Assembly (NCBI GenBank): GCA_017461945.1
Contig: JAFTSB010000062.1
Span: forward strand, 1 to 49,252
Length of the DNA: 49,252 bases
Source: Clostridia bacterium
GTDB lineage: Bacteria; Bacillota; Clostridia; Oscillospirales; CAG-272
Direction: 5' to 3'
The position numbers and the translations under genes are program-made. Numbering within the stretch: the first letter of the stretch is position 1; the number at the start of each line of letters is the position of its first letter. A model generated the notes under the pieces. It saw nothing but the letters and a program-made list of their open reading frames with translations, did no database searches and was not told the DNA's origin. Positions 1 to 49,252 of the stretch are shown in pieces.

Positions 1-30
1 CGAAGTTGACATATCGACAGAAGAAAAAAT

Positions 31-73
31 AAGAGCAAGAATAGAAGGATTTTCTCCTTTTACTCTTGCTCTT
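31..73. terminator. Hairpin terminator, probably bidirectional
   Basis: The arms AAGAGCAAGA (31-40) and TCTTGCTCTT (64-73) form a perfect 10-bp stem around an AT-rich loop. An A-rich run at 21-29 gives a U-tract for minus-strand transcripts, so this would end the small gene that stops at 199. A T-rich stretch after the right arm allows plus-strand termination as well. I see no gene in positions 1-198. Confidence 0.6.
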
Positions 74-198
74 TCTGTTTGTATAAGGGTTTGGGCTTAG
101 CCCAATTTGCGTTTGACTAATCAAATGCGATGCTCGCACTTAGCAGAGTTTTCAAATTCTCCGTTAAGAACATCACGCCTTTGCAGTTGGCTCTTTTT

Positions 199-501
199 TT
201 ACATAGCACTTTTCTTCAGCTTCAGATCCAGCCAAGTAAGGCCAAGGGTAAAGGCATCGTGCAGGCTATCCTTCTGACCGCTTTGCACGATATTGTTGGG
301 ATCCTTGGAATCCAAAATCTGGATCAGCACCTTGGAGGGCACCTTTTCGCCTGCTTCTTCTTTATAGGACATGATCTCAAGCACGAGCACATAAGGGTCG
401 TTATTGAGGTCTCCATAAATAATAGTATTCTCCTCACGTACCAGAGGCTTGCCCTGATACTGCAGATACTCGCCTTCCACCTTTTTTCTGGTTTCTGCCA
501 T
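199..501 (-). CDS. Conserved hypothetical protein, about 100 aa
   Basis: This is a small soluble protein of unknown function with no signal peptide or membrane segment. The start at 501 (MAETRKK) is chosen because a GAAGGAGG ribosome binding site lies just upstream; a longer reading frame to 561 would run through the promoter. The middle (IIYGDLNNDPYVLVLEIMSY) looks like a beta-rich core, and the C-terminus is basic. It is a single-gene unit with its own strong promoter at 533-561 and a hairpin terminator at 31-73. I do not recognise a named family. Confidence 0.7.
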   Translation of the reverse strand: MAETRKKVEGEYLQYQGKPLVREENTIIYGDLNNDPYVLVLEIMSYKEEAGEKVPSKVLIQILDSKDPNNIVQSGQKDSLHDAFTLGLTWLDLKLKKSAM

Positions 502-532
502 TGTTCTGCCTCCTTCACAAATTATCCTATAT

Positions 533-561
533 AGTATAGCACGCCCAAAGGCAAAAGTCAA
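533..561 (-). promoter_or_regulatory. Sigma-A promoter of the 199-501 gene
   Basis: On the minus strand TTGACT (556-561) and TATACT (533-538) are separated by 17 bp, close to the sigma-A consensus. The start codon at 501 lies about 30 nt downstream. Confidence 0.75.
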
Positions 562-596
562 TGCTTTTGTGTCAAAACCTCACAAAGGGGCTTTGA

Positions 597-1532
597 TCAG
601 GCGCGGTTCAGATCAGCCAGCTCCTCGTCGGTCAGCGTCAGCTCCACGCCCCGCAGGTTATCCATAAAATGCTCCACGCGGGAGGAGGCAAACAGCGGGA
701 TCACGCGGGGGAAGCCCTCGCAACGGTGGAGATTGACCATCCAGCCCACCACCAAAGCCGAGGTGTTTACGCCCTTCTCACGGGCCATAGCACGCACCGC
801 CTCCAGACGGTCACCCACAATATAATCAGCCGGGATGCGGTCGCTGACCTCATAGCCACCCTTGGCAAGGCAGGAATAGGCCACAAGGGGGATATCCTTT
901 TCCTTTAAAAAGCGCAAGCGCTCGCGAGAAACGGCCTCGTTGAAGATATACTTGGGAGCCATATCGGCACGGGGGTGCAGATAGGTGAACTTCTGTTGCA
1001 TAACAGTGTAGGGGGTCAACTTCTTCTCCTTGGCCAGCAAATTGGCCTCGGCAAAGCGCCAAGTGTCATAGTTGCTGCCACCCAAATGGCGCACCTTGCC
1101 CTTTTTCACCAGAGCGTGGAAGGTCTCCATCGTCTCCTCCATAGGGGTGCCCATATCATCGGTGTGGGCGTAGTAAAGATCCACGTAATCGGTGCCCAGC
1201 TTGCGCAGGGATTCGTCGATCCAATATTCGATCTGCTCTTTTTTCAGACCGGCGCCCTTGCCGTGGCGGTCAAAGCCCACCTTGGTGGCGATCACCACAC
1301 GGTCGCGGCAGCCGCGATCACGGAGCCATTCGCCAAGCAAAGTTTCGCTCTCGTCACCGGTGCCAGCCCAATGGGCGTAGTTGTTGGAGGTGTCGATAAA
1401 GTTGCCACCCATATCCACATAGGCATCCAGCACGCGATAGGCATCCTCCTTGGAGGTGGTGGTGCCAAAATTCATCGCGCCCAGCGCTACGGGAGCGACC
1501 TCAAGTCCGTTGGAAAGCACAATTTTTTTCAT
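597..1532 (-). CDS. Aldo/keto reductase
   Basis: This is an NAD(P)H-dependent aldo/keto reductase of about 311 aa, a cytosolic TIM barrel that interconverts aldehydes or ketones and alcohols. The catalytic tetrad is visible: Asp and Tyr in FIDTSNNYA, Lys in VIATKVGF, His in YYAHTDD. The ATG at 1532 is preferred over an upstream GTG (1544) because AAAGTGAG is correctly spaced before it. It is the last gene of an operon with the EamA transporter and the glycyl-radical enzyme, 18 bp after the latter. Its likely job (inferred) is to reduce an aldehyde or ketone made by that enzyme. The substrate cannot be read from sequence. Only a weak hairpin follows. Confidence 0.88.
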   Translation of the reverse strand: MKKIVLSNGLEVAPVALGAMNFGTTTSKEDAYRVLDAYVDMGGNFIDTSNNYAHWAGTGDESETLLGEWLRDRGCRDRVVIATKVGFDRHGKGAGLKKEQIEYWIDESLRKLGTDYVDLYYAHTDDMGTPMEETMETFHALVKKGKVRHLGGSNYDTWRFAEANLLAKEKKLTPYTVMQQKFTYLHPRADMAPKYIFNEAVSRERLRFLKEKDIPLVAYSCLAKGGYEVSDRIPADYIVGDRLEAVRAMAREKGVNTSALVVGWMVNLHRCEGFPRVIPLFASSRVEHFMDNLRGVELTLTDEELADLNRA

Positions 1533-1550
1533 ACCGTATCTCACTTTCTG

Positions 1551-3770
1551 TTATTTTAAGCGTTCAATAATGTCATCCTGCAGATCCTTGCAGATGTCCA
1601 CAAAAATACCGCTATAGCCGGTGACGCGCACCAGCAGATCGCGATGATCCTGTGGGTTCTTTTGGGCATCGATCATATCCTCCACCCGCGCAGTAGTGAC
1701 CTGCGCGTGCAGGCCGCCCCGATTGAAATAGGTGGCCAGCATCGCCGCAAATACGGCGTGGCCCTCCTCACCCCGGAACTGCTTGAGGTCAATATCCAGA
1801 TTCAGCGCGCCTGACAGCACACCGTCGCTGGGCAGCTGCAGCATGGCATTGAGCATCGCCGTGGTGCCATGGATGCAAGACCCGTTGGCAGGACGGCTGT
1901 TTTGCGAGAAGGAGGTATTGGCAAGACGACCGTTGACCGTGGCGCCCACCTGCATACCGATTTTCAAATGCCAGGTGTCGCTTTGCAGGCAAGGAGCCAG
2001 ATACAGACCATATTTTTCAAGATAGGGTTTGCTTTTTTGAATGGTGATGGCCATTGCGCCCTCCGAAAGGCGCTTGACGTGGGCGTTGGAATGGGGGGTG
2101 TCGCTGCCGTATTTTTCAACACCGCGGCAAAGGGCAAGAATGTGGGGATATCCCTCAAAATTCGCATCCGTTGCCTCCAAAAGCTGACCAAGGGTGATCT
2201 TTTTTTGCAAAAAGACCAGCTGATCCAACACAATGAAGCAATCCACCGTGGAGCCAAACATATAGAAGGATTGGAACTCAAAATGGTATTTGGCGCCGGC
2301 GGAATGGCAGACGGCATTCTGCACCGAGGCGCGGTTAAAGCAATCGGTCAGAGTCAGTAGCTTAGCAGGACGGCGGCGGCGCACCTCCAGCTCGTGGGCA
2401 AGATGCTCCAGCTTGCGATCCAAAAACTCGCCCCACAGCTGAAAGAAGCGGTCATATACATCGTCGATGGTCAGATCCTTTTTATCCGCCAGCTCGTGCA
2501 GAATATCGCTCACCTGCATCGGCCAGCCGCCTTTTTTGCTGTAGCGCATATAAGGCACTTGTAGCTCTTTCTCCTCCTCCGGAGAGGTGAAGGTACCATA
2601 TTTAGCCGAATTGGGGCCCAGCAGCATCCAGGAGCTGTTGGTACCAAGTCCCGGCCAGTTACAGCCAAAATGGATATAGCCGTGTATATCCTGCTCGGGA
2701 ATCCCCATGCGTCCATAGGTGCGACGCACATTGTCATCGTTGTAATACATCAGCGAGGCGCTTTGCAGTGATTTTTCGGTCAGAACCTTCCACAGCTTGG
2801 GATGGCGCTGATCCAACCCCGGGGTGTAGCGCACCACCACAACGGGATTTTTGAAGGAAGGTACGATGCGTTCCGCCAGCAGCAGCGTCAGATCGTTGAC
2901 GGCATCTGTCCCATTTTCATCCACGCCGGCCAACAGCAAATACTGGGGGGCATCAAAATTGCAAATGCGGTCAAAGGTGGTCGAGTTGCTGCTATCCCCC
3001 ACCTGATGCTCTCCTCTGCCCATGATCAGATTGTGCTTGCAATAATAATCGGTGATAAGATCACCGGCTTGCTCGCGGGTAAGACGTCCGGCCTTCAGAT
3101 CAGCGCAATAGAGGGGGTATAGGATCTGGTCCAGCCGTCCTAACGTCAGCGTAGGATTGGCGGTCACGTAAGCACAATCCACCAGCGTTACGATCCACAA
3201 AAGCTGCAACGCTGTGGCAAAATCATCGGGGGCGGCAGTGGCTGCTTTTTGCAGGCGGGCGGCCACCTCACCCATGCCTTGTGCGTCAGCGGCATCCGCA
3301 TAGCGGAGCATAAAACGCGACAACGCATCGTAAATTTCAATGACACTTTCCAAAAAAACGCGCTGCTCCGGGTCGCTATGGGCCGCAAGGCTTTCCATGG
3401 CACGGGCACGCAAACCGGGCAAGCCAAAGCGCACCAGATCCTCCCAATCAAAGGAGCAATGACCCGAGGAAAACAGACTGTGACGTTTGGGGTGGTCGGG
3501 GTGCTTCAGAAAGGCTTGAAAGCGCGCCTCCTCATCGGGGGACAGCACACGATCCACGCACCGCCCGGCGATGAGGTCATAGGGCTGTAAGGGCGTGGAA
3601 ACGCGAGAAAGCAGCGTGGAAAGCACATAGGCAAAGCGACGGGGCTGGGGCTGATCCAAACGGTCGGATTTGATCTCGTCCAAGATCATCACCCGTTCCA
3701 CCGAGGTGGCAAGCATCGGCTTTTGGGTAAGAGCGCGTTTGGCCTCGTCCACGTGTAAGGTCATATCCAC
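1551..3770 (-). CDS. Glycyl-radical enzyme (pyruvate formate-lyase superfamily), substrate unknown
   Basis: This is a 739-aa anaerobic radical enzyme. The C-terminal glycyl-radical loop VRVTGYSGIFVD places the radical on Gly718. The thiyl Cys is in FGCNWPG (Cys370). That motif has neither the Cys-Cys of true pyruvate formate-lyase nor the Cys-x-Glu of diol, glycerol and choline-type dehydratases or lyases, so the reaction is probably a different one. The start is GTG at 3770, seven bases after AAAGGAG. It sits between a DMT transporter and an aldo/keto reductase, suggesting uptake, radical cleavage or dehydration, then reduction. No radical-SAM activating enzyme is encoded in the window, so one would have to act from elsewhere in the genome. 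Family assignment is firm; function is open. Confidence 0.9.
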   Translation of the reverse strand: MDMTLHVDEAKRALTQKPMLATSVERVMILDEIKSDRLDQPQPRRFAYVLSTLLSRVSTPLQPYDLIAGRCVDRVLSPDEEARFQAFLKHPDHPKRHSLFSSGHCSFDWEDLVRFGLPGLRARAMESLAAHSDPEQRVFLESVIEIYDALSRFMLRYADAADAQGMGEVAARLQKAATAAPDDFATALQLLWIVTLVDCAYVTANPTLTLGRLDQILYPLYCADLKAGRLTREQAGDLITDYYCKHNLIMGRGEHQVGDSSNSTTFDRICNFDAPQYLLLAGVDENGTDAVNDLTLLLAERIVPSFKNPVVVVRYTPGLDQRHPKLWKVLTEKSLQSASLMYYNDDNVRRTYGRMGIPEQDIHGYIHFGCNWPGLGTNSSWMLLGPNSAKYGTFTSPEEEKELQVPYMRYSKKGGWPMQVSDILHELADKKDLTIDDVYDRFFQLWGEFLDRKLEHLAHELEVRRRRPAKLLTLTDCFNRASVQNAVCHSAGAKYHFEFQSFYMFGSTVDCFIVLDQLVFLQKKITLGQLLEATDANFEGYPHILALCRGVEKYGSDTPHSNAHVKRLSEGAMAITIQKSKPYLEKYGLYLAPCLQSDTWHLKIGMQVGATVNGRLANTSFSQNSRPANGSCIHGTTAMLNAMLQLPSDGVLSGALNLDIDLKQFRGEEGHAVFAAMLATYFNRGGLHAQVTTARVEDMIDAQKNPQDHRDLLVRVTGYSGIFVDICKDLQDDIIERLK

Positions 3771-3785
3771 GGTTGGTCTCCTTTC

Positions 3786-4742
3786 TTATAAAATACTCAT
3801 GGCAACAATGCCACAAAGGGCGATCAGCGAGCCGGCAATGCTGCGTCGCGTAGGGCGCTCACCAAAGAACAGCATCGCCGTCAGATTCACGGTGATCAGG
3901 CATCCACCCTTGATCACGGGATACAGGATCTGGGAGGACAGCAGATAATCGTTGGTGGCAACGGTTTGGAAGTAGTTGGCCGCAAACATGCAGATCGCCA
4001 TGACCACAATATGGGGCATGGGCTTTTTGCAGGAGGAAAAAAGCTGACACGTAAACGCTTTTTTGCTGACATTTTCTTGCTTGCGGTATTGCAAAACTGC
4101 CAAGAGCGCAAAGCAAAGCAGAAGCGCTGCGGCGGCAAATACATACGTGTAGAAATGATAGACGGACTTGGGATATAAAACGTCGCCTGCCTTGGCTCCC
4201 ACCTCGGTATAGTAGTGCTTATAAAGCTGCTGACAGAAGGAGGAAAGTCCATCTCCCAGGGCAGCCAGCAGCGCCAGGCAAAAGCCGCCAAAGCCATAAC
4301 GCTTGCCGCCCTGCTTGCCGTACCCGGACAGAACCGCGGTGGCCAGCAGGATCAAACCAAAGCCCACCATCTTCAGGGGCAGGATCGCCTCGTTAAACAG
4401 AATAGCGCACAGAATGGCCGGCAAAATCGAGCCCACCGTTAAGGTCACATCCACGGTCACCAAGGGATTTTTTTGAATAGCCAGCAGCCAGCCCACCAAA
4501 AAGGCGGCGTTGGCCACACCCGAAAGCAGACAGATCAGCAGCATGCCGCCTTCCACCCGCAAATAGGGGGCCGCAGACTCCAAAAAGACAACGGCAAGGC
4601 CAATGAGAATGCAAAGCAGCATCCGCAACAAATTAAACAGCAGCGGATCCCCTGCGTTTGCGATGTAGGTGCTGGTCTTTTTGCCGCAGTAGCCTTTTAT
4701 AGTCAGGCACAGCAGCGCGATCAAAACAAACAAATAAGCCAT
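3786..4742 (-). CDS. EamA/DMT-superfamily transporter
   Basis: This integral membrane protein of about 318 aa has roughly ten hydrophobic segments, typical of the drug/metabolite transporter superfamily (two EamA repeats). The N-terminus MAYLFVLIALLCLTIKGY is the first membrane helix. The ATG at 4742 is chosen because GGAGGAG sits directly upstream. A loop around residues 215-235 is rich in Lys and Cys. It is the first gene of the operon with the glycyl-radical enzyme (15 bp gap), so it probably imports that enzyme's substrate or exports a product. It is likely under control of the divergent AraC regulator. Confidence 0.85.
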   Translation of the reverse strand: MAYLFVLIALLCLTIKGYCGKKTSTYIANAGDPLLFNLLRMLLCILIGLAVVFLESAAPYLRVEGGMLLICLLSGVANAAFLVGWLLAIQKNPLVTVDVTLTVGSILPAILCAILFNEAILPLKMVGFGLILLATAVLSGYGKQGGKRYGFGGFCLALLAALGDGLSSFCQQLYKHYYTEVGAKAGDVLYPKSVYHFYTYVFAAAALLLCFALLAVLQYRKQENVSKKAFTCQLFSSCKKPMPHIVVMAICMFAANYFQTVATNDYLLSSQILYPVIKGGCLITVNLTAMLFFGERPTRRSIAGSLIALCGIVAMSIL

Positions 4743-4776
4743 AAGGTCTCCTCCGTACCAGTAGGATCTCTCCCAC

Positions 4777-4805
4777 ATTATATATGGAAGCGCGGAAAAT
4801 AACCA
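4777..4805 (-). promoter_or_regulatory. Promoter of the transporter/glycyl-radical operon
   Basis: On the minus strand a good -10, TATAAT (4777-4782), has only TGGTTA (4800-4805) as its -35 at 17 bp. A perfect -10 with a poor -35 is typical of an activator-dependent promoter, and the direct repeats at 4809-4838 lie immediately upstream. Confidence 0.6.
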
Positions 4806-4808
4806 TAT

Positions 4809-4838
4809 ATTTTTGAAACCAAAACTGGATTTTTGAAA
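4809..4838. promoter_or_regulatory. Candidate AraC operator: two direct repeats 20 bp apart
   Basis: ATTTTTGAAA occurs at 4809-4818 and again at 4829-4838, exactly 20 bp apart, on the same face of the helix. The proximal copy ends 3 bp from the -35 of the minus-strand operon. The pair lies between that operon and the divergent AraC gene, which is the obvious candidate regulator. Confidence 0.55.
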
Positions 4839-4846
4839 ACTAACTC

Positions 4847-4875
4847 TTGCAAACCTCCCTCACCTGTGCTATCAT
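4847..4875 (+). promoter_or_regulatory. Promoter of the first AraC gene
   Basis: TTGCAA (4847-4852) and TATCAT (4870-4875) are 17 bp apart. The start codon follows at 4901 after GAAAGGAAGG. Confidence 0.55.
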
Positions 4876-4900
4876 AAAGCAGAAAGGAAGGTGAAAAGCC

Positions 4901-5737
4901 ATGCGTCGGATTTCCTTTGGCGAGCTTGCCCACACGGATGTTTTCTTTGGGTGCCCCGAGGTCTTTCCCGAATCCTGGGCCACCCGGCACAGCTTTTCGT
5001 TGTATCGGGACGCTCCCAGACCTTGTGCAGCACTGTTTTTTGTAAAAACCGATATACAGGTCAGCTTTTTTCCGCAAAACGGTTCCGCCGTCACCGCCAC
5101 CAAGGGGGCGGTGGTCTATATTCCGACAGGGGTCTGTTACCATGTGGAGGTTCAGGGTGGGAGCGGTGGCACGATCGACACCTACACCGTCAACCATCGT
5201 TTGCTGGACGATCACGGTGAGGAGATTTTGTTGAATGATGCGATCACGGTGCTGTGCAAACGCGGCGAGGGGCGATTGGAGCTGTACTTTCAAAAACTGG
5301 ATGAGACTGTACACCGCACCGCCGAGGGTACTGTAGAGGATCTGCTGGCGGCGCGCGCCGCCTTTTACGGCCTGCTTTCTGCCACAGTGGCCGCCGGTGC
5401 CGATCAAAATCAGTCCTATTACGCCATCCGGCAAGGAGTCGAGGCCTTGCGCCGCGACTGGAACCGCAACGAGCGTATTGAGGTCTATGCCGAGCTGTGC
5501 GGTGTGACCCCCGCCTATTTTTACCGCTGCTTTCGCAAATGGGCAGGCCAAAGCCCTGTGGAATATCGCAATGCATTGCGGCTCTCACACGCCGAGGCCA
5601 TGCTGCGCAACACCGATATGCAGATCCGTGAGATCGCCGAGACCGTTGGATTTGAGGATCCTTTTTATTTCTGCCGCGTTTTTTCCAAGCAATTCGGACA
5701 ATCACCAAGGCAGTATCGTCACAGCCCCGAAGGCTGA
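4901..5737 (+). CDS. AraC-family transcriptional regulator
   Basis: This is a 278-aa regulator. Its C-terminal 100 residues carry the two helix-turn-helix motifs of AraC proteins (AELCGVTPAYFYRCFRKWAG, then IREIAETVGFEDPFYFCRVF and FGQSPRQYR). The N-terminal half is a cupin-like ligand-binding domain (AVVYIPTGVCYHVEVQGG). The start at 4901 has GAAAGGAAGGTG upstream. It is divergent from the transporter/glycyl-radical/aldo-keto reductase operon and is inferred to activate it by binding the ATTTTTGAAA repeats. It converges on tmcAL with only 7 bp between the stop codons. Confidence 0.88.
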   Translation: MRRISFGELAHTDVFFGCPEVFPESWATRHSFSLYRDAPRPCAALFFVKTDIQVSFFPQNGSAVTATKGAVVYIPTGVCYHVEVQGGSGGTIDTYTVNHRLLDDHGEEILLNDAITVLCKRGEGRLELYFQKLDETVHRTAEGTVEDLLAARAAFYGLLSATVAAGADQNQSYYAIRQGVEALRRDWNRNERIEVYAELCGVTPAYFYRCFRKWAGQSPVEYRNALRLSHAEAMLRNTDMQIREIAETVGFEDPFYFCRVFSKQFGQSPRQYRHSPEG

Positions 5738-5744
5738 CTGCCGA

Positions 5745-6896
5745 TCAAAGCATCAAGGGTGGGCGCGTGGAAAGCGCTCCGGGCGCCATGCCCTTTTCCA
5801 TACAAAGCGCATACAACCCATCTGCAACAGCGGCCAATCGGCGCGCGCGCACTGCGCACTCTCCCAAGGCAACGGCATCTGCCGGCTTGGTCACAACGGG
5901 GAGAGTGCGCGTTTTGCGTCCTGCGGCCAAGAAGGCGCGGCCGCGCTCATTGGCACCCAACAGCTTTACATAAGCAGGCGGTGCCTTCAGATCGGCGCGA
6001 GTTACCCCTGCCAGACCATAGAGAAGCGACCGACGGATTCTGCCGTCGGTATATTTTTTGGTAGCGGCCAGGTGGCAAAGACTGTCATAGTCCCAGGCTT
6101 CCCACGCGGCGCGGATCAACCGTTCTCCAAGACCGCCGCTACATTCCGCCGCGGAGGAAACGCTCTCGGACGTGGCACCGCGCAGATATGCCAGCATAGC
6201 ACCTCCCAAACGGCGAATATCGGCAATGCCCCATTGCGCCACGGCATCGTGCCATATCTGGCGGACTTCGATGGGCAAATTATCGCAAATATCCGCACCC
6301 GTTTGCAGTTTTTGACGCAAGGCGGTGGCCGAAGGGAGGGCTTGCTCGGCATCGGTATCATGGTATCCGGCCCCCTGACGCAAAACGGGATAGATGGAAA
6401 GGCAGCTGCCGCCCTTATGCACCGCACGGGCGTATTCCAGTGCCAAAATGTCATTGGGAGAAATGCGCGCCTCCCCCAGCGCTTCAAAATAGGCGGCCGC
6501 GTCCCCTTTGTTTTTGGCACCGTTTGCCACCTTTTCGGCAAAATCGGGTGTCAACGTACGGGCGGCGGTCTCCAGCAAAGCAGGAGCATTCGCGCTCTCA
6601 CTGCCAAAGGCAATGGTGTCAACGCCAAGCCCGGTCAGGACACGCACGCCGGCGGTGGCAAAATGGCGTGCAGAGCCTGCCGCATAGGGAAATGGAAGCT
6701 CCACCACCAGGTCGGCACCACACGCAAGCGCCATAGCGGCACGCTCGCTAGGAGGAATCACGGCTGCCTCGCCCCGTTGGGTGAAAGGACCGCTCATAAC
6801 GCAGACCACGGTCTCAGCCCCTCGCACTGCATTCAGCAGGTAACGGTGCCCCCCGTGAAAGGGATTGTATTCGCAAATGATACCAACGTGCTTCAT
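5745..6896 (-). CDS. tmcAL: tRNA(Met) cytidine acetate ligase TmcAL
   Basis: This 383-aa cytosolic enzyme is of the TmcAL (YlbM) family, which uses ATP and acetate to make N4-acetylcytidine at the wobble position of elongator tRNA-Met. The nucleotidyltransferase signature is at the N-terminus (GIICEYNPFHGGH, with the HxGH ATP-binding motif), followed by MSGPFTQRGEAAVIPPSERA, which is characteristic of the family. It is slightly shorter than the roughly 400-aa Bacillus protein. The start at 6896 follows AAAGAGGAACC. It is divergent from acetate kinase, a neighbourhood often seen in Bacillota; both use acetate and ATP. Confidence 0.9.
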   Translation of the reverse strand: MKHVGIICEYNPFHGGHRYLLNAVRGAETVVCVMSGPFTQRGEAAVIPPSERAAMALACGADLVVELPFPYAAGSARHFATAGVRVLTGLGVDTIAFGSESANAPALLETAARTLTPDFAEKVANGAKNKGDAAAYFEALGEARISPNDILALEYARAVHKGGSCLSIYPVLRQGAGYHDTDAEQALPSATALRQKLQTGADICDNLPIEVRQIWHDAVAQWGIADIRRLGGAMLAYLRGATSESVSSAAECSGGLGERLIRAAWEAWDYDSLCHLAATKKYTDGRIRRSLLYGLAGVTRADLKAPPAYVKLLGANERGRAFLAAGRKTRTLPVVTKPADAVALGECAVRARRLAAVADGLYALCMEKGMAPGALSTRPPLML

Positions 6897-6936
6897 GGTT
6901 CCTCTTTCTGATTTTTTGGAAAATCCTTATTTTGTA

Positions 6937-6965
6937 TTGAAATACTGATCTTTTTGTGTTATACT
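6937..6965 (+). promoter_or_regulatory. Sigma-A promoter of ackA
   Basis: TTGAAA (6937-6942) and TATACT (6960-6965) are separated by 17 bp. An AGGAGG (6997-7002) precedes the ackA ATG at 7009. Confidence 0.8.
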
Positions 6966-7008
6966 GTGTGGTGGTAATCTACTAACGAAACATTTCAGGA
7001 GGTCTACT

Positions 7009-8241
7009 ATGAAAATTCTGGTCGTAAACGCCGGCTCCAGCTCTTTGAAGTATCAGGTGCTTGAGCCCGAAACCGGTACACTGTTTGCTAAGGGTATTTG
7101 CGAGAGCATCGGCAATACCGAAGCCTCGATGATCACCCATCAGCAGGTGGTCAAGGACATCAAGATCAAGGATCAGCACTACCCCATGGAAAACCATGCC
7201 GTTGCCCTGAAGCTGGTTGTAGAAAAGCTGCTGGACAAGGAGCTTGGCTGTATTGAGAGCATGGACGAGATCGAGGCAGTCGGTCACCGCGTGGTGCACG
7301 GCGGCGCCTTTTTCTCCGAGTCGATGCTGCTGACCGACGAGGTTCTGGAAAAGCTGAAGCTTTGCCACGATTTCGCTCCCCTTCACACCCCCGCCCACAT
7401 CCAGGGCATTCAGGGCTGCCTTGCCGTTATGCCCGACAAGCCCCAGGTGCTGGTATTTGACACCGCCTTCCATCAGAGCATGGCTCCCGAGGCTTACACC
7501 TACGCCCTGCCCTATGAGCTTTACGAGAAATACGGCGTTCGCCGTTATGGTGCACACGGCACCTCCCACCGCTTTGTTGCCGGTGAAATGTGCAAGATCC
7601 TTGGCCGCACCGAGGGCACTAAGATCGTCACCTGCCACATTGGTAACGGCTCCTCCATTTCCGCGGTAAAGGACGGCAAGGTCATGGATACCTCCATGGG
7701 CTTTACTCCCCTTGCAGGCGTAGAAATGGGCACCCGTTGCGGCGATATCGACCCCGCATTGGTCCCCTATATGATGGAAAAGCTGAACCTGAGCGGCGCT
7801 GAGGTCAACAATCTGATGAACAAGAAATCCGGTTTCCTTGGCATTTCCGGCTTCTCCTCTGACTCTCGCGATCTGGAGAACGCCATTGCAAACGGCCCCT
7901 CCGACCCTCATTACGAGCGCGCTAATTTGGCTGTGAACATTCTCAAGTTCCAGCTGAAGAAGTACATCGGTGCTTACTCTGCCATTATGAACGGTCTGGA
8001 TGCCGTGGTCTTTACGGCCGGTATCGGTGAGAACAACCCCCACCTGCGCGAGATCGTATGCGAGGATATGGAGTACTTTGGCATCAAGATCAATAAGGAG
8101 CTTAACGCCAAGACCCTGCGTCAGCCCAACATCGTCAAGCTTTCCACCGACGATTCGAAGGTTGCCGTTTACCTGATCCCCACCAACGAGGAGCTGGTTA
8201 TCGCAAGAGACACCGCTGCCATCGTTTCTGCAGCAAAGTAA
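7009..8241 (+). CDS. ackA: Acetate kinase
   Basis: This 410-aa cytosolic acetokinase converts acetyl phosphate and ADP to acetate and ATP, the main ATP-yielding step of acetate fermentation. Family motifs are clear: MKILVVNAGSSSLKYQV at the N-terminus, VGHRVVHGG, YGAHGTSHRFVA, CHIGNGSS, and the C-terminal FTAGIGENNPHLRE. Length is normal for the family. It has its own sigma-A promoter, a consensus AGGAGG and a strong terminator, so it is a single-gene unit. The codons look optimised compared with its neighbours, as expected for a highly expressed gene. No phosphotransacetylase is adjacent. Confidence 0.97.
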   Translation: MKILVVNAGSSSLKYQVLEPETGTLFAKGICESIGNTEASMITHQQVVKDIKIKDQHYPMENHAVALKLVVEKLLDKELGCIESMDEIEAVGHRVVHGGAFFSESMLLTDEVLEKLKLCHDFAPLHTPAHIQGIQGCLAVMPDKPQVLVFDTAFHQSMAPEAYTYALPYELYEKYGVRRYGAHGTSHRFVAGEMCKILGRTEGTKIVTCHIGNGSSISAVKDGKVMDTSMGFTPLAGVEMGTRCGDIDPALVPYMMEKLNLSGAEVNNLMNKKSGFLGISGFSSDSRDLENAIANGPSDPHYERANLAVNILKFQLKKYIGAYSAIMNGLDAVVFTAGIGENNPHLREIVCEDMEYFGIKINKELNAKTLRQPNIVKLSTDDSKVAVYLIPTNEELVIARDTAAIVSAAK

Positions 8242-8263
8242 TTTGCTTTATTAAGTATAACAC

Positions 8264-8298
8264 AACGCGGCACTTTTCGCAAGTGCCGCGTTTGCTGT
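8264..8298 (+). terminator. Rho-independent terminator of ackA
   Basis: A perfect 12-bp stem, AACGCGGCACTT (8264-8275) with AAGTGCCGCGTT (8281-8292), has a 5-nt loop, 23 bases after the ackA stop. Confidence 0.85.
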
Positions 8299-8384
8299 AT
8301 GTGCTTTTTGATAAAATTACTCTCGATTTTCCCTGCTTTTCTTTAAAAACCGTAAGATTGTGTTAAAATCGTCCCAAGATGTGA

Positions 8385-8413
8385 TAGACTCCGCCCCCAT
8401 AAAGTGTTATAAT
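8385..8413 (+). promoter_or_regulatory. Promoter of the GH39-like gene
   Basis: TATAAT (8408-8413) with TAGACT (8385-8390) at 17 bp. The ribosome binding site AGAGG precedes the start at 8450. Confidence 0.6.
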
Positions 8414-8449
8414 AAAGAAAAGCGAATGTAAGCAGAAAAGAGGTAGCAC

Positions 8450-9913
8450 ATGAAAACCAAAGCCACTTTTAATCCCGTTACCCGCACCGCAATGCCCACG
8501 GCAAATCTGACTGTTGACTTTACCAACCCCACAGGCGACGCCATTCGCGCCCTGCACGGTATGAACTCCGGGCCCTGCAACACCTCCTTTGTATACGATG
8601 CCAGAGCGCAATTTGTAGAAGCCGGTATCCCGGTGGTGCGTTTGCACGATATTGAATATCCTTATGGATCGGGCGAATACGTGGACATCCCCTGCCTGTT
8701 CAAAAACGTTGATGCCGACGAAAACGACCCCACCAATTACAACTTTGCCCTCACCGATGAATACATCCGTCAATCGCTATCCGTTGGTGCAAAAATCATC
8801 TACCGTTTGGGTGTTTCCATCGAGCACTCCCCCATCAAGCTTTATACATATCCCCCCAAGGATTATGGCAAATGGGCCCGCATTTGCGAGCATATTATCC
8901 GCCACTATAACGAAGGCTGGGCAGACGGTCACCATTGGAATATCGAGTATTGGGAGATCTGGAACGAATCGGATGCAGAATCCACCAAAACCTGGGCAGG
9001 CACCCAACAGCAATTCATAGATTTTTATACCGTTGTGGCCAGCCACCTGAAAAAGTGCTTTCCTGCACAAAAGATCGGCGGCTGTGGCTTTACCAGCTCA
9101 CACCCTCAAAACGTAGCGCATTTTTTGACAAATATTGCAAAAAATCGTGTACCGTTAGACTTTTTTTCGTTCCACACCTATTCTGCGACCCCCGACCGCC
9201 CCGTGGAGCTTTGGCAGCACTTTCGTTCTTTGTTGCGTGAAAACGGCTACGCCGATGCCGAGATCCTGCTGGACGAATGGAACTATATGGGCAGTTGGGA
9301 TACCATCAATCAGCCCTTGTATTACCCGGCTATGAAGGACCACCGCGGTGCCGCCTATTATGCCGCGATGCTGTGCGCGATGCAGCGCGATACCGACATT
9401 GCCATCGCCACTTATTTTGAGGCTGCCCCCAGCAAGGAATTCTGCGGCATTTTTAACGTAAAGGAAATGCGTGTCAGCATCCGCAACGGCGCCACGATGG
9501 AGCCCACCAAGGGCTTTTATGCCTTTAAATGCTTCGATTCCCTTTACCGTATGGGCAGTGAGGTGGCCGTACAAGGTGAAGCCGCCGGTTTGCAGGCCAT
9601 TGCAGCCACGGGTGCATGTGGCAGCGGCGTGCTGATCGCCAATCAGGAAATTGAGCCGGTTTCGCTGACTCTTGCACTTTCGGGCGTTAAAACCGATTTG
9701 GTGGTTCGTTTGACCGACCCCCTGCGCACGAATGAGATCATACACTCCGTCTTGGCCGAAAAATCCAATACCGTTACGCTGATTTTGCCTGCACAGTCCT
9801 TTGTCTATGTGGGAACAGATCTGCCCGATCCTGTGCCCGCCTATGACAAGCATTGCTTCTATGGCGTTTCTTCCGCCGCACCGGCAGAGCAGATCAACGA
9901 CATTTTTGAATAA
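8450..9913 (+). CDS. GH39-like glycoside hydrolase (clan GH-A)
   Basis: This 487-aa intracellular glycosidase has no signal peptide. A TIM barrel fills residues 35-340; the acid/base Glu is in YWEIWNESD (Glu173) and the nucleophile Glu in ILLDEWNYM (Glu276), the spacing expected of GH39 (beta-xylosidase, alpha-L-iduronidase) and related GH-A families. About 120 C-terminal residues form a beta-sandwich-like domain. The lack of a secretion signal suggests it acts on imported oligosaccharides. It is a single-gene unit with its own promoter and a strong terminator (9920-9950). The exact GH family and sugar are uncertain; GH39 is the best fit by eye. Confidence 0.8.
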   Translation: MKTKATFNPVTRTAMPTANLTVDFTNPTGDAIRALHGMNSGPCNTSFVYDARAQFVEAGIPVVRLHDIEYPYGSGEYVDIPCLFKNVDADENDPTNYNFALTDEYIRQSLSVGAKIIYRLGVSIEHSPIKLYTYPPKDYGKWARICEHIIRHYNEGWADGHHWNIEYWEIWNESDAESTKTWAGTQQQFIDFYTVVASHLKKCFPAQKIGGCGFTSSHPQNVAHFLTNIAKNRVPLDFFSFHTYSATPDRPVELWQHFRSLLRENGYADAEILLDEWNYMGSWDTINQPLYYPAMKDHRGAAYYAAMLCAMQRDTDIAIATYFEAAPSKEFCGIFNVKEMRVSIRNGATMEPTKGFYAFKCFDSLYRMGSEVAVQGEAAGLQAIAATGACGSGVLIANQEIEPVSLTLALSGVKTDLVVRLTDPLRTNEIIHSVLAEKSNTVTLILPAQSFVYVGTDLPDPVPAYDKHCFYGVSSAAPAEQINDIFE

Positions 9914-9919
9914 GCCTTT

Positions 9920-9950
9920 GGTGGGAGTTGGAAAGGACTCCCACCATCTT
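9920..9950 (+). terminator. Terminator of the GH39-like gene
   Basis: GGTGGGAGT (9920-9928) pairs with ACTCCCACC (9937-9945), followed by a T-rich run. Confidence 0.85.
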
Positions 9951-9975
9951 TTTTATAAAAAGTCGCTCTCCCCCC

Positions 9976-10004
9976 TTGAAATCAAAGAAGAAAGGCGGTA
10001 TAAT
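9976..10004 (+). promoter_or_regulatory. Sigma-A promoter of gpmI
   Basis: TTGAAA (9976-9981) and TATAAT (9999-10004) at exactly 17 bp. Confidence 0.8.
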
Positions 10005-10045
10005 ATTTATGTATGTAAATTTTTCTTTTGAAAGGATCTGAAAAT

Positions 10046-11701
10046 ATGGCAAAGCTTGCATCTCTTTCTAACTTTTCCGGTGTTCAGGGCCCCGTTGTCA
10101 CCATTGTAATGGATGGCGTGGGCATCGCCCCCGACGGCCCCGGCAACGCAGTAAAAACCGCTTACACCCCCGTACTGGACCGTCTGATGGCCGAGTATCC
10201 CATGGTCAGCCTTCGCGCCCACGGCACTGCCGTTGGTCTGCCCTCCGATGACGATATGGGCAACTCCGAGGTAGGCCACAACGCCCTTGGCGCAGGCCAG
10301 GTATTTGCACAGGGTGCAAAGCTGGTCTCCAATTCCATCGAGTCGGGCAAAATGTTCGAAAGTGCCACCTGGCGCGAGCTGATCGGCGGCGTAAAGGCCT
10401 CCGGCGGCACTCTGCACTTTTTGGGTCTTTTCTCCGACGGCAACGTGCACTCTCATATCGACCACCTGAAGGCCATGCTGGTGCAGGCCAAGAAGGAGGG
10501 CGTTGCAACGGTTCGTATTCATACGCTGATTGATGGCCGTGACGTTGGCGAGACCTCGGCTCTGGATTATATTGAACCCTTTGAGGCCTTTATTGCCGAC
10601 TTGCGCGATGCCAGCTTTGACATTGCCATTGCTAGCGGCGGTGGCCGTATGAAGATCACCATGGACCGTTATGAAGCGGATTGGAGCATGGTGGATCTGG
10701 GTTGGAAGACCCACGTTCTGGGCGAAGGCCGCCAGTTTGCATCTGCTGCCGAGGCGGTTACCACCTACCGTGCAGAGCTGGGCGTGATCGACCAGGATCT
10801 CCCCCCCTTTGTCATCGCCAAGGACGGCAAGCCCCTGGGCACCGTTGAGGACGGCGACAGCGTGATCTTCTACAATTTCCGCGGTGACCGTTCCATTGAG
10901 ATCTCCAAGGCCTTTGACGGTGGCGAGGACTTCAATAAGTTTGATCGCGTTCGCGTTCCCAAGGTCATTTACGCCGGTATGCTGGAGTACGACGGCGACC
11001 TTCACATCCCCAGCAAGTATTTGGTTGCTCCCCCCGAGATCACCAATACCATGGGCGAATATCTGGCCGACACCGGTGTTTCGCAGCTGGCCATTTCCGA
11101 GACCCAGAAATACGGCCACGTCACCTATTTCTGGAACGGCAACAAGTCCGGCAAGTTCTCCGAGCAGCTGGAGACCTATATTGAGGTTCCCTCTGACGTG
11201 GTCCCCTTTGAGCAGCGCCCCTGGATGAAGTGCGCCGAGATCACCGACAAGCTGATCGAGTGCCTGGAATCCGGCAAGTACAAGTATCTGCGCGTCAACT
11301 TCCCCAACGGTGACATGGTGGGGCATACCGGCTCGCTTGCCGCTACTCGTTGTTCGATGGAGGCCCTTGACCTGCAGCTGGGCAGATTGCTGCCCGTAAT
11401 CGACCGTCTTGGCGGCGCGGCATTGATCACCGCCGACCACGGCAACGCTGACGAAATGTATGAGGTGGACAAGAAGGGTGCCCCCAAGCAGGACAAGGCC
11501 GGCAACTACAAGGCCAAGACCAGCCACACCCTGAACAAGGTACCTTGCATTATTTATGACAACACCCCTGCCAAGAACGCCTATGCTATCAAGGCAGACG
11601 AGGGCAAGTTCGGCCTTTCCAACGTGGCCGCTACTATGGTCAACCTGATGGGCTACGCCGCACCCACTATGTGGGACGAGAGCATCATTGAGGTAAAGTA
11701 A
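10046..11701 (+). CDS. gpmI: 2,3-bisphosphoglycerate-independent phosphoglycerate mutase
   Basis: This cytosolic glycolytic enzyme of about 551 aa interconverts 3- and 2-phosphoglycerate. It shows the alkaline-phosphatase fold metal motif VMDGVGIAPDGPGNAV, the phosphoserine loop DDMGNSEVGHNALGAG (Ser74), and the second metal site TADHGNADEMYE. It is some 40 residues longer than the usual 510, with part of the extra length near ADEMYEVDKKGAPKQDKAGN. The ATG at 10046 is chosen because GAAAGGAT lies upstream; an in-frame TTG at 10028 overlaps that site. It has its own promoter and terminator. Confidence 0.96.
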   Translation: MAKLASLSNFSGVQGPVVTIVMDGVGIAPDGPGNAVKTAYTPVLDRLMAEYPMVSLRAHGTAVGLPSDDDMGNSEVGHNALGAGQVFAQGAKLVSNSIESGKMFESATWRELIGGVKASGGTLHFLGLFSDGNVHSHIDHLKAMLVQAKKEGVATVRIHTLIDGRDVGETSALDYIEPFEAFIADLRDASFDIAIASGGGRMKITMDRYEADWSMVDLGWKTHVLGEGRQFASAAEAVTTYRAELGVIDQDLPPFVIAKDGKPLGTVEDGDSVIFYNFRGDRSIEISKAFDGGEDFNKFDRVRVPKVIYAGMLEYDGDLHIPSKYLVAPPEITNTMGEYLADTGVSQLAISETQKYGHVTYFWNGNKSGKFSEQLETYIEVPSDVVPFEQRPWMKCAEITDKLIECLESGKYKYLRVNFPNGDMVGHTGSLAATRCSMEALDLQLGRLLPVIDRLGGAALITADHGNADEMYEVDKKGAPKQDKAGNYKAKTSHTLNKVPCIIYDNTPAKNAYAIKADEGKFGLSNVAATMVNLMGYAAPTMWDESIIEVK

Positions 11702-11710
11702 ACAGACACA

Positions 11711-11746
11711 GGCCGTAGCTCCTGTAAGGAGCTACGGCCATCTTTT
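11711..11746 (+). terminator. Terminator of gpmI
   Basis: GGCCGTAGCTCC (11711-11722) and GGAGCTACGGCC (11728-11739) form a perfect 12-bp stem with a 5-nt loop, followed by a short T-run. Confidence 0.88.
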
Positions 11747-11761
11747 GGGGAAGAGACACTG

Positions 11762-11791
11762 ATATTCCAATTTTATCAGTAAATATTCCAA
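11762..11791 (+). promoter_or_regulatory. Candidate AraC-type operator: direct repeats 21 bp apart
   Basis: ATATTCCAA occurs at 11762-11770 and 11783-11791, 21 bp apart. The second copy abuts a poor -35 (11792-11797), with TATACA (11815-11820) as -10 at 17 bp. This copies the arrangement upstream of the glycyl-radical operon and of uxuA. No regulator gene is adjacent here. Confidence 0.5.
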
Positions 11792-11878
11792 ATTTTAAAT
11801 TTGTTTTTTTAATTTATACAAATAGATCTTTTATATTTTGCTGAGCCAGTGTCAAAAAAGAGGCGTGGAGGTGGTTTT

Positions 11879-13798
11879 ATGTGCAATCAAGGTCTTGATC
11901 GGGCAAAATGGATCTGGTGCAATGATAAGCCCGAAGCAGACGAATACGGTGAGTTCTACACTGCTTTTTGGTGGCAACAAGGCAAAGCCGAACTGCAGAT
12001 CTCGGCAGACAGCGATTATGCCGTTTATCTGAACGGCAGCCTTTGCGCGTTCGGACAATATCACGATTTTCCCTATGACAAGGTGTACGACACGGTGGAT
12101 GCAAGTCGCTTCTGCCGCGCGGGGCAAAACCATCTTGCCATTGTGGTGTGGCACTACGGTGATTCCAATATGTCTTACTATCCCGGGCGCGCCGCCCTTC
12201 TGTTTCAGCTTAACGGCAACAACGGTTGCCTGGTCGCCTCCGGGCACGAAACAAAGGCGCGGTTGAGCCGCACCTATCAAAGCCATCGCCGGCAAAAGAT
12301 CACCTCCCAGTTGGGCTTTGGCTTTGCCTATGATGCCACCAAGGAGGATGGTTGGATGCTGGGCAATGGCCATGGCCTTGGCCATTGCACCCTGGTAGAA
12401 CAGGATCTGCCGTTGCGTCCACGCCCCTGCAAAAAGCTGGAATTTGATCCCCCTCGTCAGGGCATACTCATAAAAAATACGGCCAAGCATACGGCTCTTT
12501 ACGATCTGGGCGCCAATACCGTTGGCTTTCTGCGTGTAACAGCCATGTCTGCATCCGCGCAAGCGCTGACAATTTCCTATGGAGAGCATATTACAGACGG
12601 TAGCGTACGACGCATCATCGGCAAGCGCGATTTCAGCGTAGAAGTAACGGTAAGAAAAGGCGAGACCGTTTATCTTAACCCCTTCCGTCGGCTAGGCTGT
12701 CGCTATTTGGAGGTGGCAGGCACAGCCCCCTTGGACCATTTCCTTATTGAGGTGTTACCCACCTCTTATCCCGTGCGTGCGCTTCCGCATCCGGTCTTAA
12801 CGCATAACGAGCAGGAGATCTATGACATCTGCGTCAACACGCTGCACCTTTGCATGCACGAGCATTATGAGGACTGCCCTTGGCGCGAGCAGGCGCTGTA
12901 TTGCATGGACAGCCGCAACCAAATGCTGTGCGGCTACTACGCCTTTGGAGAGACCGCCTTTCCACGCGCCAATCTGGAGTTGATCTCCAAGGATGACCGC
13001 GCCGACGGCCTGCTGGCGATCTGCTCCCCCTCCGACACCGCCTTGTGCATCCCCTCTTTTTCGCTCCACTACTTCACCCAATGCGCAGAATATCTGCACC
13101 ATTCCGGCGACGAAGCGTTTCTCCGTGAGATCTACCCAAAGCTGGAGCGGATCCTGCAGGTGTTCCTTGCACGACAGAATACGCAAGGCCTGGTGCCCCC
13201 CTTTGCCGGTGAGGGCTATTGGAACTTTTATGAATGGCGAAATGGTTTGGACGGACACAAAGCCCTCGACATTTCTGTGCCCGATCTCCCCTTAAATGCA
13301 TTGCTTTCGCTGGCCTTGCAGCACATGAGCAAGATAGCGAGCCGGTTGGGCGTGACGAACGATTATGCAGGCAGGGCAAAGCAGCTGAATCGATCCATTT
13401 CAAATTATTTCTACGACAACAAAAGGAATTTGTTTTTCGATCGCCCAACGGCAAGCAAAACGTATAGCGTGCTGGGCAACGCTTTGGCCGTTTTGTGCGG
13501 CGCCGTTACCGGTGAAGCTGCTCGCATCCTTTGTGCAAGCGTGATCGATAACCCTCTGCTGACTCCCATCTCTCTTAGCATGCAATGCTTCTTGTACGAT
13601 GCGCTGCTGCAGATGGATTTGGCAAAATATCGCCCCTACGTATTGCAAAAAATCGAACAAACCTACCGCCCGATGGTGGAGTTGGGGTTGGGTACCGTTT
13701 GGGAGACCGAGCAAGGTGAGAGCGACTTCAAAAACGCCGGCAGCCTTTGCCACGGCTGGAGCGCCATGCCGGTTTATTACTATCACAAGCTCAAATAA
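11879..13798 (+). CDS. GH78-like alpha-L-rhamnosidase
   Basis: This cytosolic glycosidase of about 639 aa has no signal peptide. An N-terminal beta-sandwich (DYAVYLNGSLCAFGQYHDFP; HLAIVVWHYGDSNM) is like the rhamnosidase N-terminal domain. A second beta domain follows, then an (alpha/alpha)6 barrel with EDCPWREQALYCMDSRNQ, the counterpart of the DCPxRDE region holding GH78 acidic residues, and a C-terminal segment after GTVWETEQGES. The ATG at 11879 has GGAGGTGG upstream; an in-frame GTG at 11849 lacks one. Expected role: removal of rhamnose from plant or host glycosides. Related six-hairpin families are possible. Confidence 0.8.
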   Translation: MCNQGLDRAKWIWCNDKPEADEYGEFYTAFWWQQGKAELQISADSDYAVYLNGSLCAFGQYHDFPYDKVYDTVDASRFCRAGQNHLAIVVWHYGDSNMSYYPGRAALLFQLNGNNGCLVASGHETKARLSRTYQSHRRQKITSQLGFGFAYDATKEDGWMLGNGHGLGHCTLVEQDLPLRPRPCKKLEFDPPRQGILIKNTAKHTALYDLGANTVGFLRVTAMSASAQALTISYGEHITDGSVRRIIGKRDFSVEVTVRKGETVYLNPFRRLGCRYLEVAGTAPLDHFLIEVLPTSYPVRALPHPVLTHNEQEIYDICVNTLHLCMHEHYEDCPWREQALYCMDSRNQMLCGYYAFGETAFPRANLELISKDDRADGLLAICSPSDTALCIPSFSLHYFTQCAEYLHHSGDEAFLREIYPKLERILQVFLARQNTQGLVPPFAGEGYWNFYEWRNGLDGHKALDISVPDLPLNALLSLALQHMSKIASRLGVTNDYAGRAKQLNRSISNYFYDNKRNLFFDRPTASKTYSVLGNALAVLCGAVTGEAARILCASVIDNPLLTPISLSMQCFLYDALLQMDLAKYRPYVLQKIEQTYRPMVELGLGTVWETEQGESDFKNAGSLCHGWSAMPVYYYHKLK

Positions 13799-13804
13799 AA
13801 CAAC

Positions 13805-13836
13805 AAGGGGAGATATCCAAATGGATGTCTCCCCTT
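13805..13836. terminator. Bidirectional terminator between convergent genes
   Basis: AAGGGGAGATATCC (13805-13818) and GGATGTCTCCCCTT (13823-13836) form a 14-bp stem with one wobble pair and an AAAT loop. It serves the GH78-like gene on one strand and the FAD oxidoreductase on the other. Confidence 0.7.
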
Positions 13837-13843
13837 GACTTTG

Positions 13844-15124
13844 TCACATATGTCCGCCCTCGATCTCGGCAGTGTTTTTGCCATGGATCACAACGGTGCG
13901 ATCCTCCGGCATATAAGCATCGGGAAAATGGATCATAATGTTATCATTTTCCAATACCGTTTGCAGTTTTTTGATGTCAACATTGGCCACAGCCGTCCTT
14001 TGACGAAGTGCCATACAAGCCGCATGAGCAGCCGCTTGACCCGTAAGAATGGCAGGTGGGATCACGCGCAGCAGATCCCAACCATAGCCGGTGCCGTCGG
14101 CAGAGCGACCGGCCACCAGCACGTTGGGATAGTCGCGTCGGCAAAGGGTGCGCAACGGCACCTCAAACAAATGATCACGATGCTCGAAGTCGTTGATGGC
14201 ACAAATCGAATCCTCGAAATGCCGATAGGCATCCGACACCTTTAGCGAGTAGTCACCCCGAATGTGTGCCGTGGTGCGGAACTGGGGCATCAGCGGCAGC
14301 GTTGCGATTTCTCGCGAAAAGGGCGCAGAGGTCTTCAGTCCCTCCAGCATCACCTGTTGGTTGCGCAAGAGGTAATCGGTAACCTCCTCCGCCGTTAAAC
14401 CGGACCATTGGGGCACATCCTCGGGCTGGTTGTCACCAAAGAGATTGATGCCGCCACCTTTTACGCTGACAAAGGCCTTGCGGATATCACCACTCTCGAT
14501 GGCCGCTCTACAGCTTTCCAAAGTCACCAGGCGTCCATAATAGGTGTAGAAATTTTTACCTGCCACGGTGGGAATGCCACCACGGCGCAGCACATCGCAA
14601 TCGCCCGTGGTATCAATCAGCATTTTGCAGCCATACAGTTCGGTCCCGGATTTGCTCTCGGTCACCACACCCCGGCAGAGATTGCCCTCCATTACAGGAT
14701 CGCAGGCCATACAGTCAAGCAAAATATCCGCCCCGGAGGCCTTGATCTCCTCGTTTAACTGAAAGGCAAAAATGTATGGAGAAAACCGTTGGGTATACCG
14801 TTTTTCGGTGTATGCTTTGGGCTCGCCCTCCCGCCACTCCTCGGGGATGGTGGAAAAGCCGTGTTTGGCACTCATGCGCGCCCATTTCTCACAAAGGCCG
14901 AAAATGATCTGTTTGCCGCGGCCGTTGCACATCGGCACAAACAGATTGACAAGGCCAAGAGTCGCAAGACCACCCACGATATTGGATTTTTCCAACAGCA
15001 ACACCGAGCAACCGGCATTGGCTGCCGTGACTGCTGCCGCTACGCCTGCCACGCCACCGCCGCAAACGATAATATCGTATTCTTTTTTCACCGTTAGTTT
15101 TTTTGTCAACGTGATCGTGTCCAT
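13844..15124 (-). CDS. FAD-dependent oxidoreductase
   Basis: This 426-aa flavoprotein is of the FAD_oxidored type. The N-terminal dinucleotide-binding motif is IIVCGGGVAGVAAAVTAANAG, followed by LLLEKSNIVGGLAT. A second FAD-contacting segment, LIDTTGDCDVLRRGGIP, lies mid-protein, and a C-terminal motif (GTGYGWDLLRVIPPAILTGQAA) closes the FAD site. Such proteins are frequent beside glycoside hydrolases in gut bacteria, where they are thought to oxidise sugar hydroxyls; the substrate is unknown. The start at 15124 follows CGGAGGCG. It is alone under a near-consensus promoter. Confidence 0.85.
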   Translation of the reverse strand: MDTITLTKKLTVKKEYDIIVCGGGVAGVAAAVTAANAGCSVLLLEKSNIVGGLATLGLVNLFVPMCNGRGKQIIFGLCEKWARMSAKHGFSTIPEEWREGEPKAYTEKRYTQRFSPYIFAFQLNEEIKASGADILLDCMACDPVMEGNLCRGVVTESKSGTELYGCKMLIDTTGDCDVLRRGGIPTVAGKNFYTYYGRLVTLESCRAAIESGDIRKAFVSVKGGGINLFGDNQPEDVPQWSGLTAEEVTDYLLRNQQVMLEGLKTSAPFSREIATLPLMPQFRTTAHIRGDYSLKVSDAYRHFEDSICAINDFEHRDHLFEVPLRTLCRRDYPNVLVAGRSADGTGYGWDLLRVIPPAILTGQAAAHAACMALRQRTAVANVDIKKLQTVLENDNIMIHFPDAYMPEDRTVVIHGKNTAEIEGGHM

Positions 15125-15155
15125 TCCGCGCCTCCGTTATATCGTTACTGCCTTT

Positions 15156-15184
15156 ATTGTAACAAGTTTTTGATAACGTGTCAA
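15156..15184 (-). promoter_or_regulatory. Consensus sigma-A promoter of the FAD oxidoreductase
   Basis: On the minus strand TTGACA (15179-15184) and TACAAT (15156-15161) are 17 bp apart. This is one of the strongest promoters in the window. Confidence 0.8.
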
Positions 15185-15192
15185 GATTTTTC

Positions 15193-15224
15193 AAAAAAAT
15201 GCCGCAGGAGAGGTCTCCTGCGGC
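15193..15224 (-). terminator. Terminator of the GH20-like barrel gene
   Basis: GCCGCAGGAG (15201-15210) pairs with CTCCTGCGGC (15215-15224). The A-run at 15193-15199 is the U-tract for minus-strand transcripts. Confidence 0.88.
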
Positions 15225-15231
15225 GTTTGAA

Positions 15232-16191
15232 TTAAAGCGTTTCGGGATAGAACTTTTTACGGGCAAAATAGAGCTTATTCGCCTCGTTGAACAGCGTGTA
15301 GATCTCCTCCTCGTTGGTAAAGCTCCAAGGAGCGCCGAGAAAGCCCAGCAGGCGATCTTGATTCAATTTGTTCTTGCCATGACCAACGGTTTGAAGCAGA
15401 TTGTTCGCCCGCGACCAAGTAGAGCCCGTGGGGATCTGCTCAAAGCCGTGTTGATCCAGCAGCTCGTAGCACTCAATGGCGCGGCGGCTGCTCGGACGAT
15501 CAACGTTGCTGTAGTCCTTGAAATCGCCGTAGAACCAGTTGGACTGCACCACATCCTTGGACATATTCTTCAGGAACAGCTCCTCGTTCTTCCATACATA
15601 GTCCGACCAAATCCAGGGGCGTGCGCCGTGCTTTTCACACTCGTTGCAAAGGAAACGGAAATCGTGCCACCAAAGGTCCGTATTGCGCACGATGATCATT
15701 TCATATTTTTTCTGGAGATCCGAAACCTCCTCGTCACAGCCAAGGTGGAAGAAACGCGGATGGCCAAACACCTCGCAGACCTCGCGGATCACGTCGGCGC
15801 AAAACTGATAATAGGTGGGGGTGGAGACCATACGGCGGTACTGCTTCATCCAAGTGTCGTGACAGGTGGAGAAATTGAGCTTGGGGATAGGCTCGATGCC
15901 AAGCGCGCGCATCTCGTTCAGCTTTTTGCGCAGGAAGTCCTTATCCCATGCATTGGGCACCGAGATTTCGGGATGGCTCTCGTAGCGAATGCCGTCACCC
16001 ACGTCGATCAACGCCAAATTGTATTTGCGCTCAGCCATAAATTGCACGGCCATATCCCACGCCTTTTCGGTGGTCTTCATATTCTCGCAGTACAACGGAT
16101 CCAGATACCAACCGCGGGGCGGCGTGGTTTCGTCATCCCACATATGGTCGCCCAGATACATCATAATGCCCCAGATCATATCCTTTTTCAT
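15232..16191 (-). CDS. GH20-like TIM-barrel protein, probable glycoside hydrolase
   Basis: This is a 319-aa cytosolic protein. The strand-end motif RFFHLGCDEEVSD (Asp153-Glu154) matches the HxGxDE motif of GH20 beta-hexosaminidases, in which the Asp-Glu pair supports substrate-assisted catalysis. The barrel spans nearly the whole protein, and the N-terminal alpha/beta domain of classical GH20 enzymes is missing, so this is a minimal catalytic domain or a divergent relative. Tryptophan-rich segments (DLWWHDF, RPWIWSDYVW) would line a sugar-binding cleft. The start at 16191 follows AAAGGAGG. It is a single-gene unit with promoter and terminator. Activity is inferred. Confidence 0.65.
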   Translation of the reverse strand: MKKDMIWGIMMYLGDHMWDDETTPPRGWYLDPLYCENMKTTEKAWDMAVQFMAERKYNLALIDVGDGIRYESHPEISVPNAWDKDFLRKKLNEMRALGIEPIPKLNFSTCHDTWMKQYRRMVSTPTYYQFCADVIREVCEVFGHPRFFHLGCDEEVSDLQKKYEMIIVRNTDLWWHDFRFLCNECEKHGARPWIWSDYVWKNEELFLKNMSKDVVQSNWFYGDFKDYSNVDRPSSRRAIECYELLDQHGFEQIPTGSTWSRANNLLQTVGHGKNKLNQDRLLGFLGAPWSFTNEEEIYTLFNEANKLYFARKKFYPETL

Positions 16192-16233
16192 CTCTTTTCC
16201 TCCTTTTGGAAAACGGCATTTTGCCTTGCCCTC

Positions 16234-16273
16234 ATTATAATACGGTCAAATAAAGAATGCAAGAGTTTTCTTG
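16234..16273 (-). promoter_or_regulatory. Promoter with overlapping small palindrome
   Basis: On the minus strand TATAAT (16234-16239) lies 17 bp from TTGCAT (16257-16262). The palindrome CAAGA-GTTT-TCTTG (16260-16273) overlaps the -35 and could be a repressor site. Confidence 0.5.
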
Positions 16274-16280
16274 AAAAATT

Positions 16281-16322
16281 CCCCAAAAAACAAAAGGTGA
16301 GGCGACAACCCCACCTTTTGTT
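16281..16322 (-). terminator. Terminator of the uxu operon
   Basis: AACAAAAGGTG (16289-16299) pairs with CACCTTTTGTT (16312-16322). The A-run left of the stem gives the U-tract on the minus strand. It closes the five-gene uxuA operon. Confidence 0.8.
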
Positions 16323-16349
16323 CAAAAAAGACGGTAACGTATGTTTGTT

Positions 16350-17558
16350 TTATGCGTTATAGCTTCCCTCGGTGTCGCTGACCACGCTCTCTACATTCTC
16401 CTTGCGGCGAGAGGTCTTGACATGCTCCATCAGATGGTCATAGAAGGCCTTTTCATCAAAGGGCAGCTCCACGGTGCGATTCTCCCAAGCGGAGAGATGC
16501 ATCGCATTGGAGATCATCAGACCGTTGATGCCCTCACGGCCATCGGCCACCAGAGGCTCGCCACGCAGCACGGCGCCGGCAAAGGCATTGAGCACGCCCA
16601 CGTGCTGGCTGTTCTCGCCCTCCAGCTCGAGGGTAATGATCTCGGCCTTGGGTTTGCCAAAAGCTTTGGTGCGGTTGGTCTTGGAATACTCACTCTCGGG
16701 CATTTCCAGCTTTTTGAGGATCAGAGTCTTGGCATCCTCGCAAAGCAGCGTGCCGCCATCGCAAACCACCTCAAAGCGGTTAGTGCCGGGGGTATCGCCC
16801 GTGGTGGTGATAAAGGTACCGGTTGCGCCGTTTTCGTATTCGGCATAAGCGGTAACGTCGTCCTCTACCTCAATGTCATGCCACTTGCCAAAATGCATAT
16901 GAGCGTGGATCTTGGTAGGCATGCCACAGATCCATTGCCACAGATCCAGATTGTGGGGGCACTGATTGAGCAGCACACCGCCGCCCTCGCCGCTCCACGT
17001 TGCACGCCAAGCACCGGAGTCGTAATAATACTGGGGTCTGTACCAGTTGGTGATCAACCAGTTGGTACGCTTGATAGGGCCCAGTTCACCGCTTTGAATG
17101 ATCTCGCGCATCTTGCGGAATACGGGATTGGTGCGCTGATTGAACATCATACCAAACACAAGCTCGGGATGCTTGTCAGCGGCCTCCATCATTTCCCGCA
17201 CCTGCAGAGTGTAAACGCCGGCGGGCTTTTCACACATCACGTGCAGACCGCGCTCCAACGCCTCGATGGTGAGACGGGGATGATCGTAGTGGGGTACCGC
17301 CACGATCACAGCATCCACTACCTTGGCGTCCATCATTTTCTCAGCGCTTTCAAACAGCAACGGCTGGCTGACGGGAGCCTCGGGATGTTCGGCATTGAAG
17401 GCCTCGCACATCTCGCGACAAGCCTGCAGACGGGCAGGATCGATATCGGCCACAGCGGCCAGCTCAATTTCGGGGCATTTGCCATTCCAAATATTTTTGG
17501 TATGCGTGTTGCAACCGATATTACCAAAGCCAATGATGCCAATTTTCAGTTTTTTCAT
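16350..17558 (-). CDS. Gfo/Idh/MocA-family oxidoreductase
   Basis: This NAD(P)-dependent sugar dehydrogenase is about 402 aa. The Rossmann motif is GIIGFGNIG near residue 10; the catalytic-lysine motif is VMCEKPAG; the C-terminal domain has LLNQCPHNLDLWQWICG with the usual His and Asp. The ATG at 17558 is chosen because AAAGGAG lies upstream. It is the last gene of the uxuA-uxuB operon, 16 bp after the preceding isomerase. By context it probably oxidises or epimerises a uronate or related sugar feeding the mannonate branch, but the substrate cannot be read from sequence. Confidence 0.9.
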   Translation of the reverse strand: MKKLKIGIIGFGNIGCNTHTKNIWNGKCPEIELAAVADIDPARLQACREMCEAFNAEHPEAPVSQPLLFESAEKMMDAKVVDAVIVAVPHYDHPRLTIEALERGLHVMCEKPAGVYTLQVREMMEAADKHPELVFGMMFNQRTNPVFRKMREIIQSGELGPIKRTNWLITNWYRPQYYYDSGAWRATWSGEGGGVLLNQCPHNLDLWQWICGMPTKIHAHMHFGKWHDIEVEDDVTAYAEYENGATGTFITTTGDTPGTNRFEVVCDGGTLLCEDAKTLILKKLEMPESEYSKTNRTKAFGKPKAEIITLELEGENSQHVGVLNAFAGAVLRGEPLVADGREGINGLMISNAMHLSAWENRTVELPFDEKAFYDHLMEHVKTSRRKENVESVVSDTEGSYNA

Positions 17559-17574
17559 AACCGTATCTCCTTTT

Positions 17575-18372
17575 TTAGTCCGCAAAGCCCGCGGCGCGGA
17601 TGAATTTCAAGCTTCTTTCCATGCAATCAAAGGGATCCTCGCCATAGGATTTATCCTGCTCGACAAAGGCGTACTCGATATCGCTTTCACGAACAGCGGC
17701 AAATACGCTTTCCCAGTTGATATTACCGTCACCAATGGCGGCCATACGCACCTTCTGATCCTCGGTGCTATAGGACATATCCTTGAAATGGATGCACTTG
17801 ATGCGGCCGTTGAGCTTGCGCAACCAAGCGGCAGGATCTGCGCCACCGGCCTGGACCCAGTAGGTATCTACAATAATACCGCACTGCTCCGCAGTAAAGT
17901 GCTCGCAAAGCGCGTCCATAAACAGCTTGCCGTTTGCCAGCTTGGCGAACTCTCTGTCATGATGATGATAGCCAAACTGCAAGCCCGCAGCCTTGATCTT
18001 TTCGATCACGGGCGTAAAGTTTTCCAACAGCTCGTTATAGATCTCGTCCAAGGGGCGACGGGGCTCCTCCTTCTGGAAAATGCCGGGGGCAGAGCCAATG
18101 CCAATGTAATGTGCGCCAAGGGTCTTGTGCGCCTCGATCACAGCATCGGTTTTTTCCATCAGCAGCTTGGGGGAGGTATGAGACAGGGGGGCAATCAGGC
18201 CCAGGCGATCCAGCACGCCCTTCAGCCAAAGGGGATCGCACTCGCAAACGCCCGACAGCTGCACGGCCTTATAGCCGATTTTCGCCACACGCTCTAAGCT
18301 TTTTTCCAAATCCTCAGGAGTCTTGCAAAACTCCCGAAGGGTGTACATTTGTGCACCGATAACAATTCCCAT
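17575..18372 (-). CDS. Sugar phosphate isomerase/epimerase, TIM barrel (xylose isomerase-like)
   Basis: This is a 265-aa metal-dependent barrel protein. Metal-binding features of the family are visible: FGYHHHDREF, IIVDTYWVQAGG, CIHFKDM and FVEQDKSYGEDPFDCM. The start at 18372 follows GGAGGAGC, which lies inside the end of the upstream gene; the two are separated by a single base, so translation is probably coupled. It is the fourth gene of the uxuA operon and one of two adjacent paralogous isomerase-fold genes. Related proteins include sugar-keto isomerases and inosose dehydratases; which reaction applies here is unknown. Confidence 0.85.
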   Translation of the reverse strand: MGIVIGAQMYTLREFCKTPEDLEKSLERVAKIGYKAVQLSGVCECDPLWLKGVLDRLGLIAPLSHTSPKLLMEKTDAVIEAHKTLGAHYIGIGSAPGIFQKEEPRRPLDEIYNELLENFTPVIEKIKAAGLQFGYHHHDREFAKLANGKLFMDALCEHFTAEQCGIIVDTYWVQAGGADPAAWLRKLNGRIKCIHFKDMSYSTEDQKVRMAAIGDGNINWESVFAAVRESDIEYAFVEQDKSYGEDPFDCMERSLKFIRAAGFAD

Positions 18373-18373
18373 T

Positions 18374-19216
18374 TTACAGCTCCTCCAGCATTTTTTTCAA
18401 AGTATTGGTCGCAAAATCAAAGGCCTCGCGATTGTTGCTGAAATTCCAGCTTGCCACGGACTGGGTCACATCATCCCCCTCCAGGGCGGCAAGACCCACA
18501 AACTTGGTCAGATGGGGCTCCAACGTCAGCACCTGGCAACCCTTGGCAAAGAAACGCTTCAAGTAGGCAGGCAGCTGGCCCTCTCCCTGGCCGGGAGGCA
18601 CCACCTTTCCCTCCTTGTTGGCATCCTTGATATGACCGTAGTAGATGTAGGGCTCCAACAGCTCCCACGCCTCGACCGTATCCTGGCCGCACTGCACGAA
18701 GTTGGCAGGGTCAAAAACGCCCTTCAGCTCCGGCACGGCCTGATGGATCTCCAGGCAGCGAGAGGCAATATCGCCGTAAATGCCCTTTTCGTTTTCGTGG
18801 CACAGCACCACGCCGCTGCCCTTGGCCATCTCCACAAAGCGAGAAAGGCGCTCCATGACCTCATCGCGGTACTCGGCCTTGCCGTCGGTGCCATAAAAGC
18901 TGAAAAGACGGATGGCGTGGGCGCCGGTAATGTCGGCGGTCTCCAGCAAACGCTTGAATTGCTCTTTTTCAAAATCAAAGGGGTCGGTAATGGGGGTCTT
19001 GCCTGCCGGCGAGCCCAGTGACCACACTTGAATGCCGGCGGCCTTCAGCTCGGCTGCGGCGGCCTTTGCTTCGGCCGTGGTGAGCTTGGCCACATTGACG
19101 CCGTTGACCCCTCGCATTTCCAGATATGCAATGCCGTTTTCCTGCATCGCACGGATCTGACCCGAAAGGGCCTTATCCGCCTCGTCAGCAAAGGCGCAAA
19201 GCTTATAATTAACCAT
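18374..19216 (-). CDS. Sugar phosphate isomerase/epimerase, TIM barrel
   Basis: This is a 280-aa paralogue of the next gene in the operon. The four-residue metal site of the fold is readable: Glu in VLCHENEKGIYGD, Asp in GVFDPANF, His in YGHIKDAN, Glu in TLEPHL. The start at 19216 (MVNYKLCAFADEA) follows AAAGGAGAAA. It is the third gene after uxuA and uxuB. With its neighbour it likely converts an unusual sugar acid or keto sugar into the mannonate/fructuronate branch, an inference from gene order alone. Confidence 0.85.
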   Translation of the reverse strand: MVNYKLCAFADEADKALSGQIRAMQENGIAYLEMRGVNGVNVAKLTTAEAKAAAAELKAAGIQVWSLGSPAGKTPITDPFDFEKEQFKRLLETADITGAHAIRLFSFYGTDGKAEYRDEVMERLSRFVEMAKGSGVVLCHENEKGIYGDIASRCLEIHQAVPELKGVFDPANFVQCGQDTVEAWELLEPYIYYGHIKDANKEGKVVPPGQGEGQLPAYLKRFFAKGCQVLTLEPHLTKFVGLAALEGDDVTQSVASWNFSNNREAFDFATNTLKKMLEEL

Positions 19217-19261
19217 TGGTTTTCTCCTTTTTGTCGCAAAAATCGTAAAACGGTGTGAGGT

Positions 19262-20086
19262 TTACACGCCGGAGTAGGCAGAGAAGCCACCGTCCACGGG
19301 GATAACCACGCCGGTGACAAAGCCGGACTGTGCAGGATCGGTGAGGAAGTTAAGCGTGCCCAGCAGCTCCTCGGGCTTGCCAAAGCGCTTCATGGGTGTC
19401 GCGGCCAGGATCTTGCCCGTGCGAGGAGTGGGGGTGCCGTCCTCGTTAAAGAGCAGAGCGCGGTTCTGGTTGGTGGCAAAGAAGCCGGGAGCCATGGCGT
19501 TGACACGAACGCCGGCGGGGGCAAAATGAACAGCCAACCACTGGGTGAAATTGGAAATGCCGGCCTTTGCCGCAGAGTATGCAGGGATCTTAGTGAGAGG
19601 CGTGAAGGCGTTCATGGAGGAGATGTTCAGAATGGAGCATCCCTCGCGGCCGATCATATCCTTAACAAAAACCTGCGTGGGCAGCAGAGTACCCATAATG
19701 TTGAGATTGAACACAAACTCAAAGCCGGACTTATCCAGATTGAAGAAGGTGGCGATATCGTCGCGGGTCTCGTCGCCGGGCTCATAGGTCTCGTGAGCGG
19801 TGGTCGCACGGGGATTATTGCCGCCAGCACCGTTGATGAGAACCGAGCAAGGGCCAAGATCCTGCAGCACCTGGCTGTGGACCTCCTCCAGAACGGCCTT
19901 GTCCAGCACATTGGTGGCATACGCCTTGGCGGTGCCGCCTGCAGCGGTGATCTCCTCAGCCACCTTGGCAGCAGCCTCGGCGTTCAGATCCAGCAAAGCA
20001 ACAGCCATTCCGTTCTTGGCCATTTCACGGGCAAAGGCAGAGCAAAGCACACCACCCGCACCGGTAATTACGCATACTTTTTTCAT
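19262..20086 (-). CDS. uxuB: SDR-family D-fructuronate reductase (mannonate oxidoreductase)
   Basis: This is a 274-aa short-chain dehydrogenase/reductase. The NAD(P) motif is VITGAGGVLCSAFA (the usual GxxxGxG in altered form), NGAGGNNP follows, and the catalytic Ser-Tyr-Lys are in ISSMNAF and PAYSAAKAG. A conserved insert NPRATTAHETYEPGDET is typical of the SDR-type UxuB of Bacillota, which interconverts fructuronate and mannonate. Its position directly after uxuA supports that call. The start at 20086 has GAAAGGGAAG upstream. The function is assigned by family and context. Confidence 0.85.
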   Translation of the reverse strand: MKKVCVITGAGGVLCSAFAREMAKNGMAVALLDLNAEAAAKVAEEITAAGGTAKAYATNVLDKAVLEEVHSQVLQDLGPCSVLINGAGGNNPRATTAHETYEPGDETRDDIATFFNLDKSGFEFVFNLNIMGTLLPTQVFVKDMIGREGCSILNISSMNAFTPLTKIPAYSAAKAGISNFTQWLAVHFAPAGVRVNAMAPGFFATNQNRALLFNEDGTPTPRTGKILAATPMKRFGKPEELLGTLNFLTDPAQSGFVTGVVIPVDGGFSAYSGV

Positions 20087-20118
20087 TGTTTCTTCCCTTT
20101 CATCATGTGTGGCAGTGC

Positions 20119-21159
20119 TTATTTGCTACCCTTATCAATGGCCTCCCACAGGCCGGAGAGGTAGGTGGCACCCAAAGCACGGTCATAAAGGCCGTAGCCG
20201 GGTCTGCCGTCCTCCCCCCAGATCATGCGACCGTGGTCGGGGCGGATATAACCGTCAAAGCCGCCCTTATGCAGGGCCTTCATAATGCCGTAAATATCCA
20301 GCGAGCCGAATTCCGTAGGATGAGGTGCCTCGTGGAACTGACGGTAGCCCGTGTGCTTGATATTACGGATGTGAGCAAAGTGGATGCGGTCTGCATACTT
20401 CTCTGCCATTTTCACCAGATCGTTGGCGGGATCCGCACCGAGAGAGCCGGTGCAGAAGGTGAGACCGTTCTCCTTTTGATCCACCAATTTCAAAAAGCGA
20501 TCCAGATTTTTCTCGCAGGTGATGATGCGTGGCAGGCCGAAAATGCCCCAAGGCGGATCATCGGGGTGAATGGCCATGTTGACGCCGGCCTCGTGTGCCA
20601 CAGGCACTACGGCCTCCAGGAAGGTCTTGAGGTTATCCCACAGCTTTTCCTCGGTCATATTCTCATACTGCTTCAGCAGATCGCGCAGGCCCTCTACGGT
20701 ATAGCTCTCATCCCAGCCGGGGAGAGACAGACCGCCCTTGGCAGGGTTCATGGCCAGCACAGTGGCCTCATCATAAGCCAGGGAGTTGGAGCCGTCGGCG
20801 GCAGGGCGATGCAGCTCGCTACGCAGCCAGTCAAATACGGGCATAAAGTTATAGCAGATGCATTTGACACCAGCCTCGCCCAAACGGCGTACATTTTCAC
20901 AATAGTTTTCGATCAGCGCGGGGGCTTTCTCGTTGCCCAGCTTAATATCCTCGGGCACGGGAACGCTTTCCACCACCTCAAACTCCAGACCGTGATCGGC
21001 AGCCGCCTTTTTCAGGGCAGCAATGCTCTCACGGCTCCAAACGCCGCCCGCAGGCACGTCATAGATCGCCGATACGATGGAACGCACCGTGGGGATCTGA
21101 GAAATGGCGGTGAGTGTGACGGGGTCATCCGCACCGTAGTAACGGAAGGTCATTTTCAT
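20119..21159 (-). CDS. uxuA: Mannonate dehydratase
   Basis: This cytosolic enzyme of about 346 aa dehydrates D-mannonate to 2-keto-3-deoxygluconate in glucuronate breakdown. Signature segments are FRYYGADDPVTL at the start, VESVPVPEDIKLG, KCICYNFMPVFDWLR, MAIHPDDPPWGIFG, TFCTGSLGA, HIRNIKHTG and IRPDHGRMIWGE, which supply the metal ligands. The ATG at 21159 is chosen over a start at 21186 because GGAAAGGTAGG lies upstream. It heads a five-gene operon. No uxaC, kdgK or kdgA is in the window, so the rest of the pathway must lie elsewhere. Confidence 0.95.
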   Translation of the reverse strand: MKMTFRYYGADDPVTLTAISQIPTVRSIVSAIYDVPAGGVWSRESIAALKKAAADHGLEFEVVESVPVPEDIKLGNEKAPALIENYCENVRRLGEAGVKCICYNFMPVFDWLRSELHRPAADGSNSLAYDEATVLAMNPAKGGLSLPGWDESYTVEGLRDLLKQYENMTEEKLWDNLKTFLEAVVPVAHEAGVNMAIHPDDPPWGIFGLPRIITCEKNLDRFLKLVDQKENGLTFCTGSLGADPANDLVKMAEKYADRIHFAHIRNIKHTGYRQFHEAPHPTEFGSLDIYGIMKALHKGGFDGYIRPDHGRMIWGEDGRPGYGLYDRALGATYLSGLWEAIDKGSK

Positions 21160-21197
21160 ACTATAATACCTACCTTTCCTTATCATTCTATGTTTTC

Positions 21198-21226
21198 ATT
21201 ATACAATATAAAATCAGCAATATTTT
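21198..21226 (-). promoter_or_regulatory. Activator-dependent promoter of the uxuA operon
   Basis: On the minus strand the -10 is a perfect TATAAT (21198-21203), but the -35 position (21221-21226) reads AAAATA. Direct repeats begin exactly at its upstream edge. Confidence 0.6.
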
Positions 21227-21256
21227 TGCAAATATTTCATTTTATATTGCAAATAT
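21204..21256. promoter_or_regulatory. Candidate AraC operator: TTGCAAATAT direct repeats 21 bp apart
   Basis: TTGCAAATAT occurs at 21226-21235 and 21247-21256, 21 bp apart. The proximal copy overlaps the uxuA -35 by one base. The distal copy contains the -35 of the divergent AraC gene (TTGCAA, 21247-21252), which suggests autorepression. An 11-bp inverted repeat, CAATATAAAAT (21204-21214) and ATTTTATATTG (21239-21249), is interleaved. Confidence 0.6.
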
Positions 21257-21275
21257 CGCCAAGGAGTGCTATAAT
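21247..21275 (+). promoter_or_regulatory. Promoter of the second AraC gene
   Basis: TTGCAA (21247-21252) and TATAAT (21270-21275) are 17 bp apart. The -35 lies inside the distal operator repeat. Confidence 0.65.
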
Positions 21276-21297
21276 GTAATCAACAAAGTGACGGGAG

Positions 21298-22167
21298 GTG
21301 GATATCATAGAGCTTTTGCGGCATTACTGGGGCGAATGTATGGCCCATCACAGCATTGACGAGGTCCCCAATGAAGCAGATTTCCACCTGCACGCCCATC
21401 CCCATTGCGAAATTTTTTATTTCATTCGGGGCAACGGCTATTACACGGTGGAGGGCCGCGACTACCCTCTCGCGCCGGGCAACGTTTTATTGATGCGCGA
21501 CGGCGAGATCCACAAGCTCCATATTGATGCGCGCACCCCATACGAACGGATGGCCATCCACTTTCCCTTGGACGAAATTTTGGGCAAGGACACCCCCTTT
21601 GCCGGTTTGCGCGCCCTGTTTTTGGATCGTGCCCCGGGCTGCAACAATCTCTATACGCCCAAATCGGCAGAGAGCGCCGCTTTTCTGGCAGCCTGCTTTT
21701 CGCGGATCTGCCGCCCTTGGGAAACCGTAGCGGAGTTTGCCCTATCGCTAACGGCTCACCTCCCCTCTCTGCTAACCGAGCTGTTGGAGACAAGCGAGCA
21801 CGCCCCCCTGCCCGATCCGCTCCCCAAAAAGGAAAGCGACTCGGCATTGCCTGCCATTATTGACTATATCAATCGCCATCTGACCGAGATCAGCGGTCTT
21901 GCCGAGCTGGAGCAACAATTCTTTTTCAGCAAATCCACCCTGAACCGTCTGTTTTCCGAATCCACCGGCACCACCGTTTGGGAATACGTGGTGCTGAAGC
22001 GCCTGCACGCCGCACGGCGGATGCTGCTGGACGGAAAAAGTGCCGCCATTGCGGCGGCCGCCTGCGGATTTGGCGATTACTCCGCCTTTTATCGCCAGTA
22101 TCGTCGCGTATTTGGCGAAAGCCCACGCAGGGAAAGAAAATCCACCAAATCCCTTGAAAAAAGTTGA
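21298..22167 (+). CDS. AraC-family transcriptional regulator of the uxu operon
   Basis: This is a 289-aa regulator with an N-terminal cupin domain (FHLHAHPHCEIFYFIRGNGY, then LAPGNVLLMRDGEIHKLH) and a C-terminal pair of helix-turn-helix motifs (FFFSKSTLNRLFSESTG; IAAAACGFGDYSAFYRQYRR). The start is uncertain: the GTG at 21298 overlaps the GGGAGG binding site, and no ATG lies at the ideal distance. An ATA at 21307 has the best spacing, and an ATG at 21340 would shorten the protein by 14 residues. It is divergent from uxuA and inferred to bind the TTGCAAATAT repeats, activating uxuA and repressing itself. A uronate or its breakdown product is the likely effector. Confidence 0.88.
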   Translation: MDIIELLRHYWGECMAHHSIDEVPNEADFHLHAHPHCEIFYFIRGNGYYTVEGRDYPLAPGNVLLMRDGEIHKLHIDARTPYERMAIHFPLDEILGKDTPFAGLRALFLDRAPGCNNLYTPKSAESAAFLAACFSRICRPWETVAEFALSLTAHLPSLLTELLETSEHAPLPDPLPKKESDSALPAIIDYINRHLTEISGLAELEQQFFFSKSTLNRLFSESTGTTVWEYVVLKRLHAARRMLLDGKSAAIAAAACGFGDYSAFYRQYRRVFGESPRRERKSTKSLEKS

Positions 22168-22182
22168 AAAAAGTATTATCAT
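22154..22182 (+). promoter_or_regulatory. Promoter of the tandem PHP genes
   Basis: TTGAAA (22154-22159) and TATCAT (22177-22182) at 17 bp, overlapping the end of the AraC gene. Confidence 0.5.
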
Positions 22183-22212
22183 TAGGTTATCATCAAACAG
22201 GAAGGTCCTATC

Positions 22213-22923
22213 ATGAGCTTTAAAACCGAACTGCATTGTCACAGCGGCGTGGTCAGCGCCTGCGGTCATCTTTCCCCCGAGCGTCTTGTAGAGCGCTATA
22301 CCGAGGCCGGCTATTCCACGCTGGTCATCACCGATCACTTAAGCCGCGACACCTTTAACTATGGCAACTACGGTGGCCACGACGATTGGAACGCCAAGGT
22401 GGATTTTTTCTTGCGCTCTCACGAGCTACTGGAGAAGGCCGCCGCTGGCAAGCTGCACATTCTGCAGGGCATGGAGGTGCGCATCAACAAGCACGCCGCC
22501 GCCGATTATCTGGTCTATGGTGTCACAGAGGAATTTCTCCGCTCTCACACCGACCTGCTGGCCTATCACTTTAAGGATTTTGCCGCCGCCGTGCGAGAGG
22601 CCGGGATGCTGTTGATTCAAGCCCATCCTTTCCGCAATCATATGGTCGTTACCGTTCCCGATCTATTGGACGGCATGGAGGTCTTTAACGGCACCCACAC
22701 CCATTCCCCATTTCGCAATGAAATTGCCGCGCAGTGGGCTGATCATTATCATATGATCAAGACCTCCGGCTCGGATCTGCATTCGGAGGCCATGAGCATT
22801 TCGGGTGGTATTGAAACCGATATGCCCATTACCACCAACGAGCAGCTGCTGTCCGTTTTGCGCAGCGGCAATTATCGCCTGCTGCAGGATTACTCTCGCT
22901 TTACCGATAGTCTGGACAAATGA
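22213..22923 (+). CDS. PHP-domain metal-dependent phosphoesterase-like protein (copy 1)
   Basis: This is a 236-aa protein of the polymerase and histidinol phosphatase fold. The metal-binding motifs occur in order: ELHCHS, VITDHLS, LQGMEVR, LIQAHPFR and TSGSDLHS. It has no signal peptide, so it is cytosolic. The start at 22213 follows GGAAGG. It overlaps the next PHP gene by four bases (ATGA), implying coupled translation; the two are a tandem duplication. Substrates are probably a phosphate ester or a sugar-related compound; nothing in the sequence fixes which. Confidence 0.85.
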   Translation: MSFKTELHCHSGVVSACGHLSPERLVERYTEAGYSTLVITDHLSRDTFNYGNYGGHDDWNAKVDFFLRSHELLEKAAAGKLHILQGMEVRINKHAAADYLVYGVTEEFLRSHTDLLAYHFKDFAAAVREAGMLLIQAHPFRNHMVVTVPDLLDGMEVFNGTHTHSPFRNEIAAQWADHYHMIKTSGSDLHSEAMSISGGIETDMPITTNEQLLSVLRSGNYRLLQDYSRFTDSLDK

Positions 22924-23627
22924 CCACGGCCTATAAAACCGAGCTGCATTGCCATTGCCTGCCGGTCAGTGTTTGTGCCCACATCTCCCCTGAGGAGCAG
23001 GCGATGGCATACATCGCGGCAGGCTATACTACGGTAGTACTGACAAATCACCTCAGTGCCGCCACCTTTCACCCCTTTTATTACAAAGGCGCAGACGATT
23101 GGCAAAGCAAAATAGATCACTATCTGAGTGCCTACCGTCGCTTTTGCAGTGCGGCAGGTGACCGCCTACATGTGCTGCTTGGTGCAGAGATCTGCCCAGA
23201 CCGCTACGGTGCCACCGACTTTTTGGTATATGGCATGACCGAGGAGTTCTTGCGCTCACACCCCGATCTGCTTGCCTGCAATATTGAGGAGCTTTCCGGA
23301 TGGGTCCGCACCGCCGGCATGCGCATCTATCAGGCCCACCCCTTTCGTGACCGTATGGTGATCACAAGCCCCCACCATCTGGACGGCATCGAGGTCTACA
23401 ACGCCCAGCGGCGCGAGTGCTCGCGCAACGACATGGCCGAGCTTTGGGCCAAACGCTTTCATCTCCCCGGCATTGCAGGCTCTGACAATCACCGCGATGC
23501 GGCTGATGCAGTTTCGGGCATTGAAACCGATGAAATCATCAAAAACAACGACACGTTGCTGAAAATTTTGGCCTCCGGTCAGTACCGTCTGATCCGTGGA
23601 GGCGAGCCCATGGAGGATGAGACATGA
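22920..23627 (+). CDS. PHP-domain protein (copy 2)
   Basis: This is a 235-aa paralogue of the preceding gene, alignable end to end. The motifs are ELHCHC, VLTNHLS, LLGAEIC, YQAHPFR and IAGSDNH. The canonical Asp of motif II is Asn here (TNH instead of TDH), which may alter metal binding or specificity. It starts within the stop of copy 1 and ends within the start of the following pseudogene (ATGA at 23624-23627), so three reading frames were once translationally coupled. The function is unknown. Confidence 0.83.
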   Translation: MTTAYKTELHCHCLPVSVCAHISPEEQAMAYIAAGYTTVVLTNHLSAATFHPFYYKGADDWQSKIDHYLSAYRRFCSAAGDRLHVLLGAEICPDRYGATDFLVYGMTEEFLRSHPDLLACNIEELSGWVRTAGMRIYQAHPFRDRMVITSPHHLDGIEVYNAQRRECSRNDMAELWAKRFHLPGIAGSDNHRDAADAVSGIETDEIIKNNDTLLKILASGQYRLIRGGEPMEDET

Positions 23628-23994
23628 AAATCCTTTTCCTTGGAACTGGTGCTGCCGACTGACCCATTGAACGCTTTGCTGAATTCCCCAAATTCCGTCA
23701 CTTTACCAGCAGTCTGGTGAACGGCACATTACTGATCGATCCGGGCCCCCATATTTTTCACTATATCGAGCGCAACGCCTGCCTGAAGCACTTGACCGAG
23801 GCCTTGGGCAAGGATGCTGCCAGCGCTATCCCCTTCCATGAGCTGCAGGCCGGGGATAAGGTGCAGATCAGCACTTATGAGGTGGTGACCCTCCCCGCCA
23901 CCACTCCATCGCTGTGCCCAACGAGCGTCCCTTTCATTACTCGATCTTCGATGGTAACAAGCGCGTGTTTTACGGCATGGAAATCACGGTTTAA
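23624..23994 (+). pseudogene. Decayed metallo-beta-lactamase-fold hydrolase
   Basis: The frame begins MKILFLGTGAAD and meets an in-frame TGA at 23660-23662 where relatives have Trp (GTGAADWP). It continues with FRHFTSSLVNGTLLIDPGPH, typical of PhnP-like metallo-beta-lactamase-fold proteins. The HxHxDH metal-binding segment that should follow is absent, indicating an internal deletion. Near 23906 the frame shifts, and the remnant IAVPNERPFHYSIFDGNKR is read in another frame to a TAA at 23992. The start overlaps the preceding PHP stop (ATGA), so it was the third gene of that operon. Three independent lesions make this a pseudogene rather than a recoded gene. Confidence 0.8.
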
Positions 23995-24004
23995 AACAAA
24001 TAAC

Positions 24005-24035
24005 AAAAAATCCTGCACCGTGTGCAGGATTTTTT
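24005..24035. terminator. Bidirectional terminator
   Basis: TCCTGCAC (24011-24018) pairs with GTGCAGGA (24022-24029), flanked by an A-run on the left and a T-run on the right. It ends the PHP operon on the plus strand and the prfB operon on the minus strand. Confidence 0.88.
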
Positions 24036-24038
24036 GTT

Positions 24039-25433
24039 TTATTTCAGCGAATACACTTCAATGGTATGATCGGCGCCGGAAGGCTTTGCCGCCACCACAA
24101 AGGTAAGATCTCCGGCAGCGGAAATGCCACAGATGCCATAGATGGATCGGGGACTGATCTCGGCCATGAGCTTGATCTGACGATCCTGGCCGGTGATCAT
24201 ATCATAAGCACGCAGACTGTTGTGCGTGCTGTAGATCAGCTCGTTGCAATAAATGGCAAGACCGGAATAGCAATCCACATAGTATTGATTGGAATCGGGC
24301 ACGCGCCATACGGCCTCGATTGCAAACAGATGCGACATCACCGCAGGATCGGTACCGCTGTATACAGCACCGGTCAGCGTGGGATTTTGTGCATTGGCCT
24401 CGGATACCACACAATAGTAGGTATCGGCGCCCTTGACCATAGGCGAGCGCGCCAAGCGCCATGCGGCATTGTCATAGCGCGTGTCATCGGCAGAACGAGT
24501 GGTGGCCCAATCGCAATGCCAGTCGGGCTCCTCGGCGGTCTCGTGGATGCGGTCAGCATCAATGGCCATAATGCCCACATCACTTTGCAGGAAATAGGCA
24601 TACGAGGTAAAGGAAGCATACGAGCCGGTATCGTCCCAGGTGACATCCACATGATACCAAGCACCGTCCAGCTCCACCAGGTTCCAGGCGTGATTCATGC
24701 GATTGCTGGTGACCGGAATGGACTGAATTCCCATTTCGTTGCAAACGGCGATCAACGCCAGCATATATGCTTGGCAAACACCGGTCTTTTCTTTGAAAAA
24801 AGTATGCGCATCGCGAATGGTATACGTGAAGTCATAGCAATAGTTTTGTACGAAATAATCGTGTACGTATAGGAGTTTATCGAAATCCGTGCCATCGGCG
24901 GGAGCCTTAGATACGATGCTTTCGATATAGCCTTCATACTCCTGCATCATCGCGGCAACCTGCTCGGCGGTGTGTGTGTACTGCGGCCGCAATTCCACAG
25001 CAACCTCGCCCAGCTGGGGGTCATTTCGCTTGGAATATCCAAAGGTCTTGTCAACAAAAAACAGATCGGGGTATTTGAAGCGGATGGCGGACACCAGCTT
25101 TTGCAGGCTATCGTGATCCAGCTTGTATTTTTCCAAATCGATCTCGGCTGCCTGTGTGCGCATCCCCTCATAGATCAGCGCCTCCAGCTCGGGGTCGATC
25201 TCGTCTGACAGATCGTAATCGGGATATTGTGCCCCTTCATCGGCGGGGCGACTTTGGGTGGAAACCAGATCCCCTGCCTCGATCTGAGAAAGGGTATCCA
25301 GCCGCCCGGCCGTATCCTGTATGAACTGTGTAAAGCCGGACAGGTCGGGAAAGGCATCGTTCCGCCACAAAGTTAAGGTAAAGAGCATGGCAATCAGCAA
25401 TGTGCCGGCCACAGCTCGCAAAACGCTTTTCAC
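24039..25433 (-). CDS. Membrane-anchored transglutaminase-like domain protein
   Basis: This 464-aa protein has an N-terminal membrane anchor (residues 5-23, AVAGTLLIAMLFTLTLW), so the rest is probably outside the cell. A transglutaminase-like papain-fold domain occupies roughly residues 185-270, with the triad visible: Cys220 in KTGVCQAYM, His248 in MNHAWNLV, Asp263 in YHVDVTWDD. About 190 residues of beta-rich sequence follow. Such proteins are suspected cell-wall peptidases or cross-linking enzymes. It is the last gene of the prfB operon, 30 bp after the small membrane protein. The substrate is unknown. Confidence 0.85.
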   Translation of the reverse strand: MKSVLRAVAGTLLIAMLFTLTLWRNDAFPDLSGFTQFIQDTAGRLDTLSQIEAGDLVSTQSRPADEGAQYPDYDLSDEIDPELEALIYEGMRTQAAEIDLEKYKLDHDSLQKLVSAIRFKYPDLFFVDKTFGYSKRNDPQLGEVAVELRPQYTHTAEQVAAMMQEYEGYIESIVSKAPADGTDFDKLLYVHDYFVQNYCYDFTYTIRDAHTFFKEKTGVCQAYMLALIAVCNEMGIQSIPVTSNRMNHAWNLVELDGAWYHVDVTWDDTGSYASFTSYAYFLQSDVGIMAIDADRIHETAEEPDWHCDWATTRSADDTRYDNAAWRLARSPMVKGADTYYCVVSEANAQNPTLTGAVYSGTDPAVMSHLFAIEAVWRVPDSNQYYVDCYSGLAIYCNELIYSTHNSLRAYDMITGQDRQIKLMAEISPRSIYGICGISAAGDLTFVVAAKPSGADHTIEVYSLK

Positions 25434-25463
25434 GGCGTTCCTCCTTTCGCAAGCGGGGATGGG

Positions 25464-25814
25464 TTATTGAAAATCGGCCTCGGTAGCCTCCTCATCCTTG
25501 AGGATCTCGCGCAGCACGCTGGGGGCAACCTCACCGCCGTGACGGCCGCCGAGAATGCGGCGCATAGCGCCATTGGCCTCGCGGCATTCCTCCGGGTCAA
25601 ACAACTCCTCGGCCGTATCCTTTTCGGCCTTGCGAGGCTTGGGATCGGTCAAAAGCAGATACCCTGCCACCCCTTCCAGGGCGGCCATAATACCGGAAGC
25701 AAGCAGTACGCGCTTTTTATGGCCTCCTACCGCAACAGCCGTGATCAGCGTGGTGCCGGCCGAAATCAGCATAGAAAATCCAATGGTCTCTTTTTGTCTG
25801 CGCGTCAGTTTCAT
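25464..25814 (-). CDS. Small membrane protein, function unknown
   Basis: This is a 116-aa protein with a basic N-terminus (MKLTRRQKE), two hydrophobic segments (about residues 12-28 and 36-55) and an acidic cytosolic tail ending KDEEATEADFQ. The tail includes AEELFDPEECREANGAMRRI. It sits 12 bp after prfB and 30 bp before the transglutaminase-like gene in one operon. I do not recognise a named family. Confidence 0.75.
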   Translation of the reverse strand: MKLTRRQKETIGFSMLISAGTTLITAVAVGGHKKRVLLASGIMAALEGVAGYLLLTDPKPRKAEKDTAEELFDPEECREANGAMRRILGGRHGGEVAPSVLREILKDEEATEADFQ

Positions 25815-25826
25815 AACGGATCTCCT

Positions 25827-26933
25827 TTATTCAGCGTTCATTTTCAGATAGGCATTGATAAAGCCGTCGATATCGCCGTCCATAACCGCACCAATGTTGC
25901 CGTTTTCAAAGCCGGTTCTGGTGTCCTTAGCCAGCGTATAAGGCATAAACACATAAGAACGAATCTGAGAGCCCCATTCGATGTTCACCTTGTTGCCCTG
26001 AATCTCCTCAATGGTATCCAAGCGCTCGCGCAGCTTGATTTCCATAAGCTTTGCCTTCAGCATTTTCAAGGCAGTCTCCTTGTTCTGGAGCTGGCTACGC
26101 TCGGTCTGGCAACCCACCACAATACCCGTGGGCTTGTGCAGGATGCGGATGGCCGAGTCGGTCTTGTTGATGTGCTGACCGCCGGCACCGCTGGAGCGGT
26201 GCGCCGTGATCTCCAGATCCTCATCGCGGAGCTCGACCTTATCCACGTCAGCAAACTCCGGCATCACCTCAATAGAGGCAAAGGAGGTCTGACGACGGCC
26301 TGCGGCATCAAAGGGGGAAACGCGCACCAGGCGATGCACGCCATTCTCGCTTTTCAAATAGCCATAGGCGTTGTTGCCTTCTACCATAATGGTGGCGCTT
26401 TTGATACCGGCCATATCGCCGTCCAGCCAATCCACCAGCTTGTATTTAAAATTGTGACGCTCTGCCCAACGGGTGATCATACGGTAAAGCATCTGGGCCC
26501 AGTCCTGCGCCTCGGTGCCGCCGGCACCGGGATGGAAGGAGACAATGGCGTTGCTGTGATCGTACTCGCCACACAGCAAAATCTCCATGCGCATGGTATC
26601 CTCAGCAGCGCGGATAGCCGCAAGCTCGCTCTCCACCTCCTCAACACAATCCTCGTCATCAGCCTCGATGGCGATCTCGGCCAGGGCGATGGCGTCCTCC
26701 AGGCGATTGCAGAGCGCCTCATATTCCTCAATGGTATCCTTGCTCTGCTTCAACTCCTGCAGAACCTTGGATGAATTTTCCTGATCGTTCCAGAATGCGG
26801 GGTCAGAGGTCTTCTGCTCCAGTTCCGCTACGCGACCCTTCAGAGCCTCAACGCGCAGGGCGCTGCCAAGGTCCTCTACCTTCTCGCGCATATCCACCAA
26901 TTCGTGCTTTGCGTTTTCCAATGCGATGATCAA
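25827..26933 (-). CDS. prfB: Peptide chain release factor 2
   Basis: This 368-aa factor recognises UGA and UAA stop codons and triggers peptide release. The stop-codon recognition motif is SPF in VRVSPFDAAGRRQTS (residues 206-208), and the peptidyl-hydrolysis motif is GGQ in RSSGAGGQHINKTDSA (251-253). The start is TTG at 26933, five bases after GGGAGG. The frame runs through the region where many prfB genes have the programmed +1 frameshift (about codon 25) with no TGA, so this copy lacks that autoregulation. It heads an operon with two membrane or exported protein genes. Confidence 0.96.
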   Translation of the reverse strand: MIIALENAKHELVDMREKVEDLGSALRVEALKGRVAELEQKTSDPAFWNDQENSSKVLQELKQSKDTIEEYEALCNRLEDAIALAEIAIEADDEDCVEEVESELAAIRAAEDTMRMEILLCGEYDHSNAIVSFHPGAGGTEAQDWAQMLYRMITRWAERHNFKYKLVDWLDGDMAGIKSATIMVEGNNAYGYLKSENGVHRLVRVSPFDAAGRRQTSFASIEVMPEFADVDKVELRDEDLEITAHRSSGAGGQHINKTDSAIRILHKPTGIVVGCQTERSQLQNKETALKMLKAKLMEIKLRERLDTIEEIQGNKVNIEWGSQIRSYVFMPYTLAKDTRTGFENGNIGAVMDGDIDGFINAYLKMNAE

Positions 26934-26983
26934 ATTTTCCTCCCACCGCGATGTCGCGGCTTTATAAAACTATATTCTTTTAT

Positions 26984-27013
26984 ATTATACCATAAATGGG
27001 TAAGTATTGACAA
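26984..27013 (-). promoter_or_regulatory. Promoter of the prfB operon
   Basis: On the minus strand TTGTCA (27008-27013) and TATAAT (26984-26989) at 18 bp. Confidence 0.65.
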
Positions 27014-27075
27014 GTAGGTAAATAAAAAAATATGCGCGGCCTGTACACGTACCTATCGGCAGTCTCTCCAAACGC

Positions 27076-27110
27076 AAAATCCGACCCTGCGGCGGGCCGC
27101 AGAGTCGGAT
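27076..27110 (-). terminator. Terminator of the serC-serA-lipoprotein unit
   Basis: ATCCGAC plus CTGCGG (27079-27092) pair with CCGCAG plus GTCGGAT (27097-27110), with one mismatch and a 4-nt loop. A T-rich stretch follows on the minus strand. Confidence 0.75.
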
Positions 27111-27119
27111 CTGATACCA

Positions 27120-27386
27120 TTATTCGGGGAAAACGTCATTGCCGGCAGGGTCGTTGCCGAAAATATCGGCAGCCGTATCCTCGTCGGGCTTGGGCTTGAC
27201 ATCGTCGGGGAGTTGGGTGTCGGGGGTCTCTCCGCCGTTAGTGCTACCATCTCCGTCACCGCCAGAGGGCGTGGTGTCACCTGCAGGCTCCTCGGTATCG
27301 GGCTGCTCGTCATCGGTGCAGCCGACAAAGGTCAGCGCGCAGATCAGCACGGCAAGAATGCAGAGCCAAAGTACAAATCGTTTCAT
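27120..27386 (-). CDS. Small acidic lipoprotein
   Basis: This is an 88-aa protein. Residues 1-23 form a lipoprotein signal peptide (MKRFVLWLCILAVLICALTF, then VGC), with Cys23 as the probable lipidated residue. The mature part is low-complexity and rich in Asp, Glu, Pro and Gly, giving an extended, strongly acidic surface tether with no recognisable domain. The start at 27386 follows AGGAGG; a longer frame to 27545 runs back into serA and is rejected. It lies 50 bp after serA on the same strand and may be co-transcribed. The function is unknown. Confidence 0.75.
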   Translation of the reverse strand: MKRFVLWLCILAVLICALTFVGCTDDEQPDTEEPAGDTTPSGGDGDGSTNGGETPDTQLPDDVKPKPDEDTAADIFGNDPAGNDVFPE

Positions 27387-27435
27387 GTAAACCTCCTGAA
27401 GAATTAAAAATCCGGATACGGTTGATAATTTTCGG

Positions 27436-28605
27436 TTAAAACTTGATGATTCTGGCGCGACGGACACCGCCAATGGCACTGATTTCGGAAAGGATATCTT
27501 CCCCTGCCTCGCCGGTGAGATCCAGCATCGTATAGGCATTTTCACCCTTGGACTGGTTCAACATATTTTCGATATTCAAGCCACGCTTGGCACAGGCACT
27601 GGTAATATTGGTCAGCACGGCGGGCACATTGGCGTGCAACACACAGATACGCACAGCAGCACCGCCAACAGGCATCGCGGCAGCGGGATAGTTCACGCTG
27701 TTGCGGATGTTGCCGGTTGCCAGATATTCCTTCAGCTGATCGGCGGCCATCACGGCGCAGTTATCCTCGGACTCCTCGGTAGAGGCACCCAGGTGCGGAA
27801 TGGTAATGGCACCGGGGATCGCCACCGTTTCTTCGGTGGGAAAATCCACCACGTAAGCGCCCACCTTGCCACCTTCCATAGCAGCAGCAAGATCAGCACC
27901 GTTCACCAGCTCGGCACGGGCCAGGTTGATGATCTTAACGCCATCCTTCATTTGTGCAATGGTATCGGCACAGATCATATTTTTGGTGGTAGGCGTGGCA
28001 GGCACGTGAAGCGTGATATAATCGGCGGCTGCATAAACCTCATCATAGGTTTTGGCGTGTCGGATGCGGTGATCCAGATTCCAGGCACCGTCCACAGAAA
28101 GATAGGGGTCGCAGCCCACAACATTCATGCCAAGAGCGATGGCGGTATTGGCCACCATGCCGCCGATGGCACCAAGGCCGATGACGCCCAGCGTTTTGCC
28201 GGCGATCTCACAACCGGCAAACTGGGATTTCCCTGCCTCCACTTGCTTGGCAACGTCAGCGGTGCCGGCAAGGCTCTTTGCCCACTGGATGCCCTCCACT
28301 ACGCGACGGGAGGCCAAAAGCAGCGCACAGATCGCAAGCTCCTTTACACCGTTGGCATTGGCACCGGGGGTGTTAAAGACCACAATACCCTCGGTAGCGC
28401 AGCGATCAACGGGAATGTTGTTGACGCCGGCACCGGCGCGGGCAATGGCCAAAAGCTCGGGGTTAAAGGTCATTTCATGCATTTTGGCGGAGCGCACCAT
28501 AATACCCTCGGGAGCAGCCACCTCGGTGCCCACGTTGTAAAGGGCAGCGTCAAAACGATCGGTGCCCACCTTTGCAATTTTATTGAGCAGTTGAATGTTT
28601 TTCAT
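27436..28605 (-). CDS. serA: D-3-phosphoglycerate dehydrogenase
   Basis: This 389-aa enzyme oxidises 3-phosphoglycerate to 3-phosphohydroxypyruvate with NAD, the first step of serine synthesis. The NAD-binding fold carries TLGVIGLGAIGGMVA; the catalytic Arg is in INLARAELVNG and the catalytic His in ITIPHLGASTEES. A C-terminal ACT domain (VRICVLHANVPAVLTNITSA) suggests amino-acid feedback control. It is a short-form enzyme, lacking the extra domain of roughly 530-aa versions. It starts 12 bp after serC. No serB is in the window. Confidence 0.93.
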   Translation of the reverse strand: MKNIQLLNKIAKVGTDRFDAALYNVGTEVAAPEGIMVRSAKMHEMTFNPELLAIARAGAGVNNIPVDRCATEGIVVFNTPGANANGVKELAICALLLASRRVVEGIQWAKSLAGTADVAKQVEAGKSQFAGCEIAGKTLGVIGLGAIGGMVANTAIALGMNVVGCDPYLSVDGAWNLDHRIRHAKTYDEVYAAADYITLHVPATPTTKNMICADTIAQMKDGVKIINLARAELVNGADLAAAMEGGKVGAYVVDFPTEETVAIPGAITIPHLGASTEESEDNCAVMAADQLKEYLATGNIRNSVNYPAAAMPVGGAAVRICVLHANVPAVLTNITSACAKRGLNIENMLNQSKGENAYTMLDLTGEAGEDILSEISAIGGVRRARIIKF

Positions 28606-28617
28606 AGGATATTCCTC

Positions 28618-29709
28618 TTATGCTTTGGGATGATTGGCGGCAAATTCCTTCATAAAGGCCACCAGCTTTTCTACACCCTCCATGGGCATAGCATTGTAGA
28701 TCGAAGCGCGCATACCGCCAACCGAACGGTGGCCCTTCAGATTCTTCAGACCTGCCTGAGCGGCCTCGGAGGCAAATTTCTTATCCAGATCGGCATCGCC
28801 GGTGACAAAGGTCACATTCATCAAAGAACGGCTCTCCTTTTTCACGGGTGCAATGTAGTAATCCTGGCTATCCAGATAATCATAGAGCAATGCGGCCTTT
28901 TTCTCGTTATAAGCCTTTTTGGCGGCAAGACCACCGGTGGCCAGCAGATGCTCAAATACCAGCTTGGCGATATAAATGGTATAGGTGGGAGGGGTGTTAT
29001 ACATAGAGCCGTTCTCGGCCATGATCTTCCACTCCAGCATCGTGGGCATTTTGGGATCGGCATATTCCAGCAGATCCTCACGCACGATGACGATGGTCAC
29101 ACCGGCGGGGGCCACATTCTTCTGTGCGCCGGCATAGATCACGCCAAAGCGGCTGACATCCACCGGCTCAGACAAAATGCAGGAGGACATATCTGCCACC
29201 AGCGGAATATCGCCGGTATCCGGAATTTCGGGATATTTGGTGCCGTAAATGGTATTGTTGAAGCACACGTGTACATAGGCGGCGTCCTTGCGGATCATAT
29301 CTCTTGTAAAGGCCGGAATGTGATCGAAATTATCCTCCTTGGAGGTGGCCACGCACTGCACGTCATAGCCCATCTTCTGGGCCTCCTTAAAGGCCTTGCC
29401 AGAGAACTGACCCGATACCACGTAATCGGCCTTGCCGGTACGTGCGATCAGGTTCATGGGAACGGCGGCGAACTGGGTAGAGGCGCCGCCCTGCAAGAAC
29501 AAAACCTTATAGTTGTCGGGGATTTGCATCAGCTCGCGCAGCATACGCTCGGCATCGTTGATAATGGCCTCGTAATCGGGAGAACGGTGAGACATTTCCA
29601 TCACGGACATACCGGACTCACCATAACACAGCAATTCGGACGCTGCTTTTTCCAGTACGGGAACAGGCAGCATAGAGGGGCCAGCCGAAAAATTGAATAC
29701 TCTATTCAT
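28618..29709 (-). CDS. serC: Phosphoserine aminotransferase
   Basis: This PLP enzyme of about 363 aa transfers an amino group from glutamate to 3-phosphohydroxypyruvate. It starts with the family signature NRVFNFSAGPSMLPVPVLE, contains FLQGGASTQFAAVPMNL (phosphate and PLP contacts) and the PLP-lysine region GVIYAGAQKNVAPAGVTIVI, and ends with GGMRASIYNAMPMEGVEKL. Two ATG codons are adjacent (29712, 29709); the second has the better 5-bp spacing from GGAGG. It is the first gene of serC-serA. Confidence 0.95.
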   Translation of the reverse strand: MNRVFNFSAGPSMLPVPVLEKAASELLCYGESGMSVMEMSHRSPDYEAIINDAERMLRELMQIPDNYKVLFLQGGASTQFAAVPMNLIARTGKADYVVSGQFSGKAFKEAQKMGYDVQCVATSKEDNFDHIPAFTRDMIRKDAAYVHVCFNNTIYGTKYPEIPDTGDIPLVADMSSCILSEPVDVSRFGVIYAGAQKNVAPAGVTIVIVREDLLEYADPKMPTMLEWKIMAENGSMYNTPPTYTIYIAKLVFEHLLATGGLAAKKAYNEKKAALLYDYLDSQDYYIAPVKKESRSLMNVTFVTGDADLDKKFASEAAQAGLKNLKGHRSVGGMRASIYNAMPMEGVEKLVAFMKEFAANHPKA

Positions 29710-29794
29710 CATAACCTCCGAAATCCGACCGGGGTCGGTTGATCGCTCTTTATCACCCGCGCCACGGGGCATCGGGAATAAGATATATAGAAAT

Positions 29795-29823
29795 ATTATA
29801 CGCGCGAAAGCTTTAGCCGTCAA
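29795..29823 (-). promoter_or_regulatory. Sigma-A promoter of serC-serA
   Basis: On the minus strand TTGACG (29818-29823) and TATAAT (29795-29800) are 17 bp apart. The leader of about 80 nt has a small hairpin (CCGACC/GGTCGG) but is too short for a T-box. Confidence 0.75.
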
Positions 29824-29918
29824 GAGCTTTGCAAAAATTCGTTTATTTTTTAGTATAACGCCCCCACCCTTTTGCTATTTTTTGCATTTTCATACACAAA
29901 AAGGAATAAAAATGTAAA

Positions 29919-29976
29919 GGCACGGGCACCGCCGGTGCCCGTGCCCATGACCGTCATAGCCGGTCATTTTTTCTTT
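29919..29976. terminator. Two adjacent hairpins ending the capsid cassette
   Basis: A GC-rich hairpin (GGCACGGGCACC with GGTGCCCGTGCC, about 29920-29946) sits next to a second one (ATGACCG with CGGTCAT, 29947-29967) whose T-run favours plus-strand termination. On the minus strand the first hairpin is followed by a T-rich stretch. They lie just past the last cassette gene (stop at 29995) and insulate it from serC. Confidence 0.6.
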
Positions 29977-29994
29977 TTTGACATCCCACAGAGG

Positions 29995-30444
29995 TTATCT
30001 GGAGGCGGCAAGCTCACCCACCAGCACCAAGGCGCGGCGCAGCTCCAAAAGAGCCTCTTTGGCCTCGTCCCTTTCGTTCTCGGCAGCCTTAGCACGTGCC
30101 TCGGCATCCGCAGCGGAAAGCTCCAACTCCTTATTTTCGTTCTCCAGATCCGCAAGCAACGCCTCCAGCTCCAGCACGCGCTGCTCCTTTTCGGCCAGCT
30201 GCTCATCCAAAAGCTCGGCATTTACGCTCTCGCTTACCCCTTCCGATACCGCGCCGGCATCAAAGGTGGGATTATCAAACCAAGCCTCACCGGCCATCTT
30301 AACGCAGTCCTGCAAAACGGGATCCCATCCATAGGATTTGGTCTCGGTATAACCGCGGTACTGCTTGATAGCGGGGTTGGCCTTTACCTTTTCATACAGC
30401 ACCCTTACATCTTCGCGGGTGCTGACCTTTTCCTGATAATTCAA
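29995..30444 (-). CDS. Coiled-coil protein at the end of the capsid cassette
   Basis: This protein is about 149 aa. The start is a TTG at 30444 (Met-Asn-Tyr-Gln-Glu-Lys) six bases after AAGGAG; the longer frame to 30555 runs into the neighbouring gene. The N-terminal half (EDVRVLYEKVKANPAIKQYR; ETKSYGWDPVLQDCV) looks globular. The C-terminal half is a long Glu/Ala/Leu coiled coil (about residues 80-145, LLDEQLAEKEQRVLELEALL). It is the last gene of the packaging/capsid unit. The role is unknown; a virion-associated or head-decoration protein is possible. Confidence 0.7.
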   Translation of the reverse strand: MNYQEKVSTREDVRVLYEKVKANPAIKQYRGYTETKSYGWDPVLQDCVKMAGEAWFDNPTFDAGAVSEGVSESVNAELLDEQLAEKEQRVLELEALLADLENENKELELSAADAEARAKAAENERDEAKEALLELRRALVLVGELAASR

Positions 30445-30458
30445 GCCTTTCTCCTTTC

Positions 30459-30815
30459 TTATTCCAAATGTTCCCTGTCGGTGCTGTTCACCTGCTTGGA
30501 GAAGGCGATGTCCGCTTCGATCTGCTCGATCATAGCCGATTCGTCGAAGGAGCATCCCCGCTCCGCCACAAAAAGGCGCAGGCGTGACAGCACGTATTGC
30601 AGCTTTTCGGCGGCATCGTAATGCACCAGGCGCTCAGCCTCGCATTCGTATTCCCGTGCCGCCTCCAGAATAGCCAGCCAATCCTCGGCACTTTTGGTGC
30701 GCCCTGCCCGAAAGGACCGGCAAATATTATAGACCAATCCCAGCGCATTCACAAGCACGCCAAGGCAGATGCAGATCAGCTCCCAGTTCCGGTTTAACCA
30801 CAAGATCACATTCAT
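30459..30815 (-). CDS. Small membrane protein of the capsid cassette
   Basis: This is a 118-aa protein with one clear N-terminal membrane segment (about residues 12-32, LICICLGVLVNALGLVYNIC) and a charged C-terminal region with predicted helices. The topology resembles some single-span phage holins, but no holin family can be assigned and no lysin gene accompanies it. The start at 30815 follows GAGAGGAAATAAC. It lies 14 bp before the coiled-coil gene and 45 bp after the preceding gene. Confidence 0.65.
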   Translation of the reverse strand: MNVILWLNRNWELICICLGVLVNALGLVYNICRSFRAGRTKSAEDWLAILEAAREYECEAERLVHYDAAEKLQYVLSRLRLFVAERGCSFDESAMIEQIEADIAFSKQVNSTDREHLE

Positions 30816-30860
30816 GTTATTTCCTCTCTTTCACCCGATGCCGTTATGGGTGAGGAAATA

Positions 30861-31265
30861 TCATACGCTGTGGCGCAGGCTCTCGCTGGCGAATCGCTTG
30901 GCCTCCTGCTCCATGAGCTCGGCGGTGCGCAGATCCTGGATTTCGGATTGATCCAGCAGCAATGCAAATTTGCGACGGATGCGCGTCCATACGCCGCGGC
31001 GGATCACGCAGTTCTTGCCATTGATGGCCACATAAACGTCATCCTTATATTTTTCGTTATCCTTGAACAAGCGCACCTCTACGTATTCGTTGAGCCACGC
31101 CTCCTGCTCGCGCAGATGCTCGCGATAACGCTCGCGATCAAAGACCTGGTCAGCCTTTTCGCGGCAGCGCGCCTCCAGCATGCCGATCTTCTCCTCGTAT
31201 GCGGCGCGCATTTCCTCCATCTCACGGCGCAGAGCCTTGAGACCTGTATTCTCTTTTCCTTCCAT
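30861..31265 (-). CDS. Hypothetical cassette protein, charged and helical
   Basis: This is a 134-aa protein rich in Glu, Arg and Lys. Residues 1-60 look like a coiled coil (LKALRREMEEMRAAYEEKIG), followed by a short beta-like segment (DDVYVAINGKNCVIRRGVW). A C-terminal helix contains LDQSEIQDLRTAELMEQEAK. The start at 31265 follows AAAGGACG. It is the first gene after the major capsid protein, separated by a strong hairpin. Its position is where head-completion or decoration proteins often sit, but no family is recognised. Confidence 0.68.
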   Translation of the reverse strand: MEGKENTGLKALRREMEEMRAAYEEKIGMLEARCREKADQVFDRERYREHLREQEAWLNEYVEVRLFKDNEKYKDDVYVAINGKNCVIRRGVWTRIRRKFALLLDQSEIQDLRTAELMEQEAKRFASESLRHSV

Positions 31266-31290
31266 AACGGTTCGTCCTTTCTTGATTGAC

Positions 31291-31315
31291 GGGGCGGCAA
31301 GCCGCCCCTTTTTTT
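31291..31315 (+). terminator. Strong hairpin with T-tract, antisense orientation
   Basis: GGGGCGGC (31291-31298) and GCCGCCCC (31301-31308) form a perfect stem, followed by seven T on the plus strand, so as a terminator it works for plus-strand transcripts. In the capsid mRNA (minus strand) it lies 2-27 nt after the capsid stop without a U-tract. There it may stabilise the transcript's 3' end or mark a processing site. Confidence 0.6.
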
Positions 31316-31317
31316 GA

Positions 31318-32721
31318 TTAGTTCAGGCTGCCGTCAAAGGAGGAGGCGGTCTCGATTCTGACCATAAATGCCTCTACCAGACGTGTTGCAGCCTTGGTGG
31401 CCTTCCAGCCCACGGTGGCGCGCTGGTTCAGCGGGTCTGCTGTGCCGGCAGAGCCCAGCTGCTTGACGATGTGCTGCAGGCCGCCACCGGCAAGCTCCGT
31501 GGTACCGTAGGCGTTATCACCCATGACCAACGTGGCGTAAACGTCACGGCCGGCAAGACCTGCCTCACCGGGGTAGATAACATCGTCCTCAGCCGACACG
31601 AGAACCTCGTTGCCAACACCGCCCTTTACCAGGTTGCGGTCAAAGTAGATGTACCACGAATCGTCAGCACCGCCGTAAGCACCTACGATAACAGCATACT
31701 GCCAGCTATCCTCCGACTTGTCGTGATACAGAATGGGGCGTCCGATCAATTCCTTGGGAACCGCGCCGAAGCCCTCACCGGAATCGCCCTCGGTCACCTG
31801 CATACGATACTTGGTACCGGTGCCAAAGCCCTCGCTGACGGCACCTACATTGCTCATGGCGGAGTAGGATTCGGGGAGACAGCGGAAGCTTCTGAAGCGA
31901 TCCGTCAGATCTGCGGCGTGGAACACCTTGGCCTCGGTAGACTCCACAAAGCGCACGCCCTCCAGCATGCCGATCTCGCCCTCGTAAAGAGCCTTGGGAT
32001 CGTTATACTGATGGGGATACTTCCAATTGGGGTCAGAGGTGAGATCATAGGCGCAATCGGGATGAATGATGCAGGCGTATGCGCCGTTGATCTTCTCTGC
32101 GTTCTGATTTTTCAGGGTACGCACGGCGCGCTTGATGCACTCCACGGTCAGATAGTGGTTGCCCTCCTCGGCGCCGCCCACCAGCAGGTAGCGGGCCGGA
32201 ACGGCGTCCTCGCCGTACTGCACGTTGGTACCGCCGCACAGCACCTCACGGGTAATGGTATCCAGCGTACGGCCGGCCTGAGAGCCCAGCAGCTTGGTGG
32301 CCATTACCAGATTGTTATCAATGGCGGTCAGCAAAAGCAGGTCGGAAAACTCCACATAACCGCCATACTGGTGCAGCGTGGTTTCCACCACGCCCATGTT
32401 CAGCGTCTGCCCCGTGGGGGTCACGCCCTCGGAAAGAGCGCTGGTCAGCTTGGGCAGCGGATCATACTTGCGGAACTGAACGGTCTTGCCGCCATTCTGA
32501 GGGATGGTGTGCTTTTGGCCAAACTGATCGTGGATCAGGTTGGGCTCAGCATTGTCGATGAGAAAATCGGCATAATAGGTGCGCATTTCGGGGGAAAGTC
32601 CGCCCTCAGCGCTATAAGGGGTTACAGTACCCTTGTTGGCGTTGACAACGCCGGTGGTGGTACTGACAACATCATCTGCACCAAACAGGTGCAGATCAAA
32701 ATTCATGTGCTTTTCTTTCAT
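31318..32721 (-). CDS. N4-gp56-type major capsid protein
   Basis: This 467-aa protein is the shell subunit of a phage-like head. Family features are the early PEMRTYYADFLIDNAEPNLI segment, the NGGKTVQFRKYDPLP and SEGVTPTGQTLNMG stretch, a central region with IHPDCAYDLTSDPNWKYP, and the C-terminal GWKATKAATRLVEAFMVRIE. The N-terminus MKEKHMNFDLHLFGADD carries the LHLFG motif also found in the scaffold-like protein, resembling the sites cut by Prp proteases. The start at 32721 follows AAAGGAAAAG. The reading frame is intact and full length. Confidence 0.92.
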   Translation of the reverse strand: MKEKHMNFDLHLFGADDVVSTTTGVVNANKGTVTPYSAEGGLSPEMRTYYADFLIDNAEPNLIHDQFGQKHTIPQNGGKTVQFRKYDPLPKLTSALSEGVTPTGQTLNMGVVETTLHQYGGYVEFSDLLLLTAIDNNLVMATKLLGSQAGRTLDTITREVLCGGTNVQYGEDAVPARYLLVGGAEEGNHYLTVECIKRAVRTLKNQNAEKINGAYACIIHPDCAYDLTSDPNWKYPHQYNDPKALYEGEIGMLEGVRFVESTEAKVFHAADLTDRFRSFRCLPESYSAMSNVGAVSEGFGTGTKYRMQVTEGDSGEGFGAVPKELIGRPILYHDKSEDSWQYAVIVGAYGGADDSWYIYFDRNLVKGGVGNEVLVSAEDDVIYPGEAGLAGRDVYATLVMGDNAYGTTELAGGGLQHIVKQLGSAGTADPLNQRATVGWKATKAATRLVEAFMVRIETASSFDGSLN

Positions 32722-32754
32722 GTTTCTTTTCCTTTCTTTTGTGTGACAAAAGGA

Positions 32755-33345
32755 TCAGAACCAGATGCGCTCTCCCTTGGCCGCACGGCGTGCCATATCG
32801 GCGCGTTGCTCGCGGGAAAGTGCCTGCACCGTGCCAAGGCCGGGGGATTCCCCCGTGGCGTGCAAAGCGCTTTCGGCAGGGCGGAGACCGCGGGCGCGGA
32901 TCTGCGCCAGCAGCGCAGCCTCGGTTTCGGCACGTACTCGTGCCGTGGTCTCTCGCACAGCCTGCTCCAGATCGGCGCTGTCAAATGTGCGATCTGCGCA
33001 GCGTTGTACGGCCTGCGGCAGCTCCTCCGGGCGAACACCCAATATGCCTGCCACGTTCTCGATCAGGGATCTGGCGCGCTCCAGCTCCTCCTTTATGTCC
33101 TTTTGTTCCCGAAATCGGCGGTTAAAGGTCTCCTGAAAATACGCTGTGAACAGATCTTTATATTCTCCGTCCATCATCGCGCGGAACCGTTGCCGACGCG
33201 CTTCGGGTTGTTGGTCTGCTGTCTCCTCGGCGGCAGGAGCGCTGGTATTGCTTTCGCCCGATGTCTGTGGGGTGAGTTCAGACAGATCCTCGCATCCGTC
33301 GGCTTCGCCGAACAGATGCAGCCACCCCCAATAGATGTGTTGCAT
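32755..33345 (-). CDS. Probable capsid scaffolding protein
   Basis: This is a 196-aa, highly charged, helix-rich protein immediately upstream of the major capsid gene, the usual place of a scaffold. A Ser/Thr/Glu-rich linker (residues 20-48) is followed by coiled-coil-prone helices (YFQETFNRRFREQKDIKEEL; AVRETTARVRAETEAALLAQ) and a basic end (ADMARRAAKGERIWF), a pattern typical of scaffolds that bind capsid through a basic C-terminus. The N-terminus contains WLHLFGEADG, matching the motif at the capsid N-terminus. The assignment rests on position, composition and motif. Confidence 0.72.
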   Translation of the reverse strand: MQHIYWGWLHLFGEADGCEDLSELTPQTSGESNTSAPAAEETADQQPEARRQRFRAMMDGEYKDLFTAYFQETFNRRFREQKDIKEELERARSLIENVAGILGVRPEELPQAVQRCADRTFDSADLEQAVRETTARVRAETEAALLAQIRARGLRPAESALHATGESPGLGTVQALSREQRADMARRAAKGERIWF

Positions 33346-33370
33346 AGCTCCTCTTTTCGATGGTGCGAGT

Positions 33371-33428
33371 CGGTGGGGCGGATCGAACCAAATATCAAGT
33401 GTGTGCCGATTGCGTCCGTGCCCCCACC
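33371..33428 (-). other. Structured intergenic segment between the Prp-like and scaffold genes
   Basis: CGGTGGGG (33371-33378) and CCCCACCG (33421-33428) can form an 8-bp stem extendable inside by CGGA/TCCG around a loop of about 30 nt. It sits in the longest gap of the operon, just before the scaffold ribosome binding site, and may tune translation of the scaffold. Confidence 0.4.
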
Positions 33429-33432
33429 GGGC

Positions 33433-33735
33433 TCATGGATGTGGTTGACGTTCGATGACCAGATCCTCGGGGTATTGCTCGGCCATAGCGGCAAGACCGT
33501 TCATCACCAAAGCAAACCCCTGGTCCAATCCGTGGCAGGATAAAAAGACCTCCCCCGGCTGCATACTGTAGCGCACACGGTGGCAGTCCGGTGCCTGCAG
33601 CGCGTAAAAGATCAATGCCCCTGCCAGAGCGGAAACGCCGGTGCATACCGCCTCTCGTTCCGCCCCTGCCATGGCGTGTCCCGTCGCCAAAAAGCGGCAA
33701 CGGTCACCGATTTTATCTGCAAAAATGCGGATCAT
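33433..33735 (-). CDS. Prp-like cysteine protease encoded in the capsid cassette
   Basis: This 100-aa protein is related to Prp (YsxB), the cysteine protease that trims the N-terminus of ribosomal protein L27 in Bacillota. The catalytic pair is readable: His20 in ATGHAMAG and Cys31 in AVCTGVSALAGALIFYAL, with the Ser that follows also conserved. The His-Cys spacing is one residue shorter than in the cellular enzyme. The start overlaps the portal stop (ATGA at 33732-33735), so translation is coupled. In Staphylococcus phage 80-alpha the host Prp cuts the capsid and scaffold N-termini; here the protease is encoded between portal and scaffold, suggesting it is the cassette's own maturation protease (inferred). 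Confidence 0.82.
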   Translation of the reverse strand: MIRIFADKIGDRCRFLATGHAMAGAEREAVCTGVSALAGALIFYALQAPDCHRVRYSMQPGEVFLSCHGLDQGFALVMNGLAAMAEQYPEDLVIERQPHP

Positions 33736-35423
33736 CCCCGTGCTTCCTCGACTTTAGCGCGGCTGATCTGCAGCGCGGTTCCAAGAGGATCGGCATGAAG
33801 GTTCGCACCTGCTGTTCCACTCTCAGCCGACACGGCCCTTGCACGCGCTTCCCTTGTACGGGCAATCAGCTGAGCGCGCAGACGACCCGCGCCGGAGAAA
33901 TCCATACAGGAAAGCAGCAGCGCCGCCTCCTCGGCGTTTTCGGGCTTGAAAACGCCCATATTGTACAGCTCTTTCACGGTTTCATTGTGAGAGAAACGGC
34001 TATACGGGTCCTTCTTTTCGGCACGTACGTCAATATCAAAAACGGGATGACGCAGGGCGCCCTCTTCGGTTGTGCCCCCGGAAAGACCGTTTGCCGAAAA
34101 GGTGATGAATTCCCGTTCACCGGTCTCGCCAATGATGCGGAAGCAGCGGGATTCCCGATAGAACTGTCGCATGCACTCGATCACCAGATGCACGATGCGA
34201 ACGTAGGCACGGTAAGAGGCCGCCACCATATCACGCACCGTTTTGTTCCCTGCCTCTTGTAAGGCGGTAATGGCCGAGGCCGCCACCACACCGCCATCGG
34301 CACCGCCCTGCAGAAGATTGCGATTGGTCGTGGTTTCCTTCAGCTCGTCGATCTTGGCGCGCTTCAGCTCCAGCCAGAGATCGTTCAAGGGCTCTACCGT
34401 GATCTGACGCAAGCGCTCCTCGTCGATCTCGCCCTCCACCTGCACGATGGGACAAGTCAGATCGGTGAATTGCTCGGCATCCACGCCGGTGGAATTTTTG
34501 CAGAAAAACCGCACACGGGTCGCCCAATCCATGTATTCCAGCAGATTGCGATCCATACGGTCAATGTACAGCTGAGGATCGCGGGAAATGGCAATGAAGC
34601 CAAAGCCGACCGCCTCATCCTCGATGGGATACAGCACGTCCAGTACAAAGGGATACTGCCCATGCTCGTACCATCCATTCTCATATTCCTCCTCATTCTC
34701 ACTGGCAAACAGCACCGCCTCGCCGGCAAACTTGCAATAGTGCAGCACCGTGCGCCCATCGGGCAGGCGCTTTTTGTAATACCAATCCACCACGGGAATG
34801 CGGTCGCCATCTCCTGCGGATAGCAGAGCGCCGGAGGTTTGTTCCAGCTTTTTGTTATCAAAGCGAGGATACATGGCACGCAAGGTGTCACCATCCACAT
34901 AATCCACGTAATAGACCGAACGGGACTGCTGCAGATCCCGAATGTGGGGCTGCCAGAACAAGCGACGCAGATCCACACGGCAGACCTCGATGTCGCCAAG
35001 TCCGTTGTCGATCTCGTTGTTCCAAAGCACGCCATAGGCGCAAACGCCGTGCTTGAGCTTATACCACATATTATCGGAGTAGATCTCCTCAAAGCGATTG
35101 CGCTCCATCACCACGGGTAGAATGTGCGACAGCTGATCGGCCATTGGCTCGTCTCCCGGCTCCCGTGCAAGGCACGCAGCGGTGGGAATGTTTTCCATCA
35201 TATCGGCATGCTTTTGCACAAGGGTGTTGAACAGCCACGCCGAGGTGGGGGCAAACCGCTCCCCTTCGGTGTTGGCATGCACCTTGGGGCAAACGCGCAT
35301 CCGATAAAACTCTTCCTCTGCCGCCACTCTGGCTAAAAATTCTGCCTGGGCGCCCTGCCAGGAAATCAGCTCTCCCATTGCGGCCTTTACTTTGGCGGCA
35401 TCGATGATGTTTTTCTTTCTCAT
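33732..35423 (-). CDS. Phage-type portal protein
   Basis: This protein of about 563 aa would form the DNA-entry ring of the head. Recognisable features are PTSAWLFNTLVQKHADMMEN near the start, a central stem/crown region (RDPQLYIDRMDRNLLEYMDW; ETTTNRNLLQGGADGGVVAA, then SAITALQEAGNKTVRDM) and a C-terminal helical domain rich in Arg and Ala. This matches portals that accompany N4-gp56-type capsids. The ATG at 35423 is chosen because AAAGGAGAG lies upstream. It lies 45 bp after the terminase gene and overlaps the Prp-like gene. It is full length and intact. Confidence 0.85.
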   Translation of the reverse strand: MRKKNIIDAAKVKAAMGELISWQGAQAEFLARVAAEEEFYRMRVCPKVHANTEGERFAPTSAWLFNTLVQKHADMMENIPTAACLAREPGDEPMADQLSHILPVVMERNRFEEIYSDNMWYKLKHGVCAYGVLWNNEIDNGLGDIEVCRVDLRRLFWQPHIRDLQQSRSVYYVDYVDGDTLRAMYPRFDNKKLEQTSGALLSAGDGDRIPVVDWYYKKRLPDGRTVLHYCKFAGEAVLFASENEEEYENGWYEHGQYPFVLDVLYPIEDEAVGFGFIAISRDPQLYIDRMDRNLLEYMDWATRVRFFCKNSTGVDAEQFTDLTCPIVQVEGEIDEERLRQITVEPLNDLWLELKRAKIDELKETTTNRNLLQGGADGGVVAASAITALQEAGNKTVRDMVAASYRAYVRIVHLVIECMRQFYRESRCFRIIGETGEREFITFSANGLSGGTTEEGALRHPVFDIDVRAEKKDPYSRFSHNETVKELYNMGVFKPENAEEAALLLSCMDFSGAGRLRAQLIARTREARARAVSAESGTAGANLHADPLGTALQISRAKVEEARG

Positions 35424-35468
35424 ATACTCTCCTTTTTTCACGTTTTTCGCAGAACGGTTGTGTGTTTT

Positions 35469-36893
35469 TCAACCTTCTCTTTGCTCTGCCCGAACCTGAT
35501 AGGTGCGGATCGGGCGATCCAAGGGATCCCATACCGTCACCGCCGCGTGGGTCTTTTTCTCTGCCCCGCGCATGGGTATCAGCATACACAAGTAGCGGCT
35601 TTCATCGGCAATGTGATCCTCCAGATCCGAGTCCACGTCCTCCGGGTGCGTTCTGCTGTATTGCAGAGCCGGCACGGTGCGGATAAACTCCCTGCAGGTG
35701 CGAAAGATGTACAGCATCGGCACACCGGCCTTATCAAATTGCAATCGGTTATGCAGCTGCATCCAGCCTGCAACGCGGCGGTTATCACCGCGCTCGAAAT
35801 ACACCCCCAACCGTTCGCCCGTTTCGGCCACGGATTCCCCTCGGGAGGCATCCCAGATGGCCGGATCGGCCACACCGGTTATGCGACGGCCGCGCAGAAA
35901 GGGATGCTCCCGTTCCAGTCTGCCGATCTCCCGAAAGATCTCCTCGGGACTCCAGCGCACCCCCACGTTGGCCTCTCGCGGCGCGCAGCCGTAAAGCTCC
36001 AGGATGCGGTAAAGGCGGCCATCACCGTCCTTGGCCCACCAGCCCACCGAAAAGGGCTTGGCATAGCCAAAGTCGAAGGACCGGTAAACACGCCAGCTCT
36101 CGGGGGGCACGAAGGGATCGATCACATGAGTGTGCAAGCGATCGGCATAATGCTGGGGATCGTTGCAAAACTCCTCAAACACCTGTCCCTCGTATACGTT
36201 CCAATCTCCCAGCAAATGGGCGCGACGCTTATGCTCGGGCAGAGCCTCCAGCCGTTTCACATAATCCGGGTCCGCCTCCATCAGCACGCCGTTGTCGTAA
36301 ACACCTGCCGGAATGAACAGATAGTCGTCGGGGTCTTCTCCCTCCCGAAAGCAACGATCCACAAACAGGCGCTTGATATAGGCGTGCCCTACGCCGCCCG
36401 GATTGCAGGTATAATAAATGCGTGGCAAAAATCCTTTTTTGGTCGTACGCAGGGCGGTAGAAATGAACACCATCCACTCCTCTTTCAGTTGCGTAGCTTC
36501 CTCAAAGCCGATCACATCGTATTCCGCTCCTTGGTATTGCAGCACATCGCTGTCGCTGTCGCAGTACCCCAACGTGAGACGTGAGCCGTTCGGAAAAACG
36601 AAGGTACGTTCTTCCTTTTTATATTCCGCATAGCCCAACAAGTCGGATTGCAACGGCAGGAGATGGTTTTCCCGCAGCTCCTGCAGGGTTCGGCGCAGCA
36701 GCAGCAACCGCAGCTTGGGATATCGCATTGCCAGCATGACCAGCTTGCGCCGCATGGCATAGGATTTACCGCCTCCACGGGCGCCGCCATAGGCTGTGTA
36801 CCGTGCTGTTGAGCAAAAAAAGCGCTGTTGCTTGGGATTAGGCACCTCGCGGCGCAGCTTTTCAAAAATGGGAGCTTCGTTTTTCTTTTTCAT
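35469..36893 (-). CDS. Terminase large subunit
   Basis: This DNA-packaging ATPase/nuclease is about 474 aa. The Walker A motif is YGGARGGGKSYAMRRK (GGARGGGKS at residues 36-44); Walker B is YDVIGFEEAT (FEEAT at 130-134); the coupling motif is in YTCNPGG. The C-terminal nuclease domain has acidic residues in RSFDFGYAKP, GVADPAIWDAS and HPEDVDSDLEDHIADESRY. The ATG at 36893 overlaps the preceding stop (ATGA). No lesions are visible, so the motor is probably functional. Confidence 0.92.
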   Translation of the reverse strand: MKKKNEAPIFEKLRREVPNPKQQRFFCSTARYTAYGGARGGGKSYAMRRKLVMLAMRYPKLRLLLLRRTLQELRENHLLPLQSDLLGYAEYKKEERTFVFPNGSRLTLGYCDSDSDVLQYQGAEYDVIGFEEATQLKEEWMVFISTALRTTKKGFLPRIYYTCNPGGVGHAYIKRLFVDRCFREGEDPDDYLFIPAGVYDNGVLMEADPDYVKRLEALPEHKRRAHLLGDWNVYEGQVFEEFCNDPQHYADRLHTHVIDPFVPPESWRVYRSFDFGYAKPFSVGWWAKDGDGRLYRILELYGCAPREANVGVRWSPEEIFREIGRLEREHPFLRGRRITGVADPAIWDASRGESVAETGERLGVYFERGDNRRVAGWMQLHNRLQFDKAGVPMLYIFRTCREFIRTVPALQYSRTHPEDVDSDLEDHIADESRYLCMLIPMRGAEKKTHAAVTVWDPLDRPIRTYQVRAEQREG

Positions 36894-37159
36894 CGACTCC
36901 ACTCCTCCAGCACCCCTTCAAACAACACGGTCGTAGGGGGCGGCGCATCGGGCTCGGCACTTTGCGCCGCCGTAGCCTTGCCGCAGGCGCGATCCAGAAT
37001 GCTTTCGGCTGCCTTCATCCGCAGCTCGGCTTTCTGGCTTTCGTCTCGCATCACCTCCACCAAAAAGCTGACCGCCTCCGGGGTGCGCTCAGTCAGAATA
37101 CGCCGCATTTCCTCCACGGGGCCTTTGGCCGTATCAGGCCTTGACTTCCTCGAGGTCAC
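36890..37159 (-). CDS. Probable small terminase subunit-like protein
   Basis: This is a short helical protein of about 89 aa directly upstream of the large terminase gene, overlapping its start (ATGA), where small terminase subunits normally lie. The start is taken as GTG at 37159, which has GAGGAGG six bases upstream and overlaps the previous gene by 26 bp; longer frames lack a site. The core VEEMRRILTERTPEAVSFLV and MKAAESILDRACGKA resemble small helical terminase or DNA-binding proteins. The assignment is by position. Confidence 0.65.
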   Translation of the reverse strand: MTSRKSRPDTAKGPVEEMRRILTERTPEAVSFLVEVMRDESQKAELRMKAAESILDRACGKATAAQSAEPDAPPPTTVLFEGVLEEWSR

Positions 37160-37508
37160 GAAGCACCTCCTCATCCGACTCGGTAGCAAGGATCGCACTC
37201 TCTCTTGCACCGGGCATAAAGCGCAGGCGATAGCTGTCGCCCCCATCCTCCACCTCACAGTGCCATGTGCCCAACGCTGCACTGACGGCAGCCTTGGAGA
37301 TCTCTACCACACGGTGTCCGTTGTCGTCCTGCTCTCCCATCGTGCTCATGGCGTAAAAAAGCAACGTATAAAGAATGTTGCTTTCTTCCTCGTGGCCGGC
37401 CACGCGTTTTTGCAGCTTTTCGATGTGACGATCGCGCCAGCCCAGCATATATCCCACACGCTTGGGGTCGCGACAAAGTAACTCGATCTGTTTTTCCTGA
37501 ATGCTCAT
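37134..37508 (-). CDS. Hypothetical cassette protein
   Basis: This is a 124-aa protein. The N-terminal half (QIELLCRDPKRVGYMLGWRD, RHIEKLQKRV) is helical and could bind DNA; the C-terminal half contains EVEDGGDSYRLRFMPGARES, a beta-rich stretch. The start at 37508 follows GGAAAGGAAAG and overlaps the previous stop (ATGA). Its position before the terminase genes suggests a regulator or packaging accessory, but I do not recognise a family. Confidence 0.7.
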   Translation of the reverse strand: MSIQEKQIELLCRDPKRVGYMLGWRDRHIEKLQKRVAGHEEESNILYTLLFYAMSTMGEQDDNGHRVVEISKAAVSAALGTWHCEVEDGGDSYRLRFMPGARESAILATESDEEVLRDLEEVKA

Positions 37509-37702
37509 ATTCTCTTTCCTTTCCTTGTTGGTATCAGCGATACCGTTCTGATTTCGGGACGCCCGGAACGCGGGGCGGTCGCGCCCGGTTCGTCGGTCGG
37601 TTCAAATGTTTCAATTTTAGGACGATTGCCCATAAAAAAGAAGTCATTTTCGCTGCGAATCGCCTTGCTATTTTTCACATATCGCAAATCCAACGGCTTC
37701 AT
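37505..37702 (-). CDS. Small first gene of the capsid cassette
   Basis: This 65-aa basic protein has no recognised domain. The ATG at 37702 follows AGGA and lies about 18 nt from the predicted transcription start. A longer frame to 37738 would begin inside the promoter and is rejected. Its stop overlaps the next start (ATGA), which supports its being translated. Confidence 0.55.
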   Translation of the reverse strand: MKPLDLRYVKNSKAIRSENDFFFMGNRPKIETFEPTDEPGATAPRSGRPEIRTVSLIPTRKGKRI

Positions 37703-37726
37703 TCGTCCTATTTGTGGAACGATGCC

Positions 37727-37755
37727 AGTATACACCATATCCCATTTCTTGTCAA
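37727..37755 (-). promoter_or_regulatory. Consensus promoter driving the capsid cassette
   Basis: On the minus strand TTGACA (37750-37755) and TATACT (37727-37732) are exactly 17 bp apart, one mismatch from consensus. The first gene starts about 18 nt after the expected transcription start. No other promoter was found within the cassette. Confidence 0.8.
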
Positions 37756-37792
37756 GTCCTTCTCAAAAAAAGTTATGAATAAATTGTAAACT

Positions 37793-37810
37793 CGTCACAT
37801 TTTTGTGACG
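37793..37810. promoter_or_regulatory. Palindromic operator candidate
   Basis: CGTCACA-TTTT-TGTGACG is a perfect 18-bp palindrome between the two divergent promoters. It ends 5 bp before the repressor's -35 and lies 37 bp upstream of the cassette's -35. The adjacent helix-turn-helix protein is the likely ligand. Confidence 0.65.
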
Positions 37811-37815
37811 GCCGC

Positions 37816-37844
37816 TTGACACTCTCTTCCAAAACTATTAAAAT
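37816..37844 (+). promoter_or_regulatory. Promoter of the repressor-ImmA-glpK transcript
   Basis: TTGACA (37816-37821) and TAAAAT (37839-37844) at 17 bp. The transcription start near 37851 fits translation from 37882 only. Confidence 0.8.
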
Positions 37845-37881
37845 GGGAACAAGAAGAAAAACGAAAGGCGGTTTTACCGAT

Positions 37882-38196
37882 ATGACCGTATCTGAACGAA
37901 TCCGTGCGCAAATGGAGCTGCGCGGTCTTTCCTATGGCGAGCTTGCCGCCGCCACGGGATTGGCCAAGTCGGCGGTTCACCGTTACGCCACAGGCGAGAC
38001 CGGAAAGATCCCCACCGAGGCACTGGAAAAGCTGGCGCGGGCTCTGGGTGTGACCCCTGCCTATCTCACCGGATGGGAGGAGCGCCCCCATACCCTTGCC
38101 GCCCATTTTGAGGGCGAGGAATTTTCGGAGGATGAACTGCGCGAAATTGAGAACTTCGTGCGCTTTGTCAAATCCCGCCGTCGCTCACAGGGGTGA
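37882..38196 (+). CDS. Helix-turn-helix (XRE/Cro-CI type) repressor
   Basis: This DNA-binding protein is about 104 aa. The helix-turn-helix spans roughly residues 16-37 (YGELAAATGLAKSAVHRYAT), followed by EALEKLARALGVTPAYLTGW, the usual end of the XRE domain. The C-terminal third (EEFSEDELREIENFVRFVKS) is a helical dimerisation-like tail. The start at 37882 is the only one compatible with the promoter. It is divergent from the capsid cassette, with a palindrome between, and is the likely repressor of one or both promoters. The next gene is an ImmA/IrrE-like protein, the classical partner that removes such repressors. Confidence 0.88.
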   Translation: MTVSERIRAQMELRGLSYGELAAATGLAKSAVHRYATGETGKIPTEALEKLARALGVTPAYLTGWEERPHTLAAHFEGEEFSEDELREIENFVRFVKSRRRSQG

Positions 38197-38201
38197 TCGC
38201 A

Positions 38202-38699
38202 ATGCCGAGCTATGATCGTTTATTGGATGAAGCGGCGGCACAGGGACTCACCGTGATCGAGCGTTATCCCTTTGCCTCCTCTCGCATCCGTGGTCTTTGC
38301 TGCGACGACACCATTGCCCTCTCGGCCCACATTGACACCGAGGCCGAGCGCCGTGTGGTGCTTGGCGAGGAGCTGACCCACGCCCTGCATTCGGCAGGTG
38401 ATATTCTGGATGACCCCCGTATGGAACGGCGCGCACGTGAGCGGAATTTTGACCGCATGGTGGGACTTGCCGGCTTGGTCAGCGCCTATCTTTCCGGTTG
38501 CCGCGAGCTGTGGGAATTCGCCGAGAGTCTGAACGTTCCCGAAACCTTTCTGGCCGAGGTCATGGGCAATTATCGGGAGCGCTATGGCACTCATGTGACG
38601 GTGACCACACCCCAAGGAACCTTTGCACTTTCCTTTGATCCCCTGTTTCGGGTCAGACGCTTGGTGCGCTCCAAGCAGGGCGTACAGCACAAAAAATAA
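38202..38699 (+). CDS. ImmA/IrrE-family metallopeptidase-like protein
   Basis: This protein is about 165 aa. The zinc-site region reads [16 protein letters not shown], so the usual HExxH is ExxxH-like here (Glu-Glu-Leu-Thr-His), a variant frequently seen in ImmA-like proteins of Bacillota prophages. [20 protein letters not shown] fits the helical part of the fold. The ATG at 38202 is chosen because AGGGGTGA lies six bases upstream, while a GTG at 38193 overlaps the repressor stop. Proteins of this family cleave their partner XRE repressor. It ends 8 bp before glpK. Confidence 0.8.
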
Positions 38700-38707
38700 G
38701 GAGACGT

Positions 38708-40204
38708 ATGATGAAAAAATATCTGATGGCCTTGGATCAAGGCACCACCAGCTCCCGCTGTGTGATCTTTGATAGCAAGGGGCAGACCATTGCCTCGGCC
38801 TCCAAGGAATTCACCCAATACTTCCCCCACGAGGGGTGGGTCGAGCACGATGCAAACGAGATCTGGGAAAGTCAGCTCTACTGTGCCCGTGAGGCCTTGA
38901 AGCGTGCCGCCCTTGCCCCGGAGGATATTGCCGCCATCGGCATCACCAACCAAAGAGAGACCACCATTGTGTGGGATAAAACCACCGGCGAGCCCATTTG
39001 CCCCGCCATTGTGTGGCAATGCCGCCGTACCGCCGCCGCGTGCGAGGCGCTGGTGGCCGATGGACTGGCGGAGACCATCCGCCAAAAGACCGGCCTTGCG
39101 GTCGACCCCTATTTTTCCGCCACCAAGCTCCAATGGATCCTGGATCACGTAGAAGGGGCGCGTCGACGCGCCGAGCGGGGCGAGCTGCTGTTCGGCACGG
39201 TGGATTGCTTTCTGATCTATCGCCTAACGGGCGGCCGCGTTCACGCCACGGATCCCTCCAACGCCGCGCGCACCATGCTGTTCAATATTCACGATATGGC
39301 GTGGGATGCCGACCTGTTAAAGCTGTTCCGCATTCCTGCCTGTATGCTGCCCGAGGTGCGCCCCTCCTGCGGTGTGTTCGGTTACACCGATCCCGCACTG
39401 CTGGGGGCATCCATTCCCGTGGCAGGCGTGGCCGGCGACCAGCAGGCGGCACTGTTTGGTCAATGCTGCTTTGAGCCTGGGGCGGTCAAAAATACATACG
39501 GCACCGGCGGCTTTTTGCTGATGAACACCGGCGACCGCGCCGTCGCCTCCGAGCACGGTCTGCTGACCACGGTTGGCTGGCAGATCGGCGATCAGGTCAC
39601 CTATGTACTGGAGGGCTCGGTATTTGTGTGCGGCGCGGCTATCCAGTGGCTACGCGATGGCCTGGGGCTGCTTTCCACCGCTGCCGAAAGCGAGGCGGTT
39701 GCCTTGACTGTGCCCGACACGGGCAACGTATATTTCGTGCCTGCCCTCACCGGTCTTGGCACACCCTATTGGGATCCTTACGCCAGAGGCACTTTGGTTG
39801 GCATTACACGCGCCACCACCCGGGCGCACATCGTCCGCGCCACCCTGGAGGCTATGGCCTGGCAGACCGTTGACCTGCTGGAGGCTATGAAGCAGGATGC
39901 GGGCGTGACCATCCCTGCCCTGCGCGTGGACGGCGGTGCCAGCGCCAACAACCTGCTGCTGCAAATGCAAAGCGACTTCTCCGCCCTGCCCATCCTGCGC
40001 CCCGCCTGCATCGAAACCACCGCCCTTGGCGCCGCCAATCTGGCCGGTCTTGCGGTTGGCGTATTCCGCGATCTTGACGAGATCAAAGAAAACGTGGCCG
40101 TTGAGCGCACCTTTACCCCTGCCCTGCCCGAAGCCGAGCGTACCGCCCGCCTTGGTGATTGGCACCGCGCCGTGGAACGAGCGCTGAAGTGGGTGGAGGG
40201 TTGA
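38708..40204 (+). CDS. glpK: Glycerol kinase
   Basis: This 498-aa enzyme phosphorylates glycerol to glycerol 3-phosphate with ATP. The signature segments are [60 protein letters not shown] and [20 protein letters not shown], and the C-terminal [17 protein letters not shown]. Two consecutive ATG codons (38708, 38711) follow AAGGAG. It begins 8 bp after the ImmA-like gene with no promoter between, so it appears co-transcribed with the repressor of the capsid cassette. No glpF or glpO/D is adjacent. Confidence 0.96.
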
Positions 40205-40256
40205 TATTCCGGAAACGGAGCACGCAAGGAGTATCGTTTGCTTCACAAAACGATCC

Positions 40257-40286
40257 GCATCGGATGCGAGTTTGTTTTTGCGTGGC
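40257..40286 (+). terminator. Weak hairpin after glpK
   Basis: CGCAT-CGG-ATGCG is followed by a T-rich stretch. It is a short stem and only a possible terminator in the 168-bp gap before the GH43-like gene. Confidence 0.35.
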
Positions 40287-40372
40287 AAATAACCGCTAAG
40301 GGAGAAAATCCGACTGTCCAAAGCAACGAACCCCCCCATTATTTTAATAAGCAAAACACAAGGAGAATCATA

Positions 40373-41209
40373 ATGTTAAAAAGAGAAGACATTCGTATCC
40401 GTGACCCATTTATCATAACCGACAAGGAAAACGGCTGCTACTATATGTACGGCACCACCGACCTCCAGCCCGACACCCTTCGGGCAGGATGCACCTTTTC
40501 GGTGTATAAAACCAAGGACCTGGAGCATTTCAGCGACCCCAAGGTGATCTTTGACGGCAGCGCCATCGGCTTTTGGGCAGACAAGGACTATTGGGCGCCG
40601 GAGGTGCATTTTTACAACGGAAAATACTATTTGTTTGGCAGCTGCAAGGCTGACGACAAGTGCCGTGCCACCCACATTTTTGTGTCAAATACGCCGGACG
40701 GCACCTTTACGCCCCTGACCCAAGAGCCGCCTACACCCCGGGATTGGGAGTGCCTGGATGGCACCCTTTTGATTGAAAATAACGTACCGTATATGGTTTT
40801 TTGCCACGAATGGAAGCAGGTGGGCGACGGCGAGATGTGCGCGATCAGGCTCTCCGAGGATCTGACGCACGCTGTGGGTGAGCCCCTTTTGCTGTTCCGC
40901 GCCACGGAAAACGCTGACGTGGATTGCCTGAAGAACAGACCCGGCTGCTATGTCACCGACGGTCCCTATTTTTACCGCGAGAACGGCAAGCTGAAAATGA
41001 TTTGGTCCAGCCACGGCCTTGGCCACTATCTGGTGCTGGAGGCCGAAAGCGACAGCCTGGCCGGCCCCTGGGTGCAAAAGCCCAGCAAGTTTGATTTTGA
41101 CGGCGGCCACGCAATGCTGTTTGAAAGCCTTGAGGGCAAGCGTATGATCGCGCTTCACAGCCCCAACAAAACGGGACTTGAGCGTGCGATGTTTATGGAA
41201 TACAATTAA
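40373..41209 (+). CDS. GH43-like glycoside hydrolase
   Basis: This protein of about 278 aa has the five-bladed beta-propeller of GH43 and no signal peptide. The catalytic base Asp is in IRIRDPFIIT (Asp11), the pKa-modulating position in YWAPEVHFYNGKYYLF, and the acid position in YVTDGPYFYRENGK. WECLDGTLLIENNVPYMVFC and CHEWKQVGDGEMCAIRL are typical of one uncharacterised GH43-type group from gut bacteria. The start at 40373 follows AAGGAGAATC; an in-frame start at 40238 has no binding site. Probable substrates are arabinosides, xylosides or galactosides. It begins a run with the alpha/beta hydrolase. Confidence 0.8.
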   Translation: MLKREDIRIRDPFIITDKENGCYYMYGTTDLQPDTLRAGCTFSVYKTKDLEHFSDPKVIFDGSAIGFWADKDYWAPEVHFYNGKYYLFGSCKADDKCRATHIFVSNTPDGTFTPLTQEPPTPRDWECLDGTLLIENNVPYMVFCHEWKQVGDGEMCAIRLSEDLTHAVGEPLLLFRATENADVDCLKNRPGCYVTDGPYFYRENGKLKMIWSSHGLGHYLVLEAESDSLAGPWVQKPSKFDFDGGHAMLFESLEGKRMIALHSPNKTGLERAMFMEYN

Positions 41210-41229
41210 CAACGAAACGGAGCAACAGA

Positions 41230-41898
41230 ATGGACACCTTGAAATTTGAAAATCTGGAGTATTTGGTGAATTACCCTGAAGATTACCAGGCAGGAAAACG
41301 CTATCCCGTGGTGCTGTTTTTGCACGGAGCCGGCACCCGCGGTGACGACATTGGCATTCTGGCCGGCAATCCGTTTATGAAAATGACGCAACGGTATGCG
41401 GAGTTCTCTTTTATCACGGTTGCGCCCCATTGCAAGCACGACACGTGGTTTGAATGCTTTGAAACGCTGATCCGCTTTGCAAAGGCTGTGGCTGCCGCTG
41501 ATTTCACCGACCCCGAGCGCTTCTATCTGGTGGGCAACAGTATGGGCGGCTACGGCACCTGGCAGCTGGCCACCGCGATCCCGGAATACCTGGCCGCCAT
41601 TATTCCCATTTGCGGCGGCGGTATGTATTGGAATGCCGGGCGCCTTGTCAACGTGCCCGTTTGGGCCTTTCACGGTGAGATCGACAACGTGGTCCGCCCT
41701 GAGGAATCGCAAAAAATGGTGGATGCCATCAATCAAAAGGGTGGCAATGCCAGGCTCACCCTTTACCCCAACACCAAGCACGATTCCTGGACACCCACCT
41801 ATAACACCGCAGAGGTTTTTGAGTGGCTGTTTGCACAGCGCAATCAAAACGCCACCGCCCTTGTAGACCAATATTCCAACAGCAAAATTTACGGATAA
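41230..41898 (+). CDS. Alpha/beta hydrolase (esterase-like)
   Basis: This is a 222-aa cytosolic hydrolase. The triad is visible: Ser104 in YLVGNSMGGYG, Asp152 in FHGEIDNVVRP, His184 in NTKHDSW. The oxyanion-hole region is VVLFLHGAGTRGDD. This small form resembles the phospholipase/carboxylesterase and sugar-ester hydrolases found beside GH43 genes, so removal of acyl groups from an oligosaccharide is a reasonable inference. It starts 20 bp after the GH43-like gene with ACGGAGCAAC upstream, so the two form an operon. Confidence 0.85.
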   Translation: MDTLKFENLEYLVNYPEDYQAGKRYPVVLFLHGAGTRGDDIGILAGNPFMKMTQRYAEFSFITVAPHCKHDTWFECFETLIRFAKAVAAADFTDPERFYLVGNSMGGYGTWQLATAIPEYLAAIIPICGGGMYWNAGRLVNVPVWAFHGEIDNVVRPEESQKMVDAINQKGGNARLTLYPNTKHDSWTPTYNTAEVFEWLFAQRNQNATALVDQYSNSKIYG

Positions 41899-41960
41899 AG
41901 TGCAAAAATAAGAAAACGGTATTGATTTTTTGAAAACTACAGTCTTGGAAAGGCATTAAA

Positions 41961-42848
41961 ATGAACACAAAGCAGCTTGTAAAAACCACTCTTGCTGATG
42001 TGCTTTTCGCCGTGATCGCAGGTGTGATCGTAGGCACGGCATACCACTTTTTTCAAAACAGTAACGGCTTTGCCCCCGGTGGTGTCGGCGGTCTTGCCAC
42101 CATCACCTATCACCTGTTGGCGGATAAGGTCAGCTGGTCGATCCTGATGGTCGCCTTTAATCTGCCCATCTTTATTCTGGTCAGCGCCATGATCAACCGC
42201 AAGCTGGGCGGCATTCTGATCCTCTATATGCTGGTGCAGTCCTTTATGCCCCAGCTTTACAATCTGATCGGCTTTCAACCCTATTGCCTTGCTAACAACG
42301 GTGGGGATTTCAACATCGTGTTTGCCTGCATTGCCACAGGCGTGATCTCGGGCTTTGGTTTTTCTCTGATGCTAAAGCGCTTTGGCGCCAGCGGCGGCAC
42401 CTATGGTATTTCTGCCCTTCTGAAAAAAATGAAGCCCGATATGAACATCGCATACGTTTCCTTTATTATGGATGCCTGCGTGGTATTTGTGGCATTTTTC
42501 GTATACGGCATGAAGGTCACCCCTGTGATCTGCACTCTGCTCAACCTGTTTATCGCCAATGTGATCGTGGATCACGGTCTGAACGGCATCAAAAATGGCT
42601 ACAAGTTTGAGATCATCACCGCCGACCCCAAGGGCCTTGCTGAGGAACTGATGACAAAGCTGCACCACGGCGTCACCGAAATGCAGGTGCACGGTATGTA
42701 TTCCGACACCGATAAATATATGCTGGTTTGCATTATCAACAAGCGGCAGATCGGCGAGATGATGAAGATCCTGAAGGCACACCCCGATACCTTTGCCAGC
42801 TTTGTAAAGGTCAATGAGGTGTTCGGTAATTTCAAGAGACGTGTTTGA
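41961..42848 (+). CDS. YitT-family membrane protein
   Basis: This is a 295-aa protein with an N-terminal membrane part of five or six helices (VLFAVIAGVIVGTAYHFF; FAPGGVGGLATITYHLLAD; ASGGTYGISALL) and a C-terminal cytosolic DUF2179 domain (KYMLVCIINKRQIGEMMKIL). The GVGGLA and ASGGT motifs mark the YitT family, of unknown transport or signalling role. It starts at 41961 after GGAAAGGC. A 13-bp match to the AraC operator region (TTTTTGAAAACTA at 41927-41939) lies just upstream. It is probably not part of the GH43 operon by function. Confidence 0.87.
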   Translation: MNTKQLVKTTLADVLFAVIAGVIVGTAYHFFQNSNGFAPGGVGGLATITYHLLADKVSWSILMVAFNLPIFILVSAMINRKLGGILILYMLVQSFMPQLYNLIGFQPYCLANNGGDFNIVFACIATGVISGFGFSLMLKRFGASGGTYGISALLKKMKPDMNIAYVSFIMDACVVFVAFFVYGMKVTPVICTLLNLFIANVIVDHGLNGIKNGYKFEIITADPKGLAEELMTKLHHGVTEMQVHGMYSDTDKYMLVCIINKRQIGEMMKILKAHPDTFASFVKVNEVFGNFKRRV

Positions 42849-42892
42849 TTTTTTAATACCATGCACCCCTTTTTATACTATGGAGGTATTAT

Positions 42893-44779
42893 ATGAAGCT
42901 GTATTTTGAGCAAGCGCAGGAGCTGCAGGAGGGCATTGCCCTTTTGGCCCCGGAGCTGCACATTTCCCTTTGCCCGGCAGCCGAGGCCGATGTGACCGTT
43001 ACCGTAAAGAAAGAGCCAACTGCCATTTCGGCCGTCACGCTGAACGGCACCAAAGCCGAGATCACCTTTGGCGGCGGCAAGTCCCGCTTTTTCCGGGCGC
43101 TGGCGACGTTGACACAATGGCTGAAGGAGGGTATACAGAGCTGTTCTGTGACCGAAACGCCTCTGTTCTGCTCCAATGGTGCCATGGTCGATATGTCCCG
43201 TAACGCGGTCATGAATATAGAGACCGTGCAGCTGATGCTGCGCAAAATGGCGCTGATGGGTATGAATACCTTTATGCTGTATACCGAGGATACCTATGAG
43301 CTGGAGGAGTTCCCCTATTTTGGCTATATGCGTGGCCGATATACAAAGGAGGAGCTCCGCGAGTTGGATGCCTATGCACTTTCCCTTGGCATTGAACTGA
43401 TTCCCTGCATTCAGACATTGGGACATCTTGCCACCGCTCTGCGCTGGGCAACCGCCTCCGGATACAAGGACACCGAGGATGTGCTGATGGTGGGGGCGGA
43501 AAAAACCTACACCCTGATCGACCAAATGTTGAAAACCGCAGCCGAGTGCTTTACCAGCCGTCGCATCCACATCGGCATGGATGAGACCCATTCCCTTGGC
43601 ACAGGCAAGTATCTGGATCGGAAAGGCTATCGTGTGCGCTATGAAATCTTTTTAGAGCATCTGAACAAGGTGGCGGCGATGGCACAGTCCTATGGCTTTG
43701 CCCCTATGATGTGGAGCGATATGTTCTTCCGCATGTCGGCGGCCGGCATGGAGGGCTATAAGGATTACGATGTTCGAACCGTGCTAAAATCCGACATTGC
43801 AAAGGACATTCCCAAGGGTGTTCAAATGGTGTTTTGGGATTATTATAACGACAAGGAATCCTTTTACAGCACCAACATTGAAAAGCATCGCCAGCTGGGT
43901 GACAACACCATATTTGCCGGCGGCGTTTGGACCTGGAGCGGCCATTGCCCCCTGTATTCCCGCTCCCTTGCCTACACCCTGCCTGCGCTGGATGCCTGCA
44001 AAAAGCACGCCGTGCAGGAGGTGCTGGCTACCGTATGGCACAACGGTTCGGAGGCTTGCTTGATTATGGGTCTGGCCGGTCTTGCCTGGTATGCCGATTT
44101 TGACTACACCGGTCATTACGACGAGAATAGCGTTAAGCGCTGCTTTGCTGCCGCCGGCTGTGGCTCTTACGATGATTTTATGAAGGCCGAGCTCCCGGAG
44201 CATCCCGTGGACAGCGCCTTTTGCGCCACCCGCGTGCTGCTGTACAACGATCCTCTGATCGGCTTGACGGACAAACACGTAGCGGCGCTACCCGATACCA
44301 AGCGCTTTTATACCGATGCTTTGCAACAGCTGCAGGGCATTGGCAACGGCGCCTTTGGTCCTGCCTTTGAGACCGTTCGTCGCTTGACCGATCTTTTGAT
44401 CAACAAGGCCGACTTTGGCGTGCGGCTAAAACACGCCTATGATGCAAAGGATCGGGAGGCACTGACCGCGCTGGCCGAGGAATGCCATACGGTATGCGAC
44501 AAGATCGACGCCCTGCGCGCCGCTCATCGCCATGCTTGGATGACCTATTGCAAGCCCTTTGGCTGGGAGGTACACGATATCCGCTACGGTGGCCTGAAGG
44601 CACGGTTTGAAACGGCAAAAGATCGCATCCTTTCTTATCTTGCCGGTGAAATTTCGGAAATTGAGGAGCTGACCGCCGAGCGTTTGCGTTATGACGGTGC
44701 CGGCGAGGGAGCAGATCCCATTACCCAGGGCTTTCGTTGGTATCGCTACCGCGCCCTTTCCACCCCGGGTATTCTATAA
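42893..44779 (+). CDS. GH20-family beta-N-acetylhexosaminidase-like protein
   Basis: This is a 628-aa cytosolic protein. An N-terminal alpha/beta domain (residues 1-90) is followed by a TIM barrel with the GH20 signature SRRIHIGMDETHSLG (Asp230-Glu231), the pair needed for substrate-assisted cleavage. PCIQTLGHLATALRW and GFAPMMWSDMFFR are further barrel motifs, and FAGGVWTWSGHCPL supplies substrate tryptophans. A C-terminal helical region of about 220 residues follows. The start at 42893 follows GGAGG. The stop overlaps the next start (TAATG), so it forms a coupled operon with the SUMF1-fold protein and the nucleoside hydrolase. Expected substrate: GlcNAc- or GalNAc-containing oligosaccharides. 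Confidence 0.85.
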   Translation: MKLYFEQAQELQEGIALLAPELHISLCPAAEADVTVTVKKEPTAISAVTLNGTKAEITFGGGKSRFFRALATLTQWLKEGIQSCSVTETPLFCSNGAMVDMSRNAVMNIETVQLMLRKMALMGMNTFMLYTEDTYELEEFPYFGYMRGRYTKEELRELDAYALSLGIELIPCIQTLGHLATALRWATASGYKDTEDVLMVGAEKTYTLIDQMLKTAAECFTSRRIHIGMDETHSLGTGKYLDRKGYRVRYEIFLEHLNKVAAMAQSYGFAPMMWSDMFFRMSAAGMEGYKDYDVRTVLKSDIAKDIPKGVQMVFWDYYNDKESFYSTNIEKHRQLGDNTIFAGGVWTWSGHCPLYSRSLAYTLPALDACKKHAVQEVLATVWHNGSEACLIMGLAGLAWYADFDYTGHYDENSVKRCFAAAGCGSYDDFMKAELPEHPVDSAFCATRVLLYNDPLIGLTDKHVAALPDTKRFYTDALQQLQGIGNGAFGPAFETVRRLTDLLINKADFGVRLKHAYDAKDREALTALAEECHTVCDKIDALRAAHRHAWMTYCKPFGWEVHDIRYGGLKARFETAKDRILSYLAGEISEIEELTAERLRYDGAGEGADPITQGFRWYRYRALSTPGIL

Positions 44780-45834
44780 TGATGCAGGGCGCGCTTGAGA
44801 ACCGCCACTTGGCGGACAAAACGGGCAAGACCTCCCATATGGTCTTCATTCCTCGCTTTGATCTTTGCGAGGTGATCCCTGGTGGCAGCCCCGTCCCTCA
44901 CCCGGCCTTTGTACTGGGGGATCGGATACTGCCCGGCATTTATATTTCCAAATATCAAAACGTGATGGAAGAAGGGCTGGCTTATTCCCGTCAAGGGCAG
45001 GATCCCGCCACGAGCGTCAGCTTTGACCAAGCCGCCGAGGCCTGTGCCGCCAAAGGCGACGGCTGGCATTTGATGAGCGCCCTGGAATGGGGTGCCTTGG
45101 CCCTTTGGTGCCTGAAGCACGATCAACTCCCCTTTGGAAACAATCACGATGGCAAGGACTATCGTGAGGACGCACAAACGGCCACGGTGGCTTTTGCGGA
45201 TCCCACCGCCGGCATCATCCGCACCGCCACCGGCACGGGGCCCATTACATGGAGCCACAACCGCCGCGAGGACGGCATTTACGATCTGAACGGCAACATA
45301 TGGGAATGGCAGGGTGGCATCCGCTTGGTGCGCGGTGAGCTGCAGCTGCTCCCCCCTGCCCTAACAAACGATTCGTCGGCGGATTCCCTTTCGTGGCGCG
45401 CCATCAACGCACACACGGGAGAGCTGCTTTTCCCCGACGGCACAGGTACCACCTCCCACAGCATCAAGCTGGATTACCAAAACGGCGTTTGGTGCTATAC
45501 AGAAGCCATAAATGACGCATTTTCTCATGCACGGTACTGCGATTTTCTTGCCGTCACCGCTCCCGGCCTTTCTCCTGCGGCCAAGGAGCTGCTCTGCGCG
45601 CTGGGTTGCCTTTGGGAGCACCCCTGCCAGGCACTGGAGGGTGTCAGCCTGTATGCAAACAACGGTGCCGCCGAGCGAATGGTATTCCGCGGCGGACGTT
45701 GGGGGCAGCAGCAAAACGCAGGTGTATTTAAGAATTGCTTTGATGATCCGCGCAGCTATGCCGGCCCCGCTGTCGGCTTTCGCGCCGCCTATCATCCGCC
45801 TCTTGACGCTACCCCCTCCAAGGAGGTTTTATGA
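44779..45834 (+). CDS. SUMF1/formylglycine-generating-enzyme-fold protein without catalytic cysteines
   Basis: This protein of about 351 aa has the C-type-lectin-like fold of the FGE-sulfatase family. Typical segments are YISKYQNVMEEGLAYSRQG, CAAKGDGWHLMSALEWGAL, YDLNGNIWEWQGG and, near the end, FRGGRWGQQQNAGVFKNCF then GPAVGFRAAY. The paired cysteines of true formylglycine-generating enzymes are not present (one Cys remains), so it is more likely a ligand- or sugar-binding member. No sulfatase is nearby. The start is the ATG at 44779, overlapping the GH20 stop (TAATG), and its end overlaps the nucleoside hydrolase start (ATGA). Confidence 0.75.
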   Translation: MMQGALENRHLADKTGKTSHMVFIPRFDLCEVIPGGSPVPHPAFVLGDRILPGIYISKYQNVMEEGLAYSRQGQDPATSVSFDQAAEACAAKGDGWHLMSALEWGALALWCLKHDQLPFGNNHDGKDYREDAQTATVAFADPTAGIIRTATGTGPITWSHNRREDGIYDLNGNIWEWQGGIRLVRGELQLLPPALTNDSSADSLSWRAINAHTGELLFPDGTGTTSHSIKLDYQNGVWCYTEAINDAFSHARYCDFLAVTAPGLSPAAKELLCALGCLWEHPCQALEGVSLYANNGAAERMVFRGGRWGQQQNAGVFKNCFDDPRSYAGPAVGFRAAYHPPLDATPSKEVL

Positions 45835-46775
45835 AGCCCATCGACCTGATATTTGACACCGACGTTGGATCGGATTGTGATGATATGATGGCCCTGGCCT
45901 ATCTGGCCTATGCGCAACGGGAGGGGGCGGTGCAGTTGCGCGCCGTCACCTATTCCAACGGCGTACCCGAGGGGCCTGCCGCCATCCGCACGATGCTGCG
46001 GACCTTGGGCACTCCGGTGCCGCCCATCGGTATTCCTGCAACCCCCATGAAGCCCTATGAGCATTACTGCCGCCAGGTCGTATCGCGCTTTGGTACGGCA
46101 GAGGATCTTGCCCCCACCGAGAATGCGGTCAAGGTATTGCGCCGCGCCCTTGCGCAAAGCGAAAATGCCGTGATCTGCGCCGTGGGCGCCATGACCAATA
46201 TTTCTGATCTATTGAAAAGCCTCCCCGATGAAATCAGCCCCCTGAACGGTGTCGAGCTGGTGCACCAAAAATGCGCCAAGGTGGTGTTGATGGCCGGCAT
46301 CTTTGATCCTGCCGTCACGCGGATAGAGTGGAACATTCATTTGGACGTTGCAGCGGCCCAAAATGTCGCAAAATCCTGCCCCGTTCCCGTGTTTTGGTTA
46401 CCAAGCGAGACCGGGACCGATATCATTACGGGTGGTCCTGCTCTTGAAAAATATGGAGAAGACACCCCCCTTTCCCTCTCTTTTTGCCTCTTTCCCGGCG
46501 TAAAAAAGAAGGGTGGCCGCCATTCGTGGGATCCGGTTACCGCCATGTATGCCGTGGAGGGCTGCAGAGACTTTTTGACCGAAAGCCGGTGTGGCACCGT
46601 TACCGTTGACGGCGAAGGGCGCACCGCTTTTCTACCCGACGCAAACGGCCTCCATCGCGTGTTGACCGTTCCGGAGCAACCGGGCCTCACCCAAGCAGAA
46701 CGCAAGGCCTTGGTGGCGGCTTATATCGACGGCTGCGCGATGAAAATCATGGCTGATTATTTCACAGTCCATTGA
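45831..46775 (+). CDS. Nucleoside hydrolase-family protein (IUNH)
   Basis: This is a 314-aa N-ribohydrolase-like protein. The calcium-binding motif is LIFDTDVGSDCDDMMALAY near residue 6, slightly different from the usual DTDPGxDDA. Further family motifs are CAVGAMTNISDLLKS and VVLMAGIF, and the catalytic His may be in GGRHSWDPVTAMYAV. The start at 45831 follows AAGGAGG and overlaps the previous stop. Being in an operon with a hexosaminidase is unusual for purine salvage, so its substrate may be a different N-glycoside. Confidence 0.85.
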   Translation: MKPIDLIFDTDVGSDCDDMMALAYLAYAQREGAVQLRAVTYSNGVPEGPAAIRTMLRTLGTPVPPIGIPATPMKPYEHYCRQVVSRFGTAEDLAPTENAVKVLRRALAQSENAVICAVGAMTNISDLLKSLPDEISPLNGVELVHQKCAKVVLMAGIFDPAVTRIEWNIHLDVAAAQNVAKSCPVPVFWLPSETGTDIITGGPALEKYGEDTPLSLSFCLFPGVKKKGGRHSWDPVTAMYAVEGCRDFLTESRCGTVTVDGEGRTAFLPDANGLHRVLTVPEQPGLTQAERKALVAAYIDGCAMKIMADYFTVH

Positions 46776-46800
46776 TTTTCTTTTTTTCTCGTGCTATACT
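46772..46800 (+). promoter_or_regulatory. Promoter of the PHP-MFS pair
   Basis: TTGATT (46772-46777) and TATACT (46795-46800) at 17 bp, overlapping the end of the nucleoside hydrolase gene. AAGGAGG precedes the start at 46832. Confidence 0.7.
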
Positions 46801-46831
46801 AAACTCAATAAAAAGTAAGGAGGGCTCTGCT

Positions 46832-47764
46832 ATGAGACCTTTTCATGACGTACACGTGCACAATTATCTTTCCTCCTGCAGCGGTGACAACCAATCCACC
46901 GTGGAAAGCTATATCGAGGTGGCAAAATCGTTGGATATGAAGCTGATCGGCTTTGCCAATCACACTTGGGATGAGACCATAGAGCTCCCCGCCTCCAGCA
47001 GCTTTTACAAGCGACAGAGCATGGCCTTTCAGATGCAGATCAAAAGTCAGATTCCCGAACGGGTAGAGGGCCTGAAAATTTTGGTGGGAGCCGAAACCGA
47101 ATACTGCGGCATGTATGACGTGCTGGGTATGGGTAAGGATGCCGCATTGCAGCTGGACTTTTTGCTGATCCCCCACTCCCACGTGCATATGCGCAATTTT
47201 GTGATGCCTGCCACCGAGGACGTGACCAACGCCCGCGCCCGTGTGGCTGAGATCTTTGCAGGCATTGAGGGCATCACGCCCGAGCGCGCTACCGCCTTGG
47301 CCAAGACCCTGCCCGAGCCCGAGCTGGAGGCCTTTATGACCGAAAAGAAGGTGGATTACGTCCAATTTGTCTCTGACTTTATGGTGGAGAGCTTCCGCTC
47401 GCTGATGCAAAACGAAACGCTGAAAAGCTACAGCGATCTGATTCCCGTTTCCATTGCCCACCCCTTCCAGCCCGTGGGCTCCTGGCCCCTGCGTGACCCT
47501 ATGGTGGCGCGGATTTCCGACAACACCTTTGGCGAGTTGTTTCAAATGGCGGCCAAGCGGGGCATCGGCCTTGAAATCAACGGTGCCACCAACTCCCCCG
47601 AGGTCTTCCGTATGTTCGGTGTGGCCAAGGAATGTGGTTGCAAGTTCACCTTCGGCTCGGATATGCATGCCAGGGTCGATATGCAAAAGGTTTTTGGCGC
47701 GCAGCCCTGCATCGATCATCTGGGGCTTACCGAAAACGATCTGATGGAGTTTGTACGCACCTGA
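46832..47764 (+). CDS. PHP-domain protein
   Basis: This 310-aa cytosolic protein of the polymerase and histidinol phosphatase fold is longer than the tandem PHP proteins at 22213-23627 and only distantly similar. Metal motifs occur in order: DVHVHNYLSSCSGD, IGFANHTWD, VGAETEYCG, LIPHSHVHM, SIAHPFQP and FGSDMHARV. An extra helical insertion (residues 130-200) follows the fourth motif. The start at 46832 follows AAGGAGG. The MFS transporter gene begins one base after its stop, so the two are co-translated and probably share a substrate. Confidence 0.85.
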   Translation: MRPFHDVHVHNYLSSCSGDNQSTVESYIEVAKSLDMKLIGFANHTWDETIELPASSSFYKRQSMAFQMQIKSQIPERVEGLKILVGAETEYCGMYDVLGMGKDAALQLDFLLIPHSHVHMRNFVMPATEDVTNARARVAEIFAGIEGITPERATALAKTLPEPELEAFMTEKKVDYVQFVSDFMVESFRSLMQNETLKSYSDLIPVSIAHPFQPVGSWPLRDPMVARISDNTFGELFQMAAKRGIGLEINGATNSPEVFRMFGVAKECGCKFTFGSDMHARVDMQKVFGAQPCIDHLGLTENDLMEFVRT

Positions 47765-47765
47765 T

Positions 47766-49022
47766 ATGAAACAACGTTATACACGGGTCAAGTTGGCTTG
47801 CTATTCCACCAACATTACCATGTCGGTGGTGGGCAACCTCTCTCCCCTTCTCTTTCTCACATTTCGCCTGCTTTATGGCATTTCCTATTCGCTTTTGGGG
47901 CTCTTGGTGCTGATCAACTTCTCCACCCAACTGCTCATTGATCTGATCTTCTCGTTTTTCTCACACAAATTCAACATTCCGCTCACCGTGCGACTCACCC
48001 CCGCACTGGCGGTGGTCGGTCTTTGCATTTATGCGCTGTTCCCTTATTTTTGGCCCCAATATGCCTATCTCGGATTGGTGCTTGGCACTGTGATCTTTTC
48101 ATCCTCCAGCGGTCTTGCCGAGGTATTGATCAGCCCCACCATTGCAGCGATACCGGCAGAAAACCCCGAGCACGAAATGAGCAAGCTCCATTCGATCTAC
48201 GCTTGGGGCGTGGTGTTTATGATCGCTGTCAGCACCGTTTATCTTCTGCTGATCGGCAACAAGCACTGGCACTGGTTGGCGCTTGGCTTTGCGGCGGTCC
48301 CTCTGATGGCCAGCATTCTGTTTGCCGGCACCGAGGTTCCTCAAGTCGAGGCCGCCGAAAAGGGCGGTGTCGGCATTGTGGAAATGATCAAAAAGCCGGC
48401 CTTGTGGCTTTGTGTCTTTGCCATTTTTCTGGGCGGCGCCGCCGAATGTACCATGGCGCAATGGTGCTCTGGCTATTTGGAGCAAGCTCTTGGCATCCCT
48501 AAGGTTTGGGGCGATCTGTTTGGCGTAGCGCTGTTTGCGGTGATGATGGGGCTGGGCAGAAGTCTTTATGCCAAAATCGGCAAAAATATCGGAAAGATCC
48601 TCTTTTTCGGCGCTGTGGGGGCAACCCTGTGCTATTTGACAGCGGCCATCTCTCCCGTACCCGTTTTGGGACTTTTCGCCTGCGCCCTGACCGGTTTTTG
48701 CACCTCTATGCTCTGGCCCGGCAGCTTGATCGTCAGCGCCGATCGCTTTCCAAAGGGCGGCGTGTTCATCTATGCCATTATGGCGGCCGGCGGCGATCTG
48801 GGTGCCTCGGTGGGCCCTCAGCTGGTGGGTGTGATCACCGATGCGGTGGCAGCCAATCCTACCGCCGCTTCCCTTGCCGCGCGCTTGACACTCAACCCCG
48901 ATCAGCTTGGCATGAAGGCCGGTATGCTGGTGGGCATGCTGTTCCCCTTGGTAGCCATTTTGGTCTATCTTACGATCTGGAAGGGCCGGCGCCCTGCAGA
49001 AATATCTGCACAAGAATCATAA
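47766..49022 (+). CDS. MFS transporter
   Basis: This is an integral membrane protein of about 418 aa with some twelve hydrophobic segments, of the major facilitator superfamily. The first helices include NITMSVVGNLSPLLFLTFRL and LIDLIFSFFSHKF. The central loop (VPQVEAAEKGGVGIVEMIKK) separates the two six-helix halves. AECTMAQWCSGYLEQ in helix 7 resembles sugar-type (FucP-like) transporters. The ATG at 47766 is taken because it lies one base after the PHP stop; an upstream frame start at 47751 overlaps that gene. The substrate is unknown. Confidence 0.85.
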   Translation: MKQRYTRVKLACYSTNITMSVVGNLSPLLFLTFRLLYGISYSLLGLLVLINFSTQLLIDLIFSFFSHKFNIPLTVRLTPALAVVGLCIYALFPYFWPQYAYLGLVLGTVIFSSSSGLAEVLISPTIAAIPAENPEHEMSKLHSIYAWGVVFMIAVSTVYLLLIGNKHWHWLALGFAAVPLMASILFAGTEVPQVEAAEKGGVGIVEMIKKPALWLCVFAIFLGGAAECTMAQWCSGYLEQALGIPKVWGDLFGVALFAVMMGLGRSLYAKIGKNIGKILFFGAVGATLCYLTAAISPVPVLGLFACALTGFCTSMLWPGSLIVSADRFPKGGVFIYAIMAAGGDLGASVGPQLVGVITDAVAANPTAASLAARLTLNPDQLGMKAGMLVGMLFPLVAILVYLTIWKGRRPAEISAQES

Positions 49023-49042
49023 CCACCACTTCAAGTGGTGGT
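49022..49042. repeat. Perfect 10-bp hairpin directly after the MFS gene
   Basis: ACCACCACTT and AAGTGGTGGT are separated by one base. There is no T-run, so it is not a typical terminator. The downstream stretch 49043-49103 has a second small fold (GCCTT/AAGGC). Such foldbacks also occur at ends of IS200/IS605-type elements, but no transposase is present. Confidence 0.4.
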
Positions 49043-49123
49043 ATGCACCGTGCCTTCAAGGCAAAAGTGCTAACGACATCGAAAGACGTCCTGAACAATA
49101 AACATTAGTAATTATCGCCCCAC

Positions 49124-49252
49124 TGCCGAAAATTCGGCAAAGCCTCGCCCTTGGGGAGAGGTGGCGGCGGAGCCGACGGAGAGGGGGTATTTTCTGCCCT
49201 CTCACCCGCCTTCGCGGGAGCTCTCCCATAGGGAGAGCCTATGGCTAAAGCA
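49124..49252. repeat. MITE-like palindromic repeat, cut by the window edge
   Basis: A small palindrome, TGCCGAA-AA-TTCGGCA (49124-49139), precedes a long imperfect inverted repeat: the arm at 49141-49185 (with CCCTTGGGGAGAGG) pairs with the arm at 49197-49246 (with CTCTCCCATAGGGAGAG). Repeats with this composition (CTCTCCC...GGGAGAG, GGCGGAGCC) are scattered between genes in many gut Clostridia. I see no gene in 49023-49252. Confidence 0.7.

Follow-up and report, generated by a model that had tools for sequence, protein, structure and literature searches.

A phage-derived head and packaging cassette beside glpK in uncultured gut Clostridia, probably a domesticated element of the gene transfer agent type

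The window analysed was a whole stretch of 49,252 nt from contig JAFTSB010000062.1 (GCA_017461945.1, Clostridia bacterium, CAG-272). On its minus strand, family profiles and a comparison of loci supported ten genes served by one promoter (29995–37508): those for the small (TerS) and large (TerL) terminase subunits, a P22-type portal, a Prp-like protease, a scaffold, an N4-gp56 capsid and four small proteins. The comparison used 19 loci designated group A and a wider set of 81 loci; the genus set consisted of the window and 20 sister species (21 genomes), with metagenome-assembled genomes (MAGs) as hosts. The first conserved gene of the operon, g2 (37134–37508, 124 aa), was recovered with an iterated profile in 48 of the 81 loci and in 17 of the 19 group-A loci. 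A preliminary description of the locus had counted eleven genes, starting with a 77-aa ORF (37505–37738). Since a search of the ORFs in the 81 loci (E 1e-5) recovered nothing but this ORF itself, the count was lowered to ten, and the ORF is probably a leader or spurious. The other ten genes, and the identities assigned to the head and packaging genes, were upheld. The TerS-like protein (36890–37282, 130 aa), encoded in 19/19 loci, matched phrog_15261 (2.5e-8, labelled unknown) and the terminase small subunit family phrog_2538 (3e-4). TerL (35469–36902, 477 aa; PF03237/PF04466) retained K46, S47, E134, E135, D277, D346, D429 and D433 in all 19 loci, which we take to be the residues expected for ATPase and nuclease.

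The portal (33732–35423, 563 aa; PF16510, 3.1e-21; phrog_156, 1.1e-60) overlapped by 4 bases with the gene of the Prp-like cysteine protease (33433–33735, 100 aa; PF04327, 9.9e-5, below the curated cut-off; phrog_4478, 9.4e-9). His20 and Cys31 of the latter, presumably catalytic, were present in 19/19 loci. The scaffold-like protein (32755–33345, 196 aa; phrog_13908, 2.5e-20, labelled of unknown function) was named by its position before the capsid gene, where its profile matched in 80 of 81 loci. The major capsid protein of the N4-gp56 family (31318–32706, 462 aa; TIGR04387, 7e-85; phrog_1357, 1.4e-83) was directly followed by g9 (30861–31265, 134 aa; phrog_15239, 2.9e-22, labelled of unknown function), which was found in 77/81 loci. 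The protein g10 (30459–30815, 118 aa), present in 18/19 loci and sharing 44–63% identity with eleven relatives, had a hydrophobic N-terminal segment. It was holin-like by anatomy only; a confident family was not found, with a PHROG holin (phrog_6918) at E 0.11 and none in NCBIfam. The last gene, g11 (29995–30444, 149 aa; 15/19 group-A loci), encoded a small coiled-coil-rich protein with weak PHROG matches only, and its TTG start was set by homology with g11 of locus L049. PDB sequence searches matched TerL to 4ife/4idh ('Gene 2 protein', E about 1e-4) and the capsid weakly, and gave no useful relative for the portal, g9 or the phrog_511 virion protein (about 550 aa) seen in related loci. A terminator-like hairpin on the minus strand (29946–29918; 13-pair stem with 10 G-C pairs, loop of 3, T-rich tail) preceded serC, in line with the operon end described earlier; 16 sites of this type occurred in the region, with 9.9 expected. 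The host genes serC (28618–29703, minus strand; PF00266) and glpK (38708–40204, plus strand; PF00370/PF02782) were the right and left neighbours, respectively, and adjoined the cassette in 7/19 and 17/19 loci.

The near-consensus promoter reported for the operon was present (37727–37755, minus strand; TTGACA-17-TATACT, 11/12). Promoter-like sites of this quality numbered 4 in the region, against 4.5 expected, so the match alone proves nothing; the site gained support because it was aligned in the sister species. A divergent promoter-like pattern (TTGACA-17-TAAAAT; 37816–37844, plus strand) lay before a pair of plus-strand genes (37882–38699) that accompanied the cassette and had gone unremarked in the preliminary description. 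The first encoded a presumed repressor with a helix-turn-helix (HTH) domain of the Cro/CI type (37882–38196; PF01381, 3.9e-11), with a start, placed by comparison at 37882, at the conserved MTVSERI. Its best PADLOC match was capH (1.5e-15). The second encoded an ImmA/IrrE-type protein (Peptidase_M78; 38193–38699; PF06114, 2e-4, just under the cut-off) and ended 8 bases before glpK. E59, E60 and H63 of its metal site were identical in the three species aligned; since the motif was EExxH instead of HExxH, proteolysis is not assured. A switch of the ImmR/ImmA or CapH/CapP type pairs an HTH repressor with an M78 protein bearing a zinc-protease motif; the pair here, clear for the HTH protein and weak for the M78 protein, is a candidate for one. 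Some relatives carried a LexA-like S24 repressor instead.

Three operator-like dyads were located around the operon promoter. O1 (CGTCACAAAAATGTGACG, 37793–37810) had perfect 6-bp arms and was found in the other regions by its flanking letters, not its arms; a mean of 4.7 of 6 arm pairs was kept in 18/18 regions, against a background of 1.55. O2 (CGTTCCACAAATAGGACG, 37704–37721, minus strand), at the expected transcription start, kept a mean of 4.6 of 6 in 16/18 regions, a value biased upwards because part of the left arm was fixed in the search pattern. The regions of L053 and L056 ended at 260 bases, and L042, in which the HTH gene was not called, was left out. O3 (CGTCCCGAAATCAGAACG, 37544–37561, minus strand) was a pattern match seen in the window only. 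The dyad pattern, written after the sites had been seen, occurred at three places in 49 kb. By sequence comparison, a repressor/ImmA-type pair and the dyads O1 and O2 are retained.

The capsid gene was intact and free of stops in 17 of the 20 sister species (72–76% identity), and it gave a single match per genome in the 18 genus genomes with a cassette. All seven head and packaging genes were present and open in 19/19 loci. A full prophage, which had been named as the mark of a remnant, was not seen at the site in any sister species. The three sister species lacking a capsid match had glpK at a contig edge, no close glpK in the assembly and an empty glpK–serC site, respectively. The last had lost the whole cassette, which is therefore dispensable. 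The cassette tree shared 7 of 8 splits with rpoB among 11 species (0/20,000 label shuffles were as good), and the distances of the two were correlated (r 0.95). Across six close pairs, dN/dS was 0.015–0.089 for TerL, 0.056–0.163 for the portal and 0.019–0.228 for the capsid, similar to the host enzyme GlpK (0.061–0.115 in the four of the six pairs that have it). The synonymous distances of the closest pairs were 0.33–0.79, and higher elsewhere. At the level of sequence, the cassette genes are under purifying selection in close pairs, a feature that the preliminary description had named as supporting evidence. For comparisons with the window, dN/dS was rough because dS was mostly above 1. The window lineage formed the longest branch of the cassette tree and had a higher cassette-to-glpK dN ratio (median 1.18 in 15 pairs, against 0.89 in 104 other pairs; L044, identical to L043 in its core sequence, and pairs with glpK dN under 0.05 were left out). 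Some relaxation of selection in this lineage is therefore possible.

A 93-base match of 72% was observed between the gap in genome G018 and the end of L048. Distant TerL genes occurred elsewhere in G018 and G005 (327 and 260 bits, against 709–851 in the others) and probably belong to another prophage; in G018 a portal-like ORF followed this gene, and the portal alignment had no match in that genome.

In agreement with the earlier description, Pfam, PHROG and NCBIfam profiles recognised none of the cassette genes as coding for an integrase, a tail component, a lysin or a replication protein, and no 11-mer was common to the two borders of the cassette. Ten further window proteins were scanned outside the cassette; nine had families, none of them phage-like, and one had no family. 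Reading of the large ORFs beside seven loci revealed no integrase-like protein; for integrases, the flanks were judged from gene families and from reading. ORFs of 1682 and 1700 aa after g9 in L059 and L066 began, on our reading, like host lipoproteins. The adaptor and the phrog_511 protein were missing from the window cassette. Of the 17 sister species that have a cassette, 14 carried the adaptor; it was absent from 4/19 loci, had an internal stop in G004, and its profile gave no match in the window genome (MAG 85% complete). The phrog_511 protein was encoded in 2/19 loci (sister species G010 and G016), and 19 of the 21 genus genomes, that of the window included, had no match to its profile. 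A GH25 lysin was found in 1/21 genomes. Since an additional virion gene is found in G010 and G016 and an adaptor in most sisters, the gene comparison indicates that a somewhat larger cassette has been reduced in the window copy.

Related gene sets occupied other fixed sites in other Clostridia. Head modules were fixed in at least four lineages: at glpK, at radC-ffh, at a DUF4349-like gene, and in a genus with several loci. In this last genus (G420–G425), the same families were spread over up to three places, comprising repressor-terS-terL, scaffold-capsid-g9, and portal-prp with the adaptor, the phrog_511 protein and fibre-, membrane- and amidase-like genes. The L114 group (scaffold-capsid-g9) had been considered as an encapsulin-like capsid-only cassette, which was dropped as TerL and portal genes were located elsewhere in the same genomes. 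Of 394 IMG/VR relatives, the best 80 were placed; nine of these fell within the cassette clade and were 4.6–11.1 kb long, while those of about 40 kb fell outside it (capsids under 300 aa were left out of the tree). The 45-row clade was defined after the result was seen and then checked; it had support values of 98 and 90, and the weak branches above reached 48 and 37. Antisense families c3, c12 and c26 were left out of the gene-family comparison; family c22, which was kept, is probably antisense as well, its dN/dS exceeding 1. The phrog_511 profile (A5) was made without three of 29 rows, and the g9 profile (A6) without 20 of 77 rows.

The closest known system, judged by gene content and published description, appears to be FpGTA of Faecalibacterium, in which a podovirus-like gene transfer agent (GTA) was first reported in 2026 (Borodovich et al. 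2026, PMC12946183). That report describes FpGTA I as podovirus-like and without replication genes, with particles of 40 nm that have no identifiable tails and contain 8.4–8.9 kb of host DNA; particle production and host-DNA packaging were demonstrated, and its authors note the possibility of very short tails or of tail loss during purification. FpGTA II is described there as a 5.5-kb operon of its own that encodes fibre, holin and endolysin and was not detected in seven strains. Compared with FpGTA I as so described, the window shares an operon with TerS, TerL, portal, scaffold and capsid genes and without replication genes; it differs in its cassette of about 7.5 kb, its separate Prp gene, its divergent HTH/ImmA pair and its lack of the adaptor and the phrog_511 protein. 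The accession numbers of the FpGTA capsid (RCH50849.1) and portal (RCH50851.1) leave a single gene between them, as in two human virome contigs in which a fused prp-scaffold ORF lay between portal and capsid; this resemblance is circumstantial.

GTAs are characterized by particle proteins of caudoviricete origin, endogenisation, often at several loci, and vertical co-diversification with the host; further traits are packaging of mostly random host DNA, a head too small to package the GTA's own genes fully, and DNA delivery (PMC9662315). The cassette had caudoviricete-type families (TIGR04387, PF16510, PF03237, PHROG) and phage kin, adjoined glpK in most loci, had counterparts at several loci in a related genus, and followed rpoB in its divergence. 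As the cassettes of 7.5–8.8 kb are close in size to the DNA packaged by FpGTA, the trait of the undersized head could go either way. Alphaproteobacterial GTAs such as RcGTA likewise have phage-derived structural genes that are endogenised, co-divergent with the host and often at several loci (PMC9662315, PMC11841831); their particles are tailed, in contrast to the podovirus-type head set of the window.

The phage kin is represented by Pagevirus phage Page (Bacillus megaterium, NC_022764), in which the annotated order is terS, terL, portal, a further gene, capsid and a g9-like gene. Our profiles matched its portal (1.5e-14), capsid (3e-78), g9-like protein after the capsid (6.6e-8) and phrog_511 protein (1.5e-4); those of TerS, TerL, Prp, scaffold and adaptor had no match in Page at E 0.01. 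The window and Page capsids shared 36% identity over 69% of the query. Page, in contrast to the cassette, has a phage genome of 39.9 kb that includes spike, fibre, lysis and replication genes. Intact prophages also have replication, tail and lysis genes beside their head genes, and none was recognised with the window cassette. PBSX of Bacillus subtilis carries many tail genes. It is presented as a Gram-positive GTA-like element that does not inject DNA and acts as a tailocin (PMC12946183).

Taken together, the intact head and motor genes, the fixed site, the co-divergence with rpoB, the purifying selection, the HTH gene with its dyads and the loss on the tail side suggest that the locus is probably a domesticated, inducible packaging head of the GTA type, derived from a podovirus-like phage, inherited vertically and here reduced to head and motor. 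A domesticated gene-transfer or encapsulation device had been among the possibilities raised in the preliminary description, and the fixed site, inheritance, selection and conserved repressor-operator region favour it. Because phage head genes are kept intact and under control, the locus resembles a bacterial tool more than a dead virus. The HTH protein would hold the operon off from the dyads until a signal, probably DNA damage, caused its ImmA/IrrE-type partner to remove the repressor. Scaffold, Prp and capsid would then build proheads, which the portal and terminase would fill with pieces of the host chromosome, the expected cargo given that no replication genes were recognised in the cassette. 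The heads would leave a lysed minority of cells. This would be GTA-type behaviour of the kind known from FpGTA, for which particle production and host-DNA packaging were demonstrated. The particle of the window species would then consist of a head filled with DNA and lack both adaptor and tail, unless tail genes of an unrecognised kind lie elsewhere; since the adaptor and phrog_511 protein were not found, delivery by injection is doubtful.

The element would be a complete GTA if another locus, unlinked to this one, supplied the genes for tail, fibres and lysis. The separate FpGTA II operon in some Faecalibacterium (PMC12946183) and the dispersed families of G420–G425 with their fibre- and amidase-like genes are precedents; the missing phrog_511 matches in most genus genomes, the missing adaptor in the window MAG, which is 85% complete, and the single GH25 lysin make a two-locus GTA rather unlikely here. 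Heads might also serve a purpose other than transfer, such as a DNA-damage suicide response that packages the chromosome, or decoy head parts against infecting phages. Such a role would fit the retention of head and motor during repeated adaptor loss, the CapH-like HTH protein and the small membrane-type g10; we consider it improbable, as PADLOC searches with eight cassette proteins otherwise gave only regulator-type matches to the HTH protein and a marginal JetC match of g11 (0.0073).

Capsid-forming phage-inducible chromosomal islands (PICIs) are mobile satellites with their own head and packaging genes, an integrase and att sites, and they borrow the tails of a helper. The cassette shares with them head genes without tail genes and a CI-like repressor. 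No integrase among the cassette genes, no border repeat and no mobility was seen, and the neighbour shared by 17/19 loci, the rpoB-like tree and the single match per genome argue against the satellite proposed earlier, which we regard as very improbable. The earlier suggestion of a prophage remnant was partly borne out, in that the cassette of relatives such as G010 and G016 is somewhat larger, and the adaptor losses, the stop in G004, the rarity of the phrog_511 protein and the one whole-cassette loss would agree with head genes merely not yet broken. Decay is nevertheless very unlikely, given a core that stayed open in all loci over such synonymous distances, dN/dS values like those of a host enzyme and a retained regulatory region.

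We tentatively put forward, as somewhat less than an even chance, that the element is a tail-less device for gene transfer or DNA export. Across the genus, only head and motor would be kept under repressor control; three or more losses of the adaptor would have occurred, and most species would have shed the phrog_511 protein. Selection would then act on the DNA-filled heads themselves, which would release protected DNA (for competence uptake or as part of a suicide response) instead of injecting it.

To our knowledge, GTAs outside the Alphaproteobacteria are barely known. The present loci show that selection has preserved a design similar to that of FpGTA, together with a control region, across entire genera of uncultured gut Clostridia. 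Head and motor are the parts retained, whereas the adaptor and the tail side are given up. They also provide sequence markers for such elements in viromes, where such contigs are now filed as phages, and the purpose of a tail-less packaging device becomes directly testable.

The minus-strand block at 29995-37508 of the window, referred to here as the cassette, encoded ten conserved proteins. Family searches named an N4-gp56 capsid (TIGR04387), a P22-type portal, the terminase large subunit (TerL), a terminase small subunit-like protein (TerS) and a Prp-like protease, while the scaffold-like gene, whose family (phrog_13908) is listed as function-unknown, took its name from its position. The preliminary description had counted eleven genes; ten were conserved, and the remaining ORF (37505-37738) matched only itself among 81 loci. 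Its statement that integrase, tail, lysin and replication genes are missing was borne out, none being recognised within the block, as was the absence of a border att repeat, with no 11-mer common to both cassette borders. Nine of ten other window proteins scanned gave families, and none of the ten showed a phage-like one. Upstream and divergent lay a Cro/CI-type HTH gene and a gene for an ImmA/IrrE-type Peptidase_M78 (M78) protein with the metal-site motif EExxH. The M78 gene ended 8 bases before glpK (38193-40204 for the two genes together), and glycerol kinase may therefore be read from the promoter of the HTH (presumed repressor) gene. A 28-base direct repeat (89%; 31172-31199 and 31959-31986) was observed between the capsid gene and g9, the small gene directly after it, both copies reading YE-x-IGMLE. 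A 690-aa antisense ORF (31471-33543, plus strand) spanned the capsid and scaffold genes, which were also overlaid by long antisense ORFs in two related loci (L021 and L025).

A tblastn search with the capsid as the query covered 59 genomes, namely the window's own and relatives. The capsid was present in 17 of the 20 same-genus genomes other than the window's own, each with a single, full-length and stop-free match at 72-76% identity. Among the capsid-negative genomes, glpK lay at a contig edge in G005, and G013 had no close glpK within the assembly. In G018 (93% complete), glpK and serC were adjacent, approximately 0.8 kb apart (L148, 1797-2585); HTH, M78 and cassette genes were all absent from this site, and matches of the gap to the cassette were no better than chance. 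Since G018 was nested within the genus in the rpoB tree (support 85/84), loss of the cassette is the simpler reading of its empty site. Elsewhere, G018 had a distant TerL, and a portal-like ORF came next (L259, 7369-10519); the two probably represent an unrelated prophage.

When GTDB genome contigs were scanned with an alignment of the capsid, 86 relatives emerged, and the analysis continued with the best 80. These were labelled as uncultured Clostridia, Oscillospiraceae and similar, with odd ones such as L096 and L107. The window's genus accounted for 18 of them (L041-L058); 17 corresponded to the sister genomes, and L044 had the same core genes as L043. Together with the window, this gave 19 loci, some on contigs that stop early. 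All 19 carried TerS, TerL, portal, Prp, scaffold, capsid and g9, and the small genes g10, g2 (first in the operon) and g11 were found in 18, 17 and 15, respectively. The serC-glpK site proposed earlier was kept on the glpK side in 17/19 loci (the exceptions being L041, without glpK, and L048, at a contig end), but serC was the right neighbour in only 7/19. A SpoVAD-like gene (our own naming) took this position in another seven, and four of the five loci with neither ended there with the contig. The serC and SpoVAD-like borders (window against L043-L051) mark a rearrangement breakpoint at the cassette end. Tail-side genes were variable. An adaptor-like gene, named by position and looks (phrog_12105, function-unknown), was absent at four of the 19 loci, including the window, which would require at least three losses on the cassette tree if the ancestor had it. 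Its profile matched 14 of 21 genus genomes, one copy (G004) having an internal stop, with no match anywhere in the window genome. A 550-aa virion protein (phrog_511, 'internal virion protein') occurred only in L041 and L049 of the 19 loci, and its profile recovered no others, matching 2 of the 21 genomes.

For the 11 species having both data, the cassette and rpoB trees had 7 of 8 splits in common, a result equalled by none of 20,000 label shuffles (maximum 5), and tree distances correlated at 0.95. Purifying selection, listed in the preliminary description as a sign to look for, was evident in six distinct pairs, the closest available (joint dS 0.33-0.79). TerL gave dN/dS of 0.015-0.089, portal 0.056-0.163 and capsid 0.019-0.228, with g2, terS, prp and scaffold at 0.045-0.375; by comparison glpK, carried by four of the pairs, gave 0.061-0.115. 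Between the window copy and seven relatives, for which dS was mostly >1 in every comparison available, values were 0.05-0.12 for TerL and 0.16-0.29 for capsid. The cassette-to-glpK dN ratio was slightly high for the window (median 1.18, 15 pairs) versus the others (0.89, 104 pairs). The expected catalytic residues of TerL and Prp were kept in all 19 loci. The window TerL (module at 35469-37282) was 79% identical to that of L049 and 62-67% to L113 and L091-type terminases (these two named by row order, 10th and 15th rows), but only 40-48% to the other thirteen rows; the terminase module has therefore probably been swapped.

The HTH-cassette intergenic region was alignable across 18 loci (window and 17 others; the HTH gene of L042 was not called, and L043 and L044 were alike). 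It contained the TTGACA and TATA-type boxes of the operon (37727..37755) with two dyads around them. Arm pairing in O1 (37793..37810), located by its flanks, was kept in all 18 regions, with a mean of 4.7 of 6 versus 1.55 for all positions there, and the arm letters varied while pairing persisted. O2 (37704..37721), at the expected transcription start, was found in 16 regions with a mean of 4.6, its left arm being partly fixed by the search and two regions being cut short. The dyad pattern, written from these very sites, occurred at three places in the 49-kb window, all within 270 bases. The HTH protein would be the operon repressor, with the M78 protein (EExxH) as the putative factor relieving repression. 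The best match of the HTH protein in a defence library was CapH, which works together with an M78-type partner. Some other lineages carried an S24, LexA-like regulator (L061 by Pfam; L068 and L255-L258 by our reading of the sequence), which also points to DNA damage as the inducing signal.

In the capsid tree, 45 loci formed one clade (support 98), whose groups each occupied their own fixed site, glpK being that of the window genus. A second site lay between radC (adjacent in 6 loci) and rpsP-ffh (adjacent in 7 loci), and a third was marked by a DUF4349-like lipoprotein gene (5 loci); further sites exist (RadC named by Pfam, other neighbours by us). The radC/rpsP-ffh cassettes had neither the adaptor nor the phrog_511 protein, and their close pairs gave dN/dS of 0.033-0.099 for TerL and 0.048-0.097 for capsid. 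When phage sequences and the best 80 of 394 IMG/VR relatives were added (167 rows), nine IMG/VR contigs, all 4.6-11.1 kb, fell inside the clade, whereas contigs of approximately 40 kb with further virion genes fell outside. The named kin were Pagevirus podoviruses (capsid identity 36%); phage Page was matched by the portal, capsid, g9 and phrog_511 profiles but not by those for TerS, TerL, Prp, scaffold or adaptor. Two human faecal virome records, MT836159 (L151) and MT836324 (L154), carried a related cassette with permease-like, host-looking genes at their ends, as we read the translations; their classing as phage is doubtful. By our reading, MT835662 (L150), also filed as bacteriophage, had a cassette flanked by host-looking genes and followed by genes resembling those for a fibre, a holin and a lysozyme.

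A genus outside the 45-locus clade (G420-G425) carried the capsid in all six genomes, at 85-93% identity to that of the query genome. The scaffold-capsid-g9 genes adjoined hisS-aspS in four genomes (L114, L115, L117, L118), lay between gpr-like and citrate-synthase-like genes in G422 and adjoined TerS-TerL in G425. Capsid dN/dS was 0.045-0.090 in 9/10 pairs, one being saturated, and that of hisS was 0.028-0.074 in 5/6 pairs. TerL was found in five genomes, in four of them on a contig other than the capsid's and preceded by genes for a TerS-like protein and an S24-like repressor. Portal was present in all six, never on the capsid's contig; where the contig continued beyond it, in three genomes, the downstream genes were Prp, fibre-like, membrane-type, amidase-/peptidase-like, adaptor and phrog_511 genes (fibre-like, membrane-type and amidase-/peptidase-like being our names). 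Since TerL and portal shared one contig in G422, approximately 43 kb apart, the dispersal is not only assembly breakage. This set, which combines a podovirus-type head and motor with fibre-like and lysis-like genes and is spread over up to three places (L252-L258, L267-L271), is a strong candidate for a gene transfer agent in its own right; gene transfer agents with scattered loci have been described (PMC9662315, PMC11841831).

By its described gene content, the operon of FpGTA, the podovirus-like gene transfer agent of Faecalibacterium, is of the same kind as the cassette. The 10.5-kb FpGTA operon yields 40-nm particles without identifiable tails, containing 8.4-8.9 kb of DNA drawn from across the host genome; a further FpGTA operon, carrying fibre and lysis genes, went undetected in seven strains, and that study did not demonstrate DNA delivery to recipients (PMC12946183). 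Judged by titles and abstract openings in the literature searched, with preprints and most subscription journals outside its scope, the genus-wide cassette was undescribed. We propose that the head operon is held repressed until a signal removes the repressor, whereupon proheads would assemble on the scaffold, undergo Prp processing and be filled by TerL through the portal. Because no replication genes or integrase were recognised, the natural packaging substrate would be the host chromosome; the product is presumably released and of use.
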